Assembly (NCBI RefSeq): GCF_041102775.1
Contig: NZ_JBGCUO010000001.1
Coordinates: 620,001 to 684,000, forward strand
DNA: 64,000 nt
Origin: Alcanivorax sp. REN37
GTDB taxonomy: Bacteria > Pseudomonadota > Gammaproteobacteria > Pseudomonadales > Alcanivoracaceae
Direction of reading: 5' to 3'
Shown here piece by piece: positions 1-64,000 of the stretch. Made by a program: the position numbers and the translations under genes. A model generated the notes under the pieces. The model worked only from the letters and a program-made list of their open reading frames with translations. It searched no databases and was not told where the DNA came from. Every line of letters starts with the position of its first letter. The stretch's first letter is position 1.

Positions 1-73
1 CTCGCCGATGCGCTTCAATGCGTTGTCCGGGTTTGATCTGGAAATTGTCGAATACGTGTCGCCCTCTGCCTGA
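1..73 (+). CDS. ribBA: RibBA C-terminal end (partial)
   Basis: Only the last 23 codons are in the window, read from base 2 to a TGA at 71-73. The tail reads SPMRFNALSGFDLEIVEYV, which resembles the C-terminus of the GTP cyclohydrolase II domain of RibA/RibBA proteins (pattern NPxKxxxLxGxGLEVVE). The enzyme would supply the two riboflavin precursors, and ribH lies 1.2 kb downstream on the same strand, which supports the call. Because so little is visible I cannot tell a fused RibBA from a stand-alone RibA. Confidence 0.7.
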   Translation, partial: SPMRFNALSGFDLEIVEYVSPSA

Positions 74-105
74 GGGCGTGCGCCACTGCACTGCACGAGG
101 TCATC

Positions 106-456
106 ATGCGTCCCTGGGTTTGGGTCATTCTTGCTCCGCTGTTTTTCTATCCGCCGTTGGTGGCGTACTTCACTGGCTACTGCGCTGATACCAAGGTTGG
201 CTTTGCGCTGGCTGCGGTGAGCTTGCTGGGCGCGCCCTTGGTGCGGCCGCTATGGCTGTTAGCATGGCTGCTGTGGGCTGTGGTGGTGTATCGCGGTGGT
301 TGGCATGGCCGCCCCGGTGGCCAGAAATGGATGGCGCTGGCGGTGTTGGCGGCAATGGTGATTGGTGGCGTGGTGCTGCATCAGCGTGGCGCGGCGGCGC
401 ACCAGCCGGACCAGTGCCCGGTATTTGCATCGTCCGTCGCGGCTGAGGCGCCCTGA
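106..456 (+). CDS. Hypothetical small membrane protein
   Basis: A 116-residue protein with three or four hydrophobic stretches: about residues 5-25, 30-45, 47-62 and 75-92, followed by a polar Ala-rich tail. It looks like a small inner-membrane protein of unknown function; I do not recognise the family. It begins 32 bases after the ribBA stop on the same strand, so it could be read from the same transcript. It converges on the gst gene with a 22-base gap. Codon use is ordinary for the window. Function cannot be assigned. Confidence 0.55.
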   Translation: MRPWVWVILAPLFFYPPLVAYFTGYCADTKVGFALAAVSLLGAPLVRPLWLLAWLLWAVVVYRGGWHGRPGGQKWMALAVLAAMVIGGVVLHQRGAAAHQPDQCPVFASSVAAEAP

Positions 457-478
457 CGCCAGGGCGCCCGAGGGCTGC

Positions 479-1084
479 TTACAGCAGCCCTTCCTCGCGC
501 AGTGCCTGCTGCACCGCCGGACGTTCGGCGATGCGGGCCTGGTAGCTCAGCACCCGCGGGAAGCCGCTCAGGTCGAGGCCGACGTGCTGGGCCCAACCGA
601 GCACCACGAAGCAATACATATCGGCAATCGAGTAACCGGTTTGGGCCAGGTAGTTGGATTCCACCAGCCGTGCTTCGAGCTTGGCGAACTGCTGCATCAA
701 GCCGTCACGGGCGGCCTGCTTGGCCTCTTCGCTGGTGCCGGGGGTGAACAGCGGGCCGAACCGTTTGTGCAGTTCGGTGGACACCCAGTTCAGCCATGCC
801 AGCGTGAAATAGCGGTCTTCGGTGCCGTAGCCTGGCAGCAGGTGGGCGCCGGGGTTCTGATCGGCGATGTACTGCAGGATCACCGCTGCTTCGGTGAGGA
901 TGCGGCCAGACTTCAAGGCCAGTGCCGGTACCTGTCCCCGCGGGTTCACGTCCAGATAGCTGCTGCCGTCGGGCAGCGTTTTTGCCGCAAGGTCCACGGC
1001 AATGGTCTCGACGTCGTAGCCGGCTTCGCACAGGGCGATGTGGGGGGCCAGGGAGCAGGCGCCGGGCTTGATATAGAGTTTCAT
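479..1084 (-). CDS. gstA: Glutathione S-transferase, beta class
   Basis: A 201-residue cytosolic glutathione S-transferase. The N-terminal thioredoxin-like domain (about residues 1-80) starts MKLYIKPGACSLAPHIAL; Cys10 is the position of the mixed-disulphide cysteine of beta-class bacterial GSTs. The cis-proline loop GQVPAL (about residue 53) and the ILTEAAVILQYI glutathione-contact segment follow. The C-terminal helical domain completes a full-length protein. It probably conjugates or reduces electrophiles and peroxides with glutathione. It is a single gene, convergent with the small membrane gene and divergent from ribH, so its neighbours do not tell the substrate. Confidence 0.92.
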   Translation of the reverse strand: MKLYIKPGACSLAPHIALCEAGYDVETIAVDLAAKTLPDGSSYLDVNPRGQVPALALKSGRILTEAAVILQYIADQNPGAHLLPGYGTEDRYFTLAWLNWVSTELHKRFGPLFTPGTSEEAKQAARDGLMQQFAKLEARLVESNYLAQTGYSIADMYCFVVLGWAQHVGLDLSGFPRVLSYQARIAERPAVQQALREEGLL

Positions 1085-1269
1085 GGAACAAGATTCTCCG
1101 CAGACAAGGGGTTCCAGCTTAACTGAAACCCCGGCGCTGGACAGTCCCCCCGGCGGGGTGCGGCAAAAGCCGTGACGAAAGCGTCCGCAGCGGTCATTTC
1201 AGAGTACAATGGCCGCCGTTTGCCGGTTGCCCGAGGCGGCCGGTTCCCACGACAGACAAGGGTTTTGCC

Positions 1270-1740
1270 ATGAAAGACATCAAGACCATCGAAGGACGCC
1301 TGGTCGGCGTCAGCGGCCGTTTCGCACTGGTGGTGGCGCGCTTCAACAGCTTTGTGGTGGAAGCCCTGCTGGAAGGCGCGGTGGACGCGCTGGTGCGTCA
1401 CGGCGTGGAGCCGGGCGACATCGAGATCATCCGCGTGCCGGGTGCCTGGGAACTGCCGGTGGCAGTTAAACGCGTGGTCGACGGTGGCCGTTTTGATGCG
1501 GTGATCGCGCTCGGCGCAGTGATCCGTGGTGGCACCGCCCACTTCGAATATGTCGCCGGTGAAGCCGCCAAAGGCGTGGCGGCGATCCAGAATGCATCCG
1601 GCGTCCCGGTGGCGTTCGGCGTGCTGACGGTGGACAGCATCGAGCAGGCGATCGAGCGTTCCGGCACCAAGGCCGGCAACAAAGGGGCCGAAGCAGCGCT
1701 GTCGGCGCTGGAAATGGTCAGCCTGTTGAAGCAATTGTAA
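1270..1740 (+). CDS. ribH: 6,7-dimethyl-8-ribityllumazine synthase
   Basis: Lumazine synthase (156 aa) condenses 5-amino-6-ribitylaminouracil with 3,4-dihydroxy-2-butanone 4-phosphate, the penultimate step of riboflavin synthesis. Visible motifs are FNSFV (25-29), VPGAWELP (56-63), [14 protein letters not shown] (82-95, with the conserved catalytic His91) and the C-terminal [13 protein letters not shown]. Length is typical of the icosahedral bacterial enzyme. Its TAA is one base from the nusB ATG (TAATG overlap), so the two are translationally coupled, as is common in gammaproteobacteria. A TACAAT box at 1205-1210 is a plausible -10 element for the ribH-nusB-thiL-pgpA operon, but I see no convincing -35. 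Confidence 0.97.
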
Positions 1741-2180
1741 TGAGTGCAGCCCCATCCCCTTCCGCGCGCCGTAAAGCGCGCCGCTTCGCCTTGCAAGCGT
1801 TGTACCAGTGGCAGCTGGCTGGCCAGCCGCTGCACGAAATCGAAGCCCACTTCCGCGCCGAGAACGACATGCGCAAGGTGGACGTGGTGTATTTCCACGA
1901 GCTACTAGTCGGCGTGCCGCGCCGCGTCGATGAGATCGACGCGCTGTTTGAGCCGGCGCTCGACCGTCGGCTGCAGGAGCTGTCGCAGATCGAGAAAGTG
2001 ATCCTGCGCATCGGCACCTTTGAGATGCTCGAACGCCTCGACGTGCCCTATCGCGTGGTGATCAACGAAGGCATCGAATTGGCCAAGGTGTTTGGCGCCG
2101 AGGACTCCTTTAAGTACGTCAACGGCGTGCTCGACAAGGTGGCGCGCCGCTGCCGCCAGGCCGAGATCGGCGCCCGCTGA
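1740..2180 (+). CDS. nusB: Transcription antitermination factor NusB
   Basis: All-helical RNA-binding protein of 146 residues. With NusE (S10) it binds boxA RNA and takes part in rRNA antitermination. Motifs are [13 protein letters not shown] near residue 14, the ELLVGV segment, and the C-terminal [15 protein letters not shown] and [11 protein letters not shown], all typical of NusB. The start ATG overlaps the ribH stop and thiL follows after 5 bases, keeping the classical ribH-nusB-thiL order. Confidence 0.96.
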
Positions 2181-2185
2181 TCGCC

Positions 2186-3124
2186 ATGGACGAATTTGCC
2201 CTGATCCGGCACTACTTCGGCACCGCAGCGGCGGCGCCGGGTGTGGTGCTCGGAGTGGGCGATGACGGCGCCATCCTCGAGCCGACTCCCGGCTGCCAAG
2301 TGGTGATGAGCCTCGATACGCTGGTGGCGGGGCGCCACTTTCCTGATGATTTTCCCGCTGCCGATATCGGCTGGCGCAGTCTGGCGGTGAACCTGTCAGA
2401 CCTGGCCGCGATGGGGGCCGATCCGCGCTGGTGCTTGCTGAGCCTGAGCCTGCCGGCGGTGGAGCGCGATTGGCTCAATGGTTTCATGGACGGCTTCTCG
2501 GCACTGGCGCAGCAGGCCGGCATCGCGCTGGTGGGCGGCGATACGGTGCGCGGACCGCTGTCGATCACGGTGCAGGTCAGCGGCGAGGTGCCGCGTGGCC
2601 AAGCGCTGCGGCGGCAGGGCGCCCAGCCCGGTGACCGCATCTGCATGGTCGGCTGCCCCGGTGAAGCGGCTGCCGGACTATTGGCGTGGCAGCAGGGCTG
2701 GCATGAGGCGCCGGTGGTGGCGCGCTTTTGCCGGCCGCAACCGCAGTTGGAGCTGGGGCGCGCTTTGCGTGGCCGCGCCAGCGCCTGCATTGACGTGTCC
2801 GACGGCTTGCTGGCGGATCTGGACCACATCCTCACCGCCAGTGGCGTGGGCGCGACGCTAGCGCTGACGGCACTGCCACGCTCGCCGGTACTAAAAGATT
2901 GGCAGCAGCGTTGTGGCGAGGTGCCGCTGTCGCTGCAACTGTCCGGCGGCGATGATTACCTGCTGCTGTTCACCCTGCCGCCGGCGCAGCCGCTGCCGGA
3001 TGGCGCACAGGTGCTGGGCGTGATCGATGCAGAGCCGGGGCTGCGGTTGCGCGATGCCAGCGGCCGCCTGTTGCCGGTGTTACCCCAGGGCTGGAACCAC
3101 TTTTCGGAGTCTAATGATGACTGA
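2186..3124 (+). CDS. thiL: Thiamine-monophosphate kinase
   Basis: ThiL (312 aa) phosphorylates thiamine monophosphate to thiamine pyrophosphate with ATP. It belongs to the PurM/AIRS-type kinase fold. The N-terminal ATP- and metal-binding segment shows GVGDDGAIL (about 23-31), followed by SLDTLVAGRHF and the GGDTVRG loop, with LSGGDDYLLLF in the C-terminal half. Length is typical. It lies 5 bases after nusB, and its stop codon overlaps the start of pgpA, so the block is probably one operon. Confidence 0.96.
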   Translation: MDEFALIRHYFGTAAAAPGVVLGVGDDGAILEPTPGCQVVMSLDTLVAGRHFPDDFPAADIGWRSLAVNLSDLAAMGADPRWCLLSLSLPAVERDWLNGFMDGFSALAQQAGIALVGGDTVRGPLSITVQVSGEVPRGQALRRQGAQPGDRICMVGCPGEAAAGLLAWQQGWHEAPVVARFCRPQPQLELGRALRGRASACIDVSDGLLADLDHILTASGVGATLALTALPRSPVLKDWQQRCGEVPLSLQLSGGDDYLLLFTLPPAQPLPDGAQVLGVIDAEPGLRLRDASGRLLPVLPQGWNHFSESNDD

Positions 3125-3596
3125 GCCGCGGCGCCCTTCGATGCGCAATCCGGTGCACTTCCTGGCGTTTGGTTTCGGTAGCGGCTTGGCACCGAAAGCA
3201 CCGGGCACCTTTGGTACGTTGGCGGCGATTCCCGTGTGGGCGCTGCTGCTGCCGCTGCCGCTGTGGGGCTACCTGTTGGCCACTGCGGTGGTGATCGCGG
3301 TCGGTCCTTGGCTGTGCGGGCGCACCTCGCGGGACCTCGGTGTGCACGACCATGGCGGTATCGTCTGGGATGAGATCGCCGGCTTCCTGATCACCATGAT
3401 CGCGGTGCCGCCGACGCTGTTGAACCTAGTGCTGGGTTTTGCGCTGTTTCGCTTCTTCGATGTGCTCAAACCGTGGCCAATCGGTTGGCTCGACCGCCGC
3501 ATCGAGGGCGGCTGGGGCATCATGGTCGACGACTTGGTGGCGGGGGTGTATGCGGCCTTGGTGCTGTGGGGCATCTTGGCGCTGATCGGCGTCTGA
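3117..3596 (+). CDS. pgpA: Phosphatidylglycerophosphatase A
   Basis: PgpA (159 aa) dephosphorylates phosphatidylglycerol phosphate in the inner membrane, the last step of phosphatidylglycerol synthesis. Visible signatures are FGSGLAPKAPGTFGTL near residue 20, the catalytic-region segment HDHGGIVWDEIAGF, and FRFFDVLKPWPI in the middle, with several membrane segments. I chose the ATG at 3117 because GGAG (3106-3109) lies 7 bases upstream; an adjacent ATG at 3114 is in frame too. The start overlaps the thiL stop, indicating coupling. Confidence 0.95.
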   Translation: MTEPRRPSMRNPVHFLAFGFGSGLAPKAPGTFGTLAAIPVWALLLPLPLWGYLLATAVVIAVGPWLCGRTSRDLGVHDHGGIVWDEIAGFLITMIAVPPTLLNLVLGFALFRFFDVLKPWPIGWLDRRIEGGWGIMVDDLVAGVYAALVLWGILALIGV

Positions 3597-3618
3597 TGGC
3601 TAAGATAATGCCGTGCTG

Positions 3619-3644
3619 ACAGGGCCGCCGCGAGGCGGCCCTGT
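3619..3644. terminator. Bidirectional hairpin between pgpA and dxs
   Basis: A perfect 11-bp inverted repeat, ACAGGGCCGCC (3619-3629) and its complement (3634-3644), encloses a GCGA tetraloop. It sits exactly between the convergent pgpA and dxs stops. There is no U tract, so intrinsic termination is likely but not certain. Confidence 0.65.
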
Positions 3645-3648
3645 GCTA

Positions 3649-5559
3649 TCAGGCGTGGGCGGCGTTGGCGCGCGGGCTAGCCAGACGCGCCTCCACGGCG
3701 GCGATGATGCCGGGCGCATCGAGACCGTGCTCGGCCAGCAGCCGGTCACGTTTGCCGTGGTGGATGAAGTCATCCGGCAGCGCCAAGTTCAGCAGTGACG
3801 GCGTTCGCCCTTCACCGGCAAAGAACTCGTTCACGGCGCTGCCGGCACCGCCCATGCGCTGGTGATCTTCCAGCGTCACCAGCAGTTCGCACTGGTCCGC
3901 CAGCCGGCGCAGCAGTGGCTCGTCCAGCGGCTTCACCCAGCGCATGTCCACCAGCGTGGCGTCCAGTGCTTCGGCGGCGGCGCGCGCGTTCTCCAACAGC
4001 GCACCGAACGACAGGATGGCCACTTTGCTGCCTTCGCGTAGTACCCGGGCGGTGCCCACTGGCAGGTCGCTGAATGCGGCCTGAATGGTGGCGCCGGGGC
4101 CGGTACCGCGTGGATAACGTACCGCCGACGGGCCGGGGTGCTGCCAAGCGCTGTAGAGCAGCTGGCGGCAGTCGTTCTCGTCGGACGGCGCGGCAATGAT
4201 CATGTTCGGCACTGTGCGCAGGTAGGCAATGTCGAACACGCCGCCATGGGTGGCACCGTCTTCGCCCACCAGACCGGCGCGGTCGATGCCCAGCGTCACG
4301 TCCAGATTCTGCAATGCCACGTCGTGGATGAGCTGGTCGTAGGCGCGTTGCAGGAAGGTGGAGTAAATCGCCACCACCGGCTTCTGGCCTTCGCAGGCCA
4401 TGCCGGCGGCCAGCGTCAGCGCGTGCTGTTCGCAGATCGCCACATCGTAGAAGCGTTCTGGAAACCGTTGCGAGAACGCCACCATGCCGGAGCCTTCGCA
4501 CATCGCCGGGGTGATGCCGGCGACGCGGCTGTCCTGCTCAGCGATGTCGCATAGGAACTGGCCGAACACATCCTGGTACTTCACTTTCGGACGGTCTGGC
4601 ACCACCACCGGCTTCTTATTTGGCTCGATTTTGTCGATCGCGTGGTAGCCCACCGGGTCCCGCTCGGCCGGCGCGAAGCCTTTGCCCTTGGTGGTGTAGA
4701 TGTGCAGCAACTGGGGGCCTTTCAGGTCACGCAAGTTGGCGAGCGTGTCGAGCAGCTCGTCTAAGTCGTGACCGTCCATGGGGCCGATGTAGTTGAAGCC
4801 GATCGACTCGAACAGCGCGTCCGGGCTGACCATGTTTTTCATGCTTTCTTCGGTACGGCGCAGGAAGTCCCACGCAGCTGGCATTGCTGACAGCACTTTC
4901 TTGCCGCCTTCGCGCAGCGCAATGTAGCTCTTCGACGCCCAGATGCGGGCGAAGTAGTTGGCCAAGCCGCCGACGCTGTGGGAGATCGACATATTGTTGT
5001 CGTTCAGGATCACCAGCAGGTTGGCTTTGGTGTCGGCGGCGTGGTTGAGCGCCTCGAACGCTTGGCCAGCAGTCATGGCGCCATCACCGATGATGGCCAC
5101 CGCGCGGCGGTCTTCACCGGCCATCTGCGCGCCCAGCGCCATACCGAGCGCGGCGCTGATGGAGGTGGACGAGTGGCCGACGCCAAAGGTGTCGTACTCG
5201 GATTCGGAGCGTTTCGGGAACCCGGACAGGCCACCCTCTTGGCGGATGGTGGTCAGCTGTTCACGGCGTCCGGTGAGAATCTTGTGCGGGTAGGTCTGAT
5301 GGCCCACATCCCACACCAGTCGGTCGTGCGGGGTGTTGAACAGGTAGTGCAGGGCAACGGTCAGCTCGACCACGCCGAGGCCGGCGCCAAAGTGGCCGCC
5401 GGCTTGGCCGGTGGCATACAGCAGGTAGGCGCGCAGCTCATCAACGACCTGGGCCAGTTGCGTGCGCGGCAGCGCACGCAGGTCCGCTGGACTGTCCAGG
5501 CGGTCCAGCAGCGGCGTATGCGGCCGCGACAACGGAATCTCGTCAAAGGTCTTCGCCAT
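3649..5559 (-). CDS. dxs: 1-deoxy-D-xylulose-5-phosphate synthase
   Basis: Dxs (636 aa) is a thiamine-diphosphate enzyme that condenses pyruvate and glyceraldehyde 3-phosphate, the entry step of the MEP isoprenoid pathway. The N-terminal third holds the cofactor motif [15 protein letters not shown]; the middle transketolase-like domain shows [13 protein letters not shown] with the conserved catalytic Glu, then [13 protein letters not shown] start at the ATG at 5559 (MAKTFDEIP), which matches the usual Dxs N-terminus better than an upstream in-frame ATG at 5592. ispA lies 57 bases upstream on the same strand, so xseB-ispA-dxs form the classical isoprenoid operon. Confidence 0.97.
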
Positions 5560-5616
5560 GCGGGGCTCGGTCTGTCGGTCGGGGGCGGCCAAGTATAGCC
5601 GCCCCGGGGCTAGGGT

Positions 5617-6519
5617 TCAGTGGGATCGTCCGACGATGTAGTCGGCCAGATCCCGCAATGGACCGGTATTGCGGCCTTCAGCGATGCCGTCGAGAAGCTG
5701 GTGCGCTTCCCGGCACAGTGCCTGCGCGCGATCGCGGCTGGCGTCGAGTCCAAGCAGGGCAGGAAAGGTGCTCTTGCCGTGCCGGGCATCGGACCCGCTG
5801 GGTTTGCCCAGCACGTCCGCGGTGGAGGTCACATCCAGAATGTCGTCCTGGATCTGGAACGCCAGGCCGATCAGGTCGCCAAAGCGTGCCAAGGTATCTT
5901 GCATTTCCGCCGGCGCATCGGCGGCAATGGCGCCCATCAACAGCGCGGCGGTGATCAGCCGGCCGGTTTTCAGGTAATGGATGCGCTCCAATTCTTCCAG
6001 TGTCAGCGCCCGGCCTTCGGCCTCGATGTCACGCATCTGGCCGGCTGCCATGCCGGATACACCGGCGCCGTGGCTCAGCGCGCGGATCATTTCCAGTCGC
6101 TGGCCATCCTTGTAGTCACCGGAATTGGCCAACAGTTCAAACGCACGGGTCTGCAGACTGTCGCCGGCGAGGATAGCGGTGGCCTCATCAAAGGCAATGT
6201 GGCAGGTCGGCTGGCCACGGCGCAGGCTGTCGTCATCCATCGCTGGCAGATCATCATGGACCAGCGAGTAAGCGTGTACCAACTCCACTGCCACTGCCGG
6301 GATGTCGGCCTGCGACAACTTGCCGCCGCAGGCTTGGCAGGCCGCGTAGGCCAGCAGCGGGCGCAGCCGCTTGCCGCCGCCCAGCGCCGCGTAACGCATC
6401 GCCTCCATCAACCGTGGCGCCGCGCCGTGTTCTAGCGGCAGGGCAAACTCCAAAGCGGTCTGGAACCGGTCGCGGCACTGCGCGATGAAACTTGAAAGAT
6501 CATCCGCCGCGCGGGTCAT
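5617..6519 (-). CDS. ispA: Farnesyl diphosphate synthase (geranyltranstransferase)
   Basis: A 300-residue short-chain trans-prenyltransferase making geranyl and farnesyl diphosphate from IPP and DMAPP. The first Asp-rich motif is DDLPAMDDD, with an EAMRYAALGGGKRLRPLL segment upstream, and the second is FQIQDDILD, the standard Mg-binding pair. I prefer the ATG at 6519 because GAGG lies about 6 bases upstream and the length then equals that of E. coli IspA; in-frame ATGs at 6525 and 6534 are alternatives. The start overlaps the end of xseB, showing coupling. Confidence 0.95.
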   Translation of the reverse strand: MTRAADDLSSFIAQCRDRFQTALEFALPLEHGAAPRLMEAMRYAALGGGKRLRPLLAYAACQACGGKLSQADIPAVAVELVHAYSLVHDDLPAMDDDSLRRGQPTCHIAFDEATAILAGDSLQTRAFELLANSGDYKDGQRLEMIRALSHGAGVSGMAAGQMRDIEAEGRALTLEELERIHYLKTGRLITAALLMGAIAADAPAEMQDTLARFGDLIGLAFQIQDDILDVTSTADVLGKPSGSDARHGKSTFPALLGLDASRDRAQALCREAHQLLDGIAEGRNTGPLRDLADYIVGRSH

Positions 6520-6757
6520 CGTCATCCTCGTCATGGAAAGGGGTGGGCTCGGCGCCGGCCTGGGGAGTGAGCAGGATGCGGACTTTCTGCTCCGCCTGCT
6601 GCAGCGCCTGCTGGCATTCACGGGTTAGGCGGATGCCCTCCTCGAACGCCTTCAGCGACTCCTCCAGCGACAACTCGCCGGATTCCATGCGCTCCACCAG
6701 CGTGTCCAGTGTGGCCAGAGCCTGCTCCAGTTGGAGCGGTTTGGGTTTGGCTGCCAT
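6500..6757 (-). CDS. xseB: Exodeoxyribonuclease VII small subunit
   Basis: An 85-residue helical protein that partners XseA in exonuclease VII. The segment LEQALATLDTLVERMESGELSLEESLKAFEEG and the following LTRECQQAL match the XseB family, and the acidic tail ends in several Asp residues. The ATG at 6757 gives MAAKPKPLQ and is preceded by AGGAGG, though 11 bases away. It is first in the xseB-ispA-dxs operon, which is the usual place for the gene in this class; the large subunit is not in the window. Confidence 0.93.
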   Translation of the reverse strand: MAAKPKPLQLEQALATLDTLVERMESGELSLEESLKAFEEGIRLTRECQQALQQAEQKVRILLTPQAGAEPTPFHDEDDDDPRGG

Positions 6758-6884
6758 GGTACGAGGGTCCTCCTGCCCGAAGCCGCGCCTGGCGGCGATT
6801 GTCGCACGACGCAGGGGCGCGGGAACACTAAAAGACCGGTCAGGGAGAGTCAAACCGGTGCGCCAGTCGTTCGCCGCCGGCCGG

Positions 6885-6896
6885 CACTATATAGTG
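6885..6896. promoter_or_regulatory. AT-rich 12-bp palindrome between xseB and dusC
   Basis: CACTATATAGTG is a perfect palindrome in the 190-base divergent spacer between xseB and dusC, and the only AT-rich segment there. It contains TATAGT, a possible -10 element, on either strand. It may be a promoter or an operator; I saw no good -35 partner. Confidence 0.3.
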
Positions 6897-6947
6897 TGCA
6901 CCCCGCGTAGCCGCCCGCTGCGCTCCTGGTTCGAAGCAAGGCTGACA

Positions 6948-7892
6948 ATGAAACTGGTACTGGCCCCGATGGAGGGTCTGGCGGATTACTGGCTGCGGCA
7001 GGTGCTCACCGAGGTGGGCGGCTATGACTGGTGCGTGTCGGAGTTCATCCGCGTCAGCGGCACGCTGTTGCCGCCGAAGGTGTTCTACCGCTGGTGCCCG
7101 GAGCTGCTGGCCGGTGCGCGTACGCTCAGCGGCACCCCGGTGCATCTGCAACTGCTTGGCTCGGACCCGGTGTGCGTGGCGGAAAACGCGGCGCGGGCGG
7201 TGGAGCTGGGCGCGCCGGCCATCGACCTGAATTTTGGTTGCCCGGCTAAAACTGTGAACGCCCACCGCGGGGGTGCAGTGCTGCTGGATGAGCCAGAGCT
7301 GGTGCACGACATCATCGCGGCGGTGCGGCGGGCGGTGCCGGCGGCGATTCCGGTGTCGGCAAAGATGCGACTCGGCAACGAGAGCGATGCGCGGGCGTTG
7401 GACAACGCCCATGCGGTGGCCGCCGCTGGGGCCAGTTGGCTCACCGTGCATGGCCGCACCAAGACGCAAGGTTACCGGCCGCCGGCGTACTGGGACCGCA
7501 TTGCCGAGGTGCGTGCGGCAGTGGCGCTGCCGGTGATCGCCAATGGCGAAATCTGGACCGCGGCGGACGCCGAGCGTTGTCGGCAGGACAGCGGCTGCGA
7601 CACCTTGATGGTGGGCCGTGGCGCCGTGAGCGACCCGTTCTTGGCGCGCCGTATCCGCCAGTTGCCGGCCGGCGGGTGGGAGCAGGTGTTCCCGTGGCTG
7701 ACCCACTATGCTGGGTTGTTGCTGGGCACTGGCACACCGAGCCAGGAGTCCGGCCGTGTTAAGCAGTGGCTCAACTACCTGCGCCGCGATTACGTCGAGG
7801 CCGAACAGTGGTATCAGGCGCTGCGGCGGCTGCAGGATGCACGCCTGATGGCCGCGCGGCTGGCGGAGCCGCTGGAGCGGCCCGCGCCCTGA
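6948..7892 (+). CDS. dusC: tRNA-dihydrouridine(16) synthase
   Basis: FMN-dependent TIM-barrel enzyme (314 aa) that reduces uridine 16 in the tRNA D-loop. The N-terminus LVLAPMEGLADYWLRQVL and DWCVSEFIRVS are typical of the DusC branch, and IDLNFGCPAKTVNAHRGGA contains the catalytic Cys of the family. Later come LTVHGRTKTQGY (FMN phosphate binding), PVIANGEIW and VGRGAVSDPFL. Start ATG at 6948 was chosen because the family motif begins a few residues later, although the frame is open further upstream. It is divergent from xseB. Confidence 0.94.
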   Translation: MKLVLAPMEGLADYWLRQVLTEVGGYDWCVSEFIRVSGTLLPPKVFYRWCPELLAGARTLSGTPVHLQLLGSDPVCVAENAARAVELGAPAIDLNFGCPAKTVNAHRGGAVLLDEPELVHDIIAAVRRAVPAAIPVSAKMRLGNESDARALDNAHAVAAAGASWLTVHGRTKTQGYRPPAYWDRIAEVRAAVALPVIANGEIWTAADAERCRQDSGCDTLMVGRGAVSDPFLARRIRQLPAGGWEQVFPWLTHYAGLLLGTGTPSQESGRVKQWLNYLRRDYVEAEQWYQALRRLQDARLMAARLAEPLERPAP

Positions 7893-7977
7893 GTTCGGCG
7901 CCGTGCGCCCGCTGAAATCGGGTACACTTTCGCGCCTGTGCCGCGCTGCACTGCGGCAGACCATCCACGAGGACCCC

Positions 7978-9273
7978 ATGACCGTCGCCGAGACTCCCGT
8001 CAATCCGCGCTCGCGGGTGCTGTTCGCCAGCCTGGTGGGCACCACTATCGAGTTCTACGATTTCTATATTTACGCCACCGCTGCGGTGCTGGTGTTCCCG
8101 CAGCTGTTTTTCCCCAGCGATGATCCGATGTCTGGGCTGCTGGGGTCGCTGGCCACCTTCGCCATTGCCTTCTTCGCGCGGCCGTTCGGCGCGGCGCTGT
8201 TCGGTCACTTCGGTGACCGCATCGGGCGCAAGGCGACGCTGGTGGCAGCGCTACTGACCATGGGTGTGTCGACGGTGGTGATTGGCTTCTTGCCCACCTT
8301 TGCGCAGGTCGGCTTGCTGGCACCACTGCTGCTGGCGCTGTGCCGCTTCGGCCAAGGGCTGGGGCTGGGCGGCGAGTGGGGCGGCGCAGTGCTGCTGGCG
8401 ACCGAAAATGCGCCGCCGGGCAAGCGCGCTTGGTATGGCATGTTCCCGCAGCTGGGCGCGCCGCTTGGCTTCATTCTGTCCGGCGGGTCGTTCCTGCTGT
8501 TGCAGCATTTCCTGTCTGATGAGCAATTTTTCAGTTGGGGCTGGCGGGTACCGTTCTTGGCCAGTGCGGTGCTGGTGATCTTCGGTCTCTATATCCGTTT
8601 GCAGCTGGAAGAAACGCCGGTGTTCAAGGCCACGCTCGACAGCCAGCAACAGGTGCGCATGCCGATGTTGGAAGTGTGTCGGCGCCATCCCGGTACCCTG
8701 GTGTTGGGCACCATGGCGGCGGTGGCCACCTTCCTGCTGTTCTACCTGACCACGGTATTCAGTCTGACCTGGGGCACCACCGAGCTGGAGTACAGCCGCG
8801 AGCAGTTTCTGGTGATCCAGCTGATCGCTATCGTGTTCTTTGCGCTGGCGACGCCGTTGTCGGCGCTGCTGGCGGAACGCTTCGGCCGCCGCCTGACTAT
8901 GATCGGCGTGTCGATCGCCATTGTGCTGTACGGCTTTGCGTTCGAGCCGCTATTCGGCAGCGGTGACACCCTGCGGGTGATGCTGTTCTTGGTGATCGGT
9001 TTGTTCCTGATGGGGCTGACCTATGGGCCGCTGGGAACCTTGCTGTCGGAACTGTTCCCCACCGAGGTGCGTTACACCGGCGCGTCGTTGACGTTCAATA
9101 TTGCCGGCATTCTAGGTGCCTCGTTGGCGCCGGCGGTGGCGACCACACTGGCCAGTAAGCACGGTCTCGGCTCAGTGGGCATTTACCTGGGCGTGGTGAG
9201 CATGGTGACGGTGGTGGCGTTGCTGCTGCTGCGCGAAACCCGTGATGAGGACCTGCGCCACACGCCCGGCTGA
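7978..9273 (+). CDS. MHS-family MFS metabolite:proton symporter
   Basis: A 431-residue, 12-TM major facilitator transporter. VGTTIEFYDFYIYATAA at the N-terminus and the loop motif GHFGDRIGRKATL mark the metabolite:H+ symporter family (ShiA, KgtP, ProP and dicarboxylate carriers), as does RFGQGLGLGGEWGGA in TM4. The substrate cannot be read from sequence; organic acids, shikimate or a compatible solute are possible. The start ATG at 7978 has GAGG upstream. It lies 85 bases after dusC and ends at a strong terminator. The ectoine operon is nearby, but a TetR gene and two terminators intervene. Confidence 0.88.
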   Translation: MTVAETPVNPRSRVLFASLVGTTIEFYDFYIYATAAVLVFPQLFFPSDDPMSGLLGSLATFAIAFFARPFGAALFGHFGDRIGRKATLVAALLTMGVSTVVIGFLPTFAQVGLLAPLLLALCRFGQGLGLGGEWGGAVLLATENAPPGKRAWYGMFPQLGAPLGFILSGGSFLLLQHFLSDEQFFSWGWRVPFLASAVLVIFGLYIRLQLEETPVFKATLDSQQQVRMPMLEVCRRHPGTLVLGTMAAVATFLLFYLTTVFSLTWGTTELEYSREQFLVIQLIAIVFFALATPLSALLAERFGRRLTMIGVSIAIVLYGFAFEPLFGSGDTLRVMLFLVIGLFLMGLTYGPLGTLLSELFPTEVRYTGASLTFNIAGILGASLAPAVATTLASKHGLGSVGIYLGVVSMVTVVALLLLRETRDEDLRHTPG

Positions 9274-9284
9274 CGTGCTGCAGC

Positions 9285-9320
9285 CATTAAAAAGCCGGCT
9301 TTAGGGCCGGCTTTTTAATG
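9285..9320. terminator. Strong bidirectional terminator
   Basis: A perfect 15-bp inverted repeat (9285-9299 with 9306-9320) with a 6-base loop. Each arm has a GCCGGC core flanked by five A or five T, so both strands end in a U run. It would terminate the MHS transporter gene and, from the other side, any transcript running past the tetR gene. Confidence 0.9.
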
Positions 9321-9405
9321 GGCGTCATCCAATGCAGTGCCGCGGCCGCACACCAGCCGAGCAGGGCTAGGGGTTGGTCGCAAGCGGGCACCGCTCCGGG
9401 TTAGT

Positions 9406-9972
9406 TCACGGCTGCACCGCCGCGCCGCTGAGGAAGAAGCGTTCCAGCAGCGTATTCAGCCCAACCCGGGGAATGCGCCCGCGCCGCTCGGCATCAATGG
9501 CGCCAGCGGCCAGTGAGCCCCAGATCTCGGTCAGCGCTTGAGCGCTGATATCGATGCGCAGGAAACCGTCCTGCTGCGCGCGCAGGAAGAAGGCGTCGAG
9601 GATCACGCTCCATTGGTTGGCGTCCTCTATCTCTAGGCAGTGCCTGTGGTGAATCAGGAAGCAGCTCAGTTCCCGATTTTGCAGCGTCAGTTCGGCCAGG
9701 CGGCGAATGCCTTCCAGCGGCGGCTGGGTGTCGAGCTGGGCTTCACGCAGCGCCTGCATCAGCGTGTCGACGCCGTAGCTCACCAACCGTTCCATCAACT
9801 GCTCGCGGGTGCGGCAGAAGCGATACAGCGTGGCCTTGCTGACGCCGACGGCTTTGGCCAACTCCGTGAGGGTGGCGCGCGGGTGGTCGACCATCGCCAG
9901 TGCCAGCGCGGTCAGCAGTTTGTGTTGTTCCGGTGTTGCAGTGGTGCTCGGCGGGCTCATTCCGGGATCCAT
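9406..9972 (-). CDS. TetR/AcrR-family regulator
   Basis: A 188-residue TetR-type repressor. The N-terminal helix-turn-helix spans roughly residues 17-65: LTALALAMVDHPRATLTELAKAVGVSKATLYRFCRTREQL, with the typical GVSKATLYRFC recognition helix. The C-terminal ligand-binding half has no hint about the ligand. An in-frame ATG five codons later (9960) is an alternative start. It is a single gene between the MHS transporter, which converges on it, and a 0.5-kb non-coding stretch, so its target is unknown; autoregulation through the AT-rich spacer at 10010-10035 is plausible. Confidence 0.88.
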   Translation of the reverse strand: MDPGMSPPSTTATPEQHKLLTALALAMVDHPRATLTELAKAVGVSKATLYRFCRTREQLMERLVSYGVDTLMQALREAQLDTQPPLEGIRRLAELTLQNRELSCFLIHHRHCLEIEDANQWSVILDAFFLRAQQDGFLRIDISAQALTEIWGSLAAGAIDAERRGRIPRVGLNTLLERFFLSGAAVQP

Positions 9973-10486
9973 GGCGTCAGGAGGCGATAGATGACATTCA
10001 ACGCATTGATTCTAATGGTTATTTAAATATTTTTAGCCGCGAGGAAGTCTCTCACGAGTGAGCGCCCCAGGCAATTTCAACGGTTTGATGGAAGCGCCAT
10101 TGATTCCGTTAAGCGTTCTGAATTTTTGGTTTTTTAGCGTTGCGGCGGTGATCACGCTGTGCAGCAGGCGGGCGAGGCTGGCGTTATCGACAGAGGGTGC
10201 GGCACTGCTGCAGATGCCGGTGCTGCCGTCGGCGGCAGTGAGGGCGTTGCCGCCGCAGTCTATAGCACGGGAACTGCCGCGCTGCGCAGAGCCGGCACAG
10301 GTGCGTGGGAGGGCGTTAAGTGGCCACGTTGAAGAAGGTGTTGGCGTGACCGCTCGGCCGTTGTGGCTGCGGATCGCACCGGGTACGCGAGGCGATAACC
10401 GAGGCCAGGTTGGCTGAAGGCCCCGCATGGGGGCGCCGTTTCGGGTAGCAGGCGAGGTGCTGTTCTCGTCGGTATTCGAGGCGTAA
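9973..10486. other. Intergenic region without a supported gene
   Basis: This 514-base stretch separates the tetR start from the ectC terminator. It begins with an AT-rich segment at about 10010-10035 that is probably the tetR promoter. Open frames exist on both strands (10058-10417 plus, 10033-10428 minus), but neither has a recognisable domain, a convincing ribosome binding site or normal composition. It may be remnant sequence. Confidence 0.5.
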
Positions 10487-10512
10487 AAAAACCGGCGCTA
10501 AGGCCGGTTTTT
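10487..10512 (-). terminator. Terminator of the ectoine operon
   Basis: AAAAACCGGC (10487-10496) and its complement (10503-10512) form a 10-bp stem with a 6-base loop, 17 bases beyond the ectC stop. In the minus direction the stem is followed by a run of seven T (rho-independent type). Confidence 0.9.
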
Positions 10513-10529
10513 CATGCGCGAGCGCGGCA

Positions 10530-10937
10530 TTAGTCGGTCAGGGCCGGCTCATCCAGCGCGTAGACGCCGTTTTCGTCATGCTGCTCGCGGCCGTTCAGCG
10601 GCGGGTTGAAGGCGCAGGCCAGCACCATGTCTTCGCTGCCGCCACGCAGCAGGTGGTCGTCATTGTTGTTGAGGATGTACACGGTGCCGGGGCGGATCGG
10701 ATAGATCTTGCCGTCGGCGAGTGTTTCCACTTCGCCATTGCCGCTGATGCAGTACACCGTTTCAAAATGGTTCTGGTAATGAATGTGGGTCTCGGTGCCG
10801 GCGTAGATGGTGGTGATGTGGAACGAGAACCCCATGCCATCGTCGGCCAGCGACAGGCGCACTGACTCCCAGTTGCCGTTCTCAGCGGTGACAGCGCGGC
10901 CACTTTTGCGGGCGTCTTCCAAGGTGCGGACAATCAT
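10530..10937 (-). CDS. ectC: Ectoine synthase
   Basis: EctC (135 aa) is a cupin-fold enzyme that cyclises N-gamma-acetyl-diaminobutyrate to ectoine. It starts [14 protein letters not shown] and shows the EctC hallmarks [15 protein letters not shown] (metal- and substrate-binding region), [12 protein letters not shown], and [14 protein letters not shown], ending with [11 protein letters not shown]. Length is slightly over the usual 128-132. It is the last gene of ectR-ectA-ectB-ectC, 26 bases after ectB, with GGAG ahead of the ATG. No ectD hydroxylase or dedicated aspartokinase gene follows. Confidence 0.97.
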
Positions 10938-10963
10938 ATTTGGTCTCCAGTCAGGCGCCGGGC

Positions 10964-12247
10964 TCAGGCCACGGCACGTTTCTTGTTGCGGCGGGCAAGC
11001 ACTGTGCTCACCGCGTCGCTGACGATATCGAGGCCGCGCTGCAGGTCATCATGGCTGATGGTCAGCGGGCACAGCGTCTTGATCACTTGGTCATCGGCGC
11101 CGGAGGTTTCGATGATCAGGCGCTGGGCAAAGGCTTCGCGGGTGATCTCGCCGGCCAACTCGCCGTCCGGGCACTCCAGCCCCTGCATCATGCCGCGGCC
11201 GCATTGGCTCAGGCCGGCGTCGGGATGGCGCGCGATAATGCCGGCGAACGCGCTGCGGATGCGCTCGGCTTTGTCGGCGATTTCGGTAGCAAAGCGGTCA
11301 TCGCTCCAGAACAGCTCCAGTGCCGCGGCAGCGGTGACGAACGCCGGGTTGTGGCCACGGAAAGTGCCGTTGTGCTCGCCTGGTTTCCAGCGGTCCAGCT
11401 CTGGTTTGATCAGTACCACCGAGAACGGCAGGCCGTAGCCGCTGAGTGATTTCGACAGTGTGACGATGTCCGGTTTGATGCCGGCTTCTTCAAAACTGAA
11501 GAAAGTGCCGGTCCGGCCACAGCCGGCTTGGATATCGTCGACGATCAGCAGCATGTCGTGTTTGCGGCACAGCGCTTCCAGACGGCGCAGCCATTCGGAC
11601 GAGGCGGCGTTGATGCCGCCTTCGCCCTGCACCGTTTCCACGATCACCGCCGCCGGCAGGTCGAGGCCGCTGGAGCTGTCAGAAATCTGCTTGTCGATCA
11701 GCGCAATGGTGTCGACGTCGGCGCCGAGGTAGCCGTCATAGGGCATCACGGTGGCGCCGTTCAGGGCCACGCCGGCGGCGTCACGGTGGTGGCTGTTGCC
11801 GGTGACGGCCAACGAGCCCAGTGACACGCCGTGGAAACCATTGGTGAAGCACAGCACGTTGCTGCGGCCTTTCACGTTACGGGCAATTTTCAGTGCCGCT
11901 TCCACCGCGTTGGTGCCGGTGGGGCCGGTGAATTGCACCACGTGATCCATGCCGCGCGGGCTGAGGATCAGGCGCTCGAAGGTTTCCAGGAAGTGGCGCT
12001 TGGCCACGGTGTAAAGATCGAGCCCGTGGACGATGGCGTCATCGTCCAGGTAGGCCAGCAGCTTGGCCTTCAGCTCCGGGTGGTTGTGCCCGTAGTTGAG
12101 GGTGCCGGCGCCGGCGAGGAAGTCGAGGTAGCCCTGGCCGGCTTCATCATAGAGCCAGGCGCCGCGGGCCTTGTGGAACAGCACCGGGAAGTTGCGGGCG
12201 TAGCTTTGTACTTCCGATTCACGGCGATCAAATACAGCGGTATTCAT
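10964..12247 (-). CDS. ectB: Diaminobutyrate-2-oxoglutarate transaminase (ectoine pathway)
   Basis: EctB (427 aa), a class III PLP aminotransferase, converts aspartate semialdehyde to L-2,4-diaminobutyrate using glutamate. Typical segments are [17 protein letters not shown] at the N-terminus, [45 protein letters not shown] and [13 protein letters not shown], where the Lys binds PLP. Length is the family standard. It lies between ectA and ectC with gaps of 34 and 26 bases, consistent with a single transcript. Confidence 0.98.
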
Positions 12248-12281
12248 GGGTCATCTCCTTGTCAGTATTGCCAACGGCGTC

Positions 12282-12821
12282 TCAGAGCTGGGTCTGGTTA
12301 AACGGTCCGATGCGCAGCAGGTGTTCGTCCTTCAACAACCCGGAAAAATGGGAATGGCTGGCGAACAGGATGAATTCCTCGGTGGGCATGGCATGGCGCG
12401 CGGCAAAGCGGCGGAACATGCGCCAGGAGGCATCGTTGTCCGGGGTGATGGTGGTCTCGATGTAGCGGATCTCGGCGCAGGCCGCGCGCGCCAGCAGGTC
12501 ATCGAGCATGCGGCCGGCGAGTCCTTCGCCGCGTTGGTCATCGCGCACCGCAACCTGCCACACGAACAGCGTGTCGGCTTGCTTGGGCGGGATGTAGCCG
12601 GAGATGAAGCCCACCAGTTCCCCGTCGCGCTCGGCGGCGACGCAGGTCTCGGCGAAGTGGCTGCATTGGAGGATGTTGCAGTAGATCGAGTTCTCGTCCA
12701 GCGGCCGGCAGGCACGCACCAGCGCGTGGACGCGTTGGCCGTCTTCACTCTCCGGTGAGCGCAAGACGATGGGGGCAGAGGGCGAGGCAACGGGGACCGG
12801 CGTTGCGGCTTGGGCATGCAT
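12282..12821 (-). CDS. ectA: Diaminobutyrate acetyltransferase
   Basis: EctA (179 aa), a GNAT-fold enzyme, acetylates L-2,4-diaminobutyrate. The conserved core reads LRSPESEDGQRVHALVRAC, LDENSIYCNILQCSHF, GFISGYIPPKQADTLFVWQVAV, and RIGPFN near the end. The acetyl-CoA loop is DQRGEGLAGRM. The first 15 residues are a poorly conserved Ala/Pro-rich leader. Its ATG overlaps the stop of the upstream marR gene (TGATG), so ectA translation is coupled to its presumed regulator. Confidence 0.97.
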   Translation of the reverse strand: MHAQAATPVPVASPSAPIVLRSPESEDGQRVHALVRACRPLDENSIYCNILQCSHFAETCVAAERDGELVGFISGYIPPKQADTLFVWQVAVRDDQRGEGLAGRMLDDLLARAACAEIRYIETTITPDNDASWRMFRRFAARHAMPTEEFILFASHSHFSGLLKDEHLLRIGPFNQTQL

Positions 12822-13399
12822 CAGCTGGGGTCACTCCCTGTTTGGACGACCGCGTCCGGGTCGTCATTGTTGAGGTGGCCGGCCCCGGCGGGGGCCGACG
12901 GTGAAATCGGGCTCAAAGTGGCCGGTAGCGCACGGTCCATGGCGCCCAGATCAAGCACCGGCGACGCGTCCAGGTCGCTGGCATTCATCATGCTGGCGAC
13001 GCGCTGGAAGGAACTGAGGATCAGCGATTGCTCCCAGTCCGCCAGCTCCGCAAAACGGCGCAGGAACTCTTCTTGCAGCGGCGTCGGGGCAGCGGCCAGC
13101 AGCGCCAACCCGGCCTCGGTGAGGTGGGCATGGGTGCGGCGGCGGTCGGTCTGGTCGCGCACGCGGCGCACTAGCTGACGGGCTTCGAGGCGATCGAGGA
13201 TGGTGGTGATGGTGGCCTGGCTCAGGGACACCGCCTCGGCCAGGTCACGCATGCTCAGCGGGCCTTGGCGCTCGATGGCCTGTAGCACCAGTAGTTGCGG
13301 TGCAGTGAGGCCGGCGGTTTTGCTCAGGTGCCGGGAGTACAGATCGGTGGCGCGGATAATGCGACGCAACGCGATCAGTACATCGTGGGGCGTACCCAT
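12821..13399 (-). CDS. ectR: MarR-family regulator of the ectoine operon (EctR-like)
   Basis: A 192-residue winged-helix MarR protein. The DNA-binding core spans about residues 33-100, with TAPQLLVLQAIERQGPLSMRDLAEAVSLSQATITTILDRLEARQLVRRVRD and the wing DRRRTHAHLTEAG. EctR proteins of this type repress ect genes in methylotrophs and halophiles and respond to osmolarity. The last ~40 residues are a Pro/Ser/Asp-rich extension. The ATG at 13399 is the best start by alignment to MarR proteins. The gene overlaps ectA by 2 bases and is the first gene of the operon, so repressor and enzymes should be made together. That it controls ect is inference from position. Confidence 0.88.
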   Translation of the reverse strand: MGTPHDVLIALRRIIRATDLYSRHLSKTAGLTAPQLLVLQAIERQGPLSMRDLAEAVSLSQATITTILDRLEARQLVRRVRDQTDRRRTHAHLTEAGLALLAAAPTPLQEEFLRRFAELADWEQSLILSSFQRVASMMNASDLDASPVLDLGAMDRALPATLSPISPSAPAGAGHLNNDDPDAVVQTGSDPS

Positions 13400-13767
13400 G
13401 GCGGTGTTGCGCTCCGTATGGCTTCGCGGGAAAAACCAGATGCTTACAGCTCTGAGTAATTTTTCCGGTATGACCGTGTCGAAACCGGCCAGTGGCGCGA
13501 AAGAGGCCATAACCCTAGAGTAGGAATGCTTCGGTATCAAAGCTATTTTTCGATGTTTCACCCGCGCGTAGGTGTTTTTTGATGCCGACGTCGGCGGCAA
13601 ACGCCCCGCTGATGGGGGGCCGCAACAGATCGGATTCATTGATAAAACCACTCGCTGGAGACGGTCAATTCAGGTTGCAAACTCTGCTAGACTTGCCGCC
13701 CGGTTAATCCGCAGCCATTCCGCTGCACGTCCCACGGGCGATCCACCCGTGACCGTCGGAGAGTTAC
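13400..13767. promoter_or_regulatory. Divergent promoter region of ectR and folE2
   Basis: This 368-base spacer holds the start signals for ectR (minus) and folE2 (plus). An imperfect 19-bp palindrome, ATCAAA (13536-13541) - 7 bases - TTCGAT (13549-13554), lies in an AT-rich patch about 140 bases upstream of ectR and is a candidate MarR operator. Near folE2 there is a 6-bp hairpin, CACGGG (13733-13738) with CCCGTG (13746-13751). I saw no Zur-type palindrome before folE2. Confidence 0.4.
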
Positions 13768-14721
13768 ATGGAGCGCGTCAACGCACCCACCCCCGCCATG
13801 CCGGATGTGGCCAGCGCCTCGCATCAACGCGTGGGCCCCAAGCTGGACTGGGTGGGCATGAGCGAGATTCACCTGCCGACCCAGGTGAGCGATACCATCC
13901 ACGGTGAGCGGCCGGTGGCCGCATCCATCCAGGCGTACGTCAACCTGCAAGACGTCAACGCGCGCGGCATTCATATGTCGCGGCTGTTCCTGATGCTGGA
14001 GGAAACCTTCGGTGAAGCCAGCGTCAACATGGGCAGCCTGCGCACCTTGCTGGCCAATTTCCTCGACACCCACGGCCCGTTGAGCAGCCGTGCCTTCGTC
14101 GAGCTGGCATTTGATTTTTCCATCCGCCGCCCGGCGCTGCTGAGCCAATACGCCGGCTGGCGCAGCTATCCGGTGCGCATCGCGGCCACCTTGGAAGGCG
14201 ACCAGCTGGATGTGGAGCTGGCGGTGGATGTGCTGTATTCCTCCACCTGCCCATGCTCCGCCGCGCTGGCGCGGCAGTTGATCCAGAACGCGTTTCAGGA
14301 ACGCTTCGGCAGCGAAGGCAGCGTGTCGTTGGACGACGCGGTGGCGTGGCTCGGTACCGAGCAGGGCATTGTGGCAACCCCGCACAGCCAACGCTCGGTG
14401 GCGCAGCTGAAAGTGAAGCTGGATGCCGCCGATGGCGATGCCTTGCCGATCACTGCCCTGATCGACGCCGTTGAAGGCGCGCTGAAAACGCCGGTGCAAA
14501 CCGCAGTGAAGCGCGAGGACGAACAGGAATTCGCCCGCCTCAACGGCCAGAACCTGATGTTCTGCGAAGACGCCGCGCGCCGCCTGCAGGAAGCGCTGGA
14601 TGTGATGCCGGTGCTGCGTGACTTCTGGGTGCGCGTCAACCACGTGGAGAGCCTGCACGCGCACAACGCGGTGGCAGTGGTGACCAAGAGCATCCCGGGC
14701 GGTTACCCACCGGTCGCTTGA
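13768..14721 (+). CDS. folE2: GTP cyclohydrolase IB (FolE2)
   Basis: FolE2 (317 aa) is the type IB GTP cyclohydrolase that converts GTP to dihydroneopterin triphosphate for folate, and in many bacteria for queuosine. It is unrelated in sequence to FolE. Diagnostic segments are [12 protein letters not shown], the metal-ligand Cys region [31 protein letters not shown] and [15 protein letters not shown]. The N-terminal ~30 residues are variable. GGAG precedes the ATG. In other bacteria folE2 is often zinc-controlled because the enzyme can use other metals; a metal-uptake gene set lies about 3-6 kb downstream, but no zinc-repressor box was found here. Confidence 0.95.
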
Positions 14722-14734
14722 TTCACCTGGCGAG

Positions 14735-14769
14735 ATAAAAAAAGCCCTGCATTGCAGGGCTTTTTTTAT
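14735..14769. terminator. Bidirectional terminator after folE2
   Basis: A 16-bp perfect inverted repeat (14735-14750 with 14754-14769) and a 3-base loop. The core GCCCTGC/GCAGGGC is flanked by seven A and seven T, so it serves both folE2 and the convergent exporter gene. Confidence 0.93.
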
Positions 14770-14775
14770 GGGCGT

Positions 14776-15948
14776 TTAGTGCGGGTCGCGCAGCAGCGCC
14801 AAACACAGCAGCGGCCACAGCAGACAGTACAGCGCCAGTGGCCAATGGCTGTGCGTTGGCAGCAGTTGCAGGAGAGCGGAGCTGGTGGCGCCGATCAGCG
14901 CACCACCGAGACAGAAGAATACCGCGGTGGCGGTGCCGGCCATGTGGTCGAGCTGCTGCAGCGCGCCGTGCAGGGCCACCGAACTGGCCATGGCGATGCC
15001 AACGGCGATCCACCACATCGGCAGCATCAGCCCCAGCCATTGCTTCGGATAGGCATACTCACTGACCAACAACAGGGCGCCGCCGCTCGCCAGCCACACC
15101 ATGGCCCATCGTGCGGTGCGGTGCAGCGGCGGTGTGTGGCGCTGGCGTCCACGCCGCCAAGCGACGCTGGCCATCACCAGTGCCACCGAAGCGAACAGCA
15201 GACTGAACTGCCATGGCGGCAACCCGTGGCGCTCCATCAGCAGCCACGGTGAGGTGGAAAAGAACAGAAAGAACGCCCCCATGGCCGCACTGTAGGCCCA
15301 CAGGTAAGCCCAGAAATGGCGGTGGCGTAGCGGCGTCCATAACCGGCCAGGGTGGGCGGCGGTGGCAGGGCGGGTTTCCGGCCAATGGCGTGCCGCTCGG
15401 GTCAACGCCAGCGCCATCGCGGCGGCGAGCACGAGGAACAGGACTGGCCAGCCCGCAGCCGCTGTCAGCACGGCCCCGAGCAGTGGGCCAAGCGCCGGCA
15501 CCAACACCAACAGTGCAGCGAGCTGCGCGTACAGTCTCTGCGCCTGCGGTTGGTCGCCATACAGATCACGCACACCGGCAAATACCGCCACCAAGCAAGC
15601 GGACGCACCCAGTGCTTGGATCACCCGCCAGAACAGGAAGCCATCAATGTGGGTGCTGAGCGCGAGCATCAGCGACGCCAAGGCGTACACCATGCCGCCG
15701 CCGAGCAGCACCGGGCGGCGGCCAATCCGATCCGACCAAGGGCCGAACAGCAGCTGCCCGGCGCCGATCAGCACCAGATACAGGGTCAGGCTGGCTTGGA
15801 TCTGTGCCGTTGTGGCGGACAGATCAGTTGTGACGCGGGGCAGTGCCGGCAGGTACAGGTCCATTGCCAGCGAGGCGAGCAGGTCGAACGGGCACAGCAA
15901 CAATAGGGTCGCCGTCGTTGAAGACGGTCGGGGAATAGGGTGGGACAC
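14776..15948 (-). CDS. CmlA/FloR-like MFS drug exporter
   Basis: A 390-residue, 12-TM DHA1-type efflux protein. The start of the transmembrane part, LLCPFDLLASLAMDLYLPALP, and FGPWSDRIGRRPVLLGG, QALGASACLVAVFAGVRDLYGD and SAAMGAFFLFFSTSPWLL correspond closely, from memory of the family, to CmlA/FloR chloramphenicol and florfenicol exporters. Resistance is not proven by sequence. I chose the GTG at 15948 because GGAG (15957-15960) lies 8 bases upstream; an ATG at 16008 is in frame but without a ribosome site and would run through a hairpin region. Upstream are a short leader frame and a stem-loop array described separately. Confidence 0.82.
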   Translation of the reverse strand: MSHPIPRPSSTTATLLLLCPFDLLASLAMDLYLPALPRVTTDLSATTAQIQASLTLYLVLIGAGQLLFGPWSDRIGRRPVLLGGGMVYALASLMLALSTHIDGFLFWRVIQALGASACLVAVFAGVRDLYGDQPQAQRLYAQLAALLVLVPALGPLLGAVLTAAAGWPVLFLVLAAAMALALTRAARHWPETRPATAAHPGRLWTPLRHRHFWAYLWAYSAAMGAFFLFFSTSPWLLMERHGLPPWQFSLLFASVALVMASVAWRRGRQRHTPPLHRTARWAMVWLASGGALLLVSEYAYPKQWLGLMLPMWWIAVGIAMASSVALHGALQQLDHMAGTATAVFFCLGGALIGATSSALLQLLPTHSHWPLALYCLLWPLLCLALLRDPH

Positions 15949-15978
15949 AGTCAACACTCCGGTGGATCCAGATTTGAC

Positions 15979-16025
15979 GGCGCCGCAGGGAAGGGGCGCC
16001 GCAACCACATTCAGCGGTTGCGGCG
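15979..16025 (-). promoter_or_regulatory. Candidate attenuator upstream of the CmlA-like gene
   Basis: In RNA order (minus strand) segment 1 is CGCCGCAACC (16025-16016), segment 2 is GGTTGCGGCGCC (16006-15995) and segment 3 is TGCGGCGCC (15987-15979). Segments 1 and 2 make a perfect 10-bp stem with a 9-base loop. Segment 3 repeats the 3' part of segment 2, so it can replace it in pairing with segment 1, or pair with segment 2 through the self-complementary GGCGCC. These are mutually exclusive structures just ahead of the exporter start. Confidence 0.5.
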
Positions 16026-16027
16026 AA

Positions 16028-16054
16028 CTACTCTGCTCGTGGTTCAGTGCTCAT
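16028..16054 (-). CDS. Possible 8-residue leader peptide (MSTEPRAE)
   Basis: ATG at 16054 opens an 8-codon frame ending in TAG at 16028-16030, three bases before the first arm of the stem-loop array upstream of the CmlA-like exporter gene. Known cmlA genes have a comparable leader of nine residues beginning MST that stalls ribosomes when chloramphenicol is present. No clear Shine-Dalgarno sequence precedes this frame, which is the main weakness of the call. Confidence 0.4.
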   Translation of the reverse strand: MSTEPRAE

Positions 16055-16071
16055 TGAGCGGTCCGGCAGGG

Positions 16072-16092
16072 GCCGGCGCGGGCTGCGCCGGC
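16072..16092 (-). terminator. Hairpin after the outer-membrane barrel gene
   Basis: A perfect 8-bp GC-only inverted repeat (16072-16079 with 16085-16092) and 5-base loop, 8 bases beyond the stop of the barrel gene. No U tract follows, so termination is uncertain. Confidence 0.4.
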
Positions 16093-16099
16093 GGGGTGA

Positions 16100-16651
16100 T
16101 TAGAAGCGGCCGCCGACACCGAAGGTGAGGTTGCTCACTTCGGCGCTGCTGCGGTCAATCAGGCGCATGTATTCCAGCGACACAAACACGTTGTGGCTCA
16201 CGTCCAACTCGGCACCGAAGCCCAGCGACAGGTCGTGGTAGCTGCGACTGCGGCTGCGCGCCACTTTCTCGGTGGTTTCCACCCGCGTGACGCCGAGTAC
16301 CGCATAGGGGCGCACTGGCAGCGTGTTGGGGAACTGGCCACGCAGGTAGGCGCCGTAGCTGCGGTCGATCTCCGCCTTGCCGCGCTGGCCGCTGTTGTCG
16401 CGGAATTTATCGTTGCTCAGGCCGAGCCCAAGGCGTACTTCCGCCCCCAGCGTCTGCGAACGGTTCGCCCAGCCGCCGAAGGTGAATTGCAACGTCGACA
16501 CATCGGCGTTGCTGCGGCTGTGTTTCGGCTCCAAGTCGGTGAACGCGTAACCCAGGGAAACGTAGCCGGTATCGGCGCTGGCCAGCATCGGCACGGACGT
16601 GGCGGTCAGCAGCAGCGCAGCGGCAGAAAGGGGACGCATCAGGTTGCGCAT
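16100..16651 (-). CDS. Outer-membrane beta-barrel protein
   Basis: A 183-residue protein with a signal peptide (hydrophobic about 10-24, cleavage after ASA near residue 26) followed by alternating beta strands: GYVSLGYAFTD, LQFTFGGWA, LGAEVRLGLGLS, YGAYLRGQFP, DLSLGFGAELDVS, VFVSLEYMRLI. The C-terminus VGGRF ends in Phe, the usual BAM recognition residue. It looks like an eight-stranded OmpA/OmpX-type barrel of unknown function. The start is preceded by GGAGG (AAGGAGGTTTCC). Confidence 0.82.
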   Translation of the reverse strand: MRNLMRPLSAAALLLTATSVPMLASADTGYVSLGYAFTDLEPKHSRSNADVSTLQFTFGGWANRSQTLGAEVRLGLGLSNDKFRDNSGQRGKAEIDRSYGAYLRGQFPNTLPVRPYAVLGVTRVETTEKVARSRSRSYHDLSLGFGAELDVSHNVFVSLEYMRLIDRSSAEVSNLTFGVGGRF

Positions 16652-16722
16652 GGAAACCTCCTTGGCAGGTGGGTGGCAGGGTGCCGGGCATTCTACTGAA
16701 AAGCAGCGCGCGCGGCAGGGAA

Positions 16723-16755
16723 ACCTGACCGGCCTGTGACAGCGTCCGGTCAGGT
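16723..16755 (-). terminator. Hairpin after the His-rich lipoprotein gene
   Basis: ACCTGACCGG (16723-16732) and its complement (16746-16755) form a 10-bp stem with a 13-base loop, 21 bases beyond the stop of the His-rich propeller gene. A long U tract is lacking. Confidence 0.5.
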
Positions 16756-16775
16756 GGGCGGATCAGCGGTGCGGT

Positions 16776-18134
16776 TTAGAAGTGCAACGCGCTGAGGCCG
16801 CTGGCAGGCGCGTGGCTGTGGTCATGATCATGGCCGTGATCGTGATCGTGATCGTGATCGTGGTCGTGATCGTGATCGTGGTCGTGGTCGTGGTCATGGT
16901 CATGGTCATGGTCGTGGCCATGCGCCGCCGGCACGCCGGTCCACACGATGTGCCGGGCCGGCTGCGGCAGTGCCACCGGCTCAGCCGTGTCCGGTTTGGC
17001 ACCTGCCAGGTGGTAACGGCGCAGCTGCTGTTGATCGACATCGAGCACGTGCAAGCGGTCATCGGCATCGGTGGCGAGGCTCAGCACCGCGCCGGCACTC
17101 CCCAGCGACAGGGTGCCCTGCGCTGACCAGTCACGGGTCGACCAAATGTGCAGGGTGGCGTCGCTGTCGAGCACCAAGAAGTAGTTGCCGCTGACGCTAA
17201 AGCGATGCTGCATGCGGGTGGTGCCGGCGCCTTGATTCCAGTCGAAACGCTGAGCTTGCTGGGTGGCCGGGTCAACGCGGTAGGCCACGGCGTTGCCGGT
17301 GGCAAACGCCACCAGTTGCGCGACTTCGGCATGGCCAGCCACTTGCGTGATGCGCTCGGCGGTGGGCAGTTTATGGGCCGCGAATGGGGGCTTGTGGCCC
17401 TTCACCAGCAGCACCCCGTCCTCGCAGCCAAAGGCGCTGGCGGTGGCGGTGGCGCCGCCGCCGTGCAGACCGGGGCAGCTTTCAGGCAGCACGCCTTCGT
17501 CGTGGAAGTGGTCATTGTGCAGCGCCATCACGCGAACGGCAGCCCGATCGGGGTTGCTGGCGAGTAGGTGGTCGCCACGCGGTAGCGCCAAACCGTGGTG
17601 GGGAGCCAGTAGGTTCTCCACTGCCAGCGCTTGCCCGCGTGACAACAACTCATCGGTGAACACCGCGAAGCGGGTGCTGCCCACCGGGCCGCCGTCGAAG
17701 AACACCGTGGCCTGGTCGCCAAACATTTGGTGGTGGCCAGGAGTGGTGCCCTGCAGGCGCAGGCTGGTGATCTGGGCCGGGTCGCTATGGGCGTGGTCGC
17801 CATGCAGCCAGACCCCGCCATCCACCGCTTGCACTTGATGCGGCTGGCTGCCGGTATCGCGTTGCAGCACTAGCGCAAAGCGGTAGCCAGCGCTGGGATA
17901 GAGCGCGCTCACCGGATGGTCCAGTTGCAGGCTGTCGAGGAAGGCATTTTGGTCTAGGTCAAACACTTGCAGGCTGTCATGTTGGTCGCTGGCGATCAGC
18001 AGCCGCCCGTGCAGGTCCTCGTGGTCATGGTCGTGCTCCAGTGACGGGCCGTTGGAGTCGGTGTTGTTACAGGCGCTGAGCAGCAGTGCCAGCAGTGCAA
18101 GCGGCGCCAGACGGCGCAGAATGTGAGTCGTCAT
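16776..18134 (-). CDS. His-rich beta-propeller lipoprotein, AztD-like zinc chaperone candidate
   Basis: A 452-residue secreted protein. Residues 1-22 are a lipoprotein signal (LALLALLLSAC, lipobox Cys about 22). A short acidic/His stretch EHDHDHEDLH follows at about 33-42. The body has repeated WD/YVTN-like blades (for example RLLIASDQHDSLQVFDLD, GNYFLVLDSDATLHIWSTRD, LHVLDVDQQQLRRYHL) with scattered His residues. The C-terminus carries about 13 consecutive His-Asp pairs and further His. Periplasmic zinc chaperones of the AztD type have a similar propeller and His segments. It lies 39 bases after the TonB receptor gene on the same strand, so a role in capturing zinc (or another divalent metal) is likely, but the metal is inferred. 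Confidence 0.75.
   Translation of the reverse strand: MTTHILRRLAPLALLALLLSACNNTDSNGPSLEHDHDHEDLHGRLLIASDQHDSLQVFDLDQNAFLDSLQLDHPVSALYPSAGYRFALVLQRDTGSQPHQVQAVDGGVWLHGDHAHSDPAQITSLRLQGTTPGHHQMFGDQATVFFDGGPVGSTRFAVFTDELLSRGQALAVENLLAPHHGLALPRGDHLLASNPDRAAVRVMALHNDHFHDEGVLPESCPGLHGGGATATASAFGCEDGVLLVKGHKPPFAAHKLPTAERITQVAGHAEVAQLVAFATGNAVAYRVDPATQQAQRFDWNQGAGTTRMQHRFSVSGNYFLVLDSDATLHIWSTRDWSAQGTLSLGSAGAVLSLATDADDRLHVLDVDQQQLRRYHLAGAKPDTAEPVALPQPARHIVWTGVPAAHGHDHDHDHDHDHDHDHDHDHDHDHDHDHGHDHDHSHAPASGLSALHF
16836..16919. repeat. Hexanucleotide repeat coding the His-Asp tail
   Basis: About 14 near-identical 6-base units, GTGATC, GTGGTC or ATGGTC on the plus strand, encode alternating His and Asp of the lipoprotein tail. 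Unit variants are clustered (four GTGATC in a row, three ATGGTC in a row), which suggests past slippage. Gain or loss of units would keep the frame and only change tail length. Confidence 0.9.
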
Positions 18135-18173
18135 TGCAAATCTCTCCCGGGGCGCGCGTGGCGCGCCCGCGTA

Positions 18174-20255
18174 TCAGAAGGTCAGTTCGAGGCCGGCGAT
18201 CAGGTTGCGGCCGGGTTCGGGCACGGTGTGGGCGAGGAACGAGGTGTGGTTCCACACCCGTTCGCCCAGCAGGTTGCGGCCCTGTACGAACAGATTCAGA
18301 TTCGGTTGCTTCGGCGGTTGGTAGCGCACCGTCAGGTTGACCATGTCGTAGCCGCCGGTGCGTTGTTCGAACGCCGCCAGGTGGCGCTGCGCGGCCACGC
18401 GATAGAACTCCAATTCCTGGCTGAAGGTCTGCCAGTAATGGGTGACGCGGCCGCCCCAGCGGTAAGGCGGAATGCGTGGCAGGTCGTCCTTGCCGTGAGC
18501 AAACTCACCCACCACTGCATCGGCGAAGGCGGTCAGCTGCAGGTCATCGCGGGCAAACCAAGTCAGTTCGGCTTCGCCGCCGTAGAACACCGCATCAGCA
18601 TGGGTGTACTTGACCAAACTGAAGTCGTTGTGACGATCCAGGGTGCGCGCGTAGATGTAGTTGTCGACGCGGTTGTAGAAGGCGCCCAGATCGAACTGCA
18701 CCGGGCCTTCCACTTTGCGCAAGTTGAGGCCGACGTTGTGCGAGGTCTCCTTCTTCACCCCGGCATCGTTGGCGCTGCCGCCGCAGGTGTAGCGGTCCGC
18801 CAGTAGTCCGCACTCGTAAGTGTTGGTGGCCAGATGCACACCGTTGGCATACAGCTCCTGCGCGTGCGGCAGTCGCTGGGAACGGGCGAGGCTGCCGGCT
18901 AGCTCGTAGCCGGGGCGGAAGCTCCAAGTCAGCGCGGTGGACAGCGCGTGACCCCAGAGGCTAGAGCCGGGCAGATCGCGCGGGTCGTTCTCGGTGCGGA
19001 TACGCTGGTAGTCCTGGCGCAGCCCGGCTTCGAACAGCAGGTCGTCGCGCAGGCGGTAGTGTTCGTAGAGGAACACGCCCAGCGCCTGGGTGCGGGTTTC
19101 CGGCAGGAATGCTTCAGTGCCGAAGGTGCCCAAATACTGCGACTGGTATTGCACGCCAACCACGCCGTGCCAGCCGGCCAGCGGGCGATGCTCCAATTCC
19201 ACCCGACCATCGTAGCCACGGGTCTCGTAGCGGGTGCCGACCACCTGTTCATCGATCTCGTCATGGCCGTAATCGGTGTAGCTGCCGCGGAAACGCAGTC
19301 GTTCGACGCCATCCCATGGCTGTGCCAGATCGCCGCGCAGTTCAAAGCGTTCGCTTTTCAGATCCACGTAGGGCACATCGTCATGGTGGTGATGGTGGCC
19401 GCCCCCGCCGCAATGCAGCTGACTGCCGTGCGGATGGCAGTCGGCGTAATCGTGGCTGTGGCCGGGCAGGCCGTACTCATCCTTGCGCAGCGTGTAGGCG
19501 GCGCCGATGTAGCCGTTGGGCAGGATCCACGACGCGCCGACGCTGCCGCTGTCGCTTTCGGCATAACTGCCGGGCACGCGCTGCTGCTGGAAGCCGTTCA
19601 CTTCGTAATCGTGGGCACGACGGCTGGCGCCTTCGGCGCGCACCGCGATGTGCTCACTGGCGCGCACTGTGATGCCGGCACCGATCGCGCGCTCTTCCGC
19701 CACAGTGTTGCCGCGCAGCGACAGGAAGCCGTCGGAGTGGCCGTCTGGCATGCGCGTCGGCACCTTGTCGTCGAGCACGTTGACCACGCCGCCGATGGCG
19801 CCGCCGCCATACAGCAGCGCGGCCGGGCCACGCAGCACTTCCACCTGCCGCATCAGCATCGGTTCGCTGGTGATGGCGTGGTCGGGGGACACGTCAGAGG
19901 CGTCCATCAGGCTGCTGCCGTCGGACAGTACTTTCACGCGCGGCGCGGTTTGACCGCGGATCACCGGTCGGCCGGCACCGGCGCCGAAGGTATCCACGTG
20001 TACGCCGGGTTGGCCGCGCAGGGTGTCGCCGAGGGTGGTGCCACGGCTGGTGAGCAGGTCGTATTGATCTTGCACGCTGACCGGGGTGGCCAGGGTTTCA
20101 TCTTGCAGCGGTAGTGCAGACACCTGCACCCGCTCCAGTTCGTGGGTATCGCTGCGGCGTTCGCGTTCCGGGGCCGCGGTTTGCGCCGCCAACGGCGCAC
20201 TCAGGGACAGCAGGCACAGCAGTGCCGGCGCCCGTCGAAACAACAGGGAAGACAT
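18174..20255 (-). CDS. znuD: TonB-dependent outer-membrane receptor, ZnuD-like
   Basis: A 693-residue receptor: signal peptide (to about residue 24), plug domain beginning ELERVQVSALPL, with GTTLGDTLRGQPGVHVDTFG, RPVIRGQTAPRVKVL and RGPAALLYGGGAIGGVVNVLD, then a 22-strand barrel ending in LELTF. An extracellular loop about residue 270-295 contains CHPHGSQLHCGGGGHHHHHDD, with two Cys and a cluster of His. ZnuD zinc receptors carry such His-rich loops. It precedes the His-Asp propeller lipoprotein, which supports a metal-uptake role. The symbol is assigned by analogy; copper or other metals are not excluded. Confidence 0.82.
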   Translation of the reverse strand: MSSLLFRRAPALLCLLSLSAPLAAQTAAPERERRSDTHELERVQVSALPLQDETLATPVSVQDQYDLLTSRGTTLGDTLRGQPGVHVDTFGAGAGRPVIRGQTAPRVKVLSDGSSLMDASDVSPDHAITSEPMLMRQVEVLRGPAALLYGGGAIGGVVNVLDDKVPTRMPDGHSDGFLSLRGNTVAEERAIGAGITVRASEHIAVRAEGASRRAHDYEVNGFQQQRVPGSYAESDSGSVGASWILPNGYIGAAYTLRKDEYGLPGHSHDYADCHPHGSQLHCGGGGHHHHHDDVPYVDLKSERFELRGDLAQPWDGVERLRFRGSYTDYGHDEIDEQVVGTRYETRGYDGRVELEHRPLAGWHGVVGVQYQSQYLGTFGTEAFLPETRTQALGVFLYEHYRLRDDLLFEAGLRQDYQRIRTENDPRDLPGSSLWGHALSTALTWSFRPGYELAGSLARSQRLPHAQELYANGVHLATNTYECGLLADRYTCGGSANDAGVKKETSHNVGLNLRKVEGPVQFDLGAFYNRVDNYIYARTLDRHNDFSLVKYTHADAVFYGGEAELTWFARDDLQLTAFADAVVGEFAHGKDDLPRIPPYRWGGRVTHYWQTFSQELEFYRVAAQRHLAAFEQRTGGYDMVNLTVRYQPPKQPNLNLFVQGRNLLGERVWNHTSFLAHTVPEPGRNLIAGLELTF

Positions 20256-20346
20256 GGGTCAAACCTCGTTTTCAGACACGGTGAACAGCGCCCGGCCGAG
20301 CGCAGTCAAGGCGCAGCGGGGCCGGGCAGTGCAATCGATGTGAGTG

Positions 20347-20697
20347 TCAGCTCAACGAGGGTGGGGCACGGCTCAGGGGAGCCAGCCACGGCAGCAGCGG
20401 CGCGTGGTGGTGAGGGAGGCGTTCGACCAGTACCGGCGCCAGCGGTGCCAGTGGCAGCCACAGGCTGCGTGGCGGCAACGCGTGCAGGTGTACACAGTGC
20501 TGGCAGGCTAAATCGCTGAGGCGGGGGCCGCTGCTGCCGTGGTCGCGCTCCAGCTGCACGCTGTGCGCCGCCGGTTGGCCCAGCACCCGCAGGTGCCAGA
20601 CATCGTGCAGCAGCGTCTGGGTCTGGGCGCACAGCAACAGCAGTGCGGCCAGCCAGCTCCAGCGGTGATTACCGGCGGCGGGACGCAGTATCGTCAT
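20347..20697 (-). CDS. Small His/Cys protein upstream of the TonB receptor
   Basis: A 116-residue protein with one hydrophobic segment (about residues 13-25, WSWLAALLLLCAQ), which may be a signal or anchor. It also has a CQHCVHLH motif around residue 65 and a LPHHHAPLLP cluster near 95. The layout resembles small DUF2946-type proteins found near metal-receptor genes, but I cannot confirm the family. It overlaps the end of yidD by 29 bases, and is followed after 91 bases by the TonB receptor. A role in metal handling is inference from its Cys/His content and position. A later start is possible. Confidence 0.6.
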   Translation of the reverse strand: MTILRPAAGNHRWSWLAALLLLCAQTQTLLHDVWHLRVLGQPAAHSVQLERDHGSSGPRLSDLACQHCVHLHALPPRSLWLPLAPLAPVLVERLPHHHAPLLPWLAPLSRAPPSLS

Positions 20698-20935
20698 CGT
20701 CGTCGTCCATGCCGGGCAGCGGTACGCCGGGTACCGCGTCGAAGCCGCCGGGATGCCAAGGGTGGCATTTGCACAGCCGCACCCCGGCCAGCCAACTGCC
20801 TTTCAAACTGCCGTGATGGGTGATGGCAATGCGCGCGTATTCCGAGCAGGTGGGATAGAAACGGCACTGCTGGCCGATCCACGGGCTCAGCAGGTATTGG
20901 TACAGCCGAATCAATCCGAGCAGCAAGCGTTTCAC
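20669..20935 (-). CDS. yidD: Membrane protein insertion efficiency factor YidD
   Basis: An 88-residue peripheral membrane protein of the YidD (UPF0161) family: LIRLYQYLLSPWIGQQCRFYPTCSEYA, GSLKGSWLAG and RLCKCHPWHPGGFD are diagnostic. The tail has six Asp and three Arg. YidD normally sits between rnpA and yidC near the replication origin; here it stands alone in front of the metal-uptake genes with an overlapping downstream gene, so it has been displaced or duplicated. Confidence 0.93.
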   Translation of the reverse strand: MKRLLLGLIRLYQYLLSPWIGQQCRFYPTCSEYARIAITHHGSLKGSWLAGVRLCKCHPWHPGGFDAVPGVPLPGMDDDDDDTASRRR

Positions 20936-21058
20936 GCGGGCGGGTCCGAAGGGCAGTCAGGGGTAAACGGCGAGAGTAGGGGAGCGTTTAGATTTTGTCA
21001 CCCAGATCGCGCTAAAAAACGGCACTGGGGTGCGGCAAATTGCCCGAAGCAGAAACAG

Positions 21059-21082
21059 AAAAGCCCGCCGAAGCGGGCTTTT
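21059..21082. terminator. Terminator of the pnt operon
   Basis: AAAAGCCCGC (21059-21068) and its complement (21073-21082) form a 10-bp stem closed by a CGAA tetraloop, 20 bases beyond the pntB stop. Runs of A and T on both sides allow action on either strand. Confidence 0.9.
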
Positions 21083-21101
21083 CCCAGGTGCGAGGTCGGA
21101 A

Positions 21102-22547
21102 TTACTCGACCGCTTTCACCATGTCCTCGATGACTTTCTTGGCGTCGCCAAACACCATCATGGTCTTGTCGAGGTAGAACAGCTCGTTGTCGAGGCCGGC
21201 GTAACCGGTGGACATGGAGCGCTTGTTCACGATCACGGTGCGCGCTTTGTACGCTTCCAGGATCGGCATGCCGGCGATCGGCGACTTCGGATCGTTCTTC
21301 GCCGCCGGGTTCACCACGTCGTTGGCGCCCAGTACCAGCACCACGTCGGTTTGGCCGAACTCGGAGTTGATGTCGTCCATCTCGAACACCTGCTCGTACG
21401 GCACCTCGGCTTCGGCCAGCAGGACGTTCATGTGGCCCGGCATCCGGCCCGCCACCGGGTGGATGGCGTACTTCACGTTGACACCGGCTTCGGTCAGCTT
21501 GGTGGTCAGCTCCATCAGCGCGTGCTGGGCACGGGCTACTGCCAAGCCGTAACCCGGCACGATGATCACGCTGTCGGCGTTGGTCAGCAGGAAGGCTGCG
21601 TCGTCGGCAGAGCCGGACTTCACCGGGCGCTGCTCTTGGCTGCCGCCGCCGGCGGACGCTTCCGGATCGGCACCGAAGCCGCCCAGGATCACGTTGAAGA
21701 ACGAGCGGTTCATCGCCTTACACATGATGTAAGACAGGATGGCGCCGGAAGAGCCCACCAACGAACCGGCCACGATCAGCATGGAGTTGTTCAGCGAGAA
21801 GCCGATCCCCGCCGCGGCCCAGCCGGAGTAGGAGTTCAGCATCGAGACCACCACCGGCATGTCAGCGCCGCCGATCGGAATGATGATCAGCACACCGATG
21901 ATGAACGCCAGCACCACCAGCGCTGCGAACGCTTCGTGGCTGCCGGTGGCGGTGTAGTAAGCACCGAGGCCAGCGATGGCCAGGCCGACCGCCAAGTTCA
22001 GCATGTGCTGGCCCTTGAACACCACCGGGGCGCCCTGGAACAGACGGAACTTGTACTTGCCGGACAGCTTACCGAACGCAATCACGGAGCCGGAGAAGGT
22101 GATGGCACCGATGGCCGCGCCGAGGAACAGCTCCAGACGGTTACCAGCCGGGATGGCGTCGGTCATGTGCGCGACGATGCCCAACGACTGCGGCTCAACC
22201 ACTGCTGCAATGGCAATGAATACCGCGGCCAGGCCGATCATGCTGTGCATGAACGCTACCAGCTCCGGCATTTTGGTCATCTCAACGCGCTTGGCCATGA
22301 TGGCACCGGCCGCGCCACCGACCAGCAGGCCAACCAGCACAAAGCCAAGGCCTTCGGCGAGCGAGATGTCGGTGCCCAGCTTGTGGATCAAGCCGAGGGT
22401 GGTGACGATGGCGATGGCCATACCGACCATGCCGAACAGGTTACCGCGCCGGGACGTGGTCGGGTGCGACAGGCCTTTGAGCGCCTGGATGAAGCACACC
22501 GAGGCAACCAGATAGAGAACAGTGATCAGGTTCATGCTCATGGTCAT
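21102..22547 (-). CDS. pntB: NAD(P) transhydrogenase subunit beta
   Basis: PntB (481 aa) holds the dIII NADP(H)-binding domain and most of the membrane domain dII of the proton-translocating transhydrogenase. About eight TM helices run over residues 5-265 (LYLVASVCFIQALKGLSHP, VGLLVGGAAGAIMAKRVEMTKMP). The C-terminal domain shows IVPGYGLAVARAQHAL, HPVAGRMPGHMNVLLAEA, LGANDVVNPAA and SMSTGYAGLDNELF. Its ATG overlaps the pntAB stop by 4 bases. The enzyme uses the proton gradient to make NADPH from NADH. Confidence 0.97.
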   Translation of the reverse strand: MTMSMNLITVLYLVASVCFIQALKGLSHPTTSRRGNLFGMVGMAIAIVTTLGLIHKLGTDISLAEGLGFVLVGLLVGGAAGAIMAKRVEMTKMPELVAFMHSMIGLAAVFIAIAAVVEPQSLGIVAHMTDAIPAGNRLELFLGAAIGAITFSGSVIAFGKLSGKYKFRLFQGAPVVFKGQHMLNLAVGLAIAGLGAYYTATGSHEAFAALVVLAFIIGVLIIIPIGGADMPVVVSMLNSYSGWAAAGIGFSLNNSMLIVAGSLVGSSGAILSYIMCKAMNRSFFNVILGGFGADPEASAGGGSQEQRPVKSGSADDAAFLLTNADSVIIVPGYGLAVARAQHALMELTTKLTEAGVNVKYAIHPVAGRMPGHMNVLLAEAEVPYEQVFEMDDINSEFGQTDVVLVLGANDVVNPAAKNDPKSPIAGMPILEAYKARTVIVNKRSMSTGYAGLDNELFYLDKTMMVFGDAKKVIEDMVKAVE

Positions 22548-22858
22548 TGCTTCTCTGCTGCAGCTTTCGGGGTTTTCTTCTTGAACATGTCAAGCATGCG
22601 CCGGGTCACCAGGAAGCCGCCGAACACGTTTACGGCGGCCAGTGCCACCGCCAGCGTGCCCATGGTCTTGCCCAGCGGGGTCACGGTCAGCGCCGCAGCC
22701 AGCATGGCGCCGACGATGACGATCGCGGAAATGGCGTTGGTCACCGCCATCAGCGGGGTATGCAGTGCCGGGGTCACGTTCCAGACCACGTGGTAGCCCA
22801 CGTAGATCGCCAGCACGAAGATGATCAGGTTGTAGATGCCGTCGGAAATCAGGTCCAT
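22544..22858 (-). CDS. pntAB: NAD(P) transhydrogenase subunit alpha, part 2
   Basis: A 104-residue membrane protein equivalent to the C-terminal TM segment of E. coli PntA. It contains three hydrophobic helices: YNLIIFVLAIYVGYHVVW, ISAIVIVGAMLAAALTV and TLAVALAAVNVFGGFLV. The ATG at 22858 (MDLISDGIY) has AGGAG about 8 bases upstream. Split alpha subunits of this sort occur in Rhodospirillum and Pseudomonas. It lies 11 bases after pntAA and overlaps pntB. Confidence 0.95.
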   Translation of the reverse strand: MDLISDGIYNLIIFVLAIYVGYHVVWNVTPALHTPLMAVTNAISAIVIVGAMLAAALTVTPLGKTMGTLAVALAAVNVFGGFLVTRRMLDMFKKKTPKAAAEKQ

Positions 22859-22869
22859 TTCCCAGCTCC

Positions 22870-23991
22870 TTACTTGTTGACGCGCACAACGTTGCCGCCT
22901 TGGCACATCAGGCAGGCAGCGACGATGTCGTCTTCGAGGTTGAGGTTGAACTGGCCTTCACCGTCGGTGACCAGCTTGAGGAAGTCGAGCAGGTTGCGGG
23001 CGTAGAGGGCGGATGCGTCCGCAGCCACCAGTGCCGGCAGGTTGGTGTGACCGATCAGGGTCACGCCGTGTTTGACCACCACCTGGTCGGCTTCGGTCAG
23101 CGGGCAGTTGCCGCCTTGCGCCGCTGCCAGGTCGACAATCACTGCGCCCGGCTTCATTTCTGCCACCGTGGCTTCCTGCAGCAGCACCGGCGCCTTACGG
23201 CCCGGGATCAGCGCGGTGGTGATGACGATGTCGGACTGCTTGGCGCGCTCATGGACGGCCTTGGCTTGGCGGTCCATCCAGGATTGCGGCATCGGCCGGG
23301 CGTAACCGCCCACGCCTTCGGCGCACTCGCGCTCTTCGTCGGTTTCCAGCGGTACATCAACGAACTTGGCACCGAGGGATTCGATCTGTTCTTTTACTGC
23401 CGGACGTACGTCGGAGGCTTCCACCACCGCACCGAGGCGCTTGGCGGTAGCAATCGCCTGCAAGCCGGCAACACCGGCGCCGAGGATCAGCACGCGGGCC
23501 GCTTTCACGGTACCGGCGGCGGTCATCAGCATCGGCATAAAGCGCGGGTAGTGGTCCGCTGCCATCAGGACCGCTTTGTAGCCGGCCACGTTGGCTTGCG
23601 AGGACAGCACGTCCAGGCTCTGCGCGCGGGAGCTGCGTGGTGCGGCTTCCAGCGAGAACGCGGTCAGGTTGCGGCCGTTCATGGCGGCAATGGTGTCGTT
23701 GCAGAACGGGTTAAGCATGCCGGCCAGCACGGCGCCGGATTGCATTTGACCCAGTTCGTCGCTGTTCGGTGCACGCACTTTCAGCACCAGTTCGGCGCCG
23801 AGGGCGTCAGCGGCGCTGCCGATGGTGGCGCCGGCGTCAGCGAAGGCACTGTCAGGAATGGCGGACGCGATGCCGGCACCGCTCTGTACCGTGACACGGT
23901 GCTTCTGGGCCACCAACTTCTTCACGGTTTCCGGCGTCGCGGCGACGCGGGTTTCTCCGCTGTAGGTCTCTAGTGGGATGCCAATATGCAC
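22870..23991 (-). CDS. pntAA: NAD(P) transhydrogenase subunit alpha, part 1
   Basis: A 373-residue soluble dI domain that binds NAD(H). It resembles alanine dehydrogenase: MHIGIPLETYSGETRVAATPE at the start, RAQSLDVLSSQANVAGYKAV (the conserved RxQxxDxxSSQ loop), VLILGAGVAGLQAIATAKRLGA (dinucleotide fold), KAVHERAKQSDIVITTALIPGRKAP and VIVDLAAAQGGNCP. It is the first gene of pntAA-pntAB-pntB. Upstream is a nearly 500-base divergent spacer with two similar palindromes and a TetR gene, which may regulate it. Confidence 0.97.
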   Translation of the reverse strand: MHIGIPLETYSGETRVAATPETVKKLVAQKHRVTVQSGAGIASAIPDSAFADAGATIGSAADALGAELVLKVRAPNSDELGQMQSGAVLAGMLNPFCNDTIAAMNGRNLTAFSLEAAPRSSRAQSLDVLSSQANVAGYKAVLMAADHYPRFMPMLMTAAGTVKAARVLILGAGVAGLQAIATAKRLGAVVEASDVRPAVKEQIESLGAKFVDVPLETDEERECAEGVGGYARPMPQSWMDRQAKAVHERAKQSDIVITTALIPGRKAPVLLQEATVAEMKPGAVIVDLAAAQGGNCPLTEADQVVVKHGVTLIGHTNLPALVAADASALYARNLLDFLKLVTDGEGQFNLNLEDDIVAACLMCQGGNVVRVNK

Positions 23992-24167
23992 ATCTAGCTC
24001 CAGATTGGTGACTACTAGTCCGCAGGGCCGCTGCTATTTAAAGAGGGGCTTGACGTTGCGGTGAGTCATGGGTTGTTGATGGTGGTGCTGCTGCGAAGGT
24101 GTGGCATAGTGCTGTTTTTTGGGCCGTCTGAAAAGCCGGTTGACGCAACGAAATTTTTCGAACCCCA

Positions 24168-24193
24168 ATAAAAACAGACAGACCTGTTTTTAT
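24168..24193. promoter_or_regulatory. TetR-type operator candidate 1
   Basis: Perfect inverted repeat with 10-bp arms, ATAAAAACAG (24168-24177) and CTGTTTTTAT (24184-24193), around the 6-base centre ACAGAC. It lies 177 bases upstream of pntAA and 295 upstream of tetR. Its core AAACAG-6-CTGTTT recurs at 24349. Confidence 0.7.
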
Positions 24194-24348
24194 CTGGCGG
24201 CCGCAATAGCCTGTCTCTACACCCTTCTTCTGCGCTTTTTTGTGCCTATCTTGTTGTTATATATGTGAATAAATTATGAATCCGGTTCTTTCTTCGGCCC
24301 GGGCTGTGTGTCTAGGCGCAGCCAATAACCGTGCTGGATCGCTGGATA

Positions 24349-24366
24349 AAACAGACAGCACTGTTT
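24349..24366. promoter_or_regulatory. TetR-type operator candidate 2
   Basis: AAACAG (24349-24354), ACAGCA, CTGTTT (24361-24366): the same half-sites, the same 6-base spacing and the same ACAG start of the spacer as the site at 24168. It lies 121 bases upstream of the tetR start. Confidence 0.7.
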
Positions 24367-24487
24367 CTTTTTGTCGGACAGCGGCATCATAAGCCCGGTT
24401 CTGAGCCGATTTAGGCACTTTTTCGCTCGGTTTTCCGCCGCCTTCTGGGTGCTTACCGACCCAATTTCACCGCCTTGGATGCCGCCA

Positions 24488-25153
24488 ATGACTGCAGCCA
24501 CTCCCCGCCCCCCCGGTTGGCAGGCCGAAAAAAGCCAGCGCATGCGTGATGCGGTGCTGACCGCCACCGCCGAGTGCTTGCTGGAAGTGGGCTTTGCCCA
24601 GACCACCACCGAGCGCATCGTGCGTGCGGCCGGGGTGTCGCGCGGCGCCATGACTCACCATTTCCCGTCGCGCAATGCGCTGCTGGCCGCCGCTGCCGCC
24701 CAACTGGCCGGCCAGCAGGTTGGCCAGTTTGATGCGGTACTGGGCGATGACAGCGCCTGGAGTGAGGACCTGCTCACCCGTGAGCGCTTGGAAAGCCAGC
24801 TCGGCCAACTGCTGGAGTGCTTCCGTTCGCCGGTGGCGTTGGCGTTTGATGAGCTGCAGCAGGGCGCGCGCGCCGAAGCTGAGTTGCAGGGGCAGGTGGC
24901 GCCGCACAGCCGCTTTGTGGCCCAGCACATGCGTCGTCGTCTGGCGCGCCGGTTCCCGGCCTGGGATGAAGCGGGCCAGCGGCAGCAGGGTGAGGCGCTG
25001 GCGGATATGATGCTGCTGACGCTGCAGGGCATGGCGCGCGAGCCGGACATTGGCATCGCCGAAACGCCACTGGTGGCCACTTTGGCGCGGGTGGTGGTGG
25101 CGGAATATGCCTTGGCGCAGTCCCGCCGTGATCGGCACTCTGGCTATTTCTGA
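24488..25153 (+). CDS. TetR/AcrR-family regulator, divergent from pnt
   Basis: A 221-residue TetR-type repressor. The helix-turn-helix domain spans about residues 14-65: RMRDAVLTATAECLLEVGFAQTTTERIVRAAGVSRGAMTHHFPSRNALL. The motif GVSRGAMTHHF is the typical recognition helix of AcrR-like proteins. The C-terminal half is helical and gives no ligand clue. ATG at 24488 fits the domain; an ATG at 24479 is also in frame, and neither has a strong ribosome site. The two matching palindromes in the upstream spacer suggest autoregulation and possibly control of pntAA. Confidence 0.88.
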   Translation: MTAATPRPPGWQAEKSQRMRDAVLTATAECLLEVGFAQTTTERIVRAAGVSRGAMTHHFPSRNALLAAAAAQLAGQQVGQFDAVLGDDSAWSEDLLTRERLESQLGQLLECFRSPVALAFDELQQGARAEAELQGQVAPHSRFVAQHMRRRLARRFPAWDEAGQRQQGEALADMMLLTLQGMAREPDIGIAETPLVATLARVVVAEYALAQSRRDRHSGYF

Positions 25154-25282
25154 GCCCGCGACCGACGCGCTGCGTCTTATATAGGTAGCCGTTATTTCCA
25201 TGGCGGGCGTCGCAGCAGGGCAGTCGGCAGCTAGGCTGTAGCGGTGCGGGGCACACCCAAGGGCGAGCGTTGGACAACTTGG

Positions 25283-25325
25283 ATCAGCAGTGCCCGGCTG
25301 GAGAACACTGCCGGGCACTGCTGAT
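25283..25325. repeat. Large perfect stem-loop after tetR
   Basis: A 15-bp perfect inverted repeat (25283-25297 with 25311-25325) encloses a 13-base loop. It lies between tetR and the cysS terminator. It lacks a U tract on either side, so it may be a factor-dependent terminator, a REP-like element or part of a small RNA. Confidence 0.6.
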
Positions 25326-25353
25326 GCTGCCAAGATGGATCGACGCGCATAAA

Positions 25354-25377
25354 AAACGGGGCCGTATGGCCCCGTTT
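25354..25377 (-). terminator. Terminator of the thrS-hisI-cysS operon
   Basis: AAACGGGGCC (25354-25363) and its complement (25368-25377) form a 10-bp stem with a GTAT loop. In the minus direction it is followed by six T. It lies 19 bases beyond the cysS stop. Confidence 0.92.
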
Positions 25378-25396
25378 CAGCGTTGACTCCGGGCGC

Positions 25397-26791
25397 TTAC
25401 TTACGCGTCCAGCGGGTGCCTTCGCGCGTGTCTTCCAAAATCACATCGGCGGCTTCCAGCTCGGCGCGGATAGCGTCGGCACGGGCAAAGTCGCGGGCGG
25501 ATTTGGCGGCAGTACGCTCGGCAATCAGGGCTTCGATGGCGTCGGCATCGAGGCTGCCGGCCTTGCCTTGGTGGAACCAGCTTTCCGCGTCCTGCTGCAG
25601 CAGCCCCATCAGGTTGGCGGCAGCCAGTAGCTCGGCCTTGCGGCGCGGCTTGTCGGCGGCGTCCGCTTTGTTCAGTTCGCTGGCCAAGCGGTGCAGCGCG
25701 CTGATCGCTTCCGGGGTGTTGAGGTCGTCGCACAGGGCGGCCAACACCGGGTGATCGTCCGGCAGTTGGTAGTCGGCCTCGGCGCTGACCGCATCGCCAC
25801 GGCCGAGCAGCGCGTAGTAGAGGCCGTCGAGGGTGGCGCGCGCCTGGTTGAGCAGTTCCTCGCTGAAGTTGAGCGGCGAACGGTAGTGCGCCGACAGCAG
25901 TGCAAAACGCAGCACTTCGCCGGGGAAATGACCCAGCAGGTCGCGCACCAGACGGAAGTTGCCCAGTGACTTGGACATCTTCTCGCCGTCGATATTGATG
26001 TAGCCGTTGTGCAGCCAGTAGCGCACGTAATCGGTGCCGTGGGCGCAGCTGCCTTGAGCAATTTCGTTCTCGTGGTGCGGGAAAATCAGGTCGGCGCCGC
26101 CACCGTGGATGTCGATCAGCGGGCCAAGGTGGCGCGCGATCATGGCGGTGCATTCGATGTGCCAGCCGGGACGACCACGGCCCCACGGCGAATCCCAACC
26201 AGGTTGGTCTTCATTGCTCGGTTTCCACAGCACGAAATCGCCGGCGTAACGCTTGTAGGGTGCCACTTCGACCCGCGCGCCGGCGAGCATGTCGTCCAGC
26301 GAGCGGCGCGACAGCGCGCCGTAGTCGGGCATGGTTTGTACCGCGAACAGCACATGGCCTTCGGCGGCGTAGGCGTGGCCCTTGTCGATCAAGGTGCTGA
26401 TCAGCGCCACCATGTCGCCGACGTGGTCGGTGGCATGCGGCACGATGCTTGGTGGCAGTGCGCCGAGCGCGGCCATGTCATCGGCAAACGCTTCGGCGAA
26501 GCGGCCGGTAAGCGCCTCGATCGGCTCGCCGTTGTCACGGGCGGCGGTGATGATCTTATCGTCGATGTCGGTGATGTTGCGGGCATAGACCACGTTCGGA
26601 TACAGCCGCTGCAACAGCCGGAACAGCACGTCGAACGCCACCACCGGGCGCGCATTGCCGATGTGCACGTAGTTGTACACCGTCGGTCCGCACACATACA
26701 TGGTCACCCGTTCGGGGTCGATCGGGGTGAAAACGTCCTTGCGGCCGGTGAGGGTGTTGTGCAGGTGCAGGGTCGGCATAGCGCTCATCAT
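25397..26791 (-). CDS. cysS: Cysteinyl-tRNA synthetase
   Basis: CysS (464 aa), a class Ia synthetase. The HIGH-like motif appears in [16 protein letters not shown] (with the zinc Cys of the family) and the KMSKS motif in [23 protein letters not shown] and [21 protein letters not shown] are the remaining zinc and active-site signatures. The ATG at 26791 overlaps the hisI stop by 4 bases; an ATG four codons later (26779) would give the more usual N-terminus MPTLHLHNT. It is the last gene of an unusual thrS-hisI-cysS unit. Confidence 0.97.
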
Positions 26792-27222
26792 TTCGGGTAA
26801 AGAAGGGCCGGATCAATCACCGGCTCGCGGTCGAGAACAAAGTCGCCGTCCTCGGCTTTCCAGTAAAAGCAGTCACGTCGGCCGGTGTGGCAGGCGGGGC
26901 CGGTCTGGTCCACTTTCAGCAACAGCGTGTCGCCGTCGCAGTCCAGTCGCAGCTCCATCAGGCGCTGGGTCTGGCCGGAGGTCTCGCCTTTGCGCCACAG
27001 CGCCGAGCGTGACCGTGACCAGTAGCACACCACGCCGCCGCGGAGGGTCTCTTCCAGCGCGGTGCGGTTCATCCACGCCATCATCAGCACTTCGCCGGTG
27101 TCGTACTGCTGGGCGATGGCCGGCAGCAGGCCATCTTCGTTCCAACGCAGCGCGGCCAGCACCTGCTGCTGCGGCAGGCGGGTGCCGAGCGCGTCTTGCT
27201 CGTGTTGGTGCAGCAGACTCAT
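26788..27222 (-). CDS. hisI: Phosphoribosyl-AMP cyclohydrolase
   Basis: HisI (144 aa) opens the adenine ring of PR-AMP in histidine biosynthesis. The diagnostic metal-binding segments are present: [43 protein letters not shown] and CFYW. It is the stand-alone form with no HisE domain. It overlaps thrS and cysS by 4 bases at each end, outside any his operon, so its expression should follow that of the two tRNA synthetases. Confidence 0.95.
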
Positions 27223-29132
27223 GACGGCATCCGCACGGCATCGCCAAGGCGGGCCACGGCGTCGTCAAGGCTCAGCACTTCGGTGTCGCGGCTGCCGAGG
27301 CGGCGCATCGCCACCTTGCCTTCGGCGGCTTCTTGCTCACCCAGCACCAAGATCAGCGGGATTTTGGCGGCAGAGTGTTCGCGCACCTTGTAGCCGATTT
27401 TTTCGTTGCGCAGGTCCAGCTCGGCGGTGACGCCAGCCGCTTCCAGTGCTTCACGCACCTGGTGGGCGTAGTCATCCACGGCGTTGGTGATGGTGGCGAT
27501 CACCACCGGCACCGGCGCCAGCCACAGCGGCAGGTGACCGGCGTGGTGCTCAATCAGGATGCCGATGAAGCGCTCCATGGAACCGATGATGGCGCGGTGC
27601 AACATGATCGGCCGCTGGCGCTGGGAGTGCTCATCGACGTACTCGGCGTCGAGGCGCTCCGGCATCATTGGATCGAATTGCACCGTGCCCACCTGCCAAG
27701 AGCGGCCGATGGAATCTTTCAGGTGGTACTCGATCTTGGGACCGTAGAACGCGCCTTCGCCGGGCATTTCTTCCCACTGCACGCCGGCGCGGGCCAGGGC
27801 GGCACGCAGGGCATTTTCTGCCTTGTCCCAGTCGTCATCGTTGCCGAGCCGTTTTTCCGGGCGCAGCGCCAGCTTCACCGACACATTGTCGAAGCCGAAG
27901 TGATCGTAGACGCGCATCGCCTGCGCGTGGAAGGCAGTGACTTCCGCTTCCACTTGGTCCGGGGTGCAGAAGATGTGGCCGTCGTCTTGGGTGAAGGCGC
28001 GCACGCGCATGATGCCGTGCAGCGCGCCGGACGGCTCATTGCGGTGGCAGCCGCCGAACTCGGCGTACCGGATCGGCAGATCACGGTAGCTGTGCAGCGC
28101 CGCGTTGTAGATCTGCACGTGGCCGGGGCAGTTCATCGGCTTGATGGCGTAGGTGCGCTTCTCCGATTCGGTGAAGAACATGTTTTCTTGGTAGTTGTCC
28201 CAGTGGCCGGACTTCTTCCACAGCGTGACGTCGAGAATCTGCGGGCCGCGCACTTCTTGGTAACCGCTCTTGCGGTACACCTGACGCACGTACTGCTCCA
28301 CCTTCTGCCAGATCGCCCAGCCGCGCGGATGCCAGAACACCATGCCGGGGGCTTCTTCCTGCTGATGGAACAGGTCCATCTCGCGGCCCAGTTTGCGGTG
28401 GTCGCGACGCGCGGCTTCTTCCAGCCGCTGCAGGTGCTCGTTGAGCTCGGTCTTGTCACGCCAGGCCGTGCCGTAGATGCGCTGCAACTGGGCGTTGTTG
28501 CTGTCGCCGCGCCAGTAGGCACCGGCCACTTTGGTGAGTTTGAAGCCATCGCCCAGTTTGGCGGTGGACGGCAAGTGCGGGCCGCGGCACAGGTCGATGA
28601 ATGGGCCCTGACGGTACAGGCTCACTTCTTCGCCGGCCGGCAGGTCGCGGATGATCTCGGCCTTGAAGGTTTCGCCCTTGTCGAGGAAGAAGGCGATGGC
28701 GTCATCGCGGTCCCACACCTCGCGGCGGATCTCTTCATTGCGGCGCACAATGTCTTGCATGCGCTTTTCGATCGCTTTCAGATCGTCCGGCGTGAACGGC
28801 TGCTCGCGATGGAAATCGTAGTAGAAGCCGTGCTCGATGGTCGGGCCGATGGTGACCTGGGTGTTGGGGAACAGCTCCTGCACCGCCTGCGCCATTACGT
28901 GGGCGGCGTCGTGGCGGATCAGCTCCAGCGCATCGGCGTCCTCACGGGTGACGATCTCCACTTGGGCATTGGCGGGCACGGTCAGGTAGACATCCCGCAG
29001 GGTGCCGTCGACACGCACTGCCAGGGCCTGCTTGGCCAGCTTCTTGCTGATGCGCTCAGCGATTTCCAGACCGGATACCGGTTGGTCGAATTCAAGTGCG
29101 GCGCCGTCGGGCAGCCGGTACGCAATGCTCAT
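27219..29132 (-). CDS. thrS: Threonyl-tRNA synthetase
   Basis: ThrS (637 aa), a class II synthetase. Domains in order are TGS (about 1-60, [15 protein letters not shown]), the editing domain with the metal site [11 protein letters not shown], the catalytic core with [57 protein letters not shown] and [21 protein letters not shown], then the anticodon-binding domain. I start at the ATG at 29132; the frame is open further upstream but that part does not match the family. Gammaproteobacterial thrS usually precedes infC-rpmI-rplT; here it precedes hisI and cysS. Confidence 0.97.
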
Positions 29133-29327
29133 GAGGTGTCGGATCGTCGTCAGTATAGGAGGGAAAATAAGCTCTCGATGGTAGGCAATCAGCCCCGGTG
29201 CTGCAAGGCGGCATGCTGCCGCAGCGGCCGCCGCGAGCCGCACCGTCCGGCGGTTTGCGCGGCAATTTCCTGTTCGCTTTTGGGGCGGCTGGGTATGCTG
29301 TGGGCTCTCCCCCGATGGCATCTTCAC

Positions 29328-30782
29328 ATGAACCAGGAACACCCTCTCAGCCACGCCGCCTTGCGTGTTGCGCTGACCCATCTGCTGGCCGGCACGACGC
29401 TGGCGGAACGTTTGTCCCGCTGCGGCGCCGAGGCGCAACAGCTGACCGGCGCCGACCGTGTCGAGTTGTGGCTCGGCCGCATCGACAAGCACCGTAGCCG
29501 CTACCAGTTCAGTCTGTCGCCGCTGGCCGATGACACCGAAGCGCAACATTTCGATAGCGCAGCGGCCCGTGAACAATGGCTGCGCCAACAGTGGCCGACG
29601 GTGATCGATCCGGTCGGTGCGGTACCGGCCGGGCAGCCGACGTCACCGCGTGCTTACCGCTTAGCGCGGCAGGACGGCACCTTGCTGGCGCTGGTGGTGG
29701 TTCACGATGGCGACCCGATTGCGGCGGTGGATGACCCTTGTTGGGCCGCGCTGCACACCTGGCTGTGTCTGGCGTCGCTGGCGCTCGATTGCCTTGGCCA
29801 GACCGAAGACAGCCAACAGATGCTGGATGCCATCGTGCAAGTGATCGCGCGCATGGTGGATGAGAAAAGCGCCCACACTTTCGGCCATTGCCAACGGGTG
29901 CCGCTGCTCACTGATCTGTTGCTGGACGCGGTACAGCAGGACACTGGCGAGTATGCCGACGTGGAGTTGGATGCGGACCAGCAGCAGTCGTTGCGGCTGG
30001 CGGCTTGGCTACATGATTGCGGCAAGCTCGCAGTGCCGGATGCGATCCTCGACAAGGCCACCAAACTGCACGGCGTGCGTGACGGGTTGGCGGAAATCGA
30101 TACCCGGCTGGCGGTGCTGCGCGCGCAGCAACTGGCCGCGCTGCCGGCGACCGCCGGCCAGGCCGCGCGGCAGACGCTGAAGGAACAGATCCAAGACGAC
30201 CGTGATTTCCTGCACCAGATCAATTTGGGTAGCGCACCGCTCAGTGACGCCGACCGCCGTCGCATTGAGGCGCTGGCGGCGTTGCAGTGGACCGACCTGG
30301 ATGGTCAGCGCCGGCCGCTACTGAGTGAGCGGGAGGTGGCGCTACTGTGCATTCCGCAGGGCACCCTCAGTGCGGAAGAGCGCGTAATCATGAATCACCA
30401 TGCGCAGGTGACGCTGAATATTCTCGAAGCCTTGCCGTTCCCGCCGCGTTTGGCGGCGGTGGCGGATTACGCGGCCAGCCACCATGAGCGCCCGGACGGC
30501 AGCGGCTTCCCGCGCGGCCTGTGCGGCGATCAACTGCCGCTGCCGTCGCGAATGCTGGCAATTGCCGATGTGTTTGAAGCGCTGACCGCCAGTGATCGGC
30601 CTTACAAACGTGGCTTGCCGTTGTCGCAGGCGTTGGCGGTGATGAAAAATTTACGCGATCGCAACCAGATCGATGCCGGTTTGTACCGGTTGTTCATCGA
30701 AGCCGGCGTCTGGCGCCGCTACAGTGAGCAGATGTTGCCCGCTGACCAACAGGACGTCACCGATGTGGACCCGTATCGCTAG
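29328..30782 (+). CDS. HD-GYP domain phosphohydrolase
   Basis: A 484-residue protein. The N-terminal ~150 residues look like a degenerate GAF-type sensor. The HD-GYP domain follows: [12 protein letters not shown] (His183), [12 protein letters not shown] (His229-Asp230), an insertion of about 120 residues, [18 protein letters not shown], then [15 protein letters not shown] near 385-397 and [20 protein letters not shown]. The GYP signature is GFP here, a common conservative variant. Such proteins hydrolyse cyclic di-GMP. Start ATG at 29328 was chosen because the frame upstream is antisense to thrS. The next gene overlaps it by 20 bases. Confidence 0.88.
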
Positions 30783-31578
30783 TACTGTGCTGCTGTGCAG
30801 CGTAGCCGCCCTCGCCGGTGCGGCGGATTTGCTGTTGGCGCAGCAGGGCGAAGCTGCGCCCGGGCGTCTGGTGCGGGTGCAACTGGTGCCGGGCACCCAA
30901 GCGTGGTTGGACGGCACGCCGCTGAGTGTGTCGGCGAACGGCTGGGCTGCATTTGGTTTTGACCGCGATGCCAGCGGCCAGCGCGTACTGCGATTGGTGG
31001 GCAACGGTCGCGAGCAGCGGGTGGAGTTTGTGTTGCCGGCCGGGGATTGGCCGCTACAACGGGTCAATGGCGTGCCACCGCGTACCGTAGCGCCGCCGCC
31101 CCCGGCGGTGCAGGAACGCATCCGCGCGGAAGCCGCATTGATGGCCAAAGCGCGCGCGGTGCACAGCCAGCTGGAGGACTTCACTACCGCGTTCCGCTGG
31201 CCCCTCAGTGGCCGCATTTCCGGTGTGTACGGCAGCCAGCGCATTTACAACGGCACCCCCGGCTCGCCGCATCTGGGGTTGGATATTGCCGCGCCCACCG
31301 GCAGCAAAGTGCAGGCGCCGGCGGGCGGCGTGGTGACGTTGGTGCACCAGGATATGTTCTACAACGGCGGCACGCTGGTGATCGACCACGGCGAAGGAGT
31401 GGCGTCCACCTTCATCCACTTAAATGCAGTGCACGTGGAGCAAGGCCAACGGGTGGAAGCCGGCGACTGGGTGGCGGATGTCGGTGCCACGGGCCGTGCC
31501 TCGGGGCCGCATCTGCATTGGGTGGTGAACTGGTTTGATGTGCGGCTGGATCCGCTGCCGCTGCTGCCGCCGCGCTGA
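30763..31578 (+). CDS. M23-family peptidase (LytM domain)
   Basis: A 271-residue secreted peptidoglycan hydrolase or regulator. Signal peptide about 1-20 (LLCSVAALAGA). The N-terminal part is a small beta domain with a Pro-rich linker (RTVAPPPPAVQ). The M23 domain covers roughly 145-265 with the zinc ligands HLGLDIAAPTG and HLHWVVNWFD and the FNGGTLVIDHGEG-like segment YNGGTLVIDHGEG, so it should be catalytically active. It overlaps the HD-GYP gene by 20 bases and probably shares its transcript. Confidence 0.92.
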   Translation: MWTRIASTVLLCSVAALAGAADLLLAQQGEAAPGRLVRVQLVPGTQAWLDGTPLSVSANGWAAFGFDRDASGQRVLRLVGNGREQRVEFVLPAGDWPLQRVNGVPPRTVAPPPPAVQERIRAEAALMAKARAVHSQLEDFTTAFRWPLSGRISGVYGSQRIYNGTPGSPHLGLDIAAPTGSKVQAPAGGVVTLVHQDMFYNGGTLVIDHGEGVASTFIHLNAVHVEQGQRVEAGDWVADVGATGRASGPHLHWVVNWFDVRLDPLPLLPPR

Positions 31579-31603
31579 GGGCGGCAGCTCGCTTCCACTC
31601 TGC

Positions 31604-32842
31604 TCAGGCGCTGCGGCGCAGCACCCGCAGCGCGCCATCACTGTTGACGCTGGCGACGCAATTGCGGCCGCCGGCCTTGGCTTCGTACAGGGCCGCGTCC
31701 GCTTGCTGAATCAGCTTGTCGGCATCGTGGGCGCCGCCAGAGGTGCTGGCGACACCAATGCTGATGGTCACCACTGAGTTACTGCGTGAGCCCAGGTGCG
31801 GAATCCCCAGCTGCTCCACCCGCGCGCGCATGCGTTCGGCAAATACTAGGGCATCTGCCAACCGGGTGCCGCCCAATACCACCACAAACTCCTCGCCACC
31901 ATAGCGGGCCACGAAATCGGTGGAGCGCTGCACCATGGTTTTCGGTACCGATGCGATCGCTTTCAGACACTCGTCACCCTGCTGGTGGCCGTAGGTGTCG
32001 TTGTACTGCTTGAAATAGTCGATATCAAAAATCAGCACGGAAATGGAATCTGGTGCGCCGCGTGACTGGTACTGCATGCCGTGCAGCAATTTTGCTAGGC
32101 GACTGTCGAGGCCACGGCGATTGATGGTGCCGGTGAGGCTGTCTTCGCTGGCTTCACTGGCCAGCGTCTGGTTGGCCTCATGCAACTCACTGCGGTGCAG
32201 GAACAGCAATTGTTCCGACAGGAAGAAGCGGCGCTGTAAGCGCTCCATCACGTACAAGCCAGTCAATGACATCAGACTGCCGCAGGCCATGACTGCCAAG
32301 ACCACCGCGCTAGCGCGGGCATCCAGCGGCTGGAACTGCCACAGCGCGCCGGCGCTGGCGGCCAAGATCAGCAACGTGGTCGGCAGCGCCCACGACATCG
32401 GTACTCGATAAAGGGTGCTGAGCGACAGGATGGCGAGGAACGCCAGATAGAAATAAGTCTGCGCCAGCGGGTGATCGATCACGGTACCCAAATAGATGTG
32501 CGGCAGAGCCACGCACAGCGCCGCTGCGCACAGCAGCAGGTGGGTCAGGCGCGGCATCCGCTGCGCCACCATCAGCACCCCAACAATGCCGAGCACGGCT
32601 ACGAGTCGTGGTCGCCACAGCTCGGCCAGCGCGCTGCTATCCACCCAATATTCCACCAGCGTGGCGGTGCCCATCACCAACAGCATCAGGGCGCTGGCCC
32701 AGGGCAGCTGCCGCAGCGCATCGGCACGCAATTGGCCGCGCAGGCGCGGCTCCAGGTCGCCGGGCAAAGTCAGGTGCCACGGCAGCGGCAGATCGCGGCC
32801 ATCAGGCAGGCTGGTATTGGGGCTGGAATCGGTGCTGTTCAT
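31604..32842 (-). CDS. Diguanylate cyclase with membrane sensor
   Basis: A 412-residue GGDEF protein. Residues about 35-205 contain six hydrophobic helices with no recognisable ligand pocket. The cyclase domain fills the C-terminal ~170 residues: FDIDYFKQYNDTYGHQQGDECL, and RSTDFVARYGGEEFVVVLGG, in which GGEEF is an active signature and RSTD five residues upstream is a product-inhibition I-site. It should make cyclic di-GMP under feedback control. It converges with the M23 gene and is divergent from cqsA across a 305-base spacer containing a large palindrome. Confidence 0.92.
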   Translation of the reverse strand: MNSTDSSPNTSLPDGRDLPLPWHLTLPGDLEPRLRGQLRADALRQLPWASALMLLVMGTATLVEYWVDSSALAELWRPRLVAVLGIVGVLMVAQRMPRLTHLLLCAAALCVALPHIYLGTVIDHPLAQTYFYLAFLAILSLSTLYRVPMSWALPTTLLILAASAGALWQFQPLDARASAVVLAVMACGSLMSLTGLYVMERLQRRFFLSEQLLFLHRSELHEANQTLASEASEDSLTGTINRRGLDSRLAKLLHGMQYQSRGAPDSISVLIFDIDYFKQYNDTYGHQQGDECLKAIASVPKTMVQRSTDFVARYGGEEFVVVLGGTRLADALVFAERMRARVEQLGIPHLGSRSNSVVTISIGVASTSGGAHDADKLIQQADAALYEAKAGGRNCVASVNSDGALRVLRRSA

Positions 32843-32956
32843 GGGCTCTCGCGGACCGGCCGGCGGTATCGGTCACCGGGCTGGTGACTGCGCACAAGCG
32901 TATCACCTGCACCGGGGCCGCTCTAGCGGAAGGGTATTAATAACTGCGCATAAGAA

Positions 32957-32981
32957 CAGTGATGGCATTATGCCATCACTG
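32957..32981. promoter_or_regulatory. 25-bp perfect palindrome upstream of cqsA
   Basis: CAGTGATGGCAT (32957-32968), one central T, ATGCCATCACTG (32970-32981). It lies 166 bases before cqsA and 114 before the GGDEF gene. It is flanked on both sides by TGCGCA. A dyad operator for a dimeric regulator is the simplest reading; a transcribed hairpin is the alternative. Confidence 0.65.
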
Positions 32982-33054
32982 CGCAAATAACCAGTTAATT
33001 CATTTTAAATTAGCTTCTCATTTTACGATTGTCCGGTTTGGGCGCCTCAAACCG

Positions 33055-33140
33055 TTTCAGCGGTGCCGTATCGTGAACGCAGGGCCCAAAGGGCCCGCAT
33101 TCCGCCGTGCATACAACGGCATTTAAACCGCTGAAAGAGG
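33055..33140 (+). promoter_or_regulatory. Structured 5' leader of cqsA
   Basis: TTTCAGCGGT (33055-33064) is complementary to ACCGCTGAAA (33127-33136), and the pairing can continue with GCCGT (33065-33069) and ACGGC (33116-33120) across a 6-base bulge. Inside lie GGGCCC-AAA-GGGCCC (33082-33096) and an alternative small stem GCCGT (33104-33108) with ACGGC (33116-33120). The 3' arm ends directly at the GAGG ribosome site (33137-33140), so folding could limit translation. Confidence 0.5.
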
Positions 33141-33147
33141 TAATGAA

Positions 33148-34419
33148 ATGAGTGCAATCATGCAACGGGGCGCCCGTGCCCGCAAAATGGCGAAAATGCC
33201 GGAATTCATCCGTTCACGCATGGACGATCATTTTATCAATCGTCTACAAAATGAATGGGGAGGCGACCATTTGCTGAAAGGGGCGGTGCCACAACCGGGG
33301 GCCATTGAAATGATCAGCAATGATTATCTGGGGCTGTCCAATCACCCGCGCATTGTGGCGGCTCAGGTGGGCAGTTTGCAGTCCGGTGACAAAAGTGTGG
33401 TGATGTCCGGTGCCTTTTTGAAAGGCGATAACAATCAACGACGTTTTGAGCAACGTTGCGCGGAATGGACCGGTTATGAAGCCGCAATCCTGTGCCAATC
33501 CGGCTACGCCGCCAACGTTGGGCTGATCCAGTCGATCGCTGGGGCGGACATCCCCGTGTACGTGGACATGAGTGGGCACGCGTCCTTGTGGGAGGGGGTC
33601 AACAGTGCCAACGGTCGTGCCATTCCGTTTCGCCACAACGACATGAAACACCTGGCACGGCAGGTGCGCCAACATGGCCAAGGGGTAATCTGTGTCGATT
33701 CGGTGTACAGCACCTCCGGCACTATTTGTCCGTTGGAGGAGTTGGTGGCGCTTGCCGAAGAGACCGGCTGCGTGTTGATCGTCGATGAGTCCCACTCGCT
33801 GGGCACCCACGGCCCGGACGGCGCGGGTTTGGTGGCGGCCGCCGGGCTGCAGGAGCGGGTGCATTTCGTCACCGCCAGTCTGGCGAAGTCGTTTTCCGGT
33901 CGTGCCGGGCTGGTGCTGTGCAGTGGCGAATTTGCCGATTATTTCTGGGTGACGTCACTGCCGGCGATCTTCAGTTCCTGCCTGCTGGACCATGAAATCT
34001 TGGCGCTGGATGCCACGCTGGAGTTGATCCAGCGTGAACACTGGCGTCGGGAGGCGGTGCAGGTGAACGCGGATTTCCTGCGCCGTGGATTGGCGGAGCT
34101 GGGTTATAACGTCACCGCTAGCCAGTCGCAGATCATCGCGCTGGAGGCGGGCACCGAGCGCAGTACTCAGAAGTTGCGCATGGCGCTGGAGCAACGCGGG
34201 GTATTCGGTTCGGTGTTCTGTGCGCCGGCAACACCGAAGAACCGCTCGCTGGTGCGCTTCAGTGTTAACGCTTTGCTGACGCTGTCGCAGCTACAGCGGG
34301 TACTGGCGGTGTGCGCCGAGATCCGTGACGAGGTGGACATGTGGGAGTGGCCGTCCACGCGCCGTTTGGCGCGGGTGCAGCCGGAAATCGAAATGATGGA
34401 ACAGCGCAAGCGCGCGTGA
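33148..34419 (+). CDS. cqsA: CqsA-type alpha-hydroxyketone autoinducer synthase
   Basis: A 423-residue PLP-dependent alpha-oxoamine synthase of the CqsA/LqsA branch, which joins an acyl-CoA to an amino acid or S-adenosylmethionine-derived substrate to give CAI-1-like signals. Segments matching Vibrio CqsA as I know it include ISNDYLGLSNHP, CQSGYAANVGLIQ, VDSVYSTSGTICPLEELV, VDESHSLGTHGPDGAGL, VHFVTASLAKSFSGRAG (PLP Lys247), PAIFSSCLLDHE, SQIIALEAGTER and GVFGSVFCAPATPKNRSLVR. GAGG lies 7 bases before the ATG. It converges on the rhh-cqsS-regulator operon, forming a complete signalling unit. The acyl chain of the signal cannot be read from sequence. Confidence 0.94.
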   Translation: MSAIMQRGARARKMAKMPEFIRSRMDDHFINRLQNEWGGDHLLKGAVPQPGAIEMISNDYLGLSNHPRIVAAQVGSLQSGDKSVVMSGAFLKGDNNQRRFEQRCAEWTGYEAAILCQSGYAANVGLIQSIAGADIPVYVDMSGHASLWEGVNSANGRAIPFRHNDMKHLARQVRQHGQGVICVDSVYSTSGTICPLEELVALAEETGCVLIVDESHSLGTHGPDGAGLVAAAGLQERVHFVTASLAKSFSGRAGLVLCSGEFADYFWVTSLPAIFSSCLLDHEILALDATLELIQREHWRREAVQVNADFLRRGLAELGYNVTASQSQIIALEAGTERSTQKLRMALEQRGVFGSVFCAPATPKNRSLVRFSVNALLTLSQLQRVLAVCAEIRDEVDMWEWPSTRRLARVQPEIEMMEQRKRA

Positions 34420-34425
34420 TCGACC

Positions 34426-34447
34426 GCGGCGCCCGTTAGGGCGCCGC
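34426..34447. terminator. Hairpin between cqsA and the response regulator
   Basis: GCGGCGCCC (34426-34434) and its complement (34439-34447) form a 9-bp stem with a GTTA loop, between the convergent stops. There is no U tract. Confidence 0.6.
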
Positions 34448-34450
34448 ACT

Positions 34451-35467
34451 TCAGCGGCGCAGCTGGTCGAGGCTGTCCAGATAGGCGCGGTAGCTGGAGG
34501 TTTGCCAGTCGTACTCGATGTCCGCCGGTGGACTGTCCACCAAGGCGCACAACCAGGTTTCCTGCTCGCCTGCTACCCGCGTGGCCGGGTGCACAAACTC
34601 CCGCCAGTCGAAATGCTCATCGCCGAACTCTTCCGGCGTCGCCCACAGCCATGGCAACGCCTTGCCGCCGCTCAACTGCTTCAGTACATCCGTCGGTGGC
34701 GCCAACGAGCGCAGCGAGAACAACGCCCGCTGCAGTGATTGTTCGCTGCTCACCAGCAGCCGCTGCAGTTGGCCGTCGGTGCTCACCAACAGGAAGCCGT
34801 CTGGGTCTTCCACGTAGTAGTACTCGACGATGTCGTGCTGGCGCAGCAGCCGATGAAAATAATCAATGAAGCGGCTGTCGTGGAGGAAGTCCGGTGGGTC
34901 CAGCGCCAGCGTAGTCTGCAGCAGCGTGGAAACGTCGGAAAAGTAACGCTGCTGTAGCCCTTCCAGCGTGCGGTTGAGTTTGCCGGTCAGGTCCGGGTCT
35001 TGCTTGGTGAGGAAGTGGTGAATGGTGCCGGCATTAAATGCGTCCACCGCCAGCTTTTCGTCTGCCACGCCGGTCAGCAGCACCTTTTTCACCCGTGGAT
35101 GCTTGAGCTGCTGGCAGAACGCCAGCCCGTTCATTTCCGGCATGTCGTAATCCACCACCACCACAGAAATATCGGCAAACCGCTGGGTGTTGCTGATTTC
35201 CCGCTCGATCAGGGTCAGGTCTAGCCGCAGCGTGCGTTCACCGGCGGCGGCCTCTTGCTGGCGCAGATAGCGGCAGCAGCGTTGGTCGAGGGTGGTGGCG
35301 CGTGCTTGCGCGTTGATCAGCTGCAAGGCTTCGCTGGCAGAAGTGAAGAATCGGCACGCCAAGCGCTCGTCCAGCAGCAGGCTGAAGTTGTCGAGGAAGC
35401 GCTGGTTGTCATCCACCATCAACACCGTGGTGGGATGGAAATAGGGCTGGATACGCGGACTGCTCAC
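34451..35467 (-). CDS. Response regulator of the CqsS system, no HTH output
   Basis: A 338-residue protein. The receiver domain covers about residues 13-165: Asp19-Asp20 in VLMVDDN, the phospho-acceptor Asp106 in VVVVDYDMPEMNG, Thr132 in LLTGVAD and Lys155 in HFLTKQD. Between strands 2 and 3 there is an insertion of about 35 residues (54-97) not found in CheY-like domains. The C-terminal 170 residues have no helix-turn-helix, GGDEF, EAL or HD motif; IVEYYYVEDPDGFLLVSTDGQ near 214-234 recalls a PAS strand pair. It begins with GTG overlapping the kinase stop by 4 bases, so the two are coupled. It probably receives phosphate from the kinase; its output is unknown. Confidence 0.85.
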   Translation of the reverse strand: MSSPRIQPYFHPTTVLMVDDNQRFLDNFSLLLDERLACRFFTSASEALQLINAQARATTLDQRCCRYLRQQEAAAGERTLRLDLTLIEREISNTQRFADISVVVVDYDMPEMNGLAFCQQLKHPRVKKVLLTGVADEKLAVDAFNAGTIHHFLTKQDPDLTGKLNRTLEGLQQRYFSDVSTLLQTTLALDPPDFLHDSRFIDYFHRLLRQHDIVEYYYVEDPDGFLLVSTDGQLQRLLVSSEQSLQRALFSLRSLAPPTDVLKQLSGGKALPWLWATPEEFGDEHFDWREFVHPATRVAGEQETWLCALVDSPPADIEYDWQTSSYRAYLDSLDQLRR

Positions 35468-36768
35468 GTGGCCGGCTCCTTCGGGAAGCGCATTTCAAAC
35501 AGTGTGAACTGGCCTTGCACCGACTCGCAGGCGATGCGGCCGCCGAGGCTTTCCATTACCAGCTTGCAGAATGACAGCCCGAGGCCGTTGCCCTGGTCGA
35601 CGGTATTGGAGGTGTAGAAGTAGTCGAAGATGTGCTTGAGCGCTTCTGGCGCAATGCCGGGCCCGGTGTCCATGAAGGTCAACGTGTTGTACTGCGGGCC
35701 GGTGGCGGTGCGTACCATGATTTCGCCACGTCCGGCTTGGTTGATGCTGTGTAGGGCGTTCTTGATCAGATTGAACAGCACATGGGTCATCAGCAGGTTG
35801 GAGCCGAAGTAGCGGAAATCTTCGCCGCCTTCCCAGTTCACCAGTGCGCGATCGCGGCTGGAGTTGAACGGGAACCGCTCCAGCGCGTGGCGCACAGTGT
35901 CGTGCATGCCGTAGAAAGTGAAGTTGTCGGTCTTGATGCTGCTCTGCTCGGCGCTGAGCAACAGCATGTCGATGATGGTGTTGGCGTAATCAATCTCATC
36001 GCGGATGCTGCGCGCCACATCGGACAACTGATCCAGATGGCCGGCACGGATGCGCCGCACTGGCAGGTTGGCCGCTTCCGCCAGCCGCTGCGCGTTGACC
36101 AAGTCCGGCAGAAAACGGATCAGGCCGTCGGTGGCGCCCTTCATGCCGGCCAGTGGCGTGCGCAGTTCGTGGGCAATGTTGCGGCCCACCGCAGCGTGAG
36201 CGTTGAGGCGTTCTTCCTTAAGCATATTGCTGCTGTGGTTGAAGGTGCCGCCGGCCACTACAACGAAGATGTAGATCGGCAACTGCTGCAGGTAGCGCGC
36301 CACCACTTCCGCATCGACATCGCCGCCGATGGCAAAGCACACCCACGCCAGCAGCGAACCGGTGATGTACAGCAGGATCACCAGCAGCCAATCGTTCACT
36401 GCGATCACTAGCAGGAACAGCGCCGCTAGAGTGCTCATGCTCCAGACTAGGTTCAGGTCATTGCGCAGCAACATGTAGGTGAAGAAAAACGGCAGCGTGT
36501 AGAGCAGTGCCGCCATCCAGTGCCAATAAACCTGGCCCACCAGTCGTGCCGGCCACTGCTGGTAGAAAAACAGCGGGATGCACAGCGCCATGCCCACCGC
36601 CCGCAGTGTGAAGTTCTCGTACGGCTGCGGGAAAAAGTAGTGCCAAACAAAGTAGTAGGTCGGGAAGGTGATGATGCCCAGCCAACCGACCATGCGGGCG
36701 TTGTGACGCGCGTGGTGGGCACTGTATTCAACCGATTTCTGCAGTCGGGCGAGCATGGTGTCGATCAT
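35464..36768 (-). CDS. cqsS: CqsS-like sensor histidine kinase without receiver domain
   Basis: A 434-residue kinase. The N-terminal membrane domain (about 27-175, six helices) carries MVGWLGIITFPTYYFVWHYF and FPQPYENFTLR, very close to the CqsS sensor domain of Vibrio, then FFFTYMLLRNDLNLVWSMS. The HisKA motif is AAVGRNIAHELRTPLAG (His200). ATPase boxes are LFNLIKNALHSI, FMDTGPGIAP and GNGLGLSFCKLV. Vibrio CqsS continues into a receiver domain; this protein stops after the ATPase domain, and a separate regulator gene follows with overlap. It should sense the ketone made by the convergent cqsA product. Confidence 0.92.
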   Translation of the reverse strand: MIDTMLARLQKSVEYSAHHARHNARMVGWLGIITFPTYYFVWHYFFPQPYENFTLRAVGMALCIPLFFYQQWPARLVGQVYWHWMAALLYTLPFFFTYMLLRNDLNLVWSMSTLAALFLLVIAVNDWLLVILLYITGSLLAWVCFAIGGDVDAEVVARYLQQLPIYIFVVVAGGTFNHSSNMLKEERLNAHAAVGRNIAHELRTPLAGMKGATDGLIRFLPDLVNAQRLAEAANLPVRRIRAGHLDQLSDVARSIRDEIDYANTIIDMLLLSAEQSSIKTDNFTFYGMHDTVRHALERFPFNSSRDRALVNWEGGEDFRYFGSNLLMTHVLFNLIKNALHSINQAGRGEIMVRTATGPQYNTLTFMDTGPGIAPEALKHIFDYFYTSNTVDQGNGLGLSFCKLVMESLGGRIACESVQGQFTLFEMRFPKEPAT

Positions 36769-36787
36769 GGTGTGCGGGCAGCCTCAA

Positions 36788-37099
36788 TCAGCGCAGCAGG
36801 TCTAACAGCGCCTGCTGGCGCTGCGGCGCCAGGCGGCGGAAACATTCCAACAGCAGCGCTTCATCGTGGGACAGAGCAGCAGTGGTGCGTTCGGTGGCCT
36901 GGTAGGGCGTGGCGGGCGGTTCTGCCACCCGGCTGCTGGCCAGACCAAGGCTTTCTTCCAGTCGTGCCACCACTTCGGCATTCATGCTGCGGTGATTGGT
37001 GCGCGCCACCTCGGCAATCAAATTACGCACGCCGGGCGGTAGGCGTACCACGAACTTGCCGGCCTGAGTGCGTTCGCTGGGAGTGAGTTTGTGTTCCAT
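36788..37099 (-). CDS. Arc-type ribbon-helix-helix regulator in the cqsS operon
   Basis: A 103-residue protein. Residues about 13-52 form an Arc/MetJ-like ribbon-helix-helix: KFVVRLPPGVRNLIAEVARTNHRSMNAEVVARLEESL, with the strand FVVRLP and the NAE-turn typical of the family. The C-terminal ~25 residues, ALLLECFRRLAPQRQQALLDLL, form a predicted amphipathic helix that may be a docking or oligomerisation element. ATG at 37099 has AGGAG about 10 bases upstream. It ends 19 bases before the cqsS-like kinase gene, so it is probably the first gene of the operon and the best candidate transcription factor of the system. Confidence 0.85.
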   Translation of the reverse strand: MEHKLTPSERTQAGKFVVRLPPGVRNLIAEVARTNHRSMNAEVVARLEESLGLASSRVAEPPATPYQATERTTAALSHDEALLLECFRRLAPQRQQALLDLLR

Positions 37100-37274
37100 T
37101 TCGCTGCTCTCCTGGCTCGCAGGGCGCGTTGCCGCTGCGGGTGACGGGGCCATGGTACACCGTCCAGTGGTGCGGCTCCGGGGCATCCGGACCAGCGTCG
37201 GTCCAAAGGCTCTATTCTAAGCAGTGATGATGTTTGGCAACATGATCAACCCGATCAATAGTAGGCCGCACATC

Positions 37275-38246
37275 ATGAATCTGGGTCGCGTGGACCTGAA
37301 CCTGCTCAAATATCTCGACGTGCTGCTGCGCGAACTCAGTGTCACCCGGGCCGCCGACCTGCTCGGCATTTCCCAGCCGGCCATGAGCAACGGTCTCAAG
37401 CGCCTGCGTGACCTGTTCAACGATCCGCTGCTGATCCGCACCTCCAATGGCATGAGCCCCACCGAACGGGCGCTGGAGCTGCAGCCGCAGGTGCGCCAGA
37501 TCTTGGCGCAGGCGGAAACCATGATGACGCCGGGGGAGGAATTCCTGCCCGACGAGAGCCGCCGCGTGTTCCGCATCATGACCAGTGACTATGCCGAAGC
37601 CACGCTGGTGCCGCATCTGGTGCGGCGGCTGCGGCTGGAGGCGCCCCACGTGGTGCTGGATTTCCTCACGCCATCCGATGTCAGCTATGCCGACATGGAG
37701 CAGGGCCGGGTGGACCTGGCCATTAACCGTTTCAACGAAATGCCGCGCTCGTTCCACCAAGTGACGCTGTGGAAGGATTATTTCTCCTGTCTACTCAACC
37801 GGGGCAATCCGCTGGCGCGGGATTTCAATCTCGAATCCTACCTCAGCGCCCAGCACATCTGGGTATCAAAAACCGGTTTCGGCGTCGGTTTCGGCATGAA
37901 TCCGGAAAAGCTCGGAGGGCTGGGCTGGATTGACCAAGCGCTGGCGCGCATCGGCCGCAGCCGCAAGATCTCGATTTTCACCCGTCATTACCAAATGCCG
38001 GCCTTGCTGGCGATGAATAACGATCTGGTGGCGACGCTGCCGAGCCGGGTGGCGCGGATGCAGGCGCAGAACCCACGGCTGGTGATAAAAGACCCACCGT
38101 TTGTGATTCCGCGTTTCGAGTTGAAAATGGCGTGGTCGCCGCTACTGCACCACAACGCAGCACACCGCTGGCTGCGGCGGCTGATTCAGGAAGAGGCGGG
38201 CAATATCCTGCGCGAGGACCCGGACGAGCGCGAGCAGGATATCTGA
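37275..38246 (+). CDS. LysR-family transcriptional regulator
   Basis: A LysR-type regulator of 323 residues from the ATG at 37275; an earlier GTG at 37224 would add 17. The N-terminal HTH begins RVDLNLLKYLDVLLREL and contains TRAADLLGISQPAMSNGLKRLRDLFNDPLLIRTSNGMSPT, characteristic of the NahR/NodD/LeuO subgroup. The C-terminal effector domain shows LAINRFNEMPRSFHQVTLW. It is divergent from the ribbon-helix-helix gene with a spacer of under 180 bases, so it might act on that promoter, but there is no direct evidence. Its end nearly touches the convergent QueD-like gene. Confidence 0.88.
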   Translation: MNLGRVDLNLLKYLDVLLRELSVTRAADLLGISQPAMSNGLKRLRDLFNDPLLIRTSNGMSPTERALELQPQVRQILAQAETMMTPGEEFLPDESRRVFRIMTSDYAEATLVPHLVRRLRLEAPHVVLDFLTPSDVSYADMEQGRVDLAINRFNEMPRSFHQVTLWKDYFSCLLNRGNPLARDFNLESYLSAQHIWVSKTGFGVGFGMNPEKLGGLGWIDQALARIGRSRKISIFTRHYQMPALLAMNNDLVATLPSRVARMQAQNPRLVIKDPPFVIPRFELKMAWSPLLHHNAAHRWLRRLIQEEAGNILREDPDEREQDI

Positions 38247-38247
38247 G

Positions 38248-39150
38248 TCAGTACATCAGCCGTTCGTTGAGCCGGCCCTGACGGCCGTTGGCAATGAAAC
38301 CTTCCGCCACCGCGCCTTTGGCCACGCCTTCAAAGGCGCGCACCTTGAACGCTTTGCCCGGTGCCTCTTGCGCCAGCTGCGCGGCGATGTGCTCGGCTAA
38401 GTATTCCACCGTACTGTCGGTGTCGATCAGGTAGCAGTGATCTTCCGGGATCAGCAGCTCGAACTGGCCCTGCGGCGCTTGGTAGCGAAACCGGTGGTGC
38501 GGCACTTCATCAAGGAAGTAGGTGCCTTCCAAGTCTTCGCGAGTGCCGATGTAGATGTCTTCCCAACGGTCGGCCCACAGCTTTTCCCAGTAGCGACTGC
38601 GGCGGCCGTTCTCGAACACTTGGATGCCGGAGCGATGGCCGTGGGCAATGCGCTGGCAGTTGCCGTCGTGCTTTTTGAGGCCGTGGGAGTAGTGGTAGAA
38701 CGGCGCGGTGCCGACATCTTCCTCGCGCAGCGTCAGCACCAGCTCGGAAACATTGTCCGGCAGTACCGCGCGCACGATGTCCATCAGGTGCAGGGTGATG
38801 GCGCTCTTGTTCACTTCTTCGCCAGACAACAGCACCGAAGAACAGGCCGGCGCTTTCATGCTGATGGTGCCCTGCGGATAGCGCCAGTCGAGCTGGATCT
38901 GGCCGTCCTGCAGTGCGCAGTGGTGCAGGCAGCTGCTGCCGGTGGGAATCACTAGGCGGTGATCAACGCTCTGATCGACCACCTTCTTGACCGCTTTCTT
39001 GATATGGCCAAAGTCGAACAGCATGCCCTGCTCATCGAGCGTGCCGGTAAGTTCTAGATCCACGATCCAGCTCTCGCCGACCATGCCGCGTTTGGCGTGC
39101 AGGTAGGAAAAGTCGAGGACGGTGAGGTTTTCTACAAACAGGGTTGCCAT
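38248..39150 (-). CDS. Tandem 6-carboxytetrahydropterin synthase-like protein
   Basis: A 300-residue protein with two T-fold units of the PTPS/QueD type. The C-terminal unit (about 155-300) has FYHYSHGLKKHDGNCQRIAHGHRSGIQ, the zinc His and catalytic Cys pattern of QueD, and a STVEYLAEHIAAQL segment. The N-terminal unit (about 1-150) starts LFVENLTVLDFSYLHAKRGMVGESWIVDLELTG and retains MLFDFGHIKKAVKKVVDQSVDHRLV, but lacks a CxxxHGH site. So one domain appears active and the other degenerate. It may work in pterin or queuosine metabolism, using the product of a GTP cyclohydrolase such as FolE2. It stands alone in the window. Confidence 0.8.
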   Translation of the reverse strand: MATLFVENLTVLDFSYLHAKRGMVGESWIVDLELTGTLDEQGMLFDFGHIKKAVKKVVDQSVDHRLVIPTGSSCLHHCALQDGQIQLDWRYPQGTISMKAPACSSVLLSGEEVNKSAITLHLMDIVRAVLPDNVSELVLTLREEDVGTAPFYHYSHGLKKHDGNCQRIAHGHRSGIQVFENGRRSRYWEKLWADRWEDIYIGTREDLEGTYFLDEVPHHRFRYQAPQGQFELLIPEDHCYLIDTDSTVEYLAEHIAAQLAQEAPGKAFKVRAFEGVAKGAVAEGFIANGRQGRLNERLMY

Positions 39151-39202
39151 GGATACGCGCTGCCCGAGGTGTGTGGTCCACAGTAATGGGGCCGCATTAT
39201 GA

Positions 39203-39694
<492 letters not shown>

Positions 39695-40471
39695 TCAATC
39701 GCGGCTGAGCCAACGGATCATGCGCCGTGTGATGTCACGCGGCGCTAGTTTTTCCATCCACACCAAAGCCTTGAACGGCGCGCTCACCGGGTGATGCACC
39801 TTGGCGCTGCGCACCGCCTCGAACGCAGCGGCGGCCACATCTTCGGCTTCCAAGTTCACGCCCAAGCGGCGGATCACCGGCGGCTGCCAGCTCTGCTCAT
39901 CCACCATCGGCGTTCGCACGAACGGCGGCATGATGTCGCACACGTGAATGCCGTGGCGCTCCCACTCGATCTGCAATGATTCGGTCAGCGCCCGCACCGC
40001 AAACTTCGAGGCGGAATAGCTGGCGAAGTGCGGAATGCCGTACACCGCCGACGCCGAACTCATGTTCACCACCACCGGTCGTTCTGCGCGCTGCAGCCAC
40101 GGCAGGGCGGCCAGCGTCACCTGCATCAGACCGATCACGTTGATATCGATCAGACGCCGGTGAACCGCCAGTGGAATGTCCTCGAATGGCCCCACGCGCA
40201 GAATGCCAGCGCCGTTGAACAGCACGCGAAGGGTACCCAGCGCTTCGCCGGCGGCGTTGACCGCTGCGACTACGGCGTCGTTGTCGGTGACATCGACGGC
40301 TTGGTGCCAAGCCGGGCGGCCGTCGGCATCGCGCAGTTCAGCGGCCACGTCCTGTAAGGCGGCGGCGTCTTGGTCCAGCAAGGCTAGCCGCCAGCCGTGC
40401 CGATGGAACAGGCGGGCGGTGGCGCGGGTGATGCCGGACGCGGCGCCGGTAAGCAGGATGGTGTCATTCAT
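39695..40471 (-). CDS. Short-chain dehydrogenase/reductase
   Basis: A 258-residue SDR with a Rossmann fold. TGAASGITRATA (cofactor loop; the usual GxG Gly is Thr), DVTDND, NGAGILRVG, the Ser of NMSSASAVYG and the catalytic YSASK are present. It resembles SDRs that sit beside BVMOs in ketone catabolism; it probably interconverts a secondary alcohol and a ketone. The start ATG at 40471 overlaps the hydrolase gene by 8 bases; it is the last gene of a BVMO-hydrolase-SDR operon. Confidence 0.9.
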   Translation of the reverse strand: MNDTILLTGAASGITRATARLFHRHGWRLALLDQDAAALQDVAAELRDADGRPAWHQAVDVTDNDAVVAAVNAAGEALGTLRVLFNGAGILRVGPFEDIPLAVHRRLIDINVIGLMQVTLAALPWLQRAERPVVVNMSSASAVYGIPHFASYSASKFAVRALTESLQIEWERHGIHVCDIMPPFVRTPMVDEQSWQPPVIRRLGVNLEAEDVAAAAFEAVRSAKVHHPVSAPFKALVWMEKLAPRDITRRMIRWLSRD

Positions 40472-41399
40472 GGTGCAAGCCCTGCACATGCTCAGCCATG
40501 CGCAGCAGCGCATCGTCGGCGGCGCTGAGCACGCCGGCGTGCACCGGAAACACATGCCACATGTGTTCATAAACGAAGGTATCCACCACCACGCCGGCGT
40601 CGGCCAACGCGCGGTCCAGCCGTACGCTGTCGTCGAGCAGGATTTCATCGCTGCCGACCAAGATCAGTGTTTGCGGCAGATCGTGCAGTGCGGCCAGCAG
40701 CGGCGACACTTCCGGTTCACTACGTTGGCCGGCGGCATAGTGCTCGGCGCTGCTGTCGAGCCCGCGCCAGTTCAGCATTACCTCCGGCGGTTGCACCGGC
40801 GCGCTGGCGTTGGGGTGGGTCAGGTCGGCCCAAGGCGACAGCAGGATCAGACCGTGCAGGCGCACGTGGTGCTGGTCACGCAGGCGCAGGGCGCAGGCCA
40901 GCGTCAAACCGCCACCGGCAGAGTCGCCGGCCACGGTGATGCGGTCGGCCGGGTAACCGTCGCGCATCAGCGCCAGCACCGCATTGACGGCGTCGTCCAC
41001 CGCCGCCGGGTAGCGATGCTCCGGCGCCAAGCGGTAGTCCAGCGCATAGACGTCGGCACCGCTATCGCGTGCCAACGCACTGGTGATGGCGCGGTGGGTA
41101 GCCGGCGAGCCGACGCAGTAGGCGCCGCCGTGCAGGTAGACCACCACCCGCTCGGCACGCTGGCCGGTGCGGGCGCGGTGTAGCTCGGCCGGTACTGCGC
41201 CGAGCTGGGTTTGTTCGCGCTCAATGCCGCGCGCTGGCAGCGTGGTCAGTGCGGTGGCACGAAGTCCTTTGCGCAGCATCGGCACCGGCACTGCCGGGTG
41301 AAACAGCGGCTGCACCATCAACTTCATCGCGGTGCGTAGTGCAGCGCGTGCCACGCGCTGGGCAGAGCGGGGATCAGCGGGAAGAAAATTCATAGTCAT
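40464..41399 (-). CDS. Alpha/beta hydrolase, HSL-type esterase
   Basis: A 311-residue esterase of the hormone-sensitive-lipase family (family IV). The oxyanion motif HGGAYCVGSPATH and the nucleophile motif VAGDSAGGG are intact, ALDYRLAPEHRYPAA is typical, and the Asp/His of the triad fit ILVGSDEILLDDSV and TFVYEHMWHVFPV. It probably cleaves the ester made by the adjacent BVMO. It overlaps the BVMO gene by 26 bases and the SDR gene by 8. Confidence 0.93.
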   Translation of the reverse strand: MTMNFLPADPRSAQRVARAALRTAMKLMVQPLFHPAVPVPMLRKGLRATALTTLPARGIEREQTQLGAVPAELHRARTGQRAERVVVYLHGGAYCVGSPATHRAITSALARDSGADVYALDYRLAPEHRYPAAVDDAVNAVLALMRDGYPADRITVAGDSAGGGLTLACALRLRDQHHVRLHGLILLSPWADLTHPNASAPVQPPEVMLNWRGLDSSAEHYAAGQRSEPEVSPLLAALHDLPQTLILVGSDEILLDDSVRLDRALADAGVVVDTFVYEHMWHVFPVHAGVLSAADDALLRMAEHVQGLHHE

Positions 41400-42834
41400 C
41401 GGCTTTTACCGTGCGGATGGCTTGGCGGTAACGGAACGTAAAGCCCGGCCAGTTATTGGTATTTTTACCGCTCTCGTTCTTGTACCAGCTGGTGCAGCCC
41501 TGGTCCCAGACGGTGGCGCGGATTTGTTCTTGCAATGCAGCATTGAAGGATGCCTGCACGGTCTCGCGCACTTCAATGGCACCGGCGCCAGTCTGCTCCA
41601 TGCTGTCCAGACAGCTCATAACGTGGTTGAACTGGCTTTCCAGCATGTAAACGATGGAGTTGTGGCCGAGGTTGGTGTTCGGGCCGTAGAGCATGAACAG
41701 GTTCGGGAAGCCGTGCACGGTCATGCCGTAATAGGCTTCGGCGCCGTCGCGCCAAGCCTGATTCAAGTCCACGCCGTCGCGGCCAGTAATGCGCATCGGC
41801 GCCAAGAAGTCGGTGGCCTGGAAACCGGTGCCGTAGATGATCACATCGAACGCGTGCTCGCGGCCGTCGGCGGTGGCGAGACCCTTCTCGGTGAAGCCCT
41901 GGATGCGGTCGGTAACGATGCTGGCTTTGTCTTGGGCCAGAGCCTCAAAGTAGTCGTTGCTGAGCAAGATGCGCTTGCAGCCGATGGGGTAGTCCGGCGT
42001 CAACTGTGCGCGTTTGGTGGCATCTTTCACCGCGCGGCGCATGTGCTGCTGCGCGCGCAGACGGTAGATCGCCATCGCTTTGTCGAAGCCGCTAAAGCCG
42101 AATACCCGCGTTTCGTAGAAGCTGTAGATGGCGCCGCGGCTGAATTTCTGTATTGCCGGCAGCTTGTCAAACAGCTTCTGCTCCAGTGGCGTGTAGGCGC
42201 GGTCTGGCTTGGGCAGCACATAGGCAGCGGAGCGTTGGAACAGCGTCAAGGATGCCACCTTATCCATGATCGCCGGCACGAACTGGATCGCGCTGGCGCC
42301 GGTGCCGATCACGCCGACCCGCTTGCCGCGCAGGTCCACATCGTGATCCCAGCGGGCGGAATGGAAGCGGCTGCCGGTGAAGCGTTCTTCGCCGCCAAGC
42401 TGCGGCATGGCCGGGCGGTTCAACTGGCCCGTGGCGGCGATCACCAGACGGCTGTCGTAGTGCTCGCCGTTGCGGGTGGTCACGCTCCAGCGCTGGCTGG
42501 CGTCGTCGTAGCGAGCCTGTTCCACTTCACAGCCGAAACGGACCTTGGGGTAAACGTTGTACTTGCGCGCGCAGTGGCGCAGGTAGGCAAAGATTTCCGC
42601 CTGCGGGGCAAAGCGCCGGGTCCAGTTGGGGTTGGGCTCAAACGAGAACGAATAAAGGTTGGAAGGGACATCGCAGGCGGCACCGGGGTAGGTGTTTTCG
42701 CGCCAGCAGCCGCCGACGTCCTCGCCTTTTTCAAGAATGACAAAGGAATCAATACCGGCCTGCATCAACCGGATGGCCATGCCAACGCCGCCGAAACCAG
42801 CGCCGATGATGACCGCCTCAAGTTTGTTATTCAT
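41374..42834 (-). CDS. Baeyer-Villiger monooxygenase (flavoprotein)
   Basis: A 486-residue FAD- and NADPH-dependent monooxygenase. GAGFGGVGMAIRLMQAG is the FAD loop, GGCWRENTYPGAACDVPS is a type I BVMO segment, FTGSRFHSARWD is the BVMO fingerprint FxGxxxHxxxW, and VGVIGTGASAIQF is the NADPH loop. It inserts oxygen next to a ketone, giving an ester. It is the first gene of the BVMO-hydrolase-SDR operon, divergent from an AraC regulator across 115 bases. The ketone substrate is unknown; alkyl methyl ketones from subterminal alkane oxidation are plausible. Confidence 0.93.
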   Translation of the reverse strand: MNNKLEAVIIGAGFGGVGMAIRLMQAGIDSFVILEKGEDVGGCWRENTYPGAACDVPSNLYSFSFEPNPNWTRRFAPQAEIFAYLRHCARKYNVYPKVRFGCEVEQARYDDASQRWSVTTRNGEHYDSRLVIAATGQLNRPAMPQLGGEERFTGSRFHSARWDHDVDLRGKRVGVIGTGASAIQFVPAIMDKVASLTLFQRSAAYVLPKPDRAYTPLEQKLFDKLPAIQKFSRGAIYSFYETRVFGFSGFDKAMAIYRLRAQQHMRRAVKDATKRAQLTPDYPIGCKRILLSNDYFEALAQDKASIVTDRIQGFTEKGLATADGREHAFDVIIYGTGFQATDFLAPMRITGRDGVDLNQAWRDGAEAYYGMTVHGFPNLFMLYGPNTNLGHNSIVYMLESQFNHVMSCLDSMEQTGAGAIEVRETVQASFNAALQEQIRATVWDQGCTSWYKNESGKNTNNWPGFTFRYRQAIRTVKADDYEFSSR

Positions 42835-42949
42835 GGTGTAGTGACCTTGGGCAATGACGGACAGTGTTGATGCTAGGGCAGCCGTGCGCCCTTGTTGAGG
42901 GGCGAGCCGGACATTAGATTATGAAAATCGGACATCTCCAGGAGCCATC

Positions 42950-43975
42950 ATGACTCACCCCGGCCAATCCCGGCGCGGCGCTGCGTCGGTGCAATTGCTC
43001 TACCGCTGGGGCCTCAACCAAGGCCTGTCGGCGCGCCAGTGCTTGGCCGACACCGGTTTGTCGGCGGAGCAGCTGACCGATCCGCAGGCTGAAATCGAGG
43101 GTCGGCAGGAATGGCAACTGGTAGAGAACCTGGTGGCGGCGCTGGGCGATGACGGCGGCCAAGGGGTGCAGACCGGCGAGCTGTACCACTTGGCCACCTA
43201 CGGCATCTGGGGCTTTGCATTGATGAGCAGTCCCACGTTCCGCGATGCGGCGTTGCTCGGGATCCAGTTTCTTGAACTGACCTTCGCGTTCACCCACATC
43301 CAGCTGCGCGAGCACGATGGCCGTGCCCTGCTGACGGTGGACGGCAGTGCGCTGCCGGCGCCAGTGCGCCGCTTTATGGTGGAACGCGACGTCAGCGCTA
43401 TCGCGGTGCTAGAGCAGGAGCTGTTCGGCGTGCCCGAAGCTGGTCGCGAAGTGTGGTTCAGCGCGCCGGCACCGAAGGATCTGGCGCCTTACCATGCGGT
43501 GTTCCAGCGCACGCCCTTGTTCGGGCAGGCGCTGGATGCCCTGGTGCTGTCGGCCGACCGCCTCGATCAGCCGCTGCCGCTCGGTAACCAACTGACTCAG
43601 CAGCGCTGTGTGCTGCACTGCCAGCAATTGCTGGACGCACGGTTGGCACGCCGGGGGCTGGCCGGGCGCGTGCGCGATCTGTTGGTGGCACGGGTGGCGC
43701 AGATGCCGGACATGGAGCAGGTGGCGGCCGAGCTGGGTCTGTGCAGCCGCACCCTGCGCCGGCAATTGGCCGAGCAGGGCGTTGGCTTCCGCCAGCTACG
43801 CGATGAAGTGCGGCAGGGGCTGGCGGAGGCGTTGCTGCATCCCGGCGGGTTGGCGGTGGAACAGGTGGCAGCGCGACTGGGTTACCCCAGTGCGTCCAAC
43901 TTCATCCATGCGTTCCGGCGCTGGACCGGGCAGACGCCGGGCCGCTATGTGCGCCAGCGCCGCAGTCCCCGTTGA
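42950..43975 (+). CDS. AraC-family regulator, divergent from the BVMO operon
   Basis: A 341-residue regulator. The N-terminal ~200 residues match the effector domain of the OruR/ArgR-like AraC group (LYHLATYGIWGFALMSSPTFRDA). The C-terminal double HTH includes VAAELGLCSRTLRRQLAEQG and VEQVAARLGYPSASNFIHAFRRWTGQTPGRYV. Regulators of this group often control adjacent monooxygenase genes and respond to the substrate. Its position suggests that it activates the BVMO operon. CAGGAG lies close before the ATG. Confidence 0.92.
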   Translation: MTHPGQSRRGAASVQLLYRWGLNQGLSARQCLADTGLSAEQLTDPQAEIEGRQEWQLVENLVAALGDDGGQGVQTGELYHLATYGIWGFALMSSPTFRDAALLGIQFLELTFAFTHIQLREHDGRALLTVDGSALPAPVRRFMVERDVSAIAVLEQELFGVPEAGREVWFSAPAPKDLAPYHAVFQRTPLFGQALDALVLSADRLDQPLPLGNQLTQQRCVLHCQQLLDARLARRGLAGRVRDLLVARVAQMPDMEQVAAELGLCSRTLRRQLAEQGVGFRQLRDEVRQGLAEALLHPGGLAVEQVAARLGYPSASNFIHAFRRWTGQTPGRYVRQRRSPR

Positions 43976-44440
43976 TCAGAGGTTGGGGAAGTCGATGTTG
44001 CCGGCGTGGCGGAACGACAGCGGCAGCGGTATGCCGCCCACCCGCGCTTGACCTTCAATGCGGTATTCCAGCGGTTTGTCGCCGCGGTAATCCAGCGCCT
44101 GCAGGTGTTTGAGGGTGGCAAACAGGCCGGTGGTAACGCGGGTTTTGACCAGGGCGTCGCCCATGGCCGGAATGTCTTCGTCCGGCTTGGCAAGACCGCG
44201 CGCGAAGCGGTGCTCGCCGAGGAAGATCTGATAATCCACGGTGCGCAGTTTCAGCGCATGATCGTTCGGGTTGCGTACCCGCAGCGTCAATTCCCATTCC
44301 TGGTCGAGCATGGTCACGCCCAGCAGCGCCACGCTGGCGAGGTGGACTTCCGGTGCCACGGTGTCGCGGCCGAGGCTGGTGCAGCCGGCGGTAAGCAGCA
44401 GTGCTGCGGTGAGCAGCAGCAAGCGCAGGGGGGTCAACAC
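43976..44440 (-). CDS. LEA-type 2 lipoprotein
   Basis: A 154-residue lipoprotein from the GTG at 44440, preceded by GGAG. The signal LRLLLLTAALLLTAGC gives an acylated Cys near residue 18. The mature part resembles the WHy/LEA14 fold: VALLGVTMLDQEWELTLRVRNPNDHALKLRTVDYQIFLGE, then FARGLAKPDEDIPAMGDALVKTRVTTGLF. These domains are linked to stress, but the role in bacteria is unclear. An ATG at 44503 is in frame but places a Cys-rich stretch before the signal. It starts 16 bases after pldA and may share its transcript. Confidence 0.8.
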   Translation of the reverse strand: MLTPLRLLLLTAALLLTAGCTSLGRDTVAPEVHLASVALLGVTMLDQEWELTLRVRNPNDHALKLRTVDYQIFLGEHRFARGLAKPDEDIPAMGDALVKTRVTTGLFATLKHLQALDYRGDKPLEYRIEGQARVGGIPLPLSFRHAGNIDFPNL

Positions 44441-44456
44441 AATTGCGGGTCTCCGG

Positions 44457-45509
44457 TTACAGGGTGTCAGTGAGCAGCACGCCCAGGCTGATACGGTTTT
44501 CATAGTCGTCGTAGTTGATCAATGAATCGCCATAGCCGCTGAACACCTGGAAGATGCCCTTGAAACGACTGGAGATCGGGAAGGTGTAATCCACCTGTGC
44601 GGCGCCACGGTTGTTGCCGCTGCGCAGGTTGTTGCGCCACATCAGCTCCACCACATGGTTGCCGAACGGGCGCGCGATGTTGAGTTCGAAGTTGCCCAGG
44701 TATTTCTCGATGTCGGGGTTGTCGTCACCCTTCACCGCATCCGGGGTTTTTTTCTTGTCTTCCGGAATTCGCCACCAACTGCGCAGCGACCAGTAGTAGG
44801 AGCCGGTGCGCGCCACATAGGTGGCAAACAGTCGGTCCCAGCTGCGTGAGGTGGGCATGTCACGGCCGTTGGATTCGTGCACATAACCAAATGCGATCAG
44901 CTCGGAATCCACCGGGCCGAACTGCCAGTCCACGGTGCGGGTGACGAACAGTTCCGGCATGTAGTTGGTTTCGCGGAACGGCCGCGAGTTCTCGCCGTTG
45001 TAAACCTGGAAGAAACTGACCTGGGTGTAGGCGAAGAAGATGTTGTAGTGGTCGAACACATTGGTCGCCAGCGGCATCTTGATCGACAGCTGGAATTTCA
45101 CCTCGGTGGAGTCCAGGTTGTCGTCTTCCTTGTCCGGATCGTTCCACTGCCGGTTCGACCACCAGCTTACCGGCATGATGTAGTTGCGTCGGTGCGGGGT
45201 CATTACGAACGGGTTGTACTGGGAGTTGCGCTCTAGCGTCAGCCGCTGGCGCAACGCATCTTCGTTGCGCTCGCGGCCGCTGCGCACGTCGTCATTGCAC
45301 CAGCCACGCAGTACTTCCACTGGCGTATCCGGCGCGGCGGTGCGCAGGCTGCGCAGCAGGCAGGCGTCGACCTCGCGTGCCAGCGCCGCCTCGCTGTCCT
45401 CGGCGGTGGTTTCGCCCAAGGCTGGCAGCGGGTCGGTAGAATCAGCCAGCGCCGGCAAGGCGGCACCGAGCAGCAGCGGCAGGAGCAGACGGATCAGGGC
45501 AGAGCGCAT
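44457..45509 (-). CDS. pldA: Outer-membrane phospholipase A1
   Basis: PldA (350 aa) is a calcium-dependent outer-membrane phospholipase that removes misplaced phospholipids. A signal peptide runs to about residue 22. YNPFVMTPHRRNYIMP is the N-terminal family signature, and the catalytic His-Ser site is FGYVHESNGRDMPTSRSWDR. The barrel follows, ending in SLGVLLTDTL. About 80 residues between signal and barrel are poorly conserved. I chose the ATG at 45509 because it begins the signal peptide; an ATG at 45569 adds an Arg-rich stretch. Confidence 0.95.
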   Translation of the reverse strand: MRSALIRLLLPLLLGAALPALADSTDPLPALGETTAEDSEAALAREVDACLLRSLRTAAPDTPVEVLRGWCNDDVRSGRERNEDALRQRLTLERNSQYNPFVMTPHRRNYIMPVSWWSNRQWNDPDKEDDNLDSTEVKFQLSIKMPLATNVFDHYNIFFAYTQVSFFQVYNGENSRPFRETNYMPELFVTRTVDWQFGPVDSELIAFGYVHESNGRDMPTSRSWDRLFATYVARTGSYYWSLRSWWRIPEDKKKTPDAVKGDDNPDIEKYLGNFELNIARPFGNHVVELMWRNNLRSGNNRGAAQVDYTFPISSRFKGIFQVFSGYGDSLINYDDYENRISLGVLLTDTL

Positions 45510-45610
45510 AGCAGCAGGGTCCTTTGCCAACAACCGGGCGCGGCGGCGAAGTGGCCGGCGCGGCCACATGGTGCCGCAGACCGGCGGTAAAAAGTGTTAA
45601 AGCTGATGTG

Positions 45611-45799
45611 TCAGAGTTGACGCAGTTCGTCGTCGGACAGCGTGCGGGCTTCTTCCGGCAGCAACACCGGGATGCCATTGCGCACCGGATAGGCCAGCCC
45701 GTTGGCCTTGCAGATCAATTCTTGGCTGGATTCTTGCCAAAACAGCGGCGCCTTGCTCACCGGGCATACCAGGATGTCGAGCAGTTCTTGGTCGAGCAT
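45611..45799 (-). CDS. Trm112/YcaR-family protein
   Basis: A 62-residue protein: [16 protein letters not shown] and [25 protein letters not shown] match the Trm112-like (YcaR, PF03966) family. The zinc knuckle is degenerate, with one Cys in each half. In E. coli the gene follows lpxK and precedes kdsB; neither is near here. GAGGAG lies 5 bases before the ATG at 45799. Confidence 0.92.
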
Positions 45800-45871
45800 G
45801 GGGGCTCCTCGTAACGGGGCTGTCATCGGTCGGGCGGACAGTATAACGGGGTGTGGCGCAAACGGGCATTT

Positions 45872-45887
45872 TCAAACGCTTGTTTGA
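45872..45887. promoter_or_regulatory. PsrA-type operator upstream of the first acyl-CoA dehydrogenase
   Basis: TCAAAC (45872-45877), GCTT, GTTTGA (45882-45887): a perfect inverted repeat that fits the PsrA consensus of Pseudomonas, [GC]AAAC-N2-4-GTTT[GC]. It lies 150 bases before the fad start. PsrA is a TetR protein released by long-chain fatty acids; no psrA gene is in the window. Confidence 0.65.
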
Positions 45888-46036
45888 CTCGCGGGTCACA
45901 AATACTGGTGGGCCGCCTGTTTTTCGGCGGCTAACATTGTGGCCCATCATGCGCTGAGTATTTTTTGAGCGCTGTCCCCGGATGCAACGGCATCCGCCCG
46001 TCTTGCATTCAATCTTTTGGTTTTCGGAGGTCAGAG

Positions 46037-47833
46037 ATGTCTGAATATAAAGCCCCCGTGCGCGACATGCGTTTCGTACTGCACGAGCTGCTGAACATTG
46101 ACGAGCACTACGCCGCTCTGGGGCTGGAAGACGTCAATGCAGAGCTGATTGATGCGTTCCTGGAAGAAGGTGCGAAGTTCGCCGCCAATGAACTGGCGCC
46201 GCTGAACCGTTCCGGTGACGAGGAAGGCTGTGGTTTCGACAACGGTGTGGTCACCACCCCGAAAGGCTTCAAAGAAGCCTACGCCAAGTACGTGGAAGGC
46301 GGCTGGCCGGCCATGGGCGGCGACGTCGACTTCGGCGGCCAGGGTCTGCCGTCCTCTGCCGGTATCGCGATTTCTGAAATGATCGGTACCGCCAACTGGT
46401 CCTGGAGCATGTACCCGGGCCTGTCCCACGGTGCGGTCGCCACCATCGAGACCCACGGTACGCCGGAGCAGAAAGACACCTACCTGCCGAAGCTGATCAG
46501 CGGCGAGTGGACCGGCACCATGTGCCTCACCGAACCGCATTGTGGTTCCGACTTGGGCATTCTGAAGTCCAAGGCCGAGCCGCAGGCTGATGGCTCCTAC
46601 GCCATCTCCGGCACCAAGATCTTTATCTCTGCCGGCGAACACGACATGGCAGAGAACATCATCCACATCGTGCTGGCACGTCTGCCGGGCGCGCCGGAAG
46701 GCACCAAGGGTATCTCCCTGTTCATCGTGCCGAAGTTCCACGTCAATGCCGACGGCTCCCTCGGTGAGCGCAACGCGGTGGCGTGCGGCTCCATCGAACA
46801 CAAGATGGGCATTAAGGCGTCCGCCACGTGCGTGATGAACTTCGACGGTGCCAAGGGCTACCTGATCGGGCCGGAAAACCGCGGCCTGAACGCCATGTTC
46901 ACCTTCATGAACTTCGCCCGTCTGGGCACCGCGGTGCAGGGCGTGGCCCACGCCGAAGCCGGCTTCCAAGGCGGTCTGCGTTACGCCCGCGAGCGCCTTG
47001 CCATGCGCGCGCTGTCTGGTCCGAAGAACCCGAACGGCCCGGCTGACCCGATCATCGTTCACCCGGACGTGCGCCGCATGCTGCTGACCGCCAAGGCATT
47101 CGCCGAAGGTGGCCGCGCGCTGGTGTACCTGATCTCCCAGCTCGGCGACATCGTGCAGAAATCCAGCTCTGATGAAGACCGCAAGCAGGCTGACGGCCTG
47201 ATGGCGCTGCTGACCCCGATCGCCAAGGCATTCCTGACCGAAGCCGGTCTGGAAGCGGCCAACCACGGCGTGCAGATCTACGGTGGTCACGGCTTCATCC
47301 GCGAGTGGGGCATGGAGCAGAACGTGCGTGACGCGCGTATCTCTACCCTGTACGAAGGCACCACCGGTATTCAGGCGCTCGACCTGCTCGGCCGTAAAGT
47401 GCTGCAGACCCGTGGCGAAGCGCTGCGTCCGTGGACCAAGCGCATCCACAAGTTCTGCGAAGCCAACGCTGAAAATGCCGACCTCAAAGAGTTCGTCGAG
47501 CCGCTGGTACGCCTGAACAAAGAGTGGGGCGACATGACCATGGCGATCGGCATGCAAGCCATGCAGAACCCGGAATACGTGGGCGCGGCGTCAGTCGACT
47601 ACCTGATGTACTCCGGCTACGTGACGCTGGGCTACCTGTGGGCCGAAATGGCCGCTGTGGCGCAGAAGAAACTGGCCGAAGGCGCTGCTGACGCTGACTT
47701 CTACAAAGCCAAAGTGGCCACCGCGCAGTTCTACTTCAAGCGCATCCTGCCGCGCACGGCCGGCCACAAAGGTTGCCTGGAAGGCGGTCTTGACTGCCTG
47801 ATGGCACTGGACGAAGAGCACTTCGCGTTCTGA
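46037..47833 (+). CDS. Acyl-CoA dehydrogenase, long form (first copy)
   Basis: A 598-residue flavoprotein catalysing the first step of fatty-acid beta-oxidation. The core acyl-CoA dehydrogenase domain shows MCLTEPHCGSDLGILKSKA, GTKIFISAGEHDM, VACGSIEHKMGIKASATCVMNFDGAKGYLIG and ENRGLNAMFTFMNFARLGTAVQG, and catalytic-region HGFIREWGMEQNVRDARIS-TLYEGTTGIQA. The ~130-residue C-terminal extension is the type found in ~600-aa bacterial enzymes. GGAGG lies 7 bases upstream. A PsrA-type box precedes it and a terminator separates it from a paralogue. Confidence 0.94.
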   Translation: MSEYKAPVRDMRFVLHELLNIDEHYAALGLEDVNAELIDAFLEEGAKFAANELAPLNRSGDEEGCGFDNGVVTTPKGFKEAYAKYVEGGWPAMGGDVDFGGQGLPSSAGIAISEMIGTANWSWSMYPGLSHGAVATIETHGTPEQKDTYLPKLISGEWTGTMCLTEPHCGSDLGILKSKAEPQADGSYAISGTKIFISAGEHDMAENIIHIVLARLPGAPEGTKGISLFIVPKFHVNADGSLGERNAVACGSIEHKMGIKASATCVMNFDGAKGYLIGPENRGLNAMFTFMNFARLGTAVQGVAHAEAGFQGGLRYARERLAMRALSGPKNPNGPADPIIVHPDVRRMLLTAKAFAEGGRALVYLISQLGDIVQKSSSDEDRKQADGLMALLTPIAKAFLTEAGLEAANHGVQIYGGHGFIREWGMEQNVRDARISTLYEGTTGIQALDLLGRKVLQTRGEALRPWTKRIHKFCEANAENADLKEFVEPLVRLNKEWGDMTMAIGMQAMQNPEYVGAASVDYLMYSGYVTLGYLWAEMAAVAQKKLAEGAADADFYKAKVATAQFYFKRILPRTAGHKGCLEGGLDCLMALDEEHFAF

Positions 47834-47854
47834 GACCGGTGACGACCTGAGTTG

Positions 47855-47890
47855 CAACAATGCCCGCCACCGGTGGGCATTGTTGTTTTT
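47855..47890 (+). terminator. Terminator between the two acyl-CoA dehydrogenase genes
   Basis: CAACAATGCCC (47855-47865) and its complement (47875-47885) form an 11-bp stem with a 9-base loop, followed by five T (47886-47890). It shows that the two paralogues have separate transcripts or that read-through is limited. Confidence 0.88.
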
Positions 47891-47947
47891 GATTCATTCA
47901 CATTCGTTGCATGGCCCGGCTGCCGGGCCCTTTGCCAGGAGACTTCC

Positions 47948-49723
47948 ATGGCTGTTTATAAAGCTCCCCTCGACGATATGCGTTTCGTCCTCAACGACGT
48001 CTTTGCTGCCGAACAAGTGTGGGCCAGCATGCCGGCCACCGCTGAAGTGACCCGCGACCTGGCCGATGCCGTGCTGGAAGAAGCCGGCAAAATGGTGGAA
48101 GGCGTGATGCTGCCGATCAACCGCAGCGGCGACGAAGAAGGCTGCCAGTGGCAGGACGGCGAGGTCACCGCGCCGGCCGGCTTCAAGCAGGCGTTCCGTA
48201 CCATGGCGGAAAACGGTTGGACCGCACTGTCCGGTAACCCGCAGTACGGCGGCCAAGGCATGCCGAAGATGCTGGCGGTGCTGTTCGAGGAGATGATGCA
48301 CAGCGCCAACACCTCGCTGGCGCTGTACTCGCTGCTGTCCAACGGCGCCAGCCTGTGCCTCGATGCCCACGCCACCGAAGAGCTCAAGCAGACCTACCTG
48401 CCGAACATCTACGCTGGCGAGTGGTCTGGCACCATGTGCCTGACCGAGCCGCACAGTGGCACCGATCTGGGCATCATCCGCACCAAAGCGGAGCCGAACG
48501 GCGATGGCTCCTTTGCTATCAGCGGCACCAAGATCTTCATCACCGGTGGTGAGCACGATCTGGTCAGCAACATCGTCCACCTGGTGCTGGCCAAGCTGCC
48601 CGGCGCGCCGTCCGGCAGCAAGGGCATCTCGCTGTTCCTGGTGCCGAAGTTCTTCGTCAACGAAGACGGCTCCCTCGGTGAGCGCAATGGCGTTGCCTGC
48701 GGCTCCATCGAACACAAAATGGGCATCAAAGGCTCCGCCACCTGTGTGATGAACTTCGACAGCGCCAAAGGCTGGCTGGTGGGTGAAGAAAACCAAGGCC
48801 TCGCCTGCATGTTCACCATGATGAACTACGAGCGGGTGTCGATCGGCCTGCAGGGCCTCGGCCTCGGTGAAACCAGCTACCAGAGCGCGGTGGAATACGC
48901 CCGCGAACGGTTGCAGGGCCGCAGCGCCACCGGCGTGCAAAACCCCAACGGCAACGCCGACCCGATCATTGTCCACGGCGATGTTCGCCGCATGCTGATG
49001 AACATGCGTGCGCTCAACGAAGCCGGTCGCGCGCTGTCTGCCTACCTCGGCATGCAGCTGGATCTGGCCAAGTACTCCGAAGACGACGCCCAGCGCGCCG
49101 CCGCTGAAGACCGCGTGGCGCTGCTGACGCCGGTGGCCAAAGCGTTCTTTACCGACCGGGGCCTCGACAACTGCATCACCGGCCAACAAGTATTCGGCGG
49201 CCATGGCTTCATTCGCGAGTGGGGCATGGAGCAACTGGTGCGTGATGCGCGCATCGCGCAGATCTACGAAGGTACCAACGGCATTCAGGCGCTGGACTTG
49301 GCCGGCCGTAAAGTGACTCGCAATCAGGGCAAGTCAGTGCAGGCGTTCCTGTCTGAAGTGCGTCTGTGGCTGGAACAAGAAGGCGATAACGCCGTCCTGG
49401 CCTCGGTCCGTGCTGAGCTGGACGCGGCACTGGCGCTGCTGGCGGAAGCCACCGGCACGCTGATGGACCAAGCGGGCCGCGACCCGAATGCGGTCAACGC
49501 GCTGGCGGTGGAGTACTTGGACATCTTCGGTTACGTCACCTACGCCTGGCTGTGGGCGCGCATGATGGTGGCGGCCGATGGCCGGGGTGACAGCTTCGGT
49601 GCCAACAAACAGGTGGTGGGGCGCTACTTCTTCGAGCGCCTGTTGCCGCGCGCCCAGAGTCTGCTGACGCAGATGAAGGCCGGCAGCGCCACCATGATGG
49701 AGCTGGATGCCGATCAGTTCTGA
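47948..49723 (+). CDS. Acyl-CoA dehydrogenase, long form (second copy)
   Basis: A 591-residue paralogue of the preceding gene, same strand. It shares MCLTEPHSGTDLGIIRTKAEP, GTKIFITGGEHDL, VACGSIEHKMGIKGSATCVMNFDSAKG, GGHGFIREWGMEQLVRDARIAQIYEGTNGIQA and the C-terminal extension. N-termini start alike (YKAP..DMRFVL). The divergence is large enough to suggest different chain-length preferences. AGGAG lies 8 bases before the ATG. No PsrA-like box is seen in its own upstream region. Confidence 0.94.
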   Translation: MAVYKAPLDDMRFVLNDVFAAEQVWASMPATAEVTRDLADAVLEEAGKMVEGVMLPINRSGDEEGCQWQDGEVTAPAGFKQAFRTMAENGWTALSGNPQYGGQGMPKMLAVLFEEMMHSANTSLALYSLLSNGASLCLDAHATEELKQTYLPNIYAGEWSGTMCLTEPHSGTDLGIIRTKAEPNGDGSFAISGTKIFITGGEHDLVSNIVHLVLAKLPGAPSGSKGISLFLVPKFFVNEDGSLGERNGVACGSIEHKMGIKGSATCVMNFDSAKGWLVGEENQGLACMFTMMNYERVSIGLQGLGLGETSYQSAVEYARERLQGRSATGVQNPNGNADPIIVHGDVRRMLMNMRALNEAGRALSAYLGMQLDLAKYSEDDAQRAAAEDRVALLTPVAKAFFTDRGLDNCITGQQVFGGHGFIREWGMEQLVRDARIAQIYEGTNGIQALDLAGRKVTRNQGKSVQAFLSEVRLWLEQEGDNAVLASVRAELDAALALLAEATGTLMDQAGRDPNAVNALAVEYLDIFGYVTYAWLWARMMVAADGRGDSFGANKQVVGRYFFERLLPRAQSLLTQMKAGSATMMELDADQF

Positions 49724-49742
49724 TCGCAATCCGGTACCAAGC

Positions 49743-49779
49743 AAAAAGCCCCGCTGTGGTGACGCAGCGGGGCTTTTTT
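49743..49779. terminator. Terminator after the second acyl-CoA dehydrogenase
   Basis: AAAAAGCCCCGCTG (49743-49756) and its complement (49765-49778) form a 14-bp stem with an 8-base loop and a T run to 49779. The A and T flanks let it act on both strands. Confidence 0.93.
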
Positions 49780-49893
49780 ATGCGTTTCAGAGCGACGAAG
49801 GTCAACGCAGTGAAGCCCGTGAGCGTTCGACAGCGGCTTGTGCTTGAGACGTCCACAGCGCCAGTGCACCACGGAGTCGTGGCAACCGGTTGA

Positions 49894-50433
49894 TCACGAC
49901 GGCAGCAGGTCTGGCACCACGGCCACCAAGTCGGTGACGCCCACGTCCTCACCGGCTTGGTACAGCAAGGTGCTGGCTTGGCCCCGGTGGTGGGTTTGGT
50001 GATTGAAGAAGTGCTGCACCAGATGGGCGAAGCGTTTGCACTGCGGCTGGCCGGCCATATTGCGGTAGCTCAGCGGTGCGGTCAGTTGGGCCTCGGTGAG
50101 GGTGTCAGCCCAGTCAACGATCAGCCGGTCTAGTCGCTCGCGGTACCTGTGCAGGGCGGGCAGGGAGTCGGCCAGAGGCTGTTGCAGTGACGTCGGATGC
50201 GGCACCTCGGCTAAGGCCGCGCGCAGCGCGCCGGCCTGTGGGTGTGCGGCAAAACGGTGCAGCCAGACACTGTCACCCACCGCAATGTGGTTGAGGGTGC
50301 TGAACAGCGAGCCGAAAAAAGCTCCCCGGTTGCGGTGCAGTTCCAGCGTGGGCAAACGTCCGGCGGCTTGGTACAGGCGGATGTTCATGTGGTGGTTGTA
50401 GTGCGCCATCAGTGTTGCAGTGTCCGGCGTCAT
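49894..50433 (-). CDS. DinB-family protein
   Basis: A 179-residue four-helix-bundle protein of the DinB/YfiT superfamily. The metal His residues fit SLFSTLNHIAVGDSVWLHRF (about 45-60) and FFNHQTHHRGQASTLL (about 145-160), with HYNHHMNIRLYQ at the start. Members include metal-dependent hydrolases and thiol transferases; most are uncharacterised and are often stress-induced. It is a single gene. The specific activity cannot be assigned. Confidence 0.88.
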   Translation of the reverse strand: MTPDTATLMAHYNHHMNIRLYQAAGRLPTLELHRNRGAFFGSLFSTLNHIAVGDSVWLHRFAAHPQAGALRAALAEVPHPTSLQQPLADSLPALHRYRERLDRLIVDWADTLTEAQLTAPLSYRNMAGQPQCKRFAHLVQHFFNHQTHHRGQASTLLYQAGEDVGVTDLVAVVPDLLPS

Positions 50434-50506
50434 GGACGCGCTCCGGTGTTGGGGGAAATACGGTAGTGTGAACCGCCGGTAGCGGCCTGCCGAGCGCTAA
50501 ATGCTG

Positions 50507-51127
50507 TCAGCGCAGCCCGCCCGGCAAGCTCACCTGCTGCACCCGTTGTGGTGCATCGATATACGGATTGCGCCGGCCGGTGGCGTCAGCGATGCGCTGA
50601 TGGCGGGCGCGTTCGGCCTCATCCGGTGGATCGGCCAAGCTCCAACGTTGGTACATTTCCAGCGGCCCCACCAGCGGTACGCCGCGTTCGGTGTGCATGT
50701 AAAGCATGGCCCGGGCCACGTCGCCGCGGGCATGGGGCGGCGGGTCAAAGGTCTGGAACACCGCCGCCACACCGCACTCGCCACGTTCGCCCTGGCGCAG
50801 TTCGCCAAACAGGGTATCGCGGCGCAGCAGGTCCATGCGTCGTTCGGAGGGGAACATTTGGTGCGGATCGTCGCGCGCAGCGAGGTAGTCGGCGTGCTGG
50901 CGGCAGGCCAGCGCATTGCTGCAACCAAAGTGCTGTAGCAGCGTCCGTTCCGGGTAGATGCGTTCGACGCTGATGCGATCGCCAGCGGCAAACGGGGTTT
51001 GGCAATACAGGGTTTCGCCGCCGCTCGGGTACGCCAGCGCTGCGAATCCGCGTTCGGCATCGGCTGCCGCACTCAGCGGCAGCGTCAAGGCCACCGCCAG
51101 CCAGGCGGGGCGCAGCAGGTGGGTCAT
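50507..51127 (-). CDS. Endonuclease I family nuclease
   Basis: A 206-residue secreted nuclease: a signal peptide (about 1-22), then the EndA/Vvn beta-beta-alpha-metal fold. RGDVARAMLYMHTERG and ARHQRIADATGRRNPYID are the family segments (the typical pattern being R..R.I....G.RNPFID). Several Cys residues fit disulphides of the periplasmic form. It probably degrades extracellular or periplasmic DNA. The ATG at 51127 has AGGA about 8 bases upstream. Confidence 0.88.
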   Translation of the reverse strand: MTHLLRPAWLAVALTLPLSAAADAERGFAALAYPSGGETLYCQTPFAAGDRISVERIYPERTLLQHFGCSNALACRQHADYLAARDDPHQMFPSERRMDLLRRDTLFGELRQGERGECGVAAVFQTFDPPPHARGDVARAMLYMHTERGVPLVGPLEMYQRWSLADPPDEAERARHQRIADATGRRNPYIDAPQRVQQVSLPGGLR

Positions 51128-51337
51128 CGGAATATCCTTTGCCAGTGGTGCCGGGCGCCACCGTGGCGCGCCGGACAGCGGAGTGGCCGCTGCCGCCGCA
51201 CAGTTTAGCAAGCCTGCGGCGTGGGCCTCGGCCTTTGGCGGCGTCAGCGGCAACAGGAGCAGGCTGGATGGCGTCTGTTTCCATGGCACCGCGCTGTGCC
51301 ACACTGCGCTATCGATTTGTACTGACAGGAAATGCAG

Positions 51338-51901
51338 ATGGAGAGCATGGTGATGGCCGTCCCGGACCCCGATGCGGGGCAGCGTTTTGCCGAACTGGCT
51401 CGCGCGTTGCGCGCGCTCTGGCCGGATGTTGTGGCGATCCATCATATCGGCTCCACCGCGGTGCCGGGGTTGGTGGCCAAGCCGGTGCTGGATGTACAGG
51501 TCAGCGTCGCGGCGTTGGCTGCCATGCCCGCGGCGGCACTGGCAGGGCTGGGACTGATTGAGCGCACTGGGCTGGCGGATCACAAACCGCCGGCTGCGGA
51601 GTGGACCGATGCCGATGCCGCCAAGCGGTTTTTCAAATCCCTGCAACCACGGGTCAATCTGCATGTGCGCGTGGCCGGCGCCCGCAACCAGCGCTACGCG
51701 TTGCTGTGTCGCGACTACCTGCGCAGCCATCCCGTGGCGGCGCAGGCATACGGTTTGATCAAGCAGCGATTGATTGCGCGCGACCCGCAGGACGAAGACT
51801 TCTACTACGACATCAAAGACCCTGTGTTCGACATCCTTATGGCGGGCGCCGAGGAATGGGCGGCGCGCAGTGGCTGGCAGTTGCCCGCCAGTGACGGGTG
51901 A
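51338..51901 (+). CDS. GrpB/UPF0157-family protein
   Basis: A 187-residue protein of the GrpB family, related to nucleotidyltransferases. Motifs are AIHHIGSTAVPGLVAKPVLDVQV (the glycine-serine and Asp metal signature), RFFKSLQPRVNLHVRV and YALLCRDYLRSHPVAAQAYGLIKQRL. The biochemical role is not known; some fused members belong to dephospho-CoA kinases. The ATG at 51338 has AGGA 7 bases upstream and is preferred over an ATG at 51332. It precedes a broken acetyltransferase gene. Confidence 0.9.
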   Translation: MESMVMAVPDPDAGQRFAELARALRALWPDVVAIHHIGSTAVPGLVAKPVLDVQVSVAALAAMPAAALAGLGLIERTGLADHKPPAAEWTDADAAKRFFKSLQPRVNLHVRVAGARNQRYALLCRDYLRSHPVAAQAYGLIKQRLIARDPQDEDFYYDIKDPVFDILMAGAEEWAARSGWQLPASDG

Positions 51902-51952
51902 AGGCGGTGGCAGCGAAAGCCCGCGGGGCGGTTGCCAAGGCGGTGCCGCGTT

Positions 51953-52453
51953 GATGACGGTGCGGCCGGCACAGGCCCATGAATGGCGCCGCTATCGGGC
52001 GGGCATTGCGGCTGGCCGCGTTGTGAGACGCCCCGGATGCCTTTGGCAGCACCTATGCAGAAGAGGCCGCCCGCCCGGAAGCGGTGTGGCGTGAGCGCTT
52101 CCTCAGCGCCGTGAGCTCAGACCAGCACTGTCTGCTGTTTGCCGCACCTGAGGGCAGGCCGTGTGGCGTGGTTTGGTGCAAACAAACGACGCAAGCGTAC
52201 GCCGACCTCAATCAAATGTGGGTGGCTCCGGAGGCGCGCGGACAGGGGTACGGGCGCCAGCTATTGAATGCTGCCGCTGACTGGGCGCGGGCTCAGGGCG
52301 TGCGGCAAATGCGGCTGAGCGTTAGTGGCGGTAACCACGCAGCGCGGGCGCTGTACCACGCTTTCGGTTTTCGCCCGAGCGGTGAGCGCGCACCGCTGCG
52401 GCCTGGCTCCGCCGCTGTGGGTGGACGACCTGTTGCTGACGCTAGCGCCCTGA
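51953..52453 (+). pseudogene. Broken GNAT acetyltransferase gene
   Basis: A GNAT N-acetyltransferase is recognisable across three frames. The start MTVRPAQAHEWRRYRAGI is in one frame. The continuation LAAL-stop-DAPDAFGSTYAEEAARPEAVWRERF is in another and contains an in-frame TGA near 52024. The core WVAPEARGQGYGRQLLNAA and GGNHAARALYHAFGF follows in that frame. The usual C-terminus (LWVDDLLLTLAP) is only found in a further frame ending in TGA at 52451-52453. So at least one stop and two frameshifts are needed. Residual translation from an internal ATG is possible, but the gene looks decayed. Sequencing error cannot be excluded. Confidence 0.75.
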
Positions 52454-52459
52454 GTGGCA

Positions 52460-53638
52460 TCAGCCTTTGCGCGCATCCACCCACAACAACACTAACACCA
52501 CGGCGATTAACGGCTGCATCGCCAGATTCAGCATCTGCCAACCGACGCTGTGCAGCAGGTGGCCGGCGCCGAACGAGGCGATCGCCACGGTGCCGAACAC
52601 GAGGAAGTCATTGAGCGCCTGCACCCGCGCGCGCTCGGCGTCGGTGTAGACCGCCGTCACCAGCGTGGTGGCGCCGATGAAACCGAAGTTCCAACCGATA
52701 CCGAGCAGGATCAGCGACGCCCAGAAGTGGCCTACGGTCAGCCCCGCCAGCGCGGCGCCGCCGGACAGCGCGATCAACAGCAGCCCCAGCGCAGTAATGG
52801 CGTGGGCGCCGAAACGACTGACCAGACGTCCGGTGAGGAAACTCGGCGCAAACATCGCCAGCACATGCCATTGGATGCCGAGCGCGGCATGGTCCACCGA
52901 GTGCTCCAGGCCCACCATCGCCATCGGCGCGGCGGTCATGATGAACGCCATCAGACCATAGGAGACGATGCCGGCGATCACCGCCACCACGAAGCGGCGG
53001 TCGGTGAACAGTGCCGCCAGTGGCCGGCCGGGGTCGCCGTCGCTGACGATCACCGAGGCGGCGCGCGGGATGCGCAGCGCCATCAATAGTGGAATGGCTA
53101 ACAACGCCAGCGCGGCTTGGCCAATGAAACTGCCGGCGAACGGCACGCCGGCCCAGCTGTCACGGGTCCAGATCACCACTTGCGGGCCGATGATGGCGGC
53201 CGCCAAACCGCCGATCATAATCAGCGAAATAGCCCGTGGCCGCTCCGCCGGCGGCACCAAGTCAGAGGCTGCGAAGCGATAGCTTTGCACGCAGGCGCCG
53301 TAGAAGCCGGCTACGGCGGTGGCAATACAGAAGGTGACAAACTGGCCGTGGCGGATCGCCAATGCCGCAAGAATCCCCGACAGCACTGCCAGCAGCGCGC
53401 CGAGTAAATAAGCCGGTCGACGGCCGAGGCGACGCATCAGCCATGCTGCGGGCAAGGTCGACAGCGCCAAGCCGAGGTTGTAAAGGCTGACCGGCAATGT
53501 CGACAGCGTCGGGTCATCGGTGAGCTGTTGGCCGACGATGCCGCCGAGCGAAATGATGATCGGCGGTGCAGCGCCGCCCAGGGCCTGGGCGGCCACCAGC
53601 CATTGCAGGTTGCGGCGAGCAGAGACAGAAACGGACAT
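52460..53638 (-). CDS. MFS transporter
   Basis: A 392-residue, 12-TM major facilitator protein. The loop motif AAWLMRRLGRRPAYLLGA lies between TM2 and TM3, and TM segments such as ISLIMIGGLAAAIIGPQVVIW, ALLAIPLLMALRI, and ASLILLGIGWNFGFIGATTLV follow. It resembles YfkF/NreB-like drug or metal exporters of uncertain substrate. The gene starts at ATG 53638 and converges on the broken GNAT gene. Neighbour cobU is divergent; no functional link is evident. Confidence 0.85.
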   Translation of the reverse strand: MSVSVSARRNLQWLVAAQALGGAAPPIIISLGGIVGQQLTDDPTLSTLPVSLYNLGLALSTLPAAWLMRRLGRRPAYLLGALLAVLSGILAALAIRHGQFVTFCIATAVAGFYGACVQSYRFAASDLVPPAERPRAISLIMIGGLAAAIIGPQVVIWTRDSWAGVPFAGSFIGQAALALLAIPLLMALRIPRAASVIVSDGDPGRPLAALFTDRRFVVAVIAGIVSYGLMAFIMTAAPMAMVGLEHSVDHAALGIQWHVLAMFAPSFLTGRLVSRFGAHAITALGLLLIALSGGAALAGLTVGHFWASLILLGIGWNFGFIGATTLVTAVYTDAERARVQALNDFLVFGTVAIASFGAGHLLHSVGWQMLNLAMQPLIAVVLVLLWVDARKG

Positions 53639-53778
53639 GGCGTTCTCGACCGGGGCCGGTCAGCCCGGCGTGTTTTAGGGATGTCTAAAGTAGTGATTAC
53701 GCCGCTGGACCGCAACCCGGCTGGCATCCACAGCGGCCATGGCGCAGCATGCCCGTTTTCGGACGGAGACCAAAGCTG

Positions 53779-54297
53779 ATGAGCAAGACGCTGGTATTGG
53801 GCGGCATCCGCTCCGGCAAGAGCGCGCTGGCAGAGCAGTGCGCGGCGGCGCAATCGGCAGTGATATATGTGGCCACCGCCGGCGCCGGCGATGGCGAAAT
53901 GCAGGCTCGCATCGACCAGCACCGCGCCCGCCGACCGGCCGCCTGGGGGCTGGTGGAAGAGCCGCTGGCGCTGGGCCAGGTGCTGGCCCAACATGCGAGC
54001 GCCGCGCCCTGTCTGCTGATTGATTGCATGAGCCTGTGGGTGTCCAACTTGCTGCATGCCGGCGAGCAGGCGTTTGCCGAACAGCGTGCGGCGTGGCTGC
54101 AGGCGGTTGCTGATTACCCCGGCGCACTGGTGATCGTCAGCAATGAAGTGGGGCTTGGGTTGGTGGCGATGGACCCGCTCAGCCGCCGTTTCTGTGATGA
54201 ACTCGGCTGGCTCAACCAAGCACTGGCCGAGCGCTGTGACCGCGTGTTGATGAGCGTGGCCGGGCTGCCGTGGGTGTTGAAAGGCGCGCCGCTGTGA
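53779..54297 (+). CDS. cobU: Adenosylcobinamide kinase/guanylyltransferase
   Basis: CobU/CobP (172 aa) phosphorylates adenosylcobinamide and transfers GMP to it. The P-loop is GGIRSGKSALAE, and YVATAGAGDGEM, the guanylylated-His region RIDQHRARRP, LIDCMSLWVSNLL and VIVSNEVGLGLVAMDPLSRRFCDELG are typical. ATG at 53779 has GGAG 10 bases upstream. It lies 3 kb from cobS, cobC and cobT with unrelated genes between, so the nucleotide-loop pathway is split across several units. Confidence 0.95.
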   Translation: MSKTLVLGGIRSGKSALAEQCAAAQSAVIYVATAGAGDGEMQARIDQHRARRPAAWGLVEEPLALGQVLAQHASAAPCLLIDCMSLWVSNLLHAGEQAFAEQRAAWLQAVADYPGALVIVSNEVGLGLVAMDPLSRRFCDELGWLNQALAERCDRVLMSVAGLPWVLKGAPL

Positions 54298-54324
54298 CAT
54301 CCCGCCTGCGTCCGCGGCAGCGTA

Positions 54325-54344
54325 CGGTGGCGGCGTCGCCACCG
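54325..54344 (+). terminator. Hairpin after cobU
   Basis: CGGTGGCG (54325-54332) and CGCCACCG (54337-54344) form an 8-bp stem with a 4-base loop, 28 bases after the cobU stop. The following sequence is pyrimidine-rich but has no clean U tract. Confidence 0.4.
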
Positions 54345-54522
54345 CTTCTGCCTCCGTCTTTGCCGCCGGCGTCCCGCGCCGTCGCTGAACGCCAGCGGTG
54401 TGTCGGCGCTGCAGCATTGGCGCTGGCCCGCGCCAACCCGCACACTGCAGCCCTCTGTTTTCAGCCTGACCCAGGATCAACCCCGTGACCCACCCAACCC
54501 TCGCGGCAGGTGCCGCCTCGTG

Positions 54523-55833
54523 ATGAATTCCGACCACGCCCCGACGCCACGGGCCGCCGCGTTGCTGCCGTTGTTGAGCTTCCTCGTGCTGTTCCTCGGC
54601 AGTGGCCTGTACTTCAGCGCCACTGGCGTCGATTACGCGTTCTACCAGATCAAAGCGCCGGTGGTGGCGATGGTGGCCATCGTGCTGGCACTGGCGATGG
54701 CGGGGCGGCCGCTGTCGCGCAGTGTCGATCGGCTGCTGCTTGGCGTTGGCCATCCCAACATCATGCTGATGTGCCTGGTGTTTCTGCTGGCCGGCGCGTT
54801 CGCCAGCGTGACGCAGAGCATCGGCAGTGTCGACGCCACGGTGCAGATGGGGCTGTCGCTGATGCCGGCCAGCGCGGTATTGCCGGCGCTGTTCATCATC
54901 ACCGCCTTCATCGCCACCGCCATGGGTACCTCCATGGGCACCATCGCCGCCGCTGCGCCGATTGCGGTGGGCTTTGCCGGCGCCACCGGGTTGTCGTTGC
55001 CGCTGGCGATTGGGGCGGTAGTGGGCGGTGCCATGTTCGGTGACAACCTGTCGATGATCTCGGACACCACCATCGCTGCCACCCGCAGCCAAGGCGCAGC
55101 GCTGCGAGACAAGTTTCGCGTCAATCTGTGGATCGCACTGCCGGCAGCAGTGGTCACGGTGGTATTGCTGGCCGCCCTCGGCGGCGGCACCCATCCGGTG
55201 GCCAGCGCGCCGGTGGACGGCTGGAAGGTGTTGCCCTATGTGGCGGTGTTCCTGCTGGCGCTGAGCGGGCTGCATGTGCTGGTGGTGCTGATGATCGGCA
55301 TCGTGCTGGCCGGCGGCGTTGGGCTGGCGGACAGCGGTTACGGCATCGCCGCGTTGAGCGGCGCCATCTACAGCGGCTTTGAAAGCATGTTCGAGATCAT
55401 GCTGTTGTCGATGCTGATCGGTGGCCTGTCGCAACTACTGCACGATCAGGGCGGTACCCGCTGGCTGATCGACCGCATTCAGGCCACTACTCGCCGCTGG
55501 CAGCGCGCCGGCGCCCGCGTCGGCGAAGCCGGTATTGCTGCGCTGGTGGTGGTGTCGAACCTGTTCGTCGCCAACAACACTGTGGCGATTGTGGTGTGCG
55601 GCAGCATGGCCAAGGAAATCGCCGAAGAATATCGCGTCAGCCCACGCCGGGCGGCGAGCATGCTGGATCTCTTTTCCTGCGTGGTGCAGGGCCTGATTCC
55701 CTATGGCGCCCAAGTGCTGCTGGCGTGCTCCATCGCCGGGCTGTCGCCGTTGGCGCTGATGGGGGCGATTCATTACTGCTGGATGCTCGGTATTGCCGGC
55801 GTGGTGGCGTTGTTGGTGCAGCGGCCGCGATAA
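54523..55833 (+). CDS. NhaC-family Na+/H+ antiporter
   Basis: A 436-residue inner-membrane protein with about 11 TM helices. MGTSMGTIAAAAPIAVGFA, VVGGAMFGDNLSMISDTTIAATRSQGA and NNTVAIVVCGSMAKEIAEEY match the NhaC family of sodium/proton antiporters, and the SDTT segment is the ion-site signature. Its place among cobalamin genes raises the question of another substrate, but motif conservation favours sodium or an organic acid exchange. The ATG at 54523 has a weak ribosome site, and a GTG directly before it is in frame. Confidence 0.85.
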   Translation: MNSDHAPTPRAAALLPLLSFLVLFLGSGLYFSATGVDYAFYQIKAPVVAMVAIVLALAMAGRPLSRSVDRLLLGVGHPNIMLMCLVFLLAGAFASVTQSIGSVDATVQMGLSLMPASAVLPALFIITAFIATAMGTSMGTIAAAAPIAVGFAGATGLSLPLAIGAVVGGAMFGDNLSMISDTTIAATRSQGAALRDKFRVNLWIALPAAVVTVVLLAALGGGTHPVASAPVDGWKVLPYVAVFLLALSGLHVLVVLMIGIVLAGGVGLADSGYGIAALSGAIYSGFESMFEIMLLSMLIGGLSQLLHDQGGTRWLIDRIQATTRRWQRAGARVGEAGIAALVVVSNLFVANNTVAIVVCGSMAKEIAEEYRVSPRRAASMLDLFSCVVQGLIPYGAQVLLACSIAGLSPLALMGAIHYCWMLGIAGVVALLVQRPR

Positions 55834-55947
55834 GTTTGGCAGGTTGGCGGGTGAGTGCGCTCGGCCCGCCCACCACCCGGGGGGTCTGCGTAGCGGCAAC
55901 GTGCGGTGATCACCCGCGGTCGCGCTGCCCGCCAACCGCTGGCGCTG

Positions 55948-56370
55948 CTACGGCTGTTTCGGTTGTGGTGGCTCTGGCAGGTCCGCGTTGCCATCCATGT
56001 CGGCCAAGAACGCCTGCCACAGCTGGTGAGTGCGGGCCCGGGTCAGCTGCTCCCGGCAGGACAGTGCCATCAGTGCGCGAATGGTGCCGCCGCGCCACTG
56101 GGTATAAATGGCATCGCAATGGGCGGCGGCAAACGCCTCCCAAGCGTGCTGGGCAGTGCGCAGTGCGGTGATCAACGTTGGATCATCGGCGTGTTGGTCG
56201 AGGCTGGCTTGGAAGTACTTGGTCAGCTCGGCCTGGGCGGCGTCCACTTCACGCTGGGCACAGTGATTGATTTCCACGGTGTTGAGCGGATCGTTGCAGT
56301 CGATCTCACTGCTGGCGGCAACGCTGGGCAGGGCCAAGCTGGCCAACGTCAGGACAAGTATTTTGCGCAT
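55948..56370 (-). CDS. LprI-like (DUF1311) secreted protein
   Basis: A 140-residue protein with a signal peptide (LVLTLASLALPSVAAS) and the Cys-containing DUF1311/LprI domain: IDCNDPLNTVEINHCAQREVDAAQAELTKYFQ, AQHAWEAFAAAHCDA and LSCREQLTRARTHQL. Four Cys probably form two disulphides. LprI of Mycobacterium inhibits lysozyme; most other members are uncharacterised. It is a single gene between the NhaC-like and cobS genes. Confidence 0.88.
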   Translation of the reverse strand: MRKILVLTLASLALPSVAASSEIDCNDPLNTVEINHCAQREVDAAQAELTKYFQASLDQHADDPTLITALRTAQHAWEAFAAAHCDAIYTQWRGGTIRALMALSCREQLTRARTHQLWQAFLADMDGNADLPEPPQPKQP

Positions 56371-56424
56371 GCCAGTTTCCGGATTAATCCATCGGCGGTG
56401 TGTAACGCCAAAGTGGTGAGCGCC

Positions 56425-57159
56425 TCAGAATGCCAGCCCTGCGGTCAATAACACCACCACTTCCACGGTTTCCACCAACGCGCCCGCGGTGTCGCCGGTA
56501 AATCCACCCAGCCGCCGCTGCAGTGCCCGCCGCACCCACAGCACCCACATCGCTGCCGCCAGTGCGGCCAGCGGTGCGAGCAATGCCGCCGCCAGCCAAG
56601 CCAGCCCCAGCGCCGTCCATGCCGCCGGCGGTGACAGATTGTCCGCCGCGGAACGGCCGATCCCCTCGGTGCGCGCATAAGGCAGTGATAGATACAGGGC
56701 CAGGCAACTGGCGCGGCCGAGCAGGGCGGCGGCAATCAGCGCTGGGATGGCGTTGCCCAACCGCCACAGCACCGCCAGCGCCGCCACCTTGGCCAGCAGT
56801 ACCAGCACCAACGCGGTGACGCCCATCGGGCCACTGCGCGGGTCGCGCATGATCTCCAGCGTGCGGTCGCGATCGCCTTGGCCGCCTATCCAGCCGTCGG
56901 CGCTGTCAGCCAGACCGTCCAAATGCAGGCCGCCGGTGACCGCCACCCAGGCGATCACCAGCACCACCGCCAGCGGCAATGCGGCCATGCCCAGATAGCC
57001 CAGCGCCACGCCCAACAGCGCCAACAGGGCGCCGATCAGCGCGCCGGCCAATGGCCAGCACAGCATGGCGCGGCCGGCCAGCGCCGCGTCTGGCGCCGGT
57101 GCTGACACCGGCAGCCGAGTGAGAAATTGCAGCGCGACGCGCAGCGGGGCCGCGCTCAC
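56425..57159 (-). CDS. cobS: Adenosylcobinamide-GDP ribazoletransferase
   Basis: CobS/CobV (244 aa) is a membrane enzyme that joins adenosylcobinamide-GDP and alpha-ribazole (phosphate). VALQFLTRLPV at the start, GGLHLDGLADSADGWIGG with the metal-binding Asp residues, and LEIMRDPRSGPMGV are diagnostic, with about six TM helices. It starts with GTG at 57159 overlapping the cobC stop by 4 bases (GTGA). It is the last gene of cobT-cobC-cobS. Confidence 0.95.
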   Translation of the reverse strand: MSAAPLRVALQFLTRLPVSAPAPDAALAGRAMLCWPLAGALIGALLALLGVALGYLGMAALPLAVVLVIAWVAVTGGLHLDGLADSADGWIGGQGDRDRTLEIMRDPRSGPMGVTALVLVLLAKVAALAVLWRLGNAIPALIAAALLGRASCLALYLSLPYARTEGIGRSAADNLSPPAAWTALGLAWLAAALLAPLAALAAAMWVLWVRRALQRRLGGFTGDTAGALVETVEVVVLLTAGLAF

Positions 57160-57758
57160 GGCGGCGTGCTCCGATAGCCGTGGGCCAGCAGGCTGCTGAG
57201 CGGACCGTCGAGGCGCACCCGCGAGCGACAGGCGAAATCCACCTGGATGCGGGCCAGTGCATGGCCGACTTCCAGCCCCAGCACGTCTGCCAGCAGCACG
57301 CGAATCACACCGCCGTGGCACACCAGCAACACGTGCTCGCCTTGGCAGCGCTCGCGCCAGTGCTGCCAAGCGCCACGGAGGCGGGCGACGAAGTCGGCCA
57401 GCGGTTCGCCGCCGGGCGGGTCGGCCTCCCCGCGCCAGAACGCCTGCAGCCGCTCGGGGTCGCGCGCCTGTACCTGCTCCAGCGTCAGCCCTTCCCAGTC
57501 GCCGAAGCTGATTTCCATAAATGCCGGCTCGATCTCCAGCGGCAGGCCGCGCGCGTCCGCCAGTTCGCGCGCGAACGCCTGACAGCGTTGCAGCGGCGAG
57601 CTGACAATGCGCTGCCACGGCTCATCCGCCTGCACCGCCGCGCGCATCTGCGCCCAACCGGTGGCGGACAGCGGATCGTCCAGATGGCCCCGGTACTTGG
57701 TGCCACCTTGTGGCTCGCCGTGGCGCAGCAGGTCAAACAGGGTCGGCAGGGGTTCCAT
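57156..57758 (-). CDS. cobC: Alpha-ribazole phosphatase
   Basis: A 200-residue histidine phosphatase. FDLLRHGEPQGG carries the RHG motif and phospho-His, SSPLQRCQAFA is the second phosphate contact, GDWEGLTLEQV follows, and LLVCHGGVIRVL holds the second His. It removes phosphate from alpha-ribazole phosphate or cobalamin phosphate. The position between cobT and cobS supports CobC rather than another phosphoglycerate-mutase-like enzyme. ATG at 57758 has GGAG about 8 bases upstream. Confidence 0.92.
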   Translation of the reverse strand: MEPLPTLFDLLRHGEPQGGTKYRGHLDDPLSATGWAQMRAAVQADEPWQRIVSSPLQRCQAFARELADARGLPLEIEPAFMEISFGDWEGLTLEQVQARDPERLQAFWRGEADPPGGEPLADFVARLRGAWQHWRERCQGEHVLLVCHGGVIRVLLADVLGLEVGHALARIQVDFACRSRVRLDGPLSSLLAHGYRSTPP

Positions 57759-57774
57759 GGTGCTCTCCGTCAGA

Positions 57775-58821
57775 TCAGGCGCCGCTGATGCCGGCGTCGG
57801 CAAAGGTGGCCATGTCGCGGTGCAGCGCGCAGGCCAGTTTCAATAACGGCACCGCGGCAGCGGCGCCGCTGCCTTCGCCAAGACGCAGTCCGAGATCCAG
57901 CAACGGGCTGGCGTCCAATGCGCTGAGCAAGCGGCTGTGGCCGGGTTCGCCGGAGCGGTGACCGAAGTGCAGCCACGGTCGCAGTGCGGGCTGCAGGCGA
58001 CAGGCGGCGAGCGCGGCAGCGGTGGCGATGAAGCCGTCCACTAGCACTGGGATGCCGCGCTGAGCAGCACCGATGAAAGCGCCGGCCATGCCGGCCAGCT
58101 CCAAGCCGCCCAGTGAGGCCAGCGCTGCCAGCGGCTCGCTGTCCGTGCCGTGGCGGGCCAGCGCAGCGCGCAGCACCTGCACTTTATGTTGCACGCCGGC
58201 GGGCGCCAGTCCGGTGCCGGGGCCAGCCAGTGCTGCCGGGTCGCAGGCGAGCAGTGCGCTGGCCAGTGCAGCAGCGGCGGTGGTATTGCCGATGCCCATC
58301 TCGCCGCCGATAAACAGGTCGCTGCCGGCGTCAGCGGCGCGCGCCGCCGCGGCATCACCTTCGGCCAGTGCGGCGGTGCATTGAGCTGTGGTCATGGCCG
58401 GCGTGCGGCACAGGTTGGCGGTGCCGGGCATGATCGCTGCATCACGCACACCGGCCAGCGGCGGTAGCGGCGCTACAGTGCCGAGGTTGACCACTTCCAG
58501 CGTGGCATCCAGTTGCTGTGCCAGCACGTTGATGGCCGCGCCGCCGGCGGCAAAATTGGCTACCATCTGCGCCGTCACCGCCTGCGGAAAGGCGGACACC
58601 CCTTCCTCACAGACGCCGTGATCGCCGGCAAACACGGTGATCCAGGGCCGCTGCAGTTGCGGGAACACGCGACCCTGTTGCGCGGCCAGCGTGATCGCCA
58701 GCGCTTCCAGTTGCCCCAGTGCACCGGGGGGCTTGGTCAATTGGGTTTGATGGTGGCGGGCCTGCGCGGCCACCGCCGCATCCGGCGCCGTTGGCGCCAG
58801 TTGCCAGAATGCAGAGGACAT
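57775..58821 (-). CDS. cobT: Nicotinate-nucleotide-dimethylbenzimidazole phosphoribosyltransferase
   Basis: CobT (348 aa) activates the lower-ligand base by making alpha-ribazole phosphate. [20 protein letters not shown] near the start, [42 protein letters not shown] and [12 protein letters not shown] are family motifs, and the catalytic Glu lies in the [11 protein letters not shown] segment near the C-terminus. It begins at ATG 58821 with a weak ribosome site. It is the first gene of cobT-cobC-cobS and is divergent from cbiB, with only about 95 bases between. Confidence 0.95.
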
Positions 58822-58916
58822 TGAATCACCATGACAGGGCATCGCCGAACCGATGCAGCGCCGGGCATCCTGTGCGCCGCTCCTGACACTGTCAAGGCAA
58901 CCCCGGAGCGCTGCTG

Positions 58917-59855
58917 ATGGCGGCGCCGGGGCTGTCATTGCTGCTCGGTCTAGCCGCCGACCGTCTGTTGGGCGAGCCGCGCCGCCACCATCCGCTGGTG
59001 TATTTTGGCCATTGGGCGCAGTGGCTTGAGCAGCGGCTCAACCCACCGTCGGTGACGCGCTCCGATGTGGCCGGCCGCGCTGCCGGCGTGCTGGCGTTGC
59101 TGTTGGCAGTGGTGCCGCTACTGTGGCTGTCGGTGTGGCTGCTGCACGCGTTGCCGGGCTGGGCGGCCGCGCTGTTGTCGTTAGCGGGCCTGTATGCGGC
59201 GCTGGGGCTGCGTAGCCTCGGTGATCACGCCCGCGCCATCGCTGAGCCGCTGGCGGCCGCCGACCTGCCCGCCGCCCGCGTGGCGGTGGCACAGGTGGTC
59301 AGCCGTGATTGCAGTACCCTGGACCAAACCGGTATCGCTCGCGCGGCCACCGAATCGGTGCTGGAAAACGGCGCCGATGCGGTGTTCGCCAGCCTGTTCT
59401 GGTTTGCACTGGCGGGGCTGCCCGGGGTACTGCTGCATCGGTTGGTGAATACGTTGGATGCGATGTGGGGTTACCGCAATCAACGCTTTGTCGATTTCGG
59501 TTGGGCCGCAGCGCGGCTGGATGACGTGCTCGGCTGGCTGCCAGCGCGTCTCACCGCCGCCACCTATTGGTTGCTGGCCCCGGCGGGGAACCGGCCACAG
59601 GTGTGGCGCTGCTGGCAGCAGCAGGGCCGGGTTTGGGGCAGTCCCAACGCCGGTCCGGTGATGGCGGCTGGCGCGGCGGCACTGGGCGTGACGCTCGGTG
59701 GCCCTGCGCAATACCACGGTCGCGTCAGTGAACGCCCGTTGCTGGGCGCCGGCCCGGCACCGCAGGCGGCTACGCTGGCGGCGGCGATGACATTAGTGCA
59801 GCGTGGCGCTTGGTTGTGGGCGTTGCTGTGGTGGTTGGCAGGAGCAGTGCGATGA
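58917..59855 (+). CDS. cbiB: Cobalamin biosynthesis protein CbiB
   Basis: CbiB/CobD1 (312 aa) is a membrane enzyme attaching (R)-1-amino-2-propanol phosphate to adenosylcobyric acid. [22 protein letters not shown] is the typical start; [35 protein letters not shown] and [35 protein letters not shown] are the core family segments. Four or five TM helices are visible. Its TGA overlaps the cobD ATG (ATGA). Confidence 0.95.
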
Positions 59856-60871
59856 CGGGGTTGCGTCACGGTGGACAATTAGCGGCTGCGGCGGCGCATT
59901 ACCGCATCCCGCTGCATAAGTGGCTCGATCTTTCCACCGGCATTAACCCGGAAGGGTGGCCGGTGCCGGCGTTGGCGGCGGAGGTCTGGCAACGGTTGCC
60001 GGACATGAACGATGGCCTCGATGCGGTGCTGGCGGACTGGGCCGGGGCGCCAGCCGATGCCTATTGCGTGCCGCTGCCGGGCAGTCAGGCCGCGATTCAG
60101 CTGCTGCCACGGCTGCGTGCGGCGGCCCGGGTCGGCGTGCCGGTGCCCGGCTATGCCGAGCATGCTCATCGCTGGCGTAGCGCCGGCCATGAGGTGGTAG
60201 AGCTGAACAGCGCGGTGGAGGTCGACATCGCCTTGCCGCAGCTGGATGTGCTGGTGTTGGTGCAACCGAACAATCCCACCGGTGCGCTGTGGCCGGCGGC
60301 GCAGCTGCGCAGCTGGCACCAGCAACTGGCTACCCGTGGCGGTTGGCTGGTGGTGGATGAAGCCTTCATGGACCCGATTGCTGCCCCGCAAAGCTTAGCC
60401 GGTGCGAGCGGCGCGCCGGGGCTGGTGGTGCTGCGTTCGTTGGGCAAGTTCTTCGGGCTGGCCGGACTGCGCAGCGGTCTGGCACTGACGGATCGCGCAC
60501 TGGGCGCGGCACTGGCAGCCGAGCTTGGCCCCTGGGCGGTCAGCGGCCCGGCACGCAGTCTGGTGCGGCAGGCGGTGGCGGACCGCACCTGGCAGGTGCA
60601 GACCGCGCGCAACCTGCAGCGGGCGCAAGCGCGGCTGGTGCATCTGCTGGAACAGGCTGGGCTGACGGTGGCCGGCAGCACGCCGCTATTTTGTTATGTG
60701 CCGCACCCGGCGGCGGTGTTCGTGGCCGATGAGCTGGCGCGCCAGGGCATTCTGGTGCGCCATTGGGACGCCGCCGAGAACGGTGGCCAGGCGGCCCTGC
60801 GGTTCGGCCTGCCGCCGGCCGACGCCGGCCAGTGGCAGCGACTGGCGCAGGCGCTGCGCACGATCCGCTGA
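59852..60871 (+). CDS. cobD: Threonine-phosphate decarboxylase
   Basis: CobD/CobC-type (339 aa) PLP enzyme that makes (R)-1-amino-2-propanol O-2-phosphate from threonine phosphate, the substrate of Cbi[48 protein letters not shown] and the PLP-Lys segment [16 protein letters not shown] are present. GGAG precedes the ATG by 7 bases. It overlaps cbiB by 4 bases. The naming of cobD and cobC is inconsistent between E. coli and Pseudomonas; here I use the Salmonella scheme. Confidence 0.93.
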
Positions 60872-60912
60872 GCGGCCAGACCACGCGTCTGTAGCGCCAT
60901 CAGCGCCTGACA

Positions 60913-60941
60913 TTGACCGCCCCCGTTACCCTTGCTAGTTT
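60913..60941 (+). promoter_or_regulatory. Sigma70-type promoter of btuB
   Basis: TTGACC (60913-60918), a 17-base spacer, TAGTTT (60936-60941). Transcription would start about 60948, just before the first conserved base of the riboswitch. Confidence 0.65.
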
Positions 60942-60951
60942 CGCCCCGCCT

Positions 60952-61133
60952 CAGGTGTCCCGCCGTGCAGCGGCGGGGTGAAACGGGAAGTTGGTGCGCG
61001 CTAGCGCTAATCCGACGCTGCCCCCGCAACGGTGATTGAGTGCACCGGCCCTATGCCACTGTGTCAACGACATGGGAAGGCGGCCGATGCCGCGGTACTG
61101 CCGCAACTCATCAGCCCGGAGACCGGCCTGACG
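60952..61133 (+). ncRNA. Cobalamin riboswitch
   Basis: The conserved elements appear in order: AGGTG near 60953, GGTGAAACGGGAAGTTGGTG with the GGGAA core (60976-60995), AATCCGACGCTGCCCCCGCAACGG (61009-61032), GCCACTGT (61055-61062), GGGAAGG (61074-61080), and the terminal CAGCCCGGAGACCGGCCTG (61112-61130). This is the standard B12-box arrangement. It would repress btuB when adenosylcobalamin is high. Confidence 0.96.
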
Positions 61134-61245
61134 CTATTGGACCAGACATTGCGGCGGGCAAGGTCGGGGCGCGGCCGGCCACTGCCAGCTGTCGTGACCC
61201 CTTGCCGCGAGCGTCTGCCCGCTATCGCTCCTAGGGGACACGACC

Positions 61246-63087
61246 TTGAACACTCCAGCACGCCGGCGGGTGGCCGGTACCGCTCCACGTTTTGCCCTGC
61301 ACACGCTTTCCCTGGCCATTGGCACTGCGCTGCTGGCGGCTACCGCCCACGCGGACAGCGAAGACGATGACAGTCGGCTGCTCAACCCGCTGGTGGTCAC
61401 GCCGGCGCTGATGGCACAGACCGTTGATGAGAGTCTGTCCGCTGTCACCGTGATCGACCGTGATGCGATCGAGCGCCGCCAGCCGCGCGATTTCACCGAG
61501 CTGATGCGCGGCCAACCCGGCATCGACGTGGTCAGCAATGGCGCCTTCGGCAAGACCACCAGTGTGTTCACCCGCGGCACCAGCAGCAGCTCCACGGTGC
61601 TGCTGGTGGATGGCATCCGCCTGCGCTCGGCCACTTCCGGCACCCCGTCCTGGCAGCACCTGCCGACACCGATGCTGCAACGCGCTGAGATCGTGCGCGG
61701 CAGCCGTGGCAGCCTCTATGGCGCCGATGCGGTGGGCGGCGTGGTGCAAGTGTTCACCCGCGACAACGATGGCGAAGACCGCCATTGGCTGCGCCTCGGC
61801 GGCGGTGAGTTCGACAGCCGCGAAGCCGGCGTCGGCGTCTCCGGCAGCGAAGGCAACACCCGCTACAGCCTGTCGGTCAATCACTTCGCCACCGACGGCG
61901 CGCCGGTGGTGCGCGGTGGTGAGGACAAGCCGTACCGCAACACCTCGGCACTCGCCAGCGTTGGCCATCAGTTCGACAACGGCGTTGAGCTGAGCACGGT
62001 GCTGCTGCGCAGCAACGGCCGCACCCACTACGAGGGCGGCTACCAAGAATTCCTCAACCAGACCGCCGGCGTGAAACTGGATGTACCGGTAAATCAGCAC
62101 TGGCGCACCAGCGTGCAGCTGTCTGAAGCGCGCGACGATACCGAAGCGGTGGACAACTACCCCGGTTACTTTGATACCCGTACCCGCAGCGCCCGCCTCG
62201 ACAACACCGTGCTGCTAGGCGAGCGTCATTACTTGGTAGTCGGTGCGGACTACTTGGAAGACCGCGTCACCAGCCTCAACAGCTACGACGAGCGCAGCCG
62301 CGACAACGTCGGCGTGTTCGGCCAGCTGACCCTGGGCTATGGCGATACCACGGTGCAGGCCAACCTGCGTTGGGATGACAACGAAGCGTTCGGCACCAAG
62401 GTCACCGGTGGTGTGGCGTTGGGGCTCGACATCGACGGCGTGCACCGTGCCCGCGCCTCCTACGCCACCGCGTTTCGCGCGCCCACCTTCAACGACCTGT
62501 ACTACCCCGGCAGCGGCAACCCGGACGTGAACCCGGAAACCTCGGCAACCGTGGAGCTGGGTCTGCGCGCCCAGTACGATCACTGGTTCTGGGATGCGGC
62601 GCTGTACCAGATGGACGTGGATGACCTGATTGCCTGGGCACCCAGCGCGCCGGGCAGCCCGGTGTGGGTGCCGATGAACGTTGATAAAGCACGCATCCGT
62701 GGCGCCGAGCTGCAGTCCGGTACCGTGCTGGCCGGCTGGCAGCTGCAATTGGCTGCCACCTTTACCGATGCCCGTGACGCCAGAACAGACAACTGGCTGC
62801 CGCGCCGTGCCCGCGACGGCATGCGTGTCGATGTGGACCGCCAGTTTGGTGCGTTCGGGGTGGGGGCGTCGGCGCTGGCGCAGTCTCACCGCTTCGAAAA
62901 CGCCGCCAACAGCCAGCGTCTGGCCGGCTATGGTCAACTGGACCTGCGCGCCAGTTGGGCCTTCCATCCGCGTTGGACCGCGCGGCTGTCGGTGGAAAAC
63001 CTGTTCGACAAACAGTACGAACTGGCGCGCGGCTATATCAATGCCGGCCGCTATGCGTTCCTGAGCGTGCAGTACCAAAGCCGCTGA
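61246..63087 (+). CDS. btuB: TonB-dependent cobalamin receptor BtuB
   Basis: A 613-residue outer-membrane receptor. Signal peptide to about residue 36 (LSLAIGTALLAATAHA), plug with LVVTPALMAQTVDESLSAVTVIDRD, RGQPGIDVVSNG, VFTRGTSSSSTVLLVDGIRLRS and VRGSRGSLYGADAVGGVVQVFTRD, then the barrel, with the C-terminal YAFLSVQYQSR rather than a terminal aromatic. The riboswitch directly upstream supports cobalamin as substrate. No ATG fits: the start is TTG at 61246, with GGGGA about 8 bases before it. btuF follows after 51 bases. Confidence 0.94.
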   Translation: MNTPARRRVAGTAPRFALHTLSLAIGTALLAATAHADSEDDDSRLLNPLVVTPALMAQTVDESLSAVTVIDRDAIERRQPRDFTELMRGQPGIDVVSNGAFGKTTSVFTRGTSSSSTVLLVDGIRLRSATSGTPSWQHLPTPMLQRAEIVRGSRGSLYGADAVGGVVQVFTRDNDGEDRHWLRLGGGEFDSREAGVGVSGSEGNTRYSLSVNHFATDGAPVVRGGEDKPYRNTSALASVGHQFDNGVELSTVLLRSNGRTHYEGGYQEFLNQTAGVKLDVPVNQHWRTSVQLSEARDDTEAVDNYPGYFDTRTRSARLDNTVLLGERHYLVVGADYLEDRVTSLNSYDERSRDNVGVFGQLTLGYGDTTVQANLRWDDNEAFGTKVTGGVALGLDIDGVHRARASYATAFRAPTFNDLYYPGSGNPDVNPETSATVELGLRAQYDHWFWDAALYQMDVDDLIAWAPSAPGSPVWVPMNVDKARIRGAELQSGTVLAGWQLQLAATFTDARDARTDNWLPRRARDGMRVDVDRQFGAFGVGASALAQSHRFENAANSQRLAGYGQLDLRASWAFHPRWTARLSVENLFDKQYELARGYINAGRYAFLSVQYQSR

Positions 63088-63138
63088 GGACAGTCCGGGG
63101 CCGCTGCTGCGGCCCCGGTTCAATGTGGGAGAGGCTCC

Positions 63139-64000
63139 ATGTTCACAAGCTTGTGGCGCAGTGCGCTGATCGCGTTGTTGGCCACCGCATCGGTGCCAGC
63201 ATGGGCGACGCAGCGCTGCGTGGTGGACGACGATCAGCGCGAGCTGTGCCTGGCGGCGCCGGCGCAACGCATTATCGCGCTGTCGCCGGGCGCCACCGAG
63301 TGGGTCTATGACGCCGGCGCCGGCGAGCGGTTGGTAGGCGCCGTCAGCTTCAGTGACTACCCGCCGCAAGCCAACCAGCTGCCGCGGGTCGGCAGTTACC
63401 AGCGCTTGGACCTGGAAGCGCTGTTGGCGCTGCAACCAGATCTGGTGGTGGCGTGGCGCAGCGGCAATCCGCGCAGTCAGGTGGACACCTTGATCCGCCT
63501 TGGGGTGCCGGTGTACTTCGCCGAGCCGGGCGATTTCGCCGGCATTAGTGCCACGGTGCACCGGCTCGCCACGCTGGCGGGCACTGAAGCCATCGGCCAT
63601 CCGCGCGCCGCGGCGTTTGCCGACGAGGTGGCGGCGCTGCGCGAGCGCTACCGCACCGCGACCCCGGTGACGTTGTTCTATCAGGTCTGGGATGACCCGC
63701 TGATGACCGTCAATGACACCCATTTCATCAGTGAGGCGGTGCGCCTGTGCGGCGGCATCAATCTGTTCGGCGCTCTGCCACGGCTGACACCGAAGCTGGA
63801 TTTGGAAGCCGTGCTGGCCGCCGATCCGCAGGTCATCGTGTCCGGCGGCATGGGCGAAGATGATCACCGCTGGGTGGATGCCTGGCGCCGCTTCCCGTCG
63901 TTGCAGGCGGTGCAGGCGGGGCACCTGTTCTTTGTGGCGCCGTCTACCTTGCAGCGGCCATCGCTGCGGTTGCTGCTCGGCACCCGCGCGCTGTGCGATC
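63139..64000 (+). CDS. btuF: Cobalamin-binding periplasmic protein BtuF (runs off the window)
   Basis: The first 287 residues are visible; the frame is open to the window end. A signal peptide (ALIALLATASVPAWA) precedes a cluster A-II periplasmic binding fold: RIIALSPGATEWVYDAGAGERLVGAVSFSDYPPQANQLPRVGSY is the BtuF signature, then ALQPDLVVAWRSGNPRSQ. FYQVWDDPLMTVNDTHFISEAVRLCGG and AADPQVIVSGGMG form the second lobe. It lies 51 bases after btuB and probably shares its riboswitch-controlled transcript, delivering cobalamin or cobinamide to a BtuCD transporter beyond the window. Confidence 0.92.
   Translation, partial: MFTSLWRSALIALLATASVPAWATQRCVVDDDQRELCLAAPAQRIIALSPGATEWVYDAGAGERLVGAVSFSDYPPQANQLPRVGSYQRLDLEALLALQPDLVVAWRSGNPRSQVDTLIRLGVPVYFAEPGDFAGISATVHRLATLAGTEAIGHPRAAAFADEVAALRERYRTATPVTLFYQVWDDPLMTVNDTHFISEAVRLCGGINLFGALPRLTPKLDLEAVLAADPQVIVSGGMGEDDHRWVDAWRRFPSLQAVQAGHLFFVAPSTLQRPSLRLLLGTRALCD

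Follow-up and report, generated by a model that had tools for sequence, protein, structure and literature searches.

Genes for a CqsA-like synthase, a membrane sensor kinase, a receiver-domain protein and a ribbon-helix-helix (RHH) regulator lie side by side in the window (the whole 64,000-nucleotide stretch of Alcanivorax sp. REN37 DNA that was analysed), raising the question of whether they form a novel quorum-sensing circuit with an output of its own or a system of a known kind. Judging from sequence, we conclude with a probability of roughly 0.9 that the locus encodes an alpha-hydroxyketone quorum-sensing system of the known Lqs type, here in the Alcanivoracaceae, since it unites a CqsA/LqsA synthase with an LqsS-like kinase and an LqsR-like regulator. 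This extends ketone quorum sensing to a marine oil-degrading family, and a literature search found no earlier report of it there.

The original prediction of a complete four-gene set at this place was confirmed, as all four ORFs are open and complete in the ORF listing and their domains match. The gene for the cqsA/lqsA-type alpha-hydroxyketone autoinducer synthase (33148..34419, + strand, 423 aa) converges on the other three, with stop codons 31 bp apart. These three lie on the - strand and comprise the lqsR-like response regulator gene (34451..35467, 338 aa), the lqsS-like membrane sensor histidine kinase gene (35464..36768, 434 aa), which overlaps it by 4 bp, and, at a spacing of 19 bp, the AmrZ-like RHH regulator gene (36788..37099). 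The latter sits inside a larger ORF (36788-37186, - strand), and its extent was correctly predicted, the likely ATG ending at 37099 and the product being 103 aa. The gene set reaches past these coordinates up to a diguanylate cyclase gene (31604-32842, - strand; GGDEF E 2.3e-45, with GGEEF and RSTD inhibitory site motifs), which is divergent from the synthase gene. At the other end, and divergent from the RHH gene, lies a gene with LysR domains for a LysR-type regulator (37224..38246, + strand), the true start of which is possibly downstream, near 37275; present in 45/46 family genomes, it is a family-wide neighbour. The yield of a promoter and terminator scan was not above that of shuffles.

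The synthase scores 584.9 bits against NCBIfam NF005526 (‘alpha-hydroxyketone-type quorum-sensing autoinducer synthase’; cut-off 428) and matches the CAI-1 synthase, PDB 3hqt, with an E value of 2.3e-110. Its product would be a CAI-1/LAI-1-like ketone, and its PLP lysine is probably K247. The kinase carries HisKA and HATPase_c domains only, with no receiver domain found in it; its candidate phospho-histidine, His200, was placed by an alignment that included the sensor part, and its membrane helices, judged by eye, form the domain through which the ketone would be sensed. The receiver-domain protein (Response_reg) matches PDB 6sy9, which we take to be LqsR, over its full length (residues 9-334, E 8.2e-64). 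The kinase would pass phosphate to or from this regulator at D106, the probable phospho-acceptor. Predicted as a ‘split response regulator’, the receiver protein is indeed separate from the kinase and can now be described as LqsR-like. Similarly, a synthase, a sensor kinase and a regulator do occur at one locus, as expected of a CqsA/CqsS-type module, but the layout of kinase and regulator is that of Lqs and not of Vibrio CqsS. The output part of the LqsR-like protein is not a recognised DNA-binding domain. That of LqsR is described in the available text of PMC11237717 as just a putative nucleotide-binding domain, so that LqsR output could usefully be studied at an Lqs locus from a non-pathogen. 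A second, LqsT-like sensor in the window's genome was rejected after a search that gave 14 other matches, the best of which (45 bits) was to the kinase core. LuxI-type synthases above the cut-off were found in 0/46 family genomes, although G000 (21.4 bits, cut-off 24) and G007 gave weak matches.

As in Legionella pneumophila, the synthase gene is clustered with those of a six-helix, receiver-less kinase (His200 in both) and an LqsR-like regulator. The L. pneumophila cluster differs in having hdeD between lqsR and lqsS, which overlap here, whereas the present locus has an AmrZ-like gene before lqsS and a cyclase gene transcribed in the opposite direction from its synthase neighbour. The JQS system of Janthinobacterium (jqsA/jqsS/jqsR), in the available part of its description, is a non-Legionella cluster of these three gene types, but jqsS adjoins jqsA there while lqsR adjoins cqsA here, and the region between cqsA and the cyclase gene in the window contains no JAI-1 motif (TTGAN6/7TCAA). 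This motif was set aside as a quorum-sensing operator after a scan of 12 regions gave one hit each in L003 and L005, at the cyclase end. The expectation that the output should differ from both known systems is unsupported, given the LqsR-like regulator here and the lqsA/lqsS/lqsR clusters already described, in the available portions of the sources, in Legionella, Janthinobacterium and others.

The RHH protein contains an Arc/RHH domain (PF03869) and matches AmrZ (PDB 3qoq, E 3.4e-13), and the AmrZ DNA-contact residues Lys18, Val20 and Arg22 (K/V/R) are kept in 39/39 distinct RHH homologues. It further resembles Pseudomonas AmrZ in length (108 aa in the latter), in its candidate GGC-N5-GCC sites and in that a diguanylate cyclase gene is either adjacent or a target; the likeness rests on the RHH domain, the solved AmrZ chain being 69 residues, and binding and targets here are predictions. 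The RHH gene is found in 44/46 family genomes, and cqsA, above the NF005526 cut-off, in 13/46, the identical 13 that have the LqsR-like gene. The distance from the RHH gene to the diguanylate cyclase gene is 96-195 bp in 30/33 lqs-minus genomes, and in 12/13 lqs-plus genomes the lqs block is placed between these two genes. Because of this placement, the AmrZ-like gene precedes lqsS-lqsR in lqs-plus genomes. A single gain or loss of the block in the family is hypothesized, at a site flanked by an older AmrZ-like gene and the cyclase gene. With rpoB/rpoC as the species marker, genera g3 and g8, which lack lqs, group as a single clade; ThrS was dropped as a marker owing to signs of transfer, and the PheS/PheT genes did not adjoin thrS in 21 family loci. 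Eight plasmid records with a related synthase, all at <60% identity, were uninformative on origin. The window itself comes from a relative of marine oil-degrading bacteria.

In its full form, our reading is that of a complete Lqs system in which the AmrZ-like protein modulates cqsA, the cyclase gene or both, thereby joining cell density to c-di-GMP, and we consider this likely. The AmrZ-like gene would be co-transcribed with lqsS-lqsR, and the cyclase gene and cqsA have a common promoter region in the window, in which the AmrZ-like protein could bind a palindrome resembling an AmrZ operator. This 25-bp palindrome, CAGTGATGGCATTATGCCATCACTG (32957..32981, no strand), has a GGC-N5-GCC core, a layout like that of AmrZ sites. 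According to the available text of PMC3325190, AmrZ recognises a pair of GGC half-sites separated by five bases and acts as a repressor of its own gene. Six genus-g1 genomes, including that of the window, match the palindrome in their cqsA regions with 0-2 mismatches; outside genus g1, 4/6 cqsA regions were not above shuffles. In lqs-minus RHH promoters, TGGCA-N3-TGCCA is the commonest dyad (13/25, shuffle maximum 2) and GGC-N5-GCC occurs in 16/25, these 25 promoters being related sequences, mostly of one genus. Scored with a matrix built from the lqs-minus sites, the palindrome of the window comes top across the 64 kb, by a narrow lead (10.9 vs 10.3), and a genome-wide scan gave few near matches to the palindrome (19 places vs 10 in a reversed control). 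We put action of the AmrZ-like protein at the palindrome at slightly short of even odds, and its control of cqsA or the cyclase gene, linking quorum sensing with c-di-GMP, is possible but unproven. More tentatively, the position of the lqs block inside an amrZ-cyclase pair, with the AmrZ-like gene heading the sensor-regulator operon and the cyclase gene sharing the synthase promoter region, may place both cqsA and c-di-GMP synthesis under direct control of the AmrZ-like protein. If true, ketone quorum sensing would be wired locally to the control of biofilms in oil-degrading bacteria. The locus suggests a connection among quorum sensing, an AmrZ-type regulator and c-di-GMP that can be tested, with lqs-plus and lqs-minus relatives providing a natural comparison.

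A serious contender, though somewhat less than evenly probable, is a plain Lqs system in which the AmrZ-like and cyclase genes are merely inherited neighbours and the palindrome is unrelated. The pairing of the two genes without lqs in the 30/33 genomes is consistent with this, as is the lack of an AmrZ-like site in the window's own RHH promoter (8 mismatches); moreover, intact GGC-N5-GCC was found in 2/12 cqsA regions and 2/12 lqs-plus RHH promoters, not above shuffles. Against it stand the recurrence of the palindrome in the six genus-g1 cqsA regions and its resemblance to a dyad identified separately in the RHH promoters of lqs-minus genomes. It is unlikely that the palindrome instead serves the LysR-type regulator encoded nearby as its box, with cqsA and the cyclase gene under that regulator's control. 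LysR boxes have the general form T-N11-A, which the palindrome core T-GGCANNNTGCC-A fits, and the related dyad in lqs-minus relatives sits between divergent lysR and RHH genes. However, a gap of ~1.7-1.9 kb separates lysR from the RHH gene in G017 and G011, and there the best site (2 and 4 mismatches, respectively, as raw counts without a chance control) immediately precedes the RHH gene; in G030 and G012, no palindrome-like site was found.

A dedicated output role for the RHH protein, the circuit's ‘own small DNA-binding protein’ of the original prediction, now appears highly improbable, and the idea is corrected here. The RHH gene is close to lqsS in the window, and it precedes the lqs block in 12/13 lqs-plus genomes, but it is far more widespread than cqsA, and the RHH model gave no match in 10 extra-family loci (L012-L021) or in 29 class-level loci with 1.5-kb flanks. 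Co-occurrence with CqsA thus holds for the LqsR-like gene and fails for the RHH gene, which is kept without lqs and which its linkage to the cyclase gene rules out as lqs-specific; the protein may act on cqsA all the same. Least probable is a CqsA/CqsS circuit of the Vibrio type that signals to a LuxU/LuxO-like relay encoded at another genomic site, since, despite a homologous synthase about equally related to Vibrio CqsA and a six-helix sensor of the same class, CqsS is a hybrid kinase feeding LuxU/LuxO, whereas the kinase here has no fused receiver, so that a LuxU-type relay is not called for, and its gene is overlapped by that of a separate LqsR-like regulator.

The locus is an ordinary Lqs-type system bordered by an AmrZ-like ribbon-helix-helix (RHH) gene (36788-37099, minus strand) and a diguanylate cyclase gene (31604-32842, minus strand). 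All four genes of the original prediction, which proposed a complete CqsA/CqsS-type quorum-sensing module with its own RHH regulator and a split response regulator at 33148-37099, are present, and each is complete. The synthase (cqsA; 33148-34419, plus strand) passes NCBIfam model NF005526 (584.9 bits; cut-off 428) and resembles the solved CAI-1 synthase, PDB 3hqt (E = 2.3e-110). Residues 9-334 of the receiver protein (34451-35467, minus strand) align with PDB 6sy9 (E = 8.2e-64), a structure titled 'Response regulator' that is Legionella LqsR. That assignment agrees with the review account of LqsR (PMC3376566), where the acceptor residue is D108, aligned here with D106. The kinase (35464-36768, minus strand) has HisKA and HATPase_c domains only, and its histidine is residue 200, the same number as in LqsS. 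Certain sensor positions are linked to ligand choice in that review (PMC3376566). Numbered by ungapped count back from the histidine, they are Y166/F168/A172 and T175/F176, versus I166/F168/A172 and T175/L176 in LqsS. For the fourth-helix pair the residues vary with the offset applied, being S110/T113 with that of CqsS and M111/L114 with that of LqsS.

Distribution was surveyed in 46 Alcanivoracaceae genomes (G000-G045) from eight genera (g1-g8), with the genome containing the window (3.02 Mb, 99.7% complete) being G000 of genus g1. The expected co-occurrence held for the LqsR-like protein, found full-length in 13 genomes, and CqsA, above cut-off in the identical 13; it did not hold for the RHH gene, which is carried by 44. 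The LysR-type gene (37224-38246, plus strand), divergent from the RHH gene, is found in 45 genomes and the cyclase in 43. RHH and cyclase genes lie 96-195 bp apart in 30 of the 33 genomes without the lqs block; an RHH match was not found in G012 or G020, nor a cyclase match in G017, which has the RHH gene (assembly completeness 86, 64 and 86%, respectively). With the block, 3.9-4.3 kb separates the two genes and the LqsR-like gene sits in between (12/13 genomes), or they are on separate contigs (G011). In a tree of rpoB/rpoC rooted on 12 genomes from outside the family, the eight g3 and g8 rows sampled, all lacking lqs, form one clade (support 100), and the remaining 11 rows, two of them less than half filled, form a second (support 91, below the starred level) in which all but G017 carry lqs. 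Given these two clades, either one gain or one loss would explain the lqs distribution in the family. In a joined CqsA, LqsR and LqsS tree, the 13 family rows group together against seven outside rows (support 99), and the closest named loci by LqsR-like protein (L002-L011) belong to Alcanivorax, Alcanivoracaceae and one Gammaproteobacteria record. Among the matches listed in the literature, with subscription journals mostly uncovered, no paper was found on lqs or cqs genes in Alcanivorax or Alcanivoracaceae.

Elsewhere in the neighborhood, the product of thrS (27219-29138) is 84-85% identical to ThrS of four g3 and g8 genomes (G008, G023, G035, G041), 66-68% to the remaining g3 and g8 matches, and 74% to that of G073, from another family; thrS may have moved by horizontal transfer. 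A pheT gene next to thrS was not found in 21 family loci, whereas 11 of 13 loci from other families have one there. Adjoining the locus at 39695-42834 is a series of ORFs, named by eye, that resemble dehydrogenases, esterases and flavin monooxygenases.

The top solved match of the RHH protein is Pseudomonas AmrZ (3qoq, E = 3.4e-13), with Arc weaker (1u9p, E = 6.8e-5). AmrZ contacts two GGC half-sites, separated by a five-base A/T-rich linker, through Lys18, Val20 and Arg22, and represses its own gene (PMC3325190); equivalents of these residues are conserved in 39/39 distinct homologues of the RHH protein. In P. aeruginosa, AmrZ represses adcA, which encodes a cyclase (PMC3946381), and in P. 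fluorescens it controls many genes of c-di-GMP metabolism or response (PMC5792552); an A. borkumensis c-di-GMP study deals with the GGDEF-EAL protein ABO_2691 (PMC6440734). The cyclase at the locus has GGEEF and an RSTD at inhibitory-site spacing. Among 44 distinct matched stretches in relatives, copies of the window's counted, 37 have GGEEF (10 of these with RxxD) and seven are off pattern.

Of the remaining possibilities, the most interesting is that AmrZ acts on cqsA or on the cyclase gene; the candidate operator is the palindrome CAGTGATGGCATTATGCCATCACTG (32957-32981) between these genes, with the core GGC-ATTAT-GCC. At three mismatches its 19-base center is matched nowhere else in the window; the site itself scores once per strand, and two matches at that level were reached by 5 of 100 shuffles. 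Twelve cyclase-cqsA regions, from 12 of the 13 lqs-bearing genomes (G006 left out), were compared. The palindrome is matched at 0-2 mismatches in six g1 regions, each beating 200/200 shuffles, the region of the window being one of the six and itself the source of the pattern. Outside g1, two of six regions reach 0.025 (L009) and 0.05 (L007) of shuffles, and the match in the other four is not above shuffles. Among the lysR-RHH regions, the pattern stands out (0.02 or better) in 18 of 25 without lqs and 4 of 12 with it. The commonest dyad in the former, the window left out, is TGGCA-N3-TGCCA (13/25; maximum 2 over 100 shuffle rounds, the regions being related sequences), and a matrix of its seven distinct sites ranks the palindrome first in the 64 kb (10.9; next 10.3). 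Strict GGC-N5-GCC occurs in 16 of these 25 regions (shuffle mean 0.85, maximum 4). Against an AmrZ operator at cqsA, two cqsA regions out of 12 have the strict form (mean of shuffles 0.60, maximum 3), as do 2 of 12 RHH regions with lqs (mean 0.56, maximum 3), a palindrome-like site was not found in the window's own RHH promoter, and the whole genome holds 19 places at three mismatches versus 10 for the reversed control. In G017 and G011, where the RHH gene and lysR are 1.7-1.9 kb apart, the best site (2 and 4 mismatches, respectively, without a chance control) is directly upstream of the RHH gene; the same comparison found no palindrome-like site in family genomes G030 and G012. The second-best genome match to the palindrome center (one mismatch; locus L132, 1501-1519, G000:C1:1448042-1448060) is flanked by LysR-like and HTH-like ORFs, named by eye.

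Beyond the family, Legionella carries lqsA, lqsR and lqsS, and lqsA/lqsS homologues, in some cases with lqsR, are listed for Ralstonia, Nitrococcus, Burkholderia and Polaromonas in the review (PMC3376566); jqsA/jqsS/jqsR are described in Janthinobacterium (PMC3566124, PMC5080296). Kinase, LqsR-like and CqsA genes adjoin in 4 of 10 non-family loci retrieved with the LqsR-like query (L012, L013, L014 and L018 of L012-L021). At class level, LqsR-like matches with E <= 1e-20 turn up in 25 of 369 sampled genomes, that of the window counted. The 29 class-level loci (L102-L130, flanks up to 1.5 kb) include 18 with a clear LqsS-like kinase, one further at 50 bits, and three with CqsA. CqsA was not found within the fetched stretches of three non-family loci with an LqsR-like gene, namely L015 and L016, where a kinase was not found either, and Hyphomicrobium L019, which has a divergent LqsS-like kinase; such LqsR-like genes may be eavesdroppers or serve other inputs. 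In Trinickia terrae (L013, 8595-11793), a second LqsR-like and LqsS-like pair adjoins the lqs cluster on the opposite strand.
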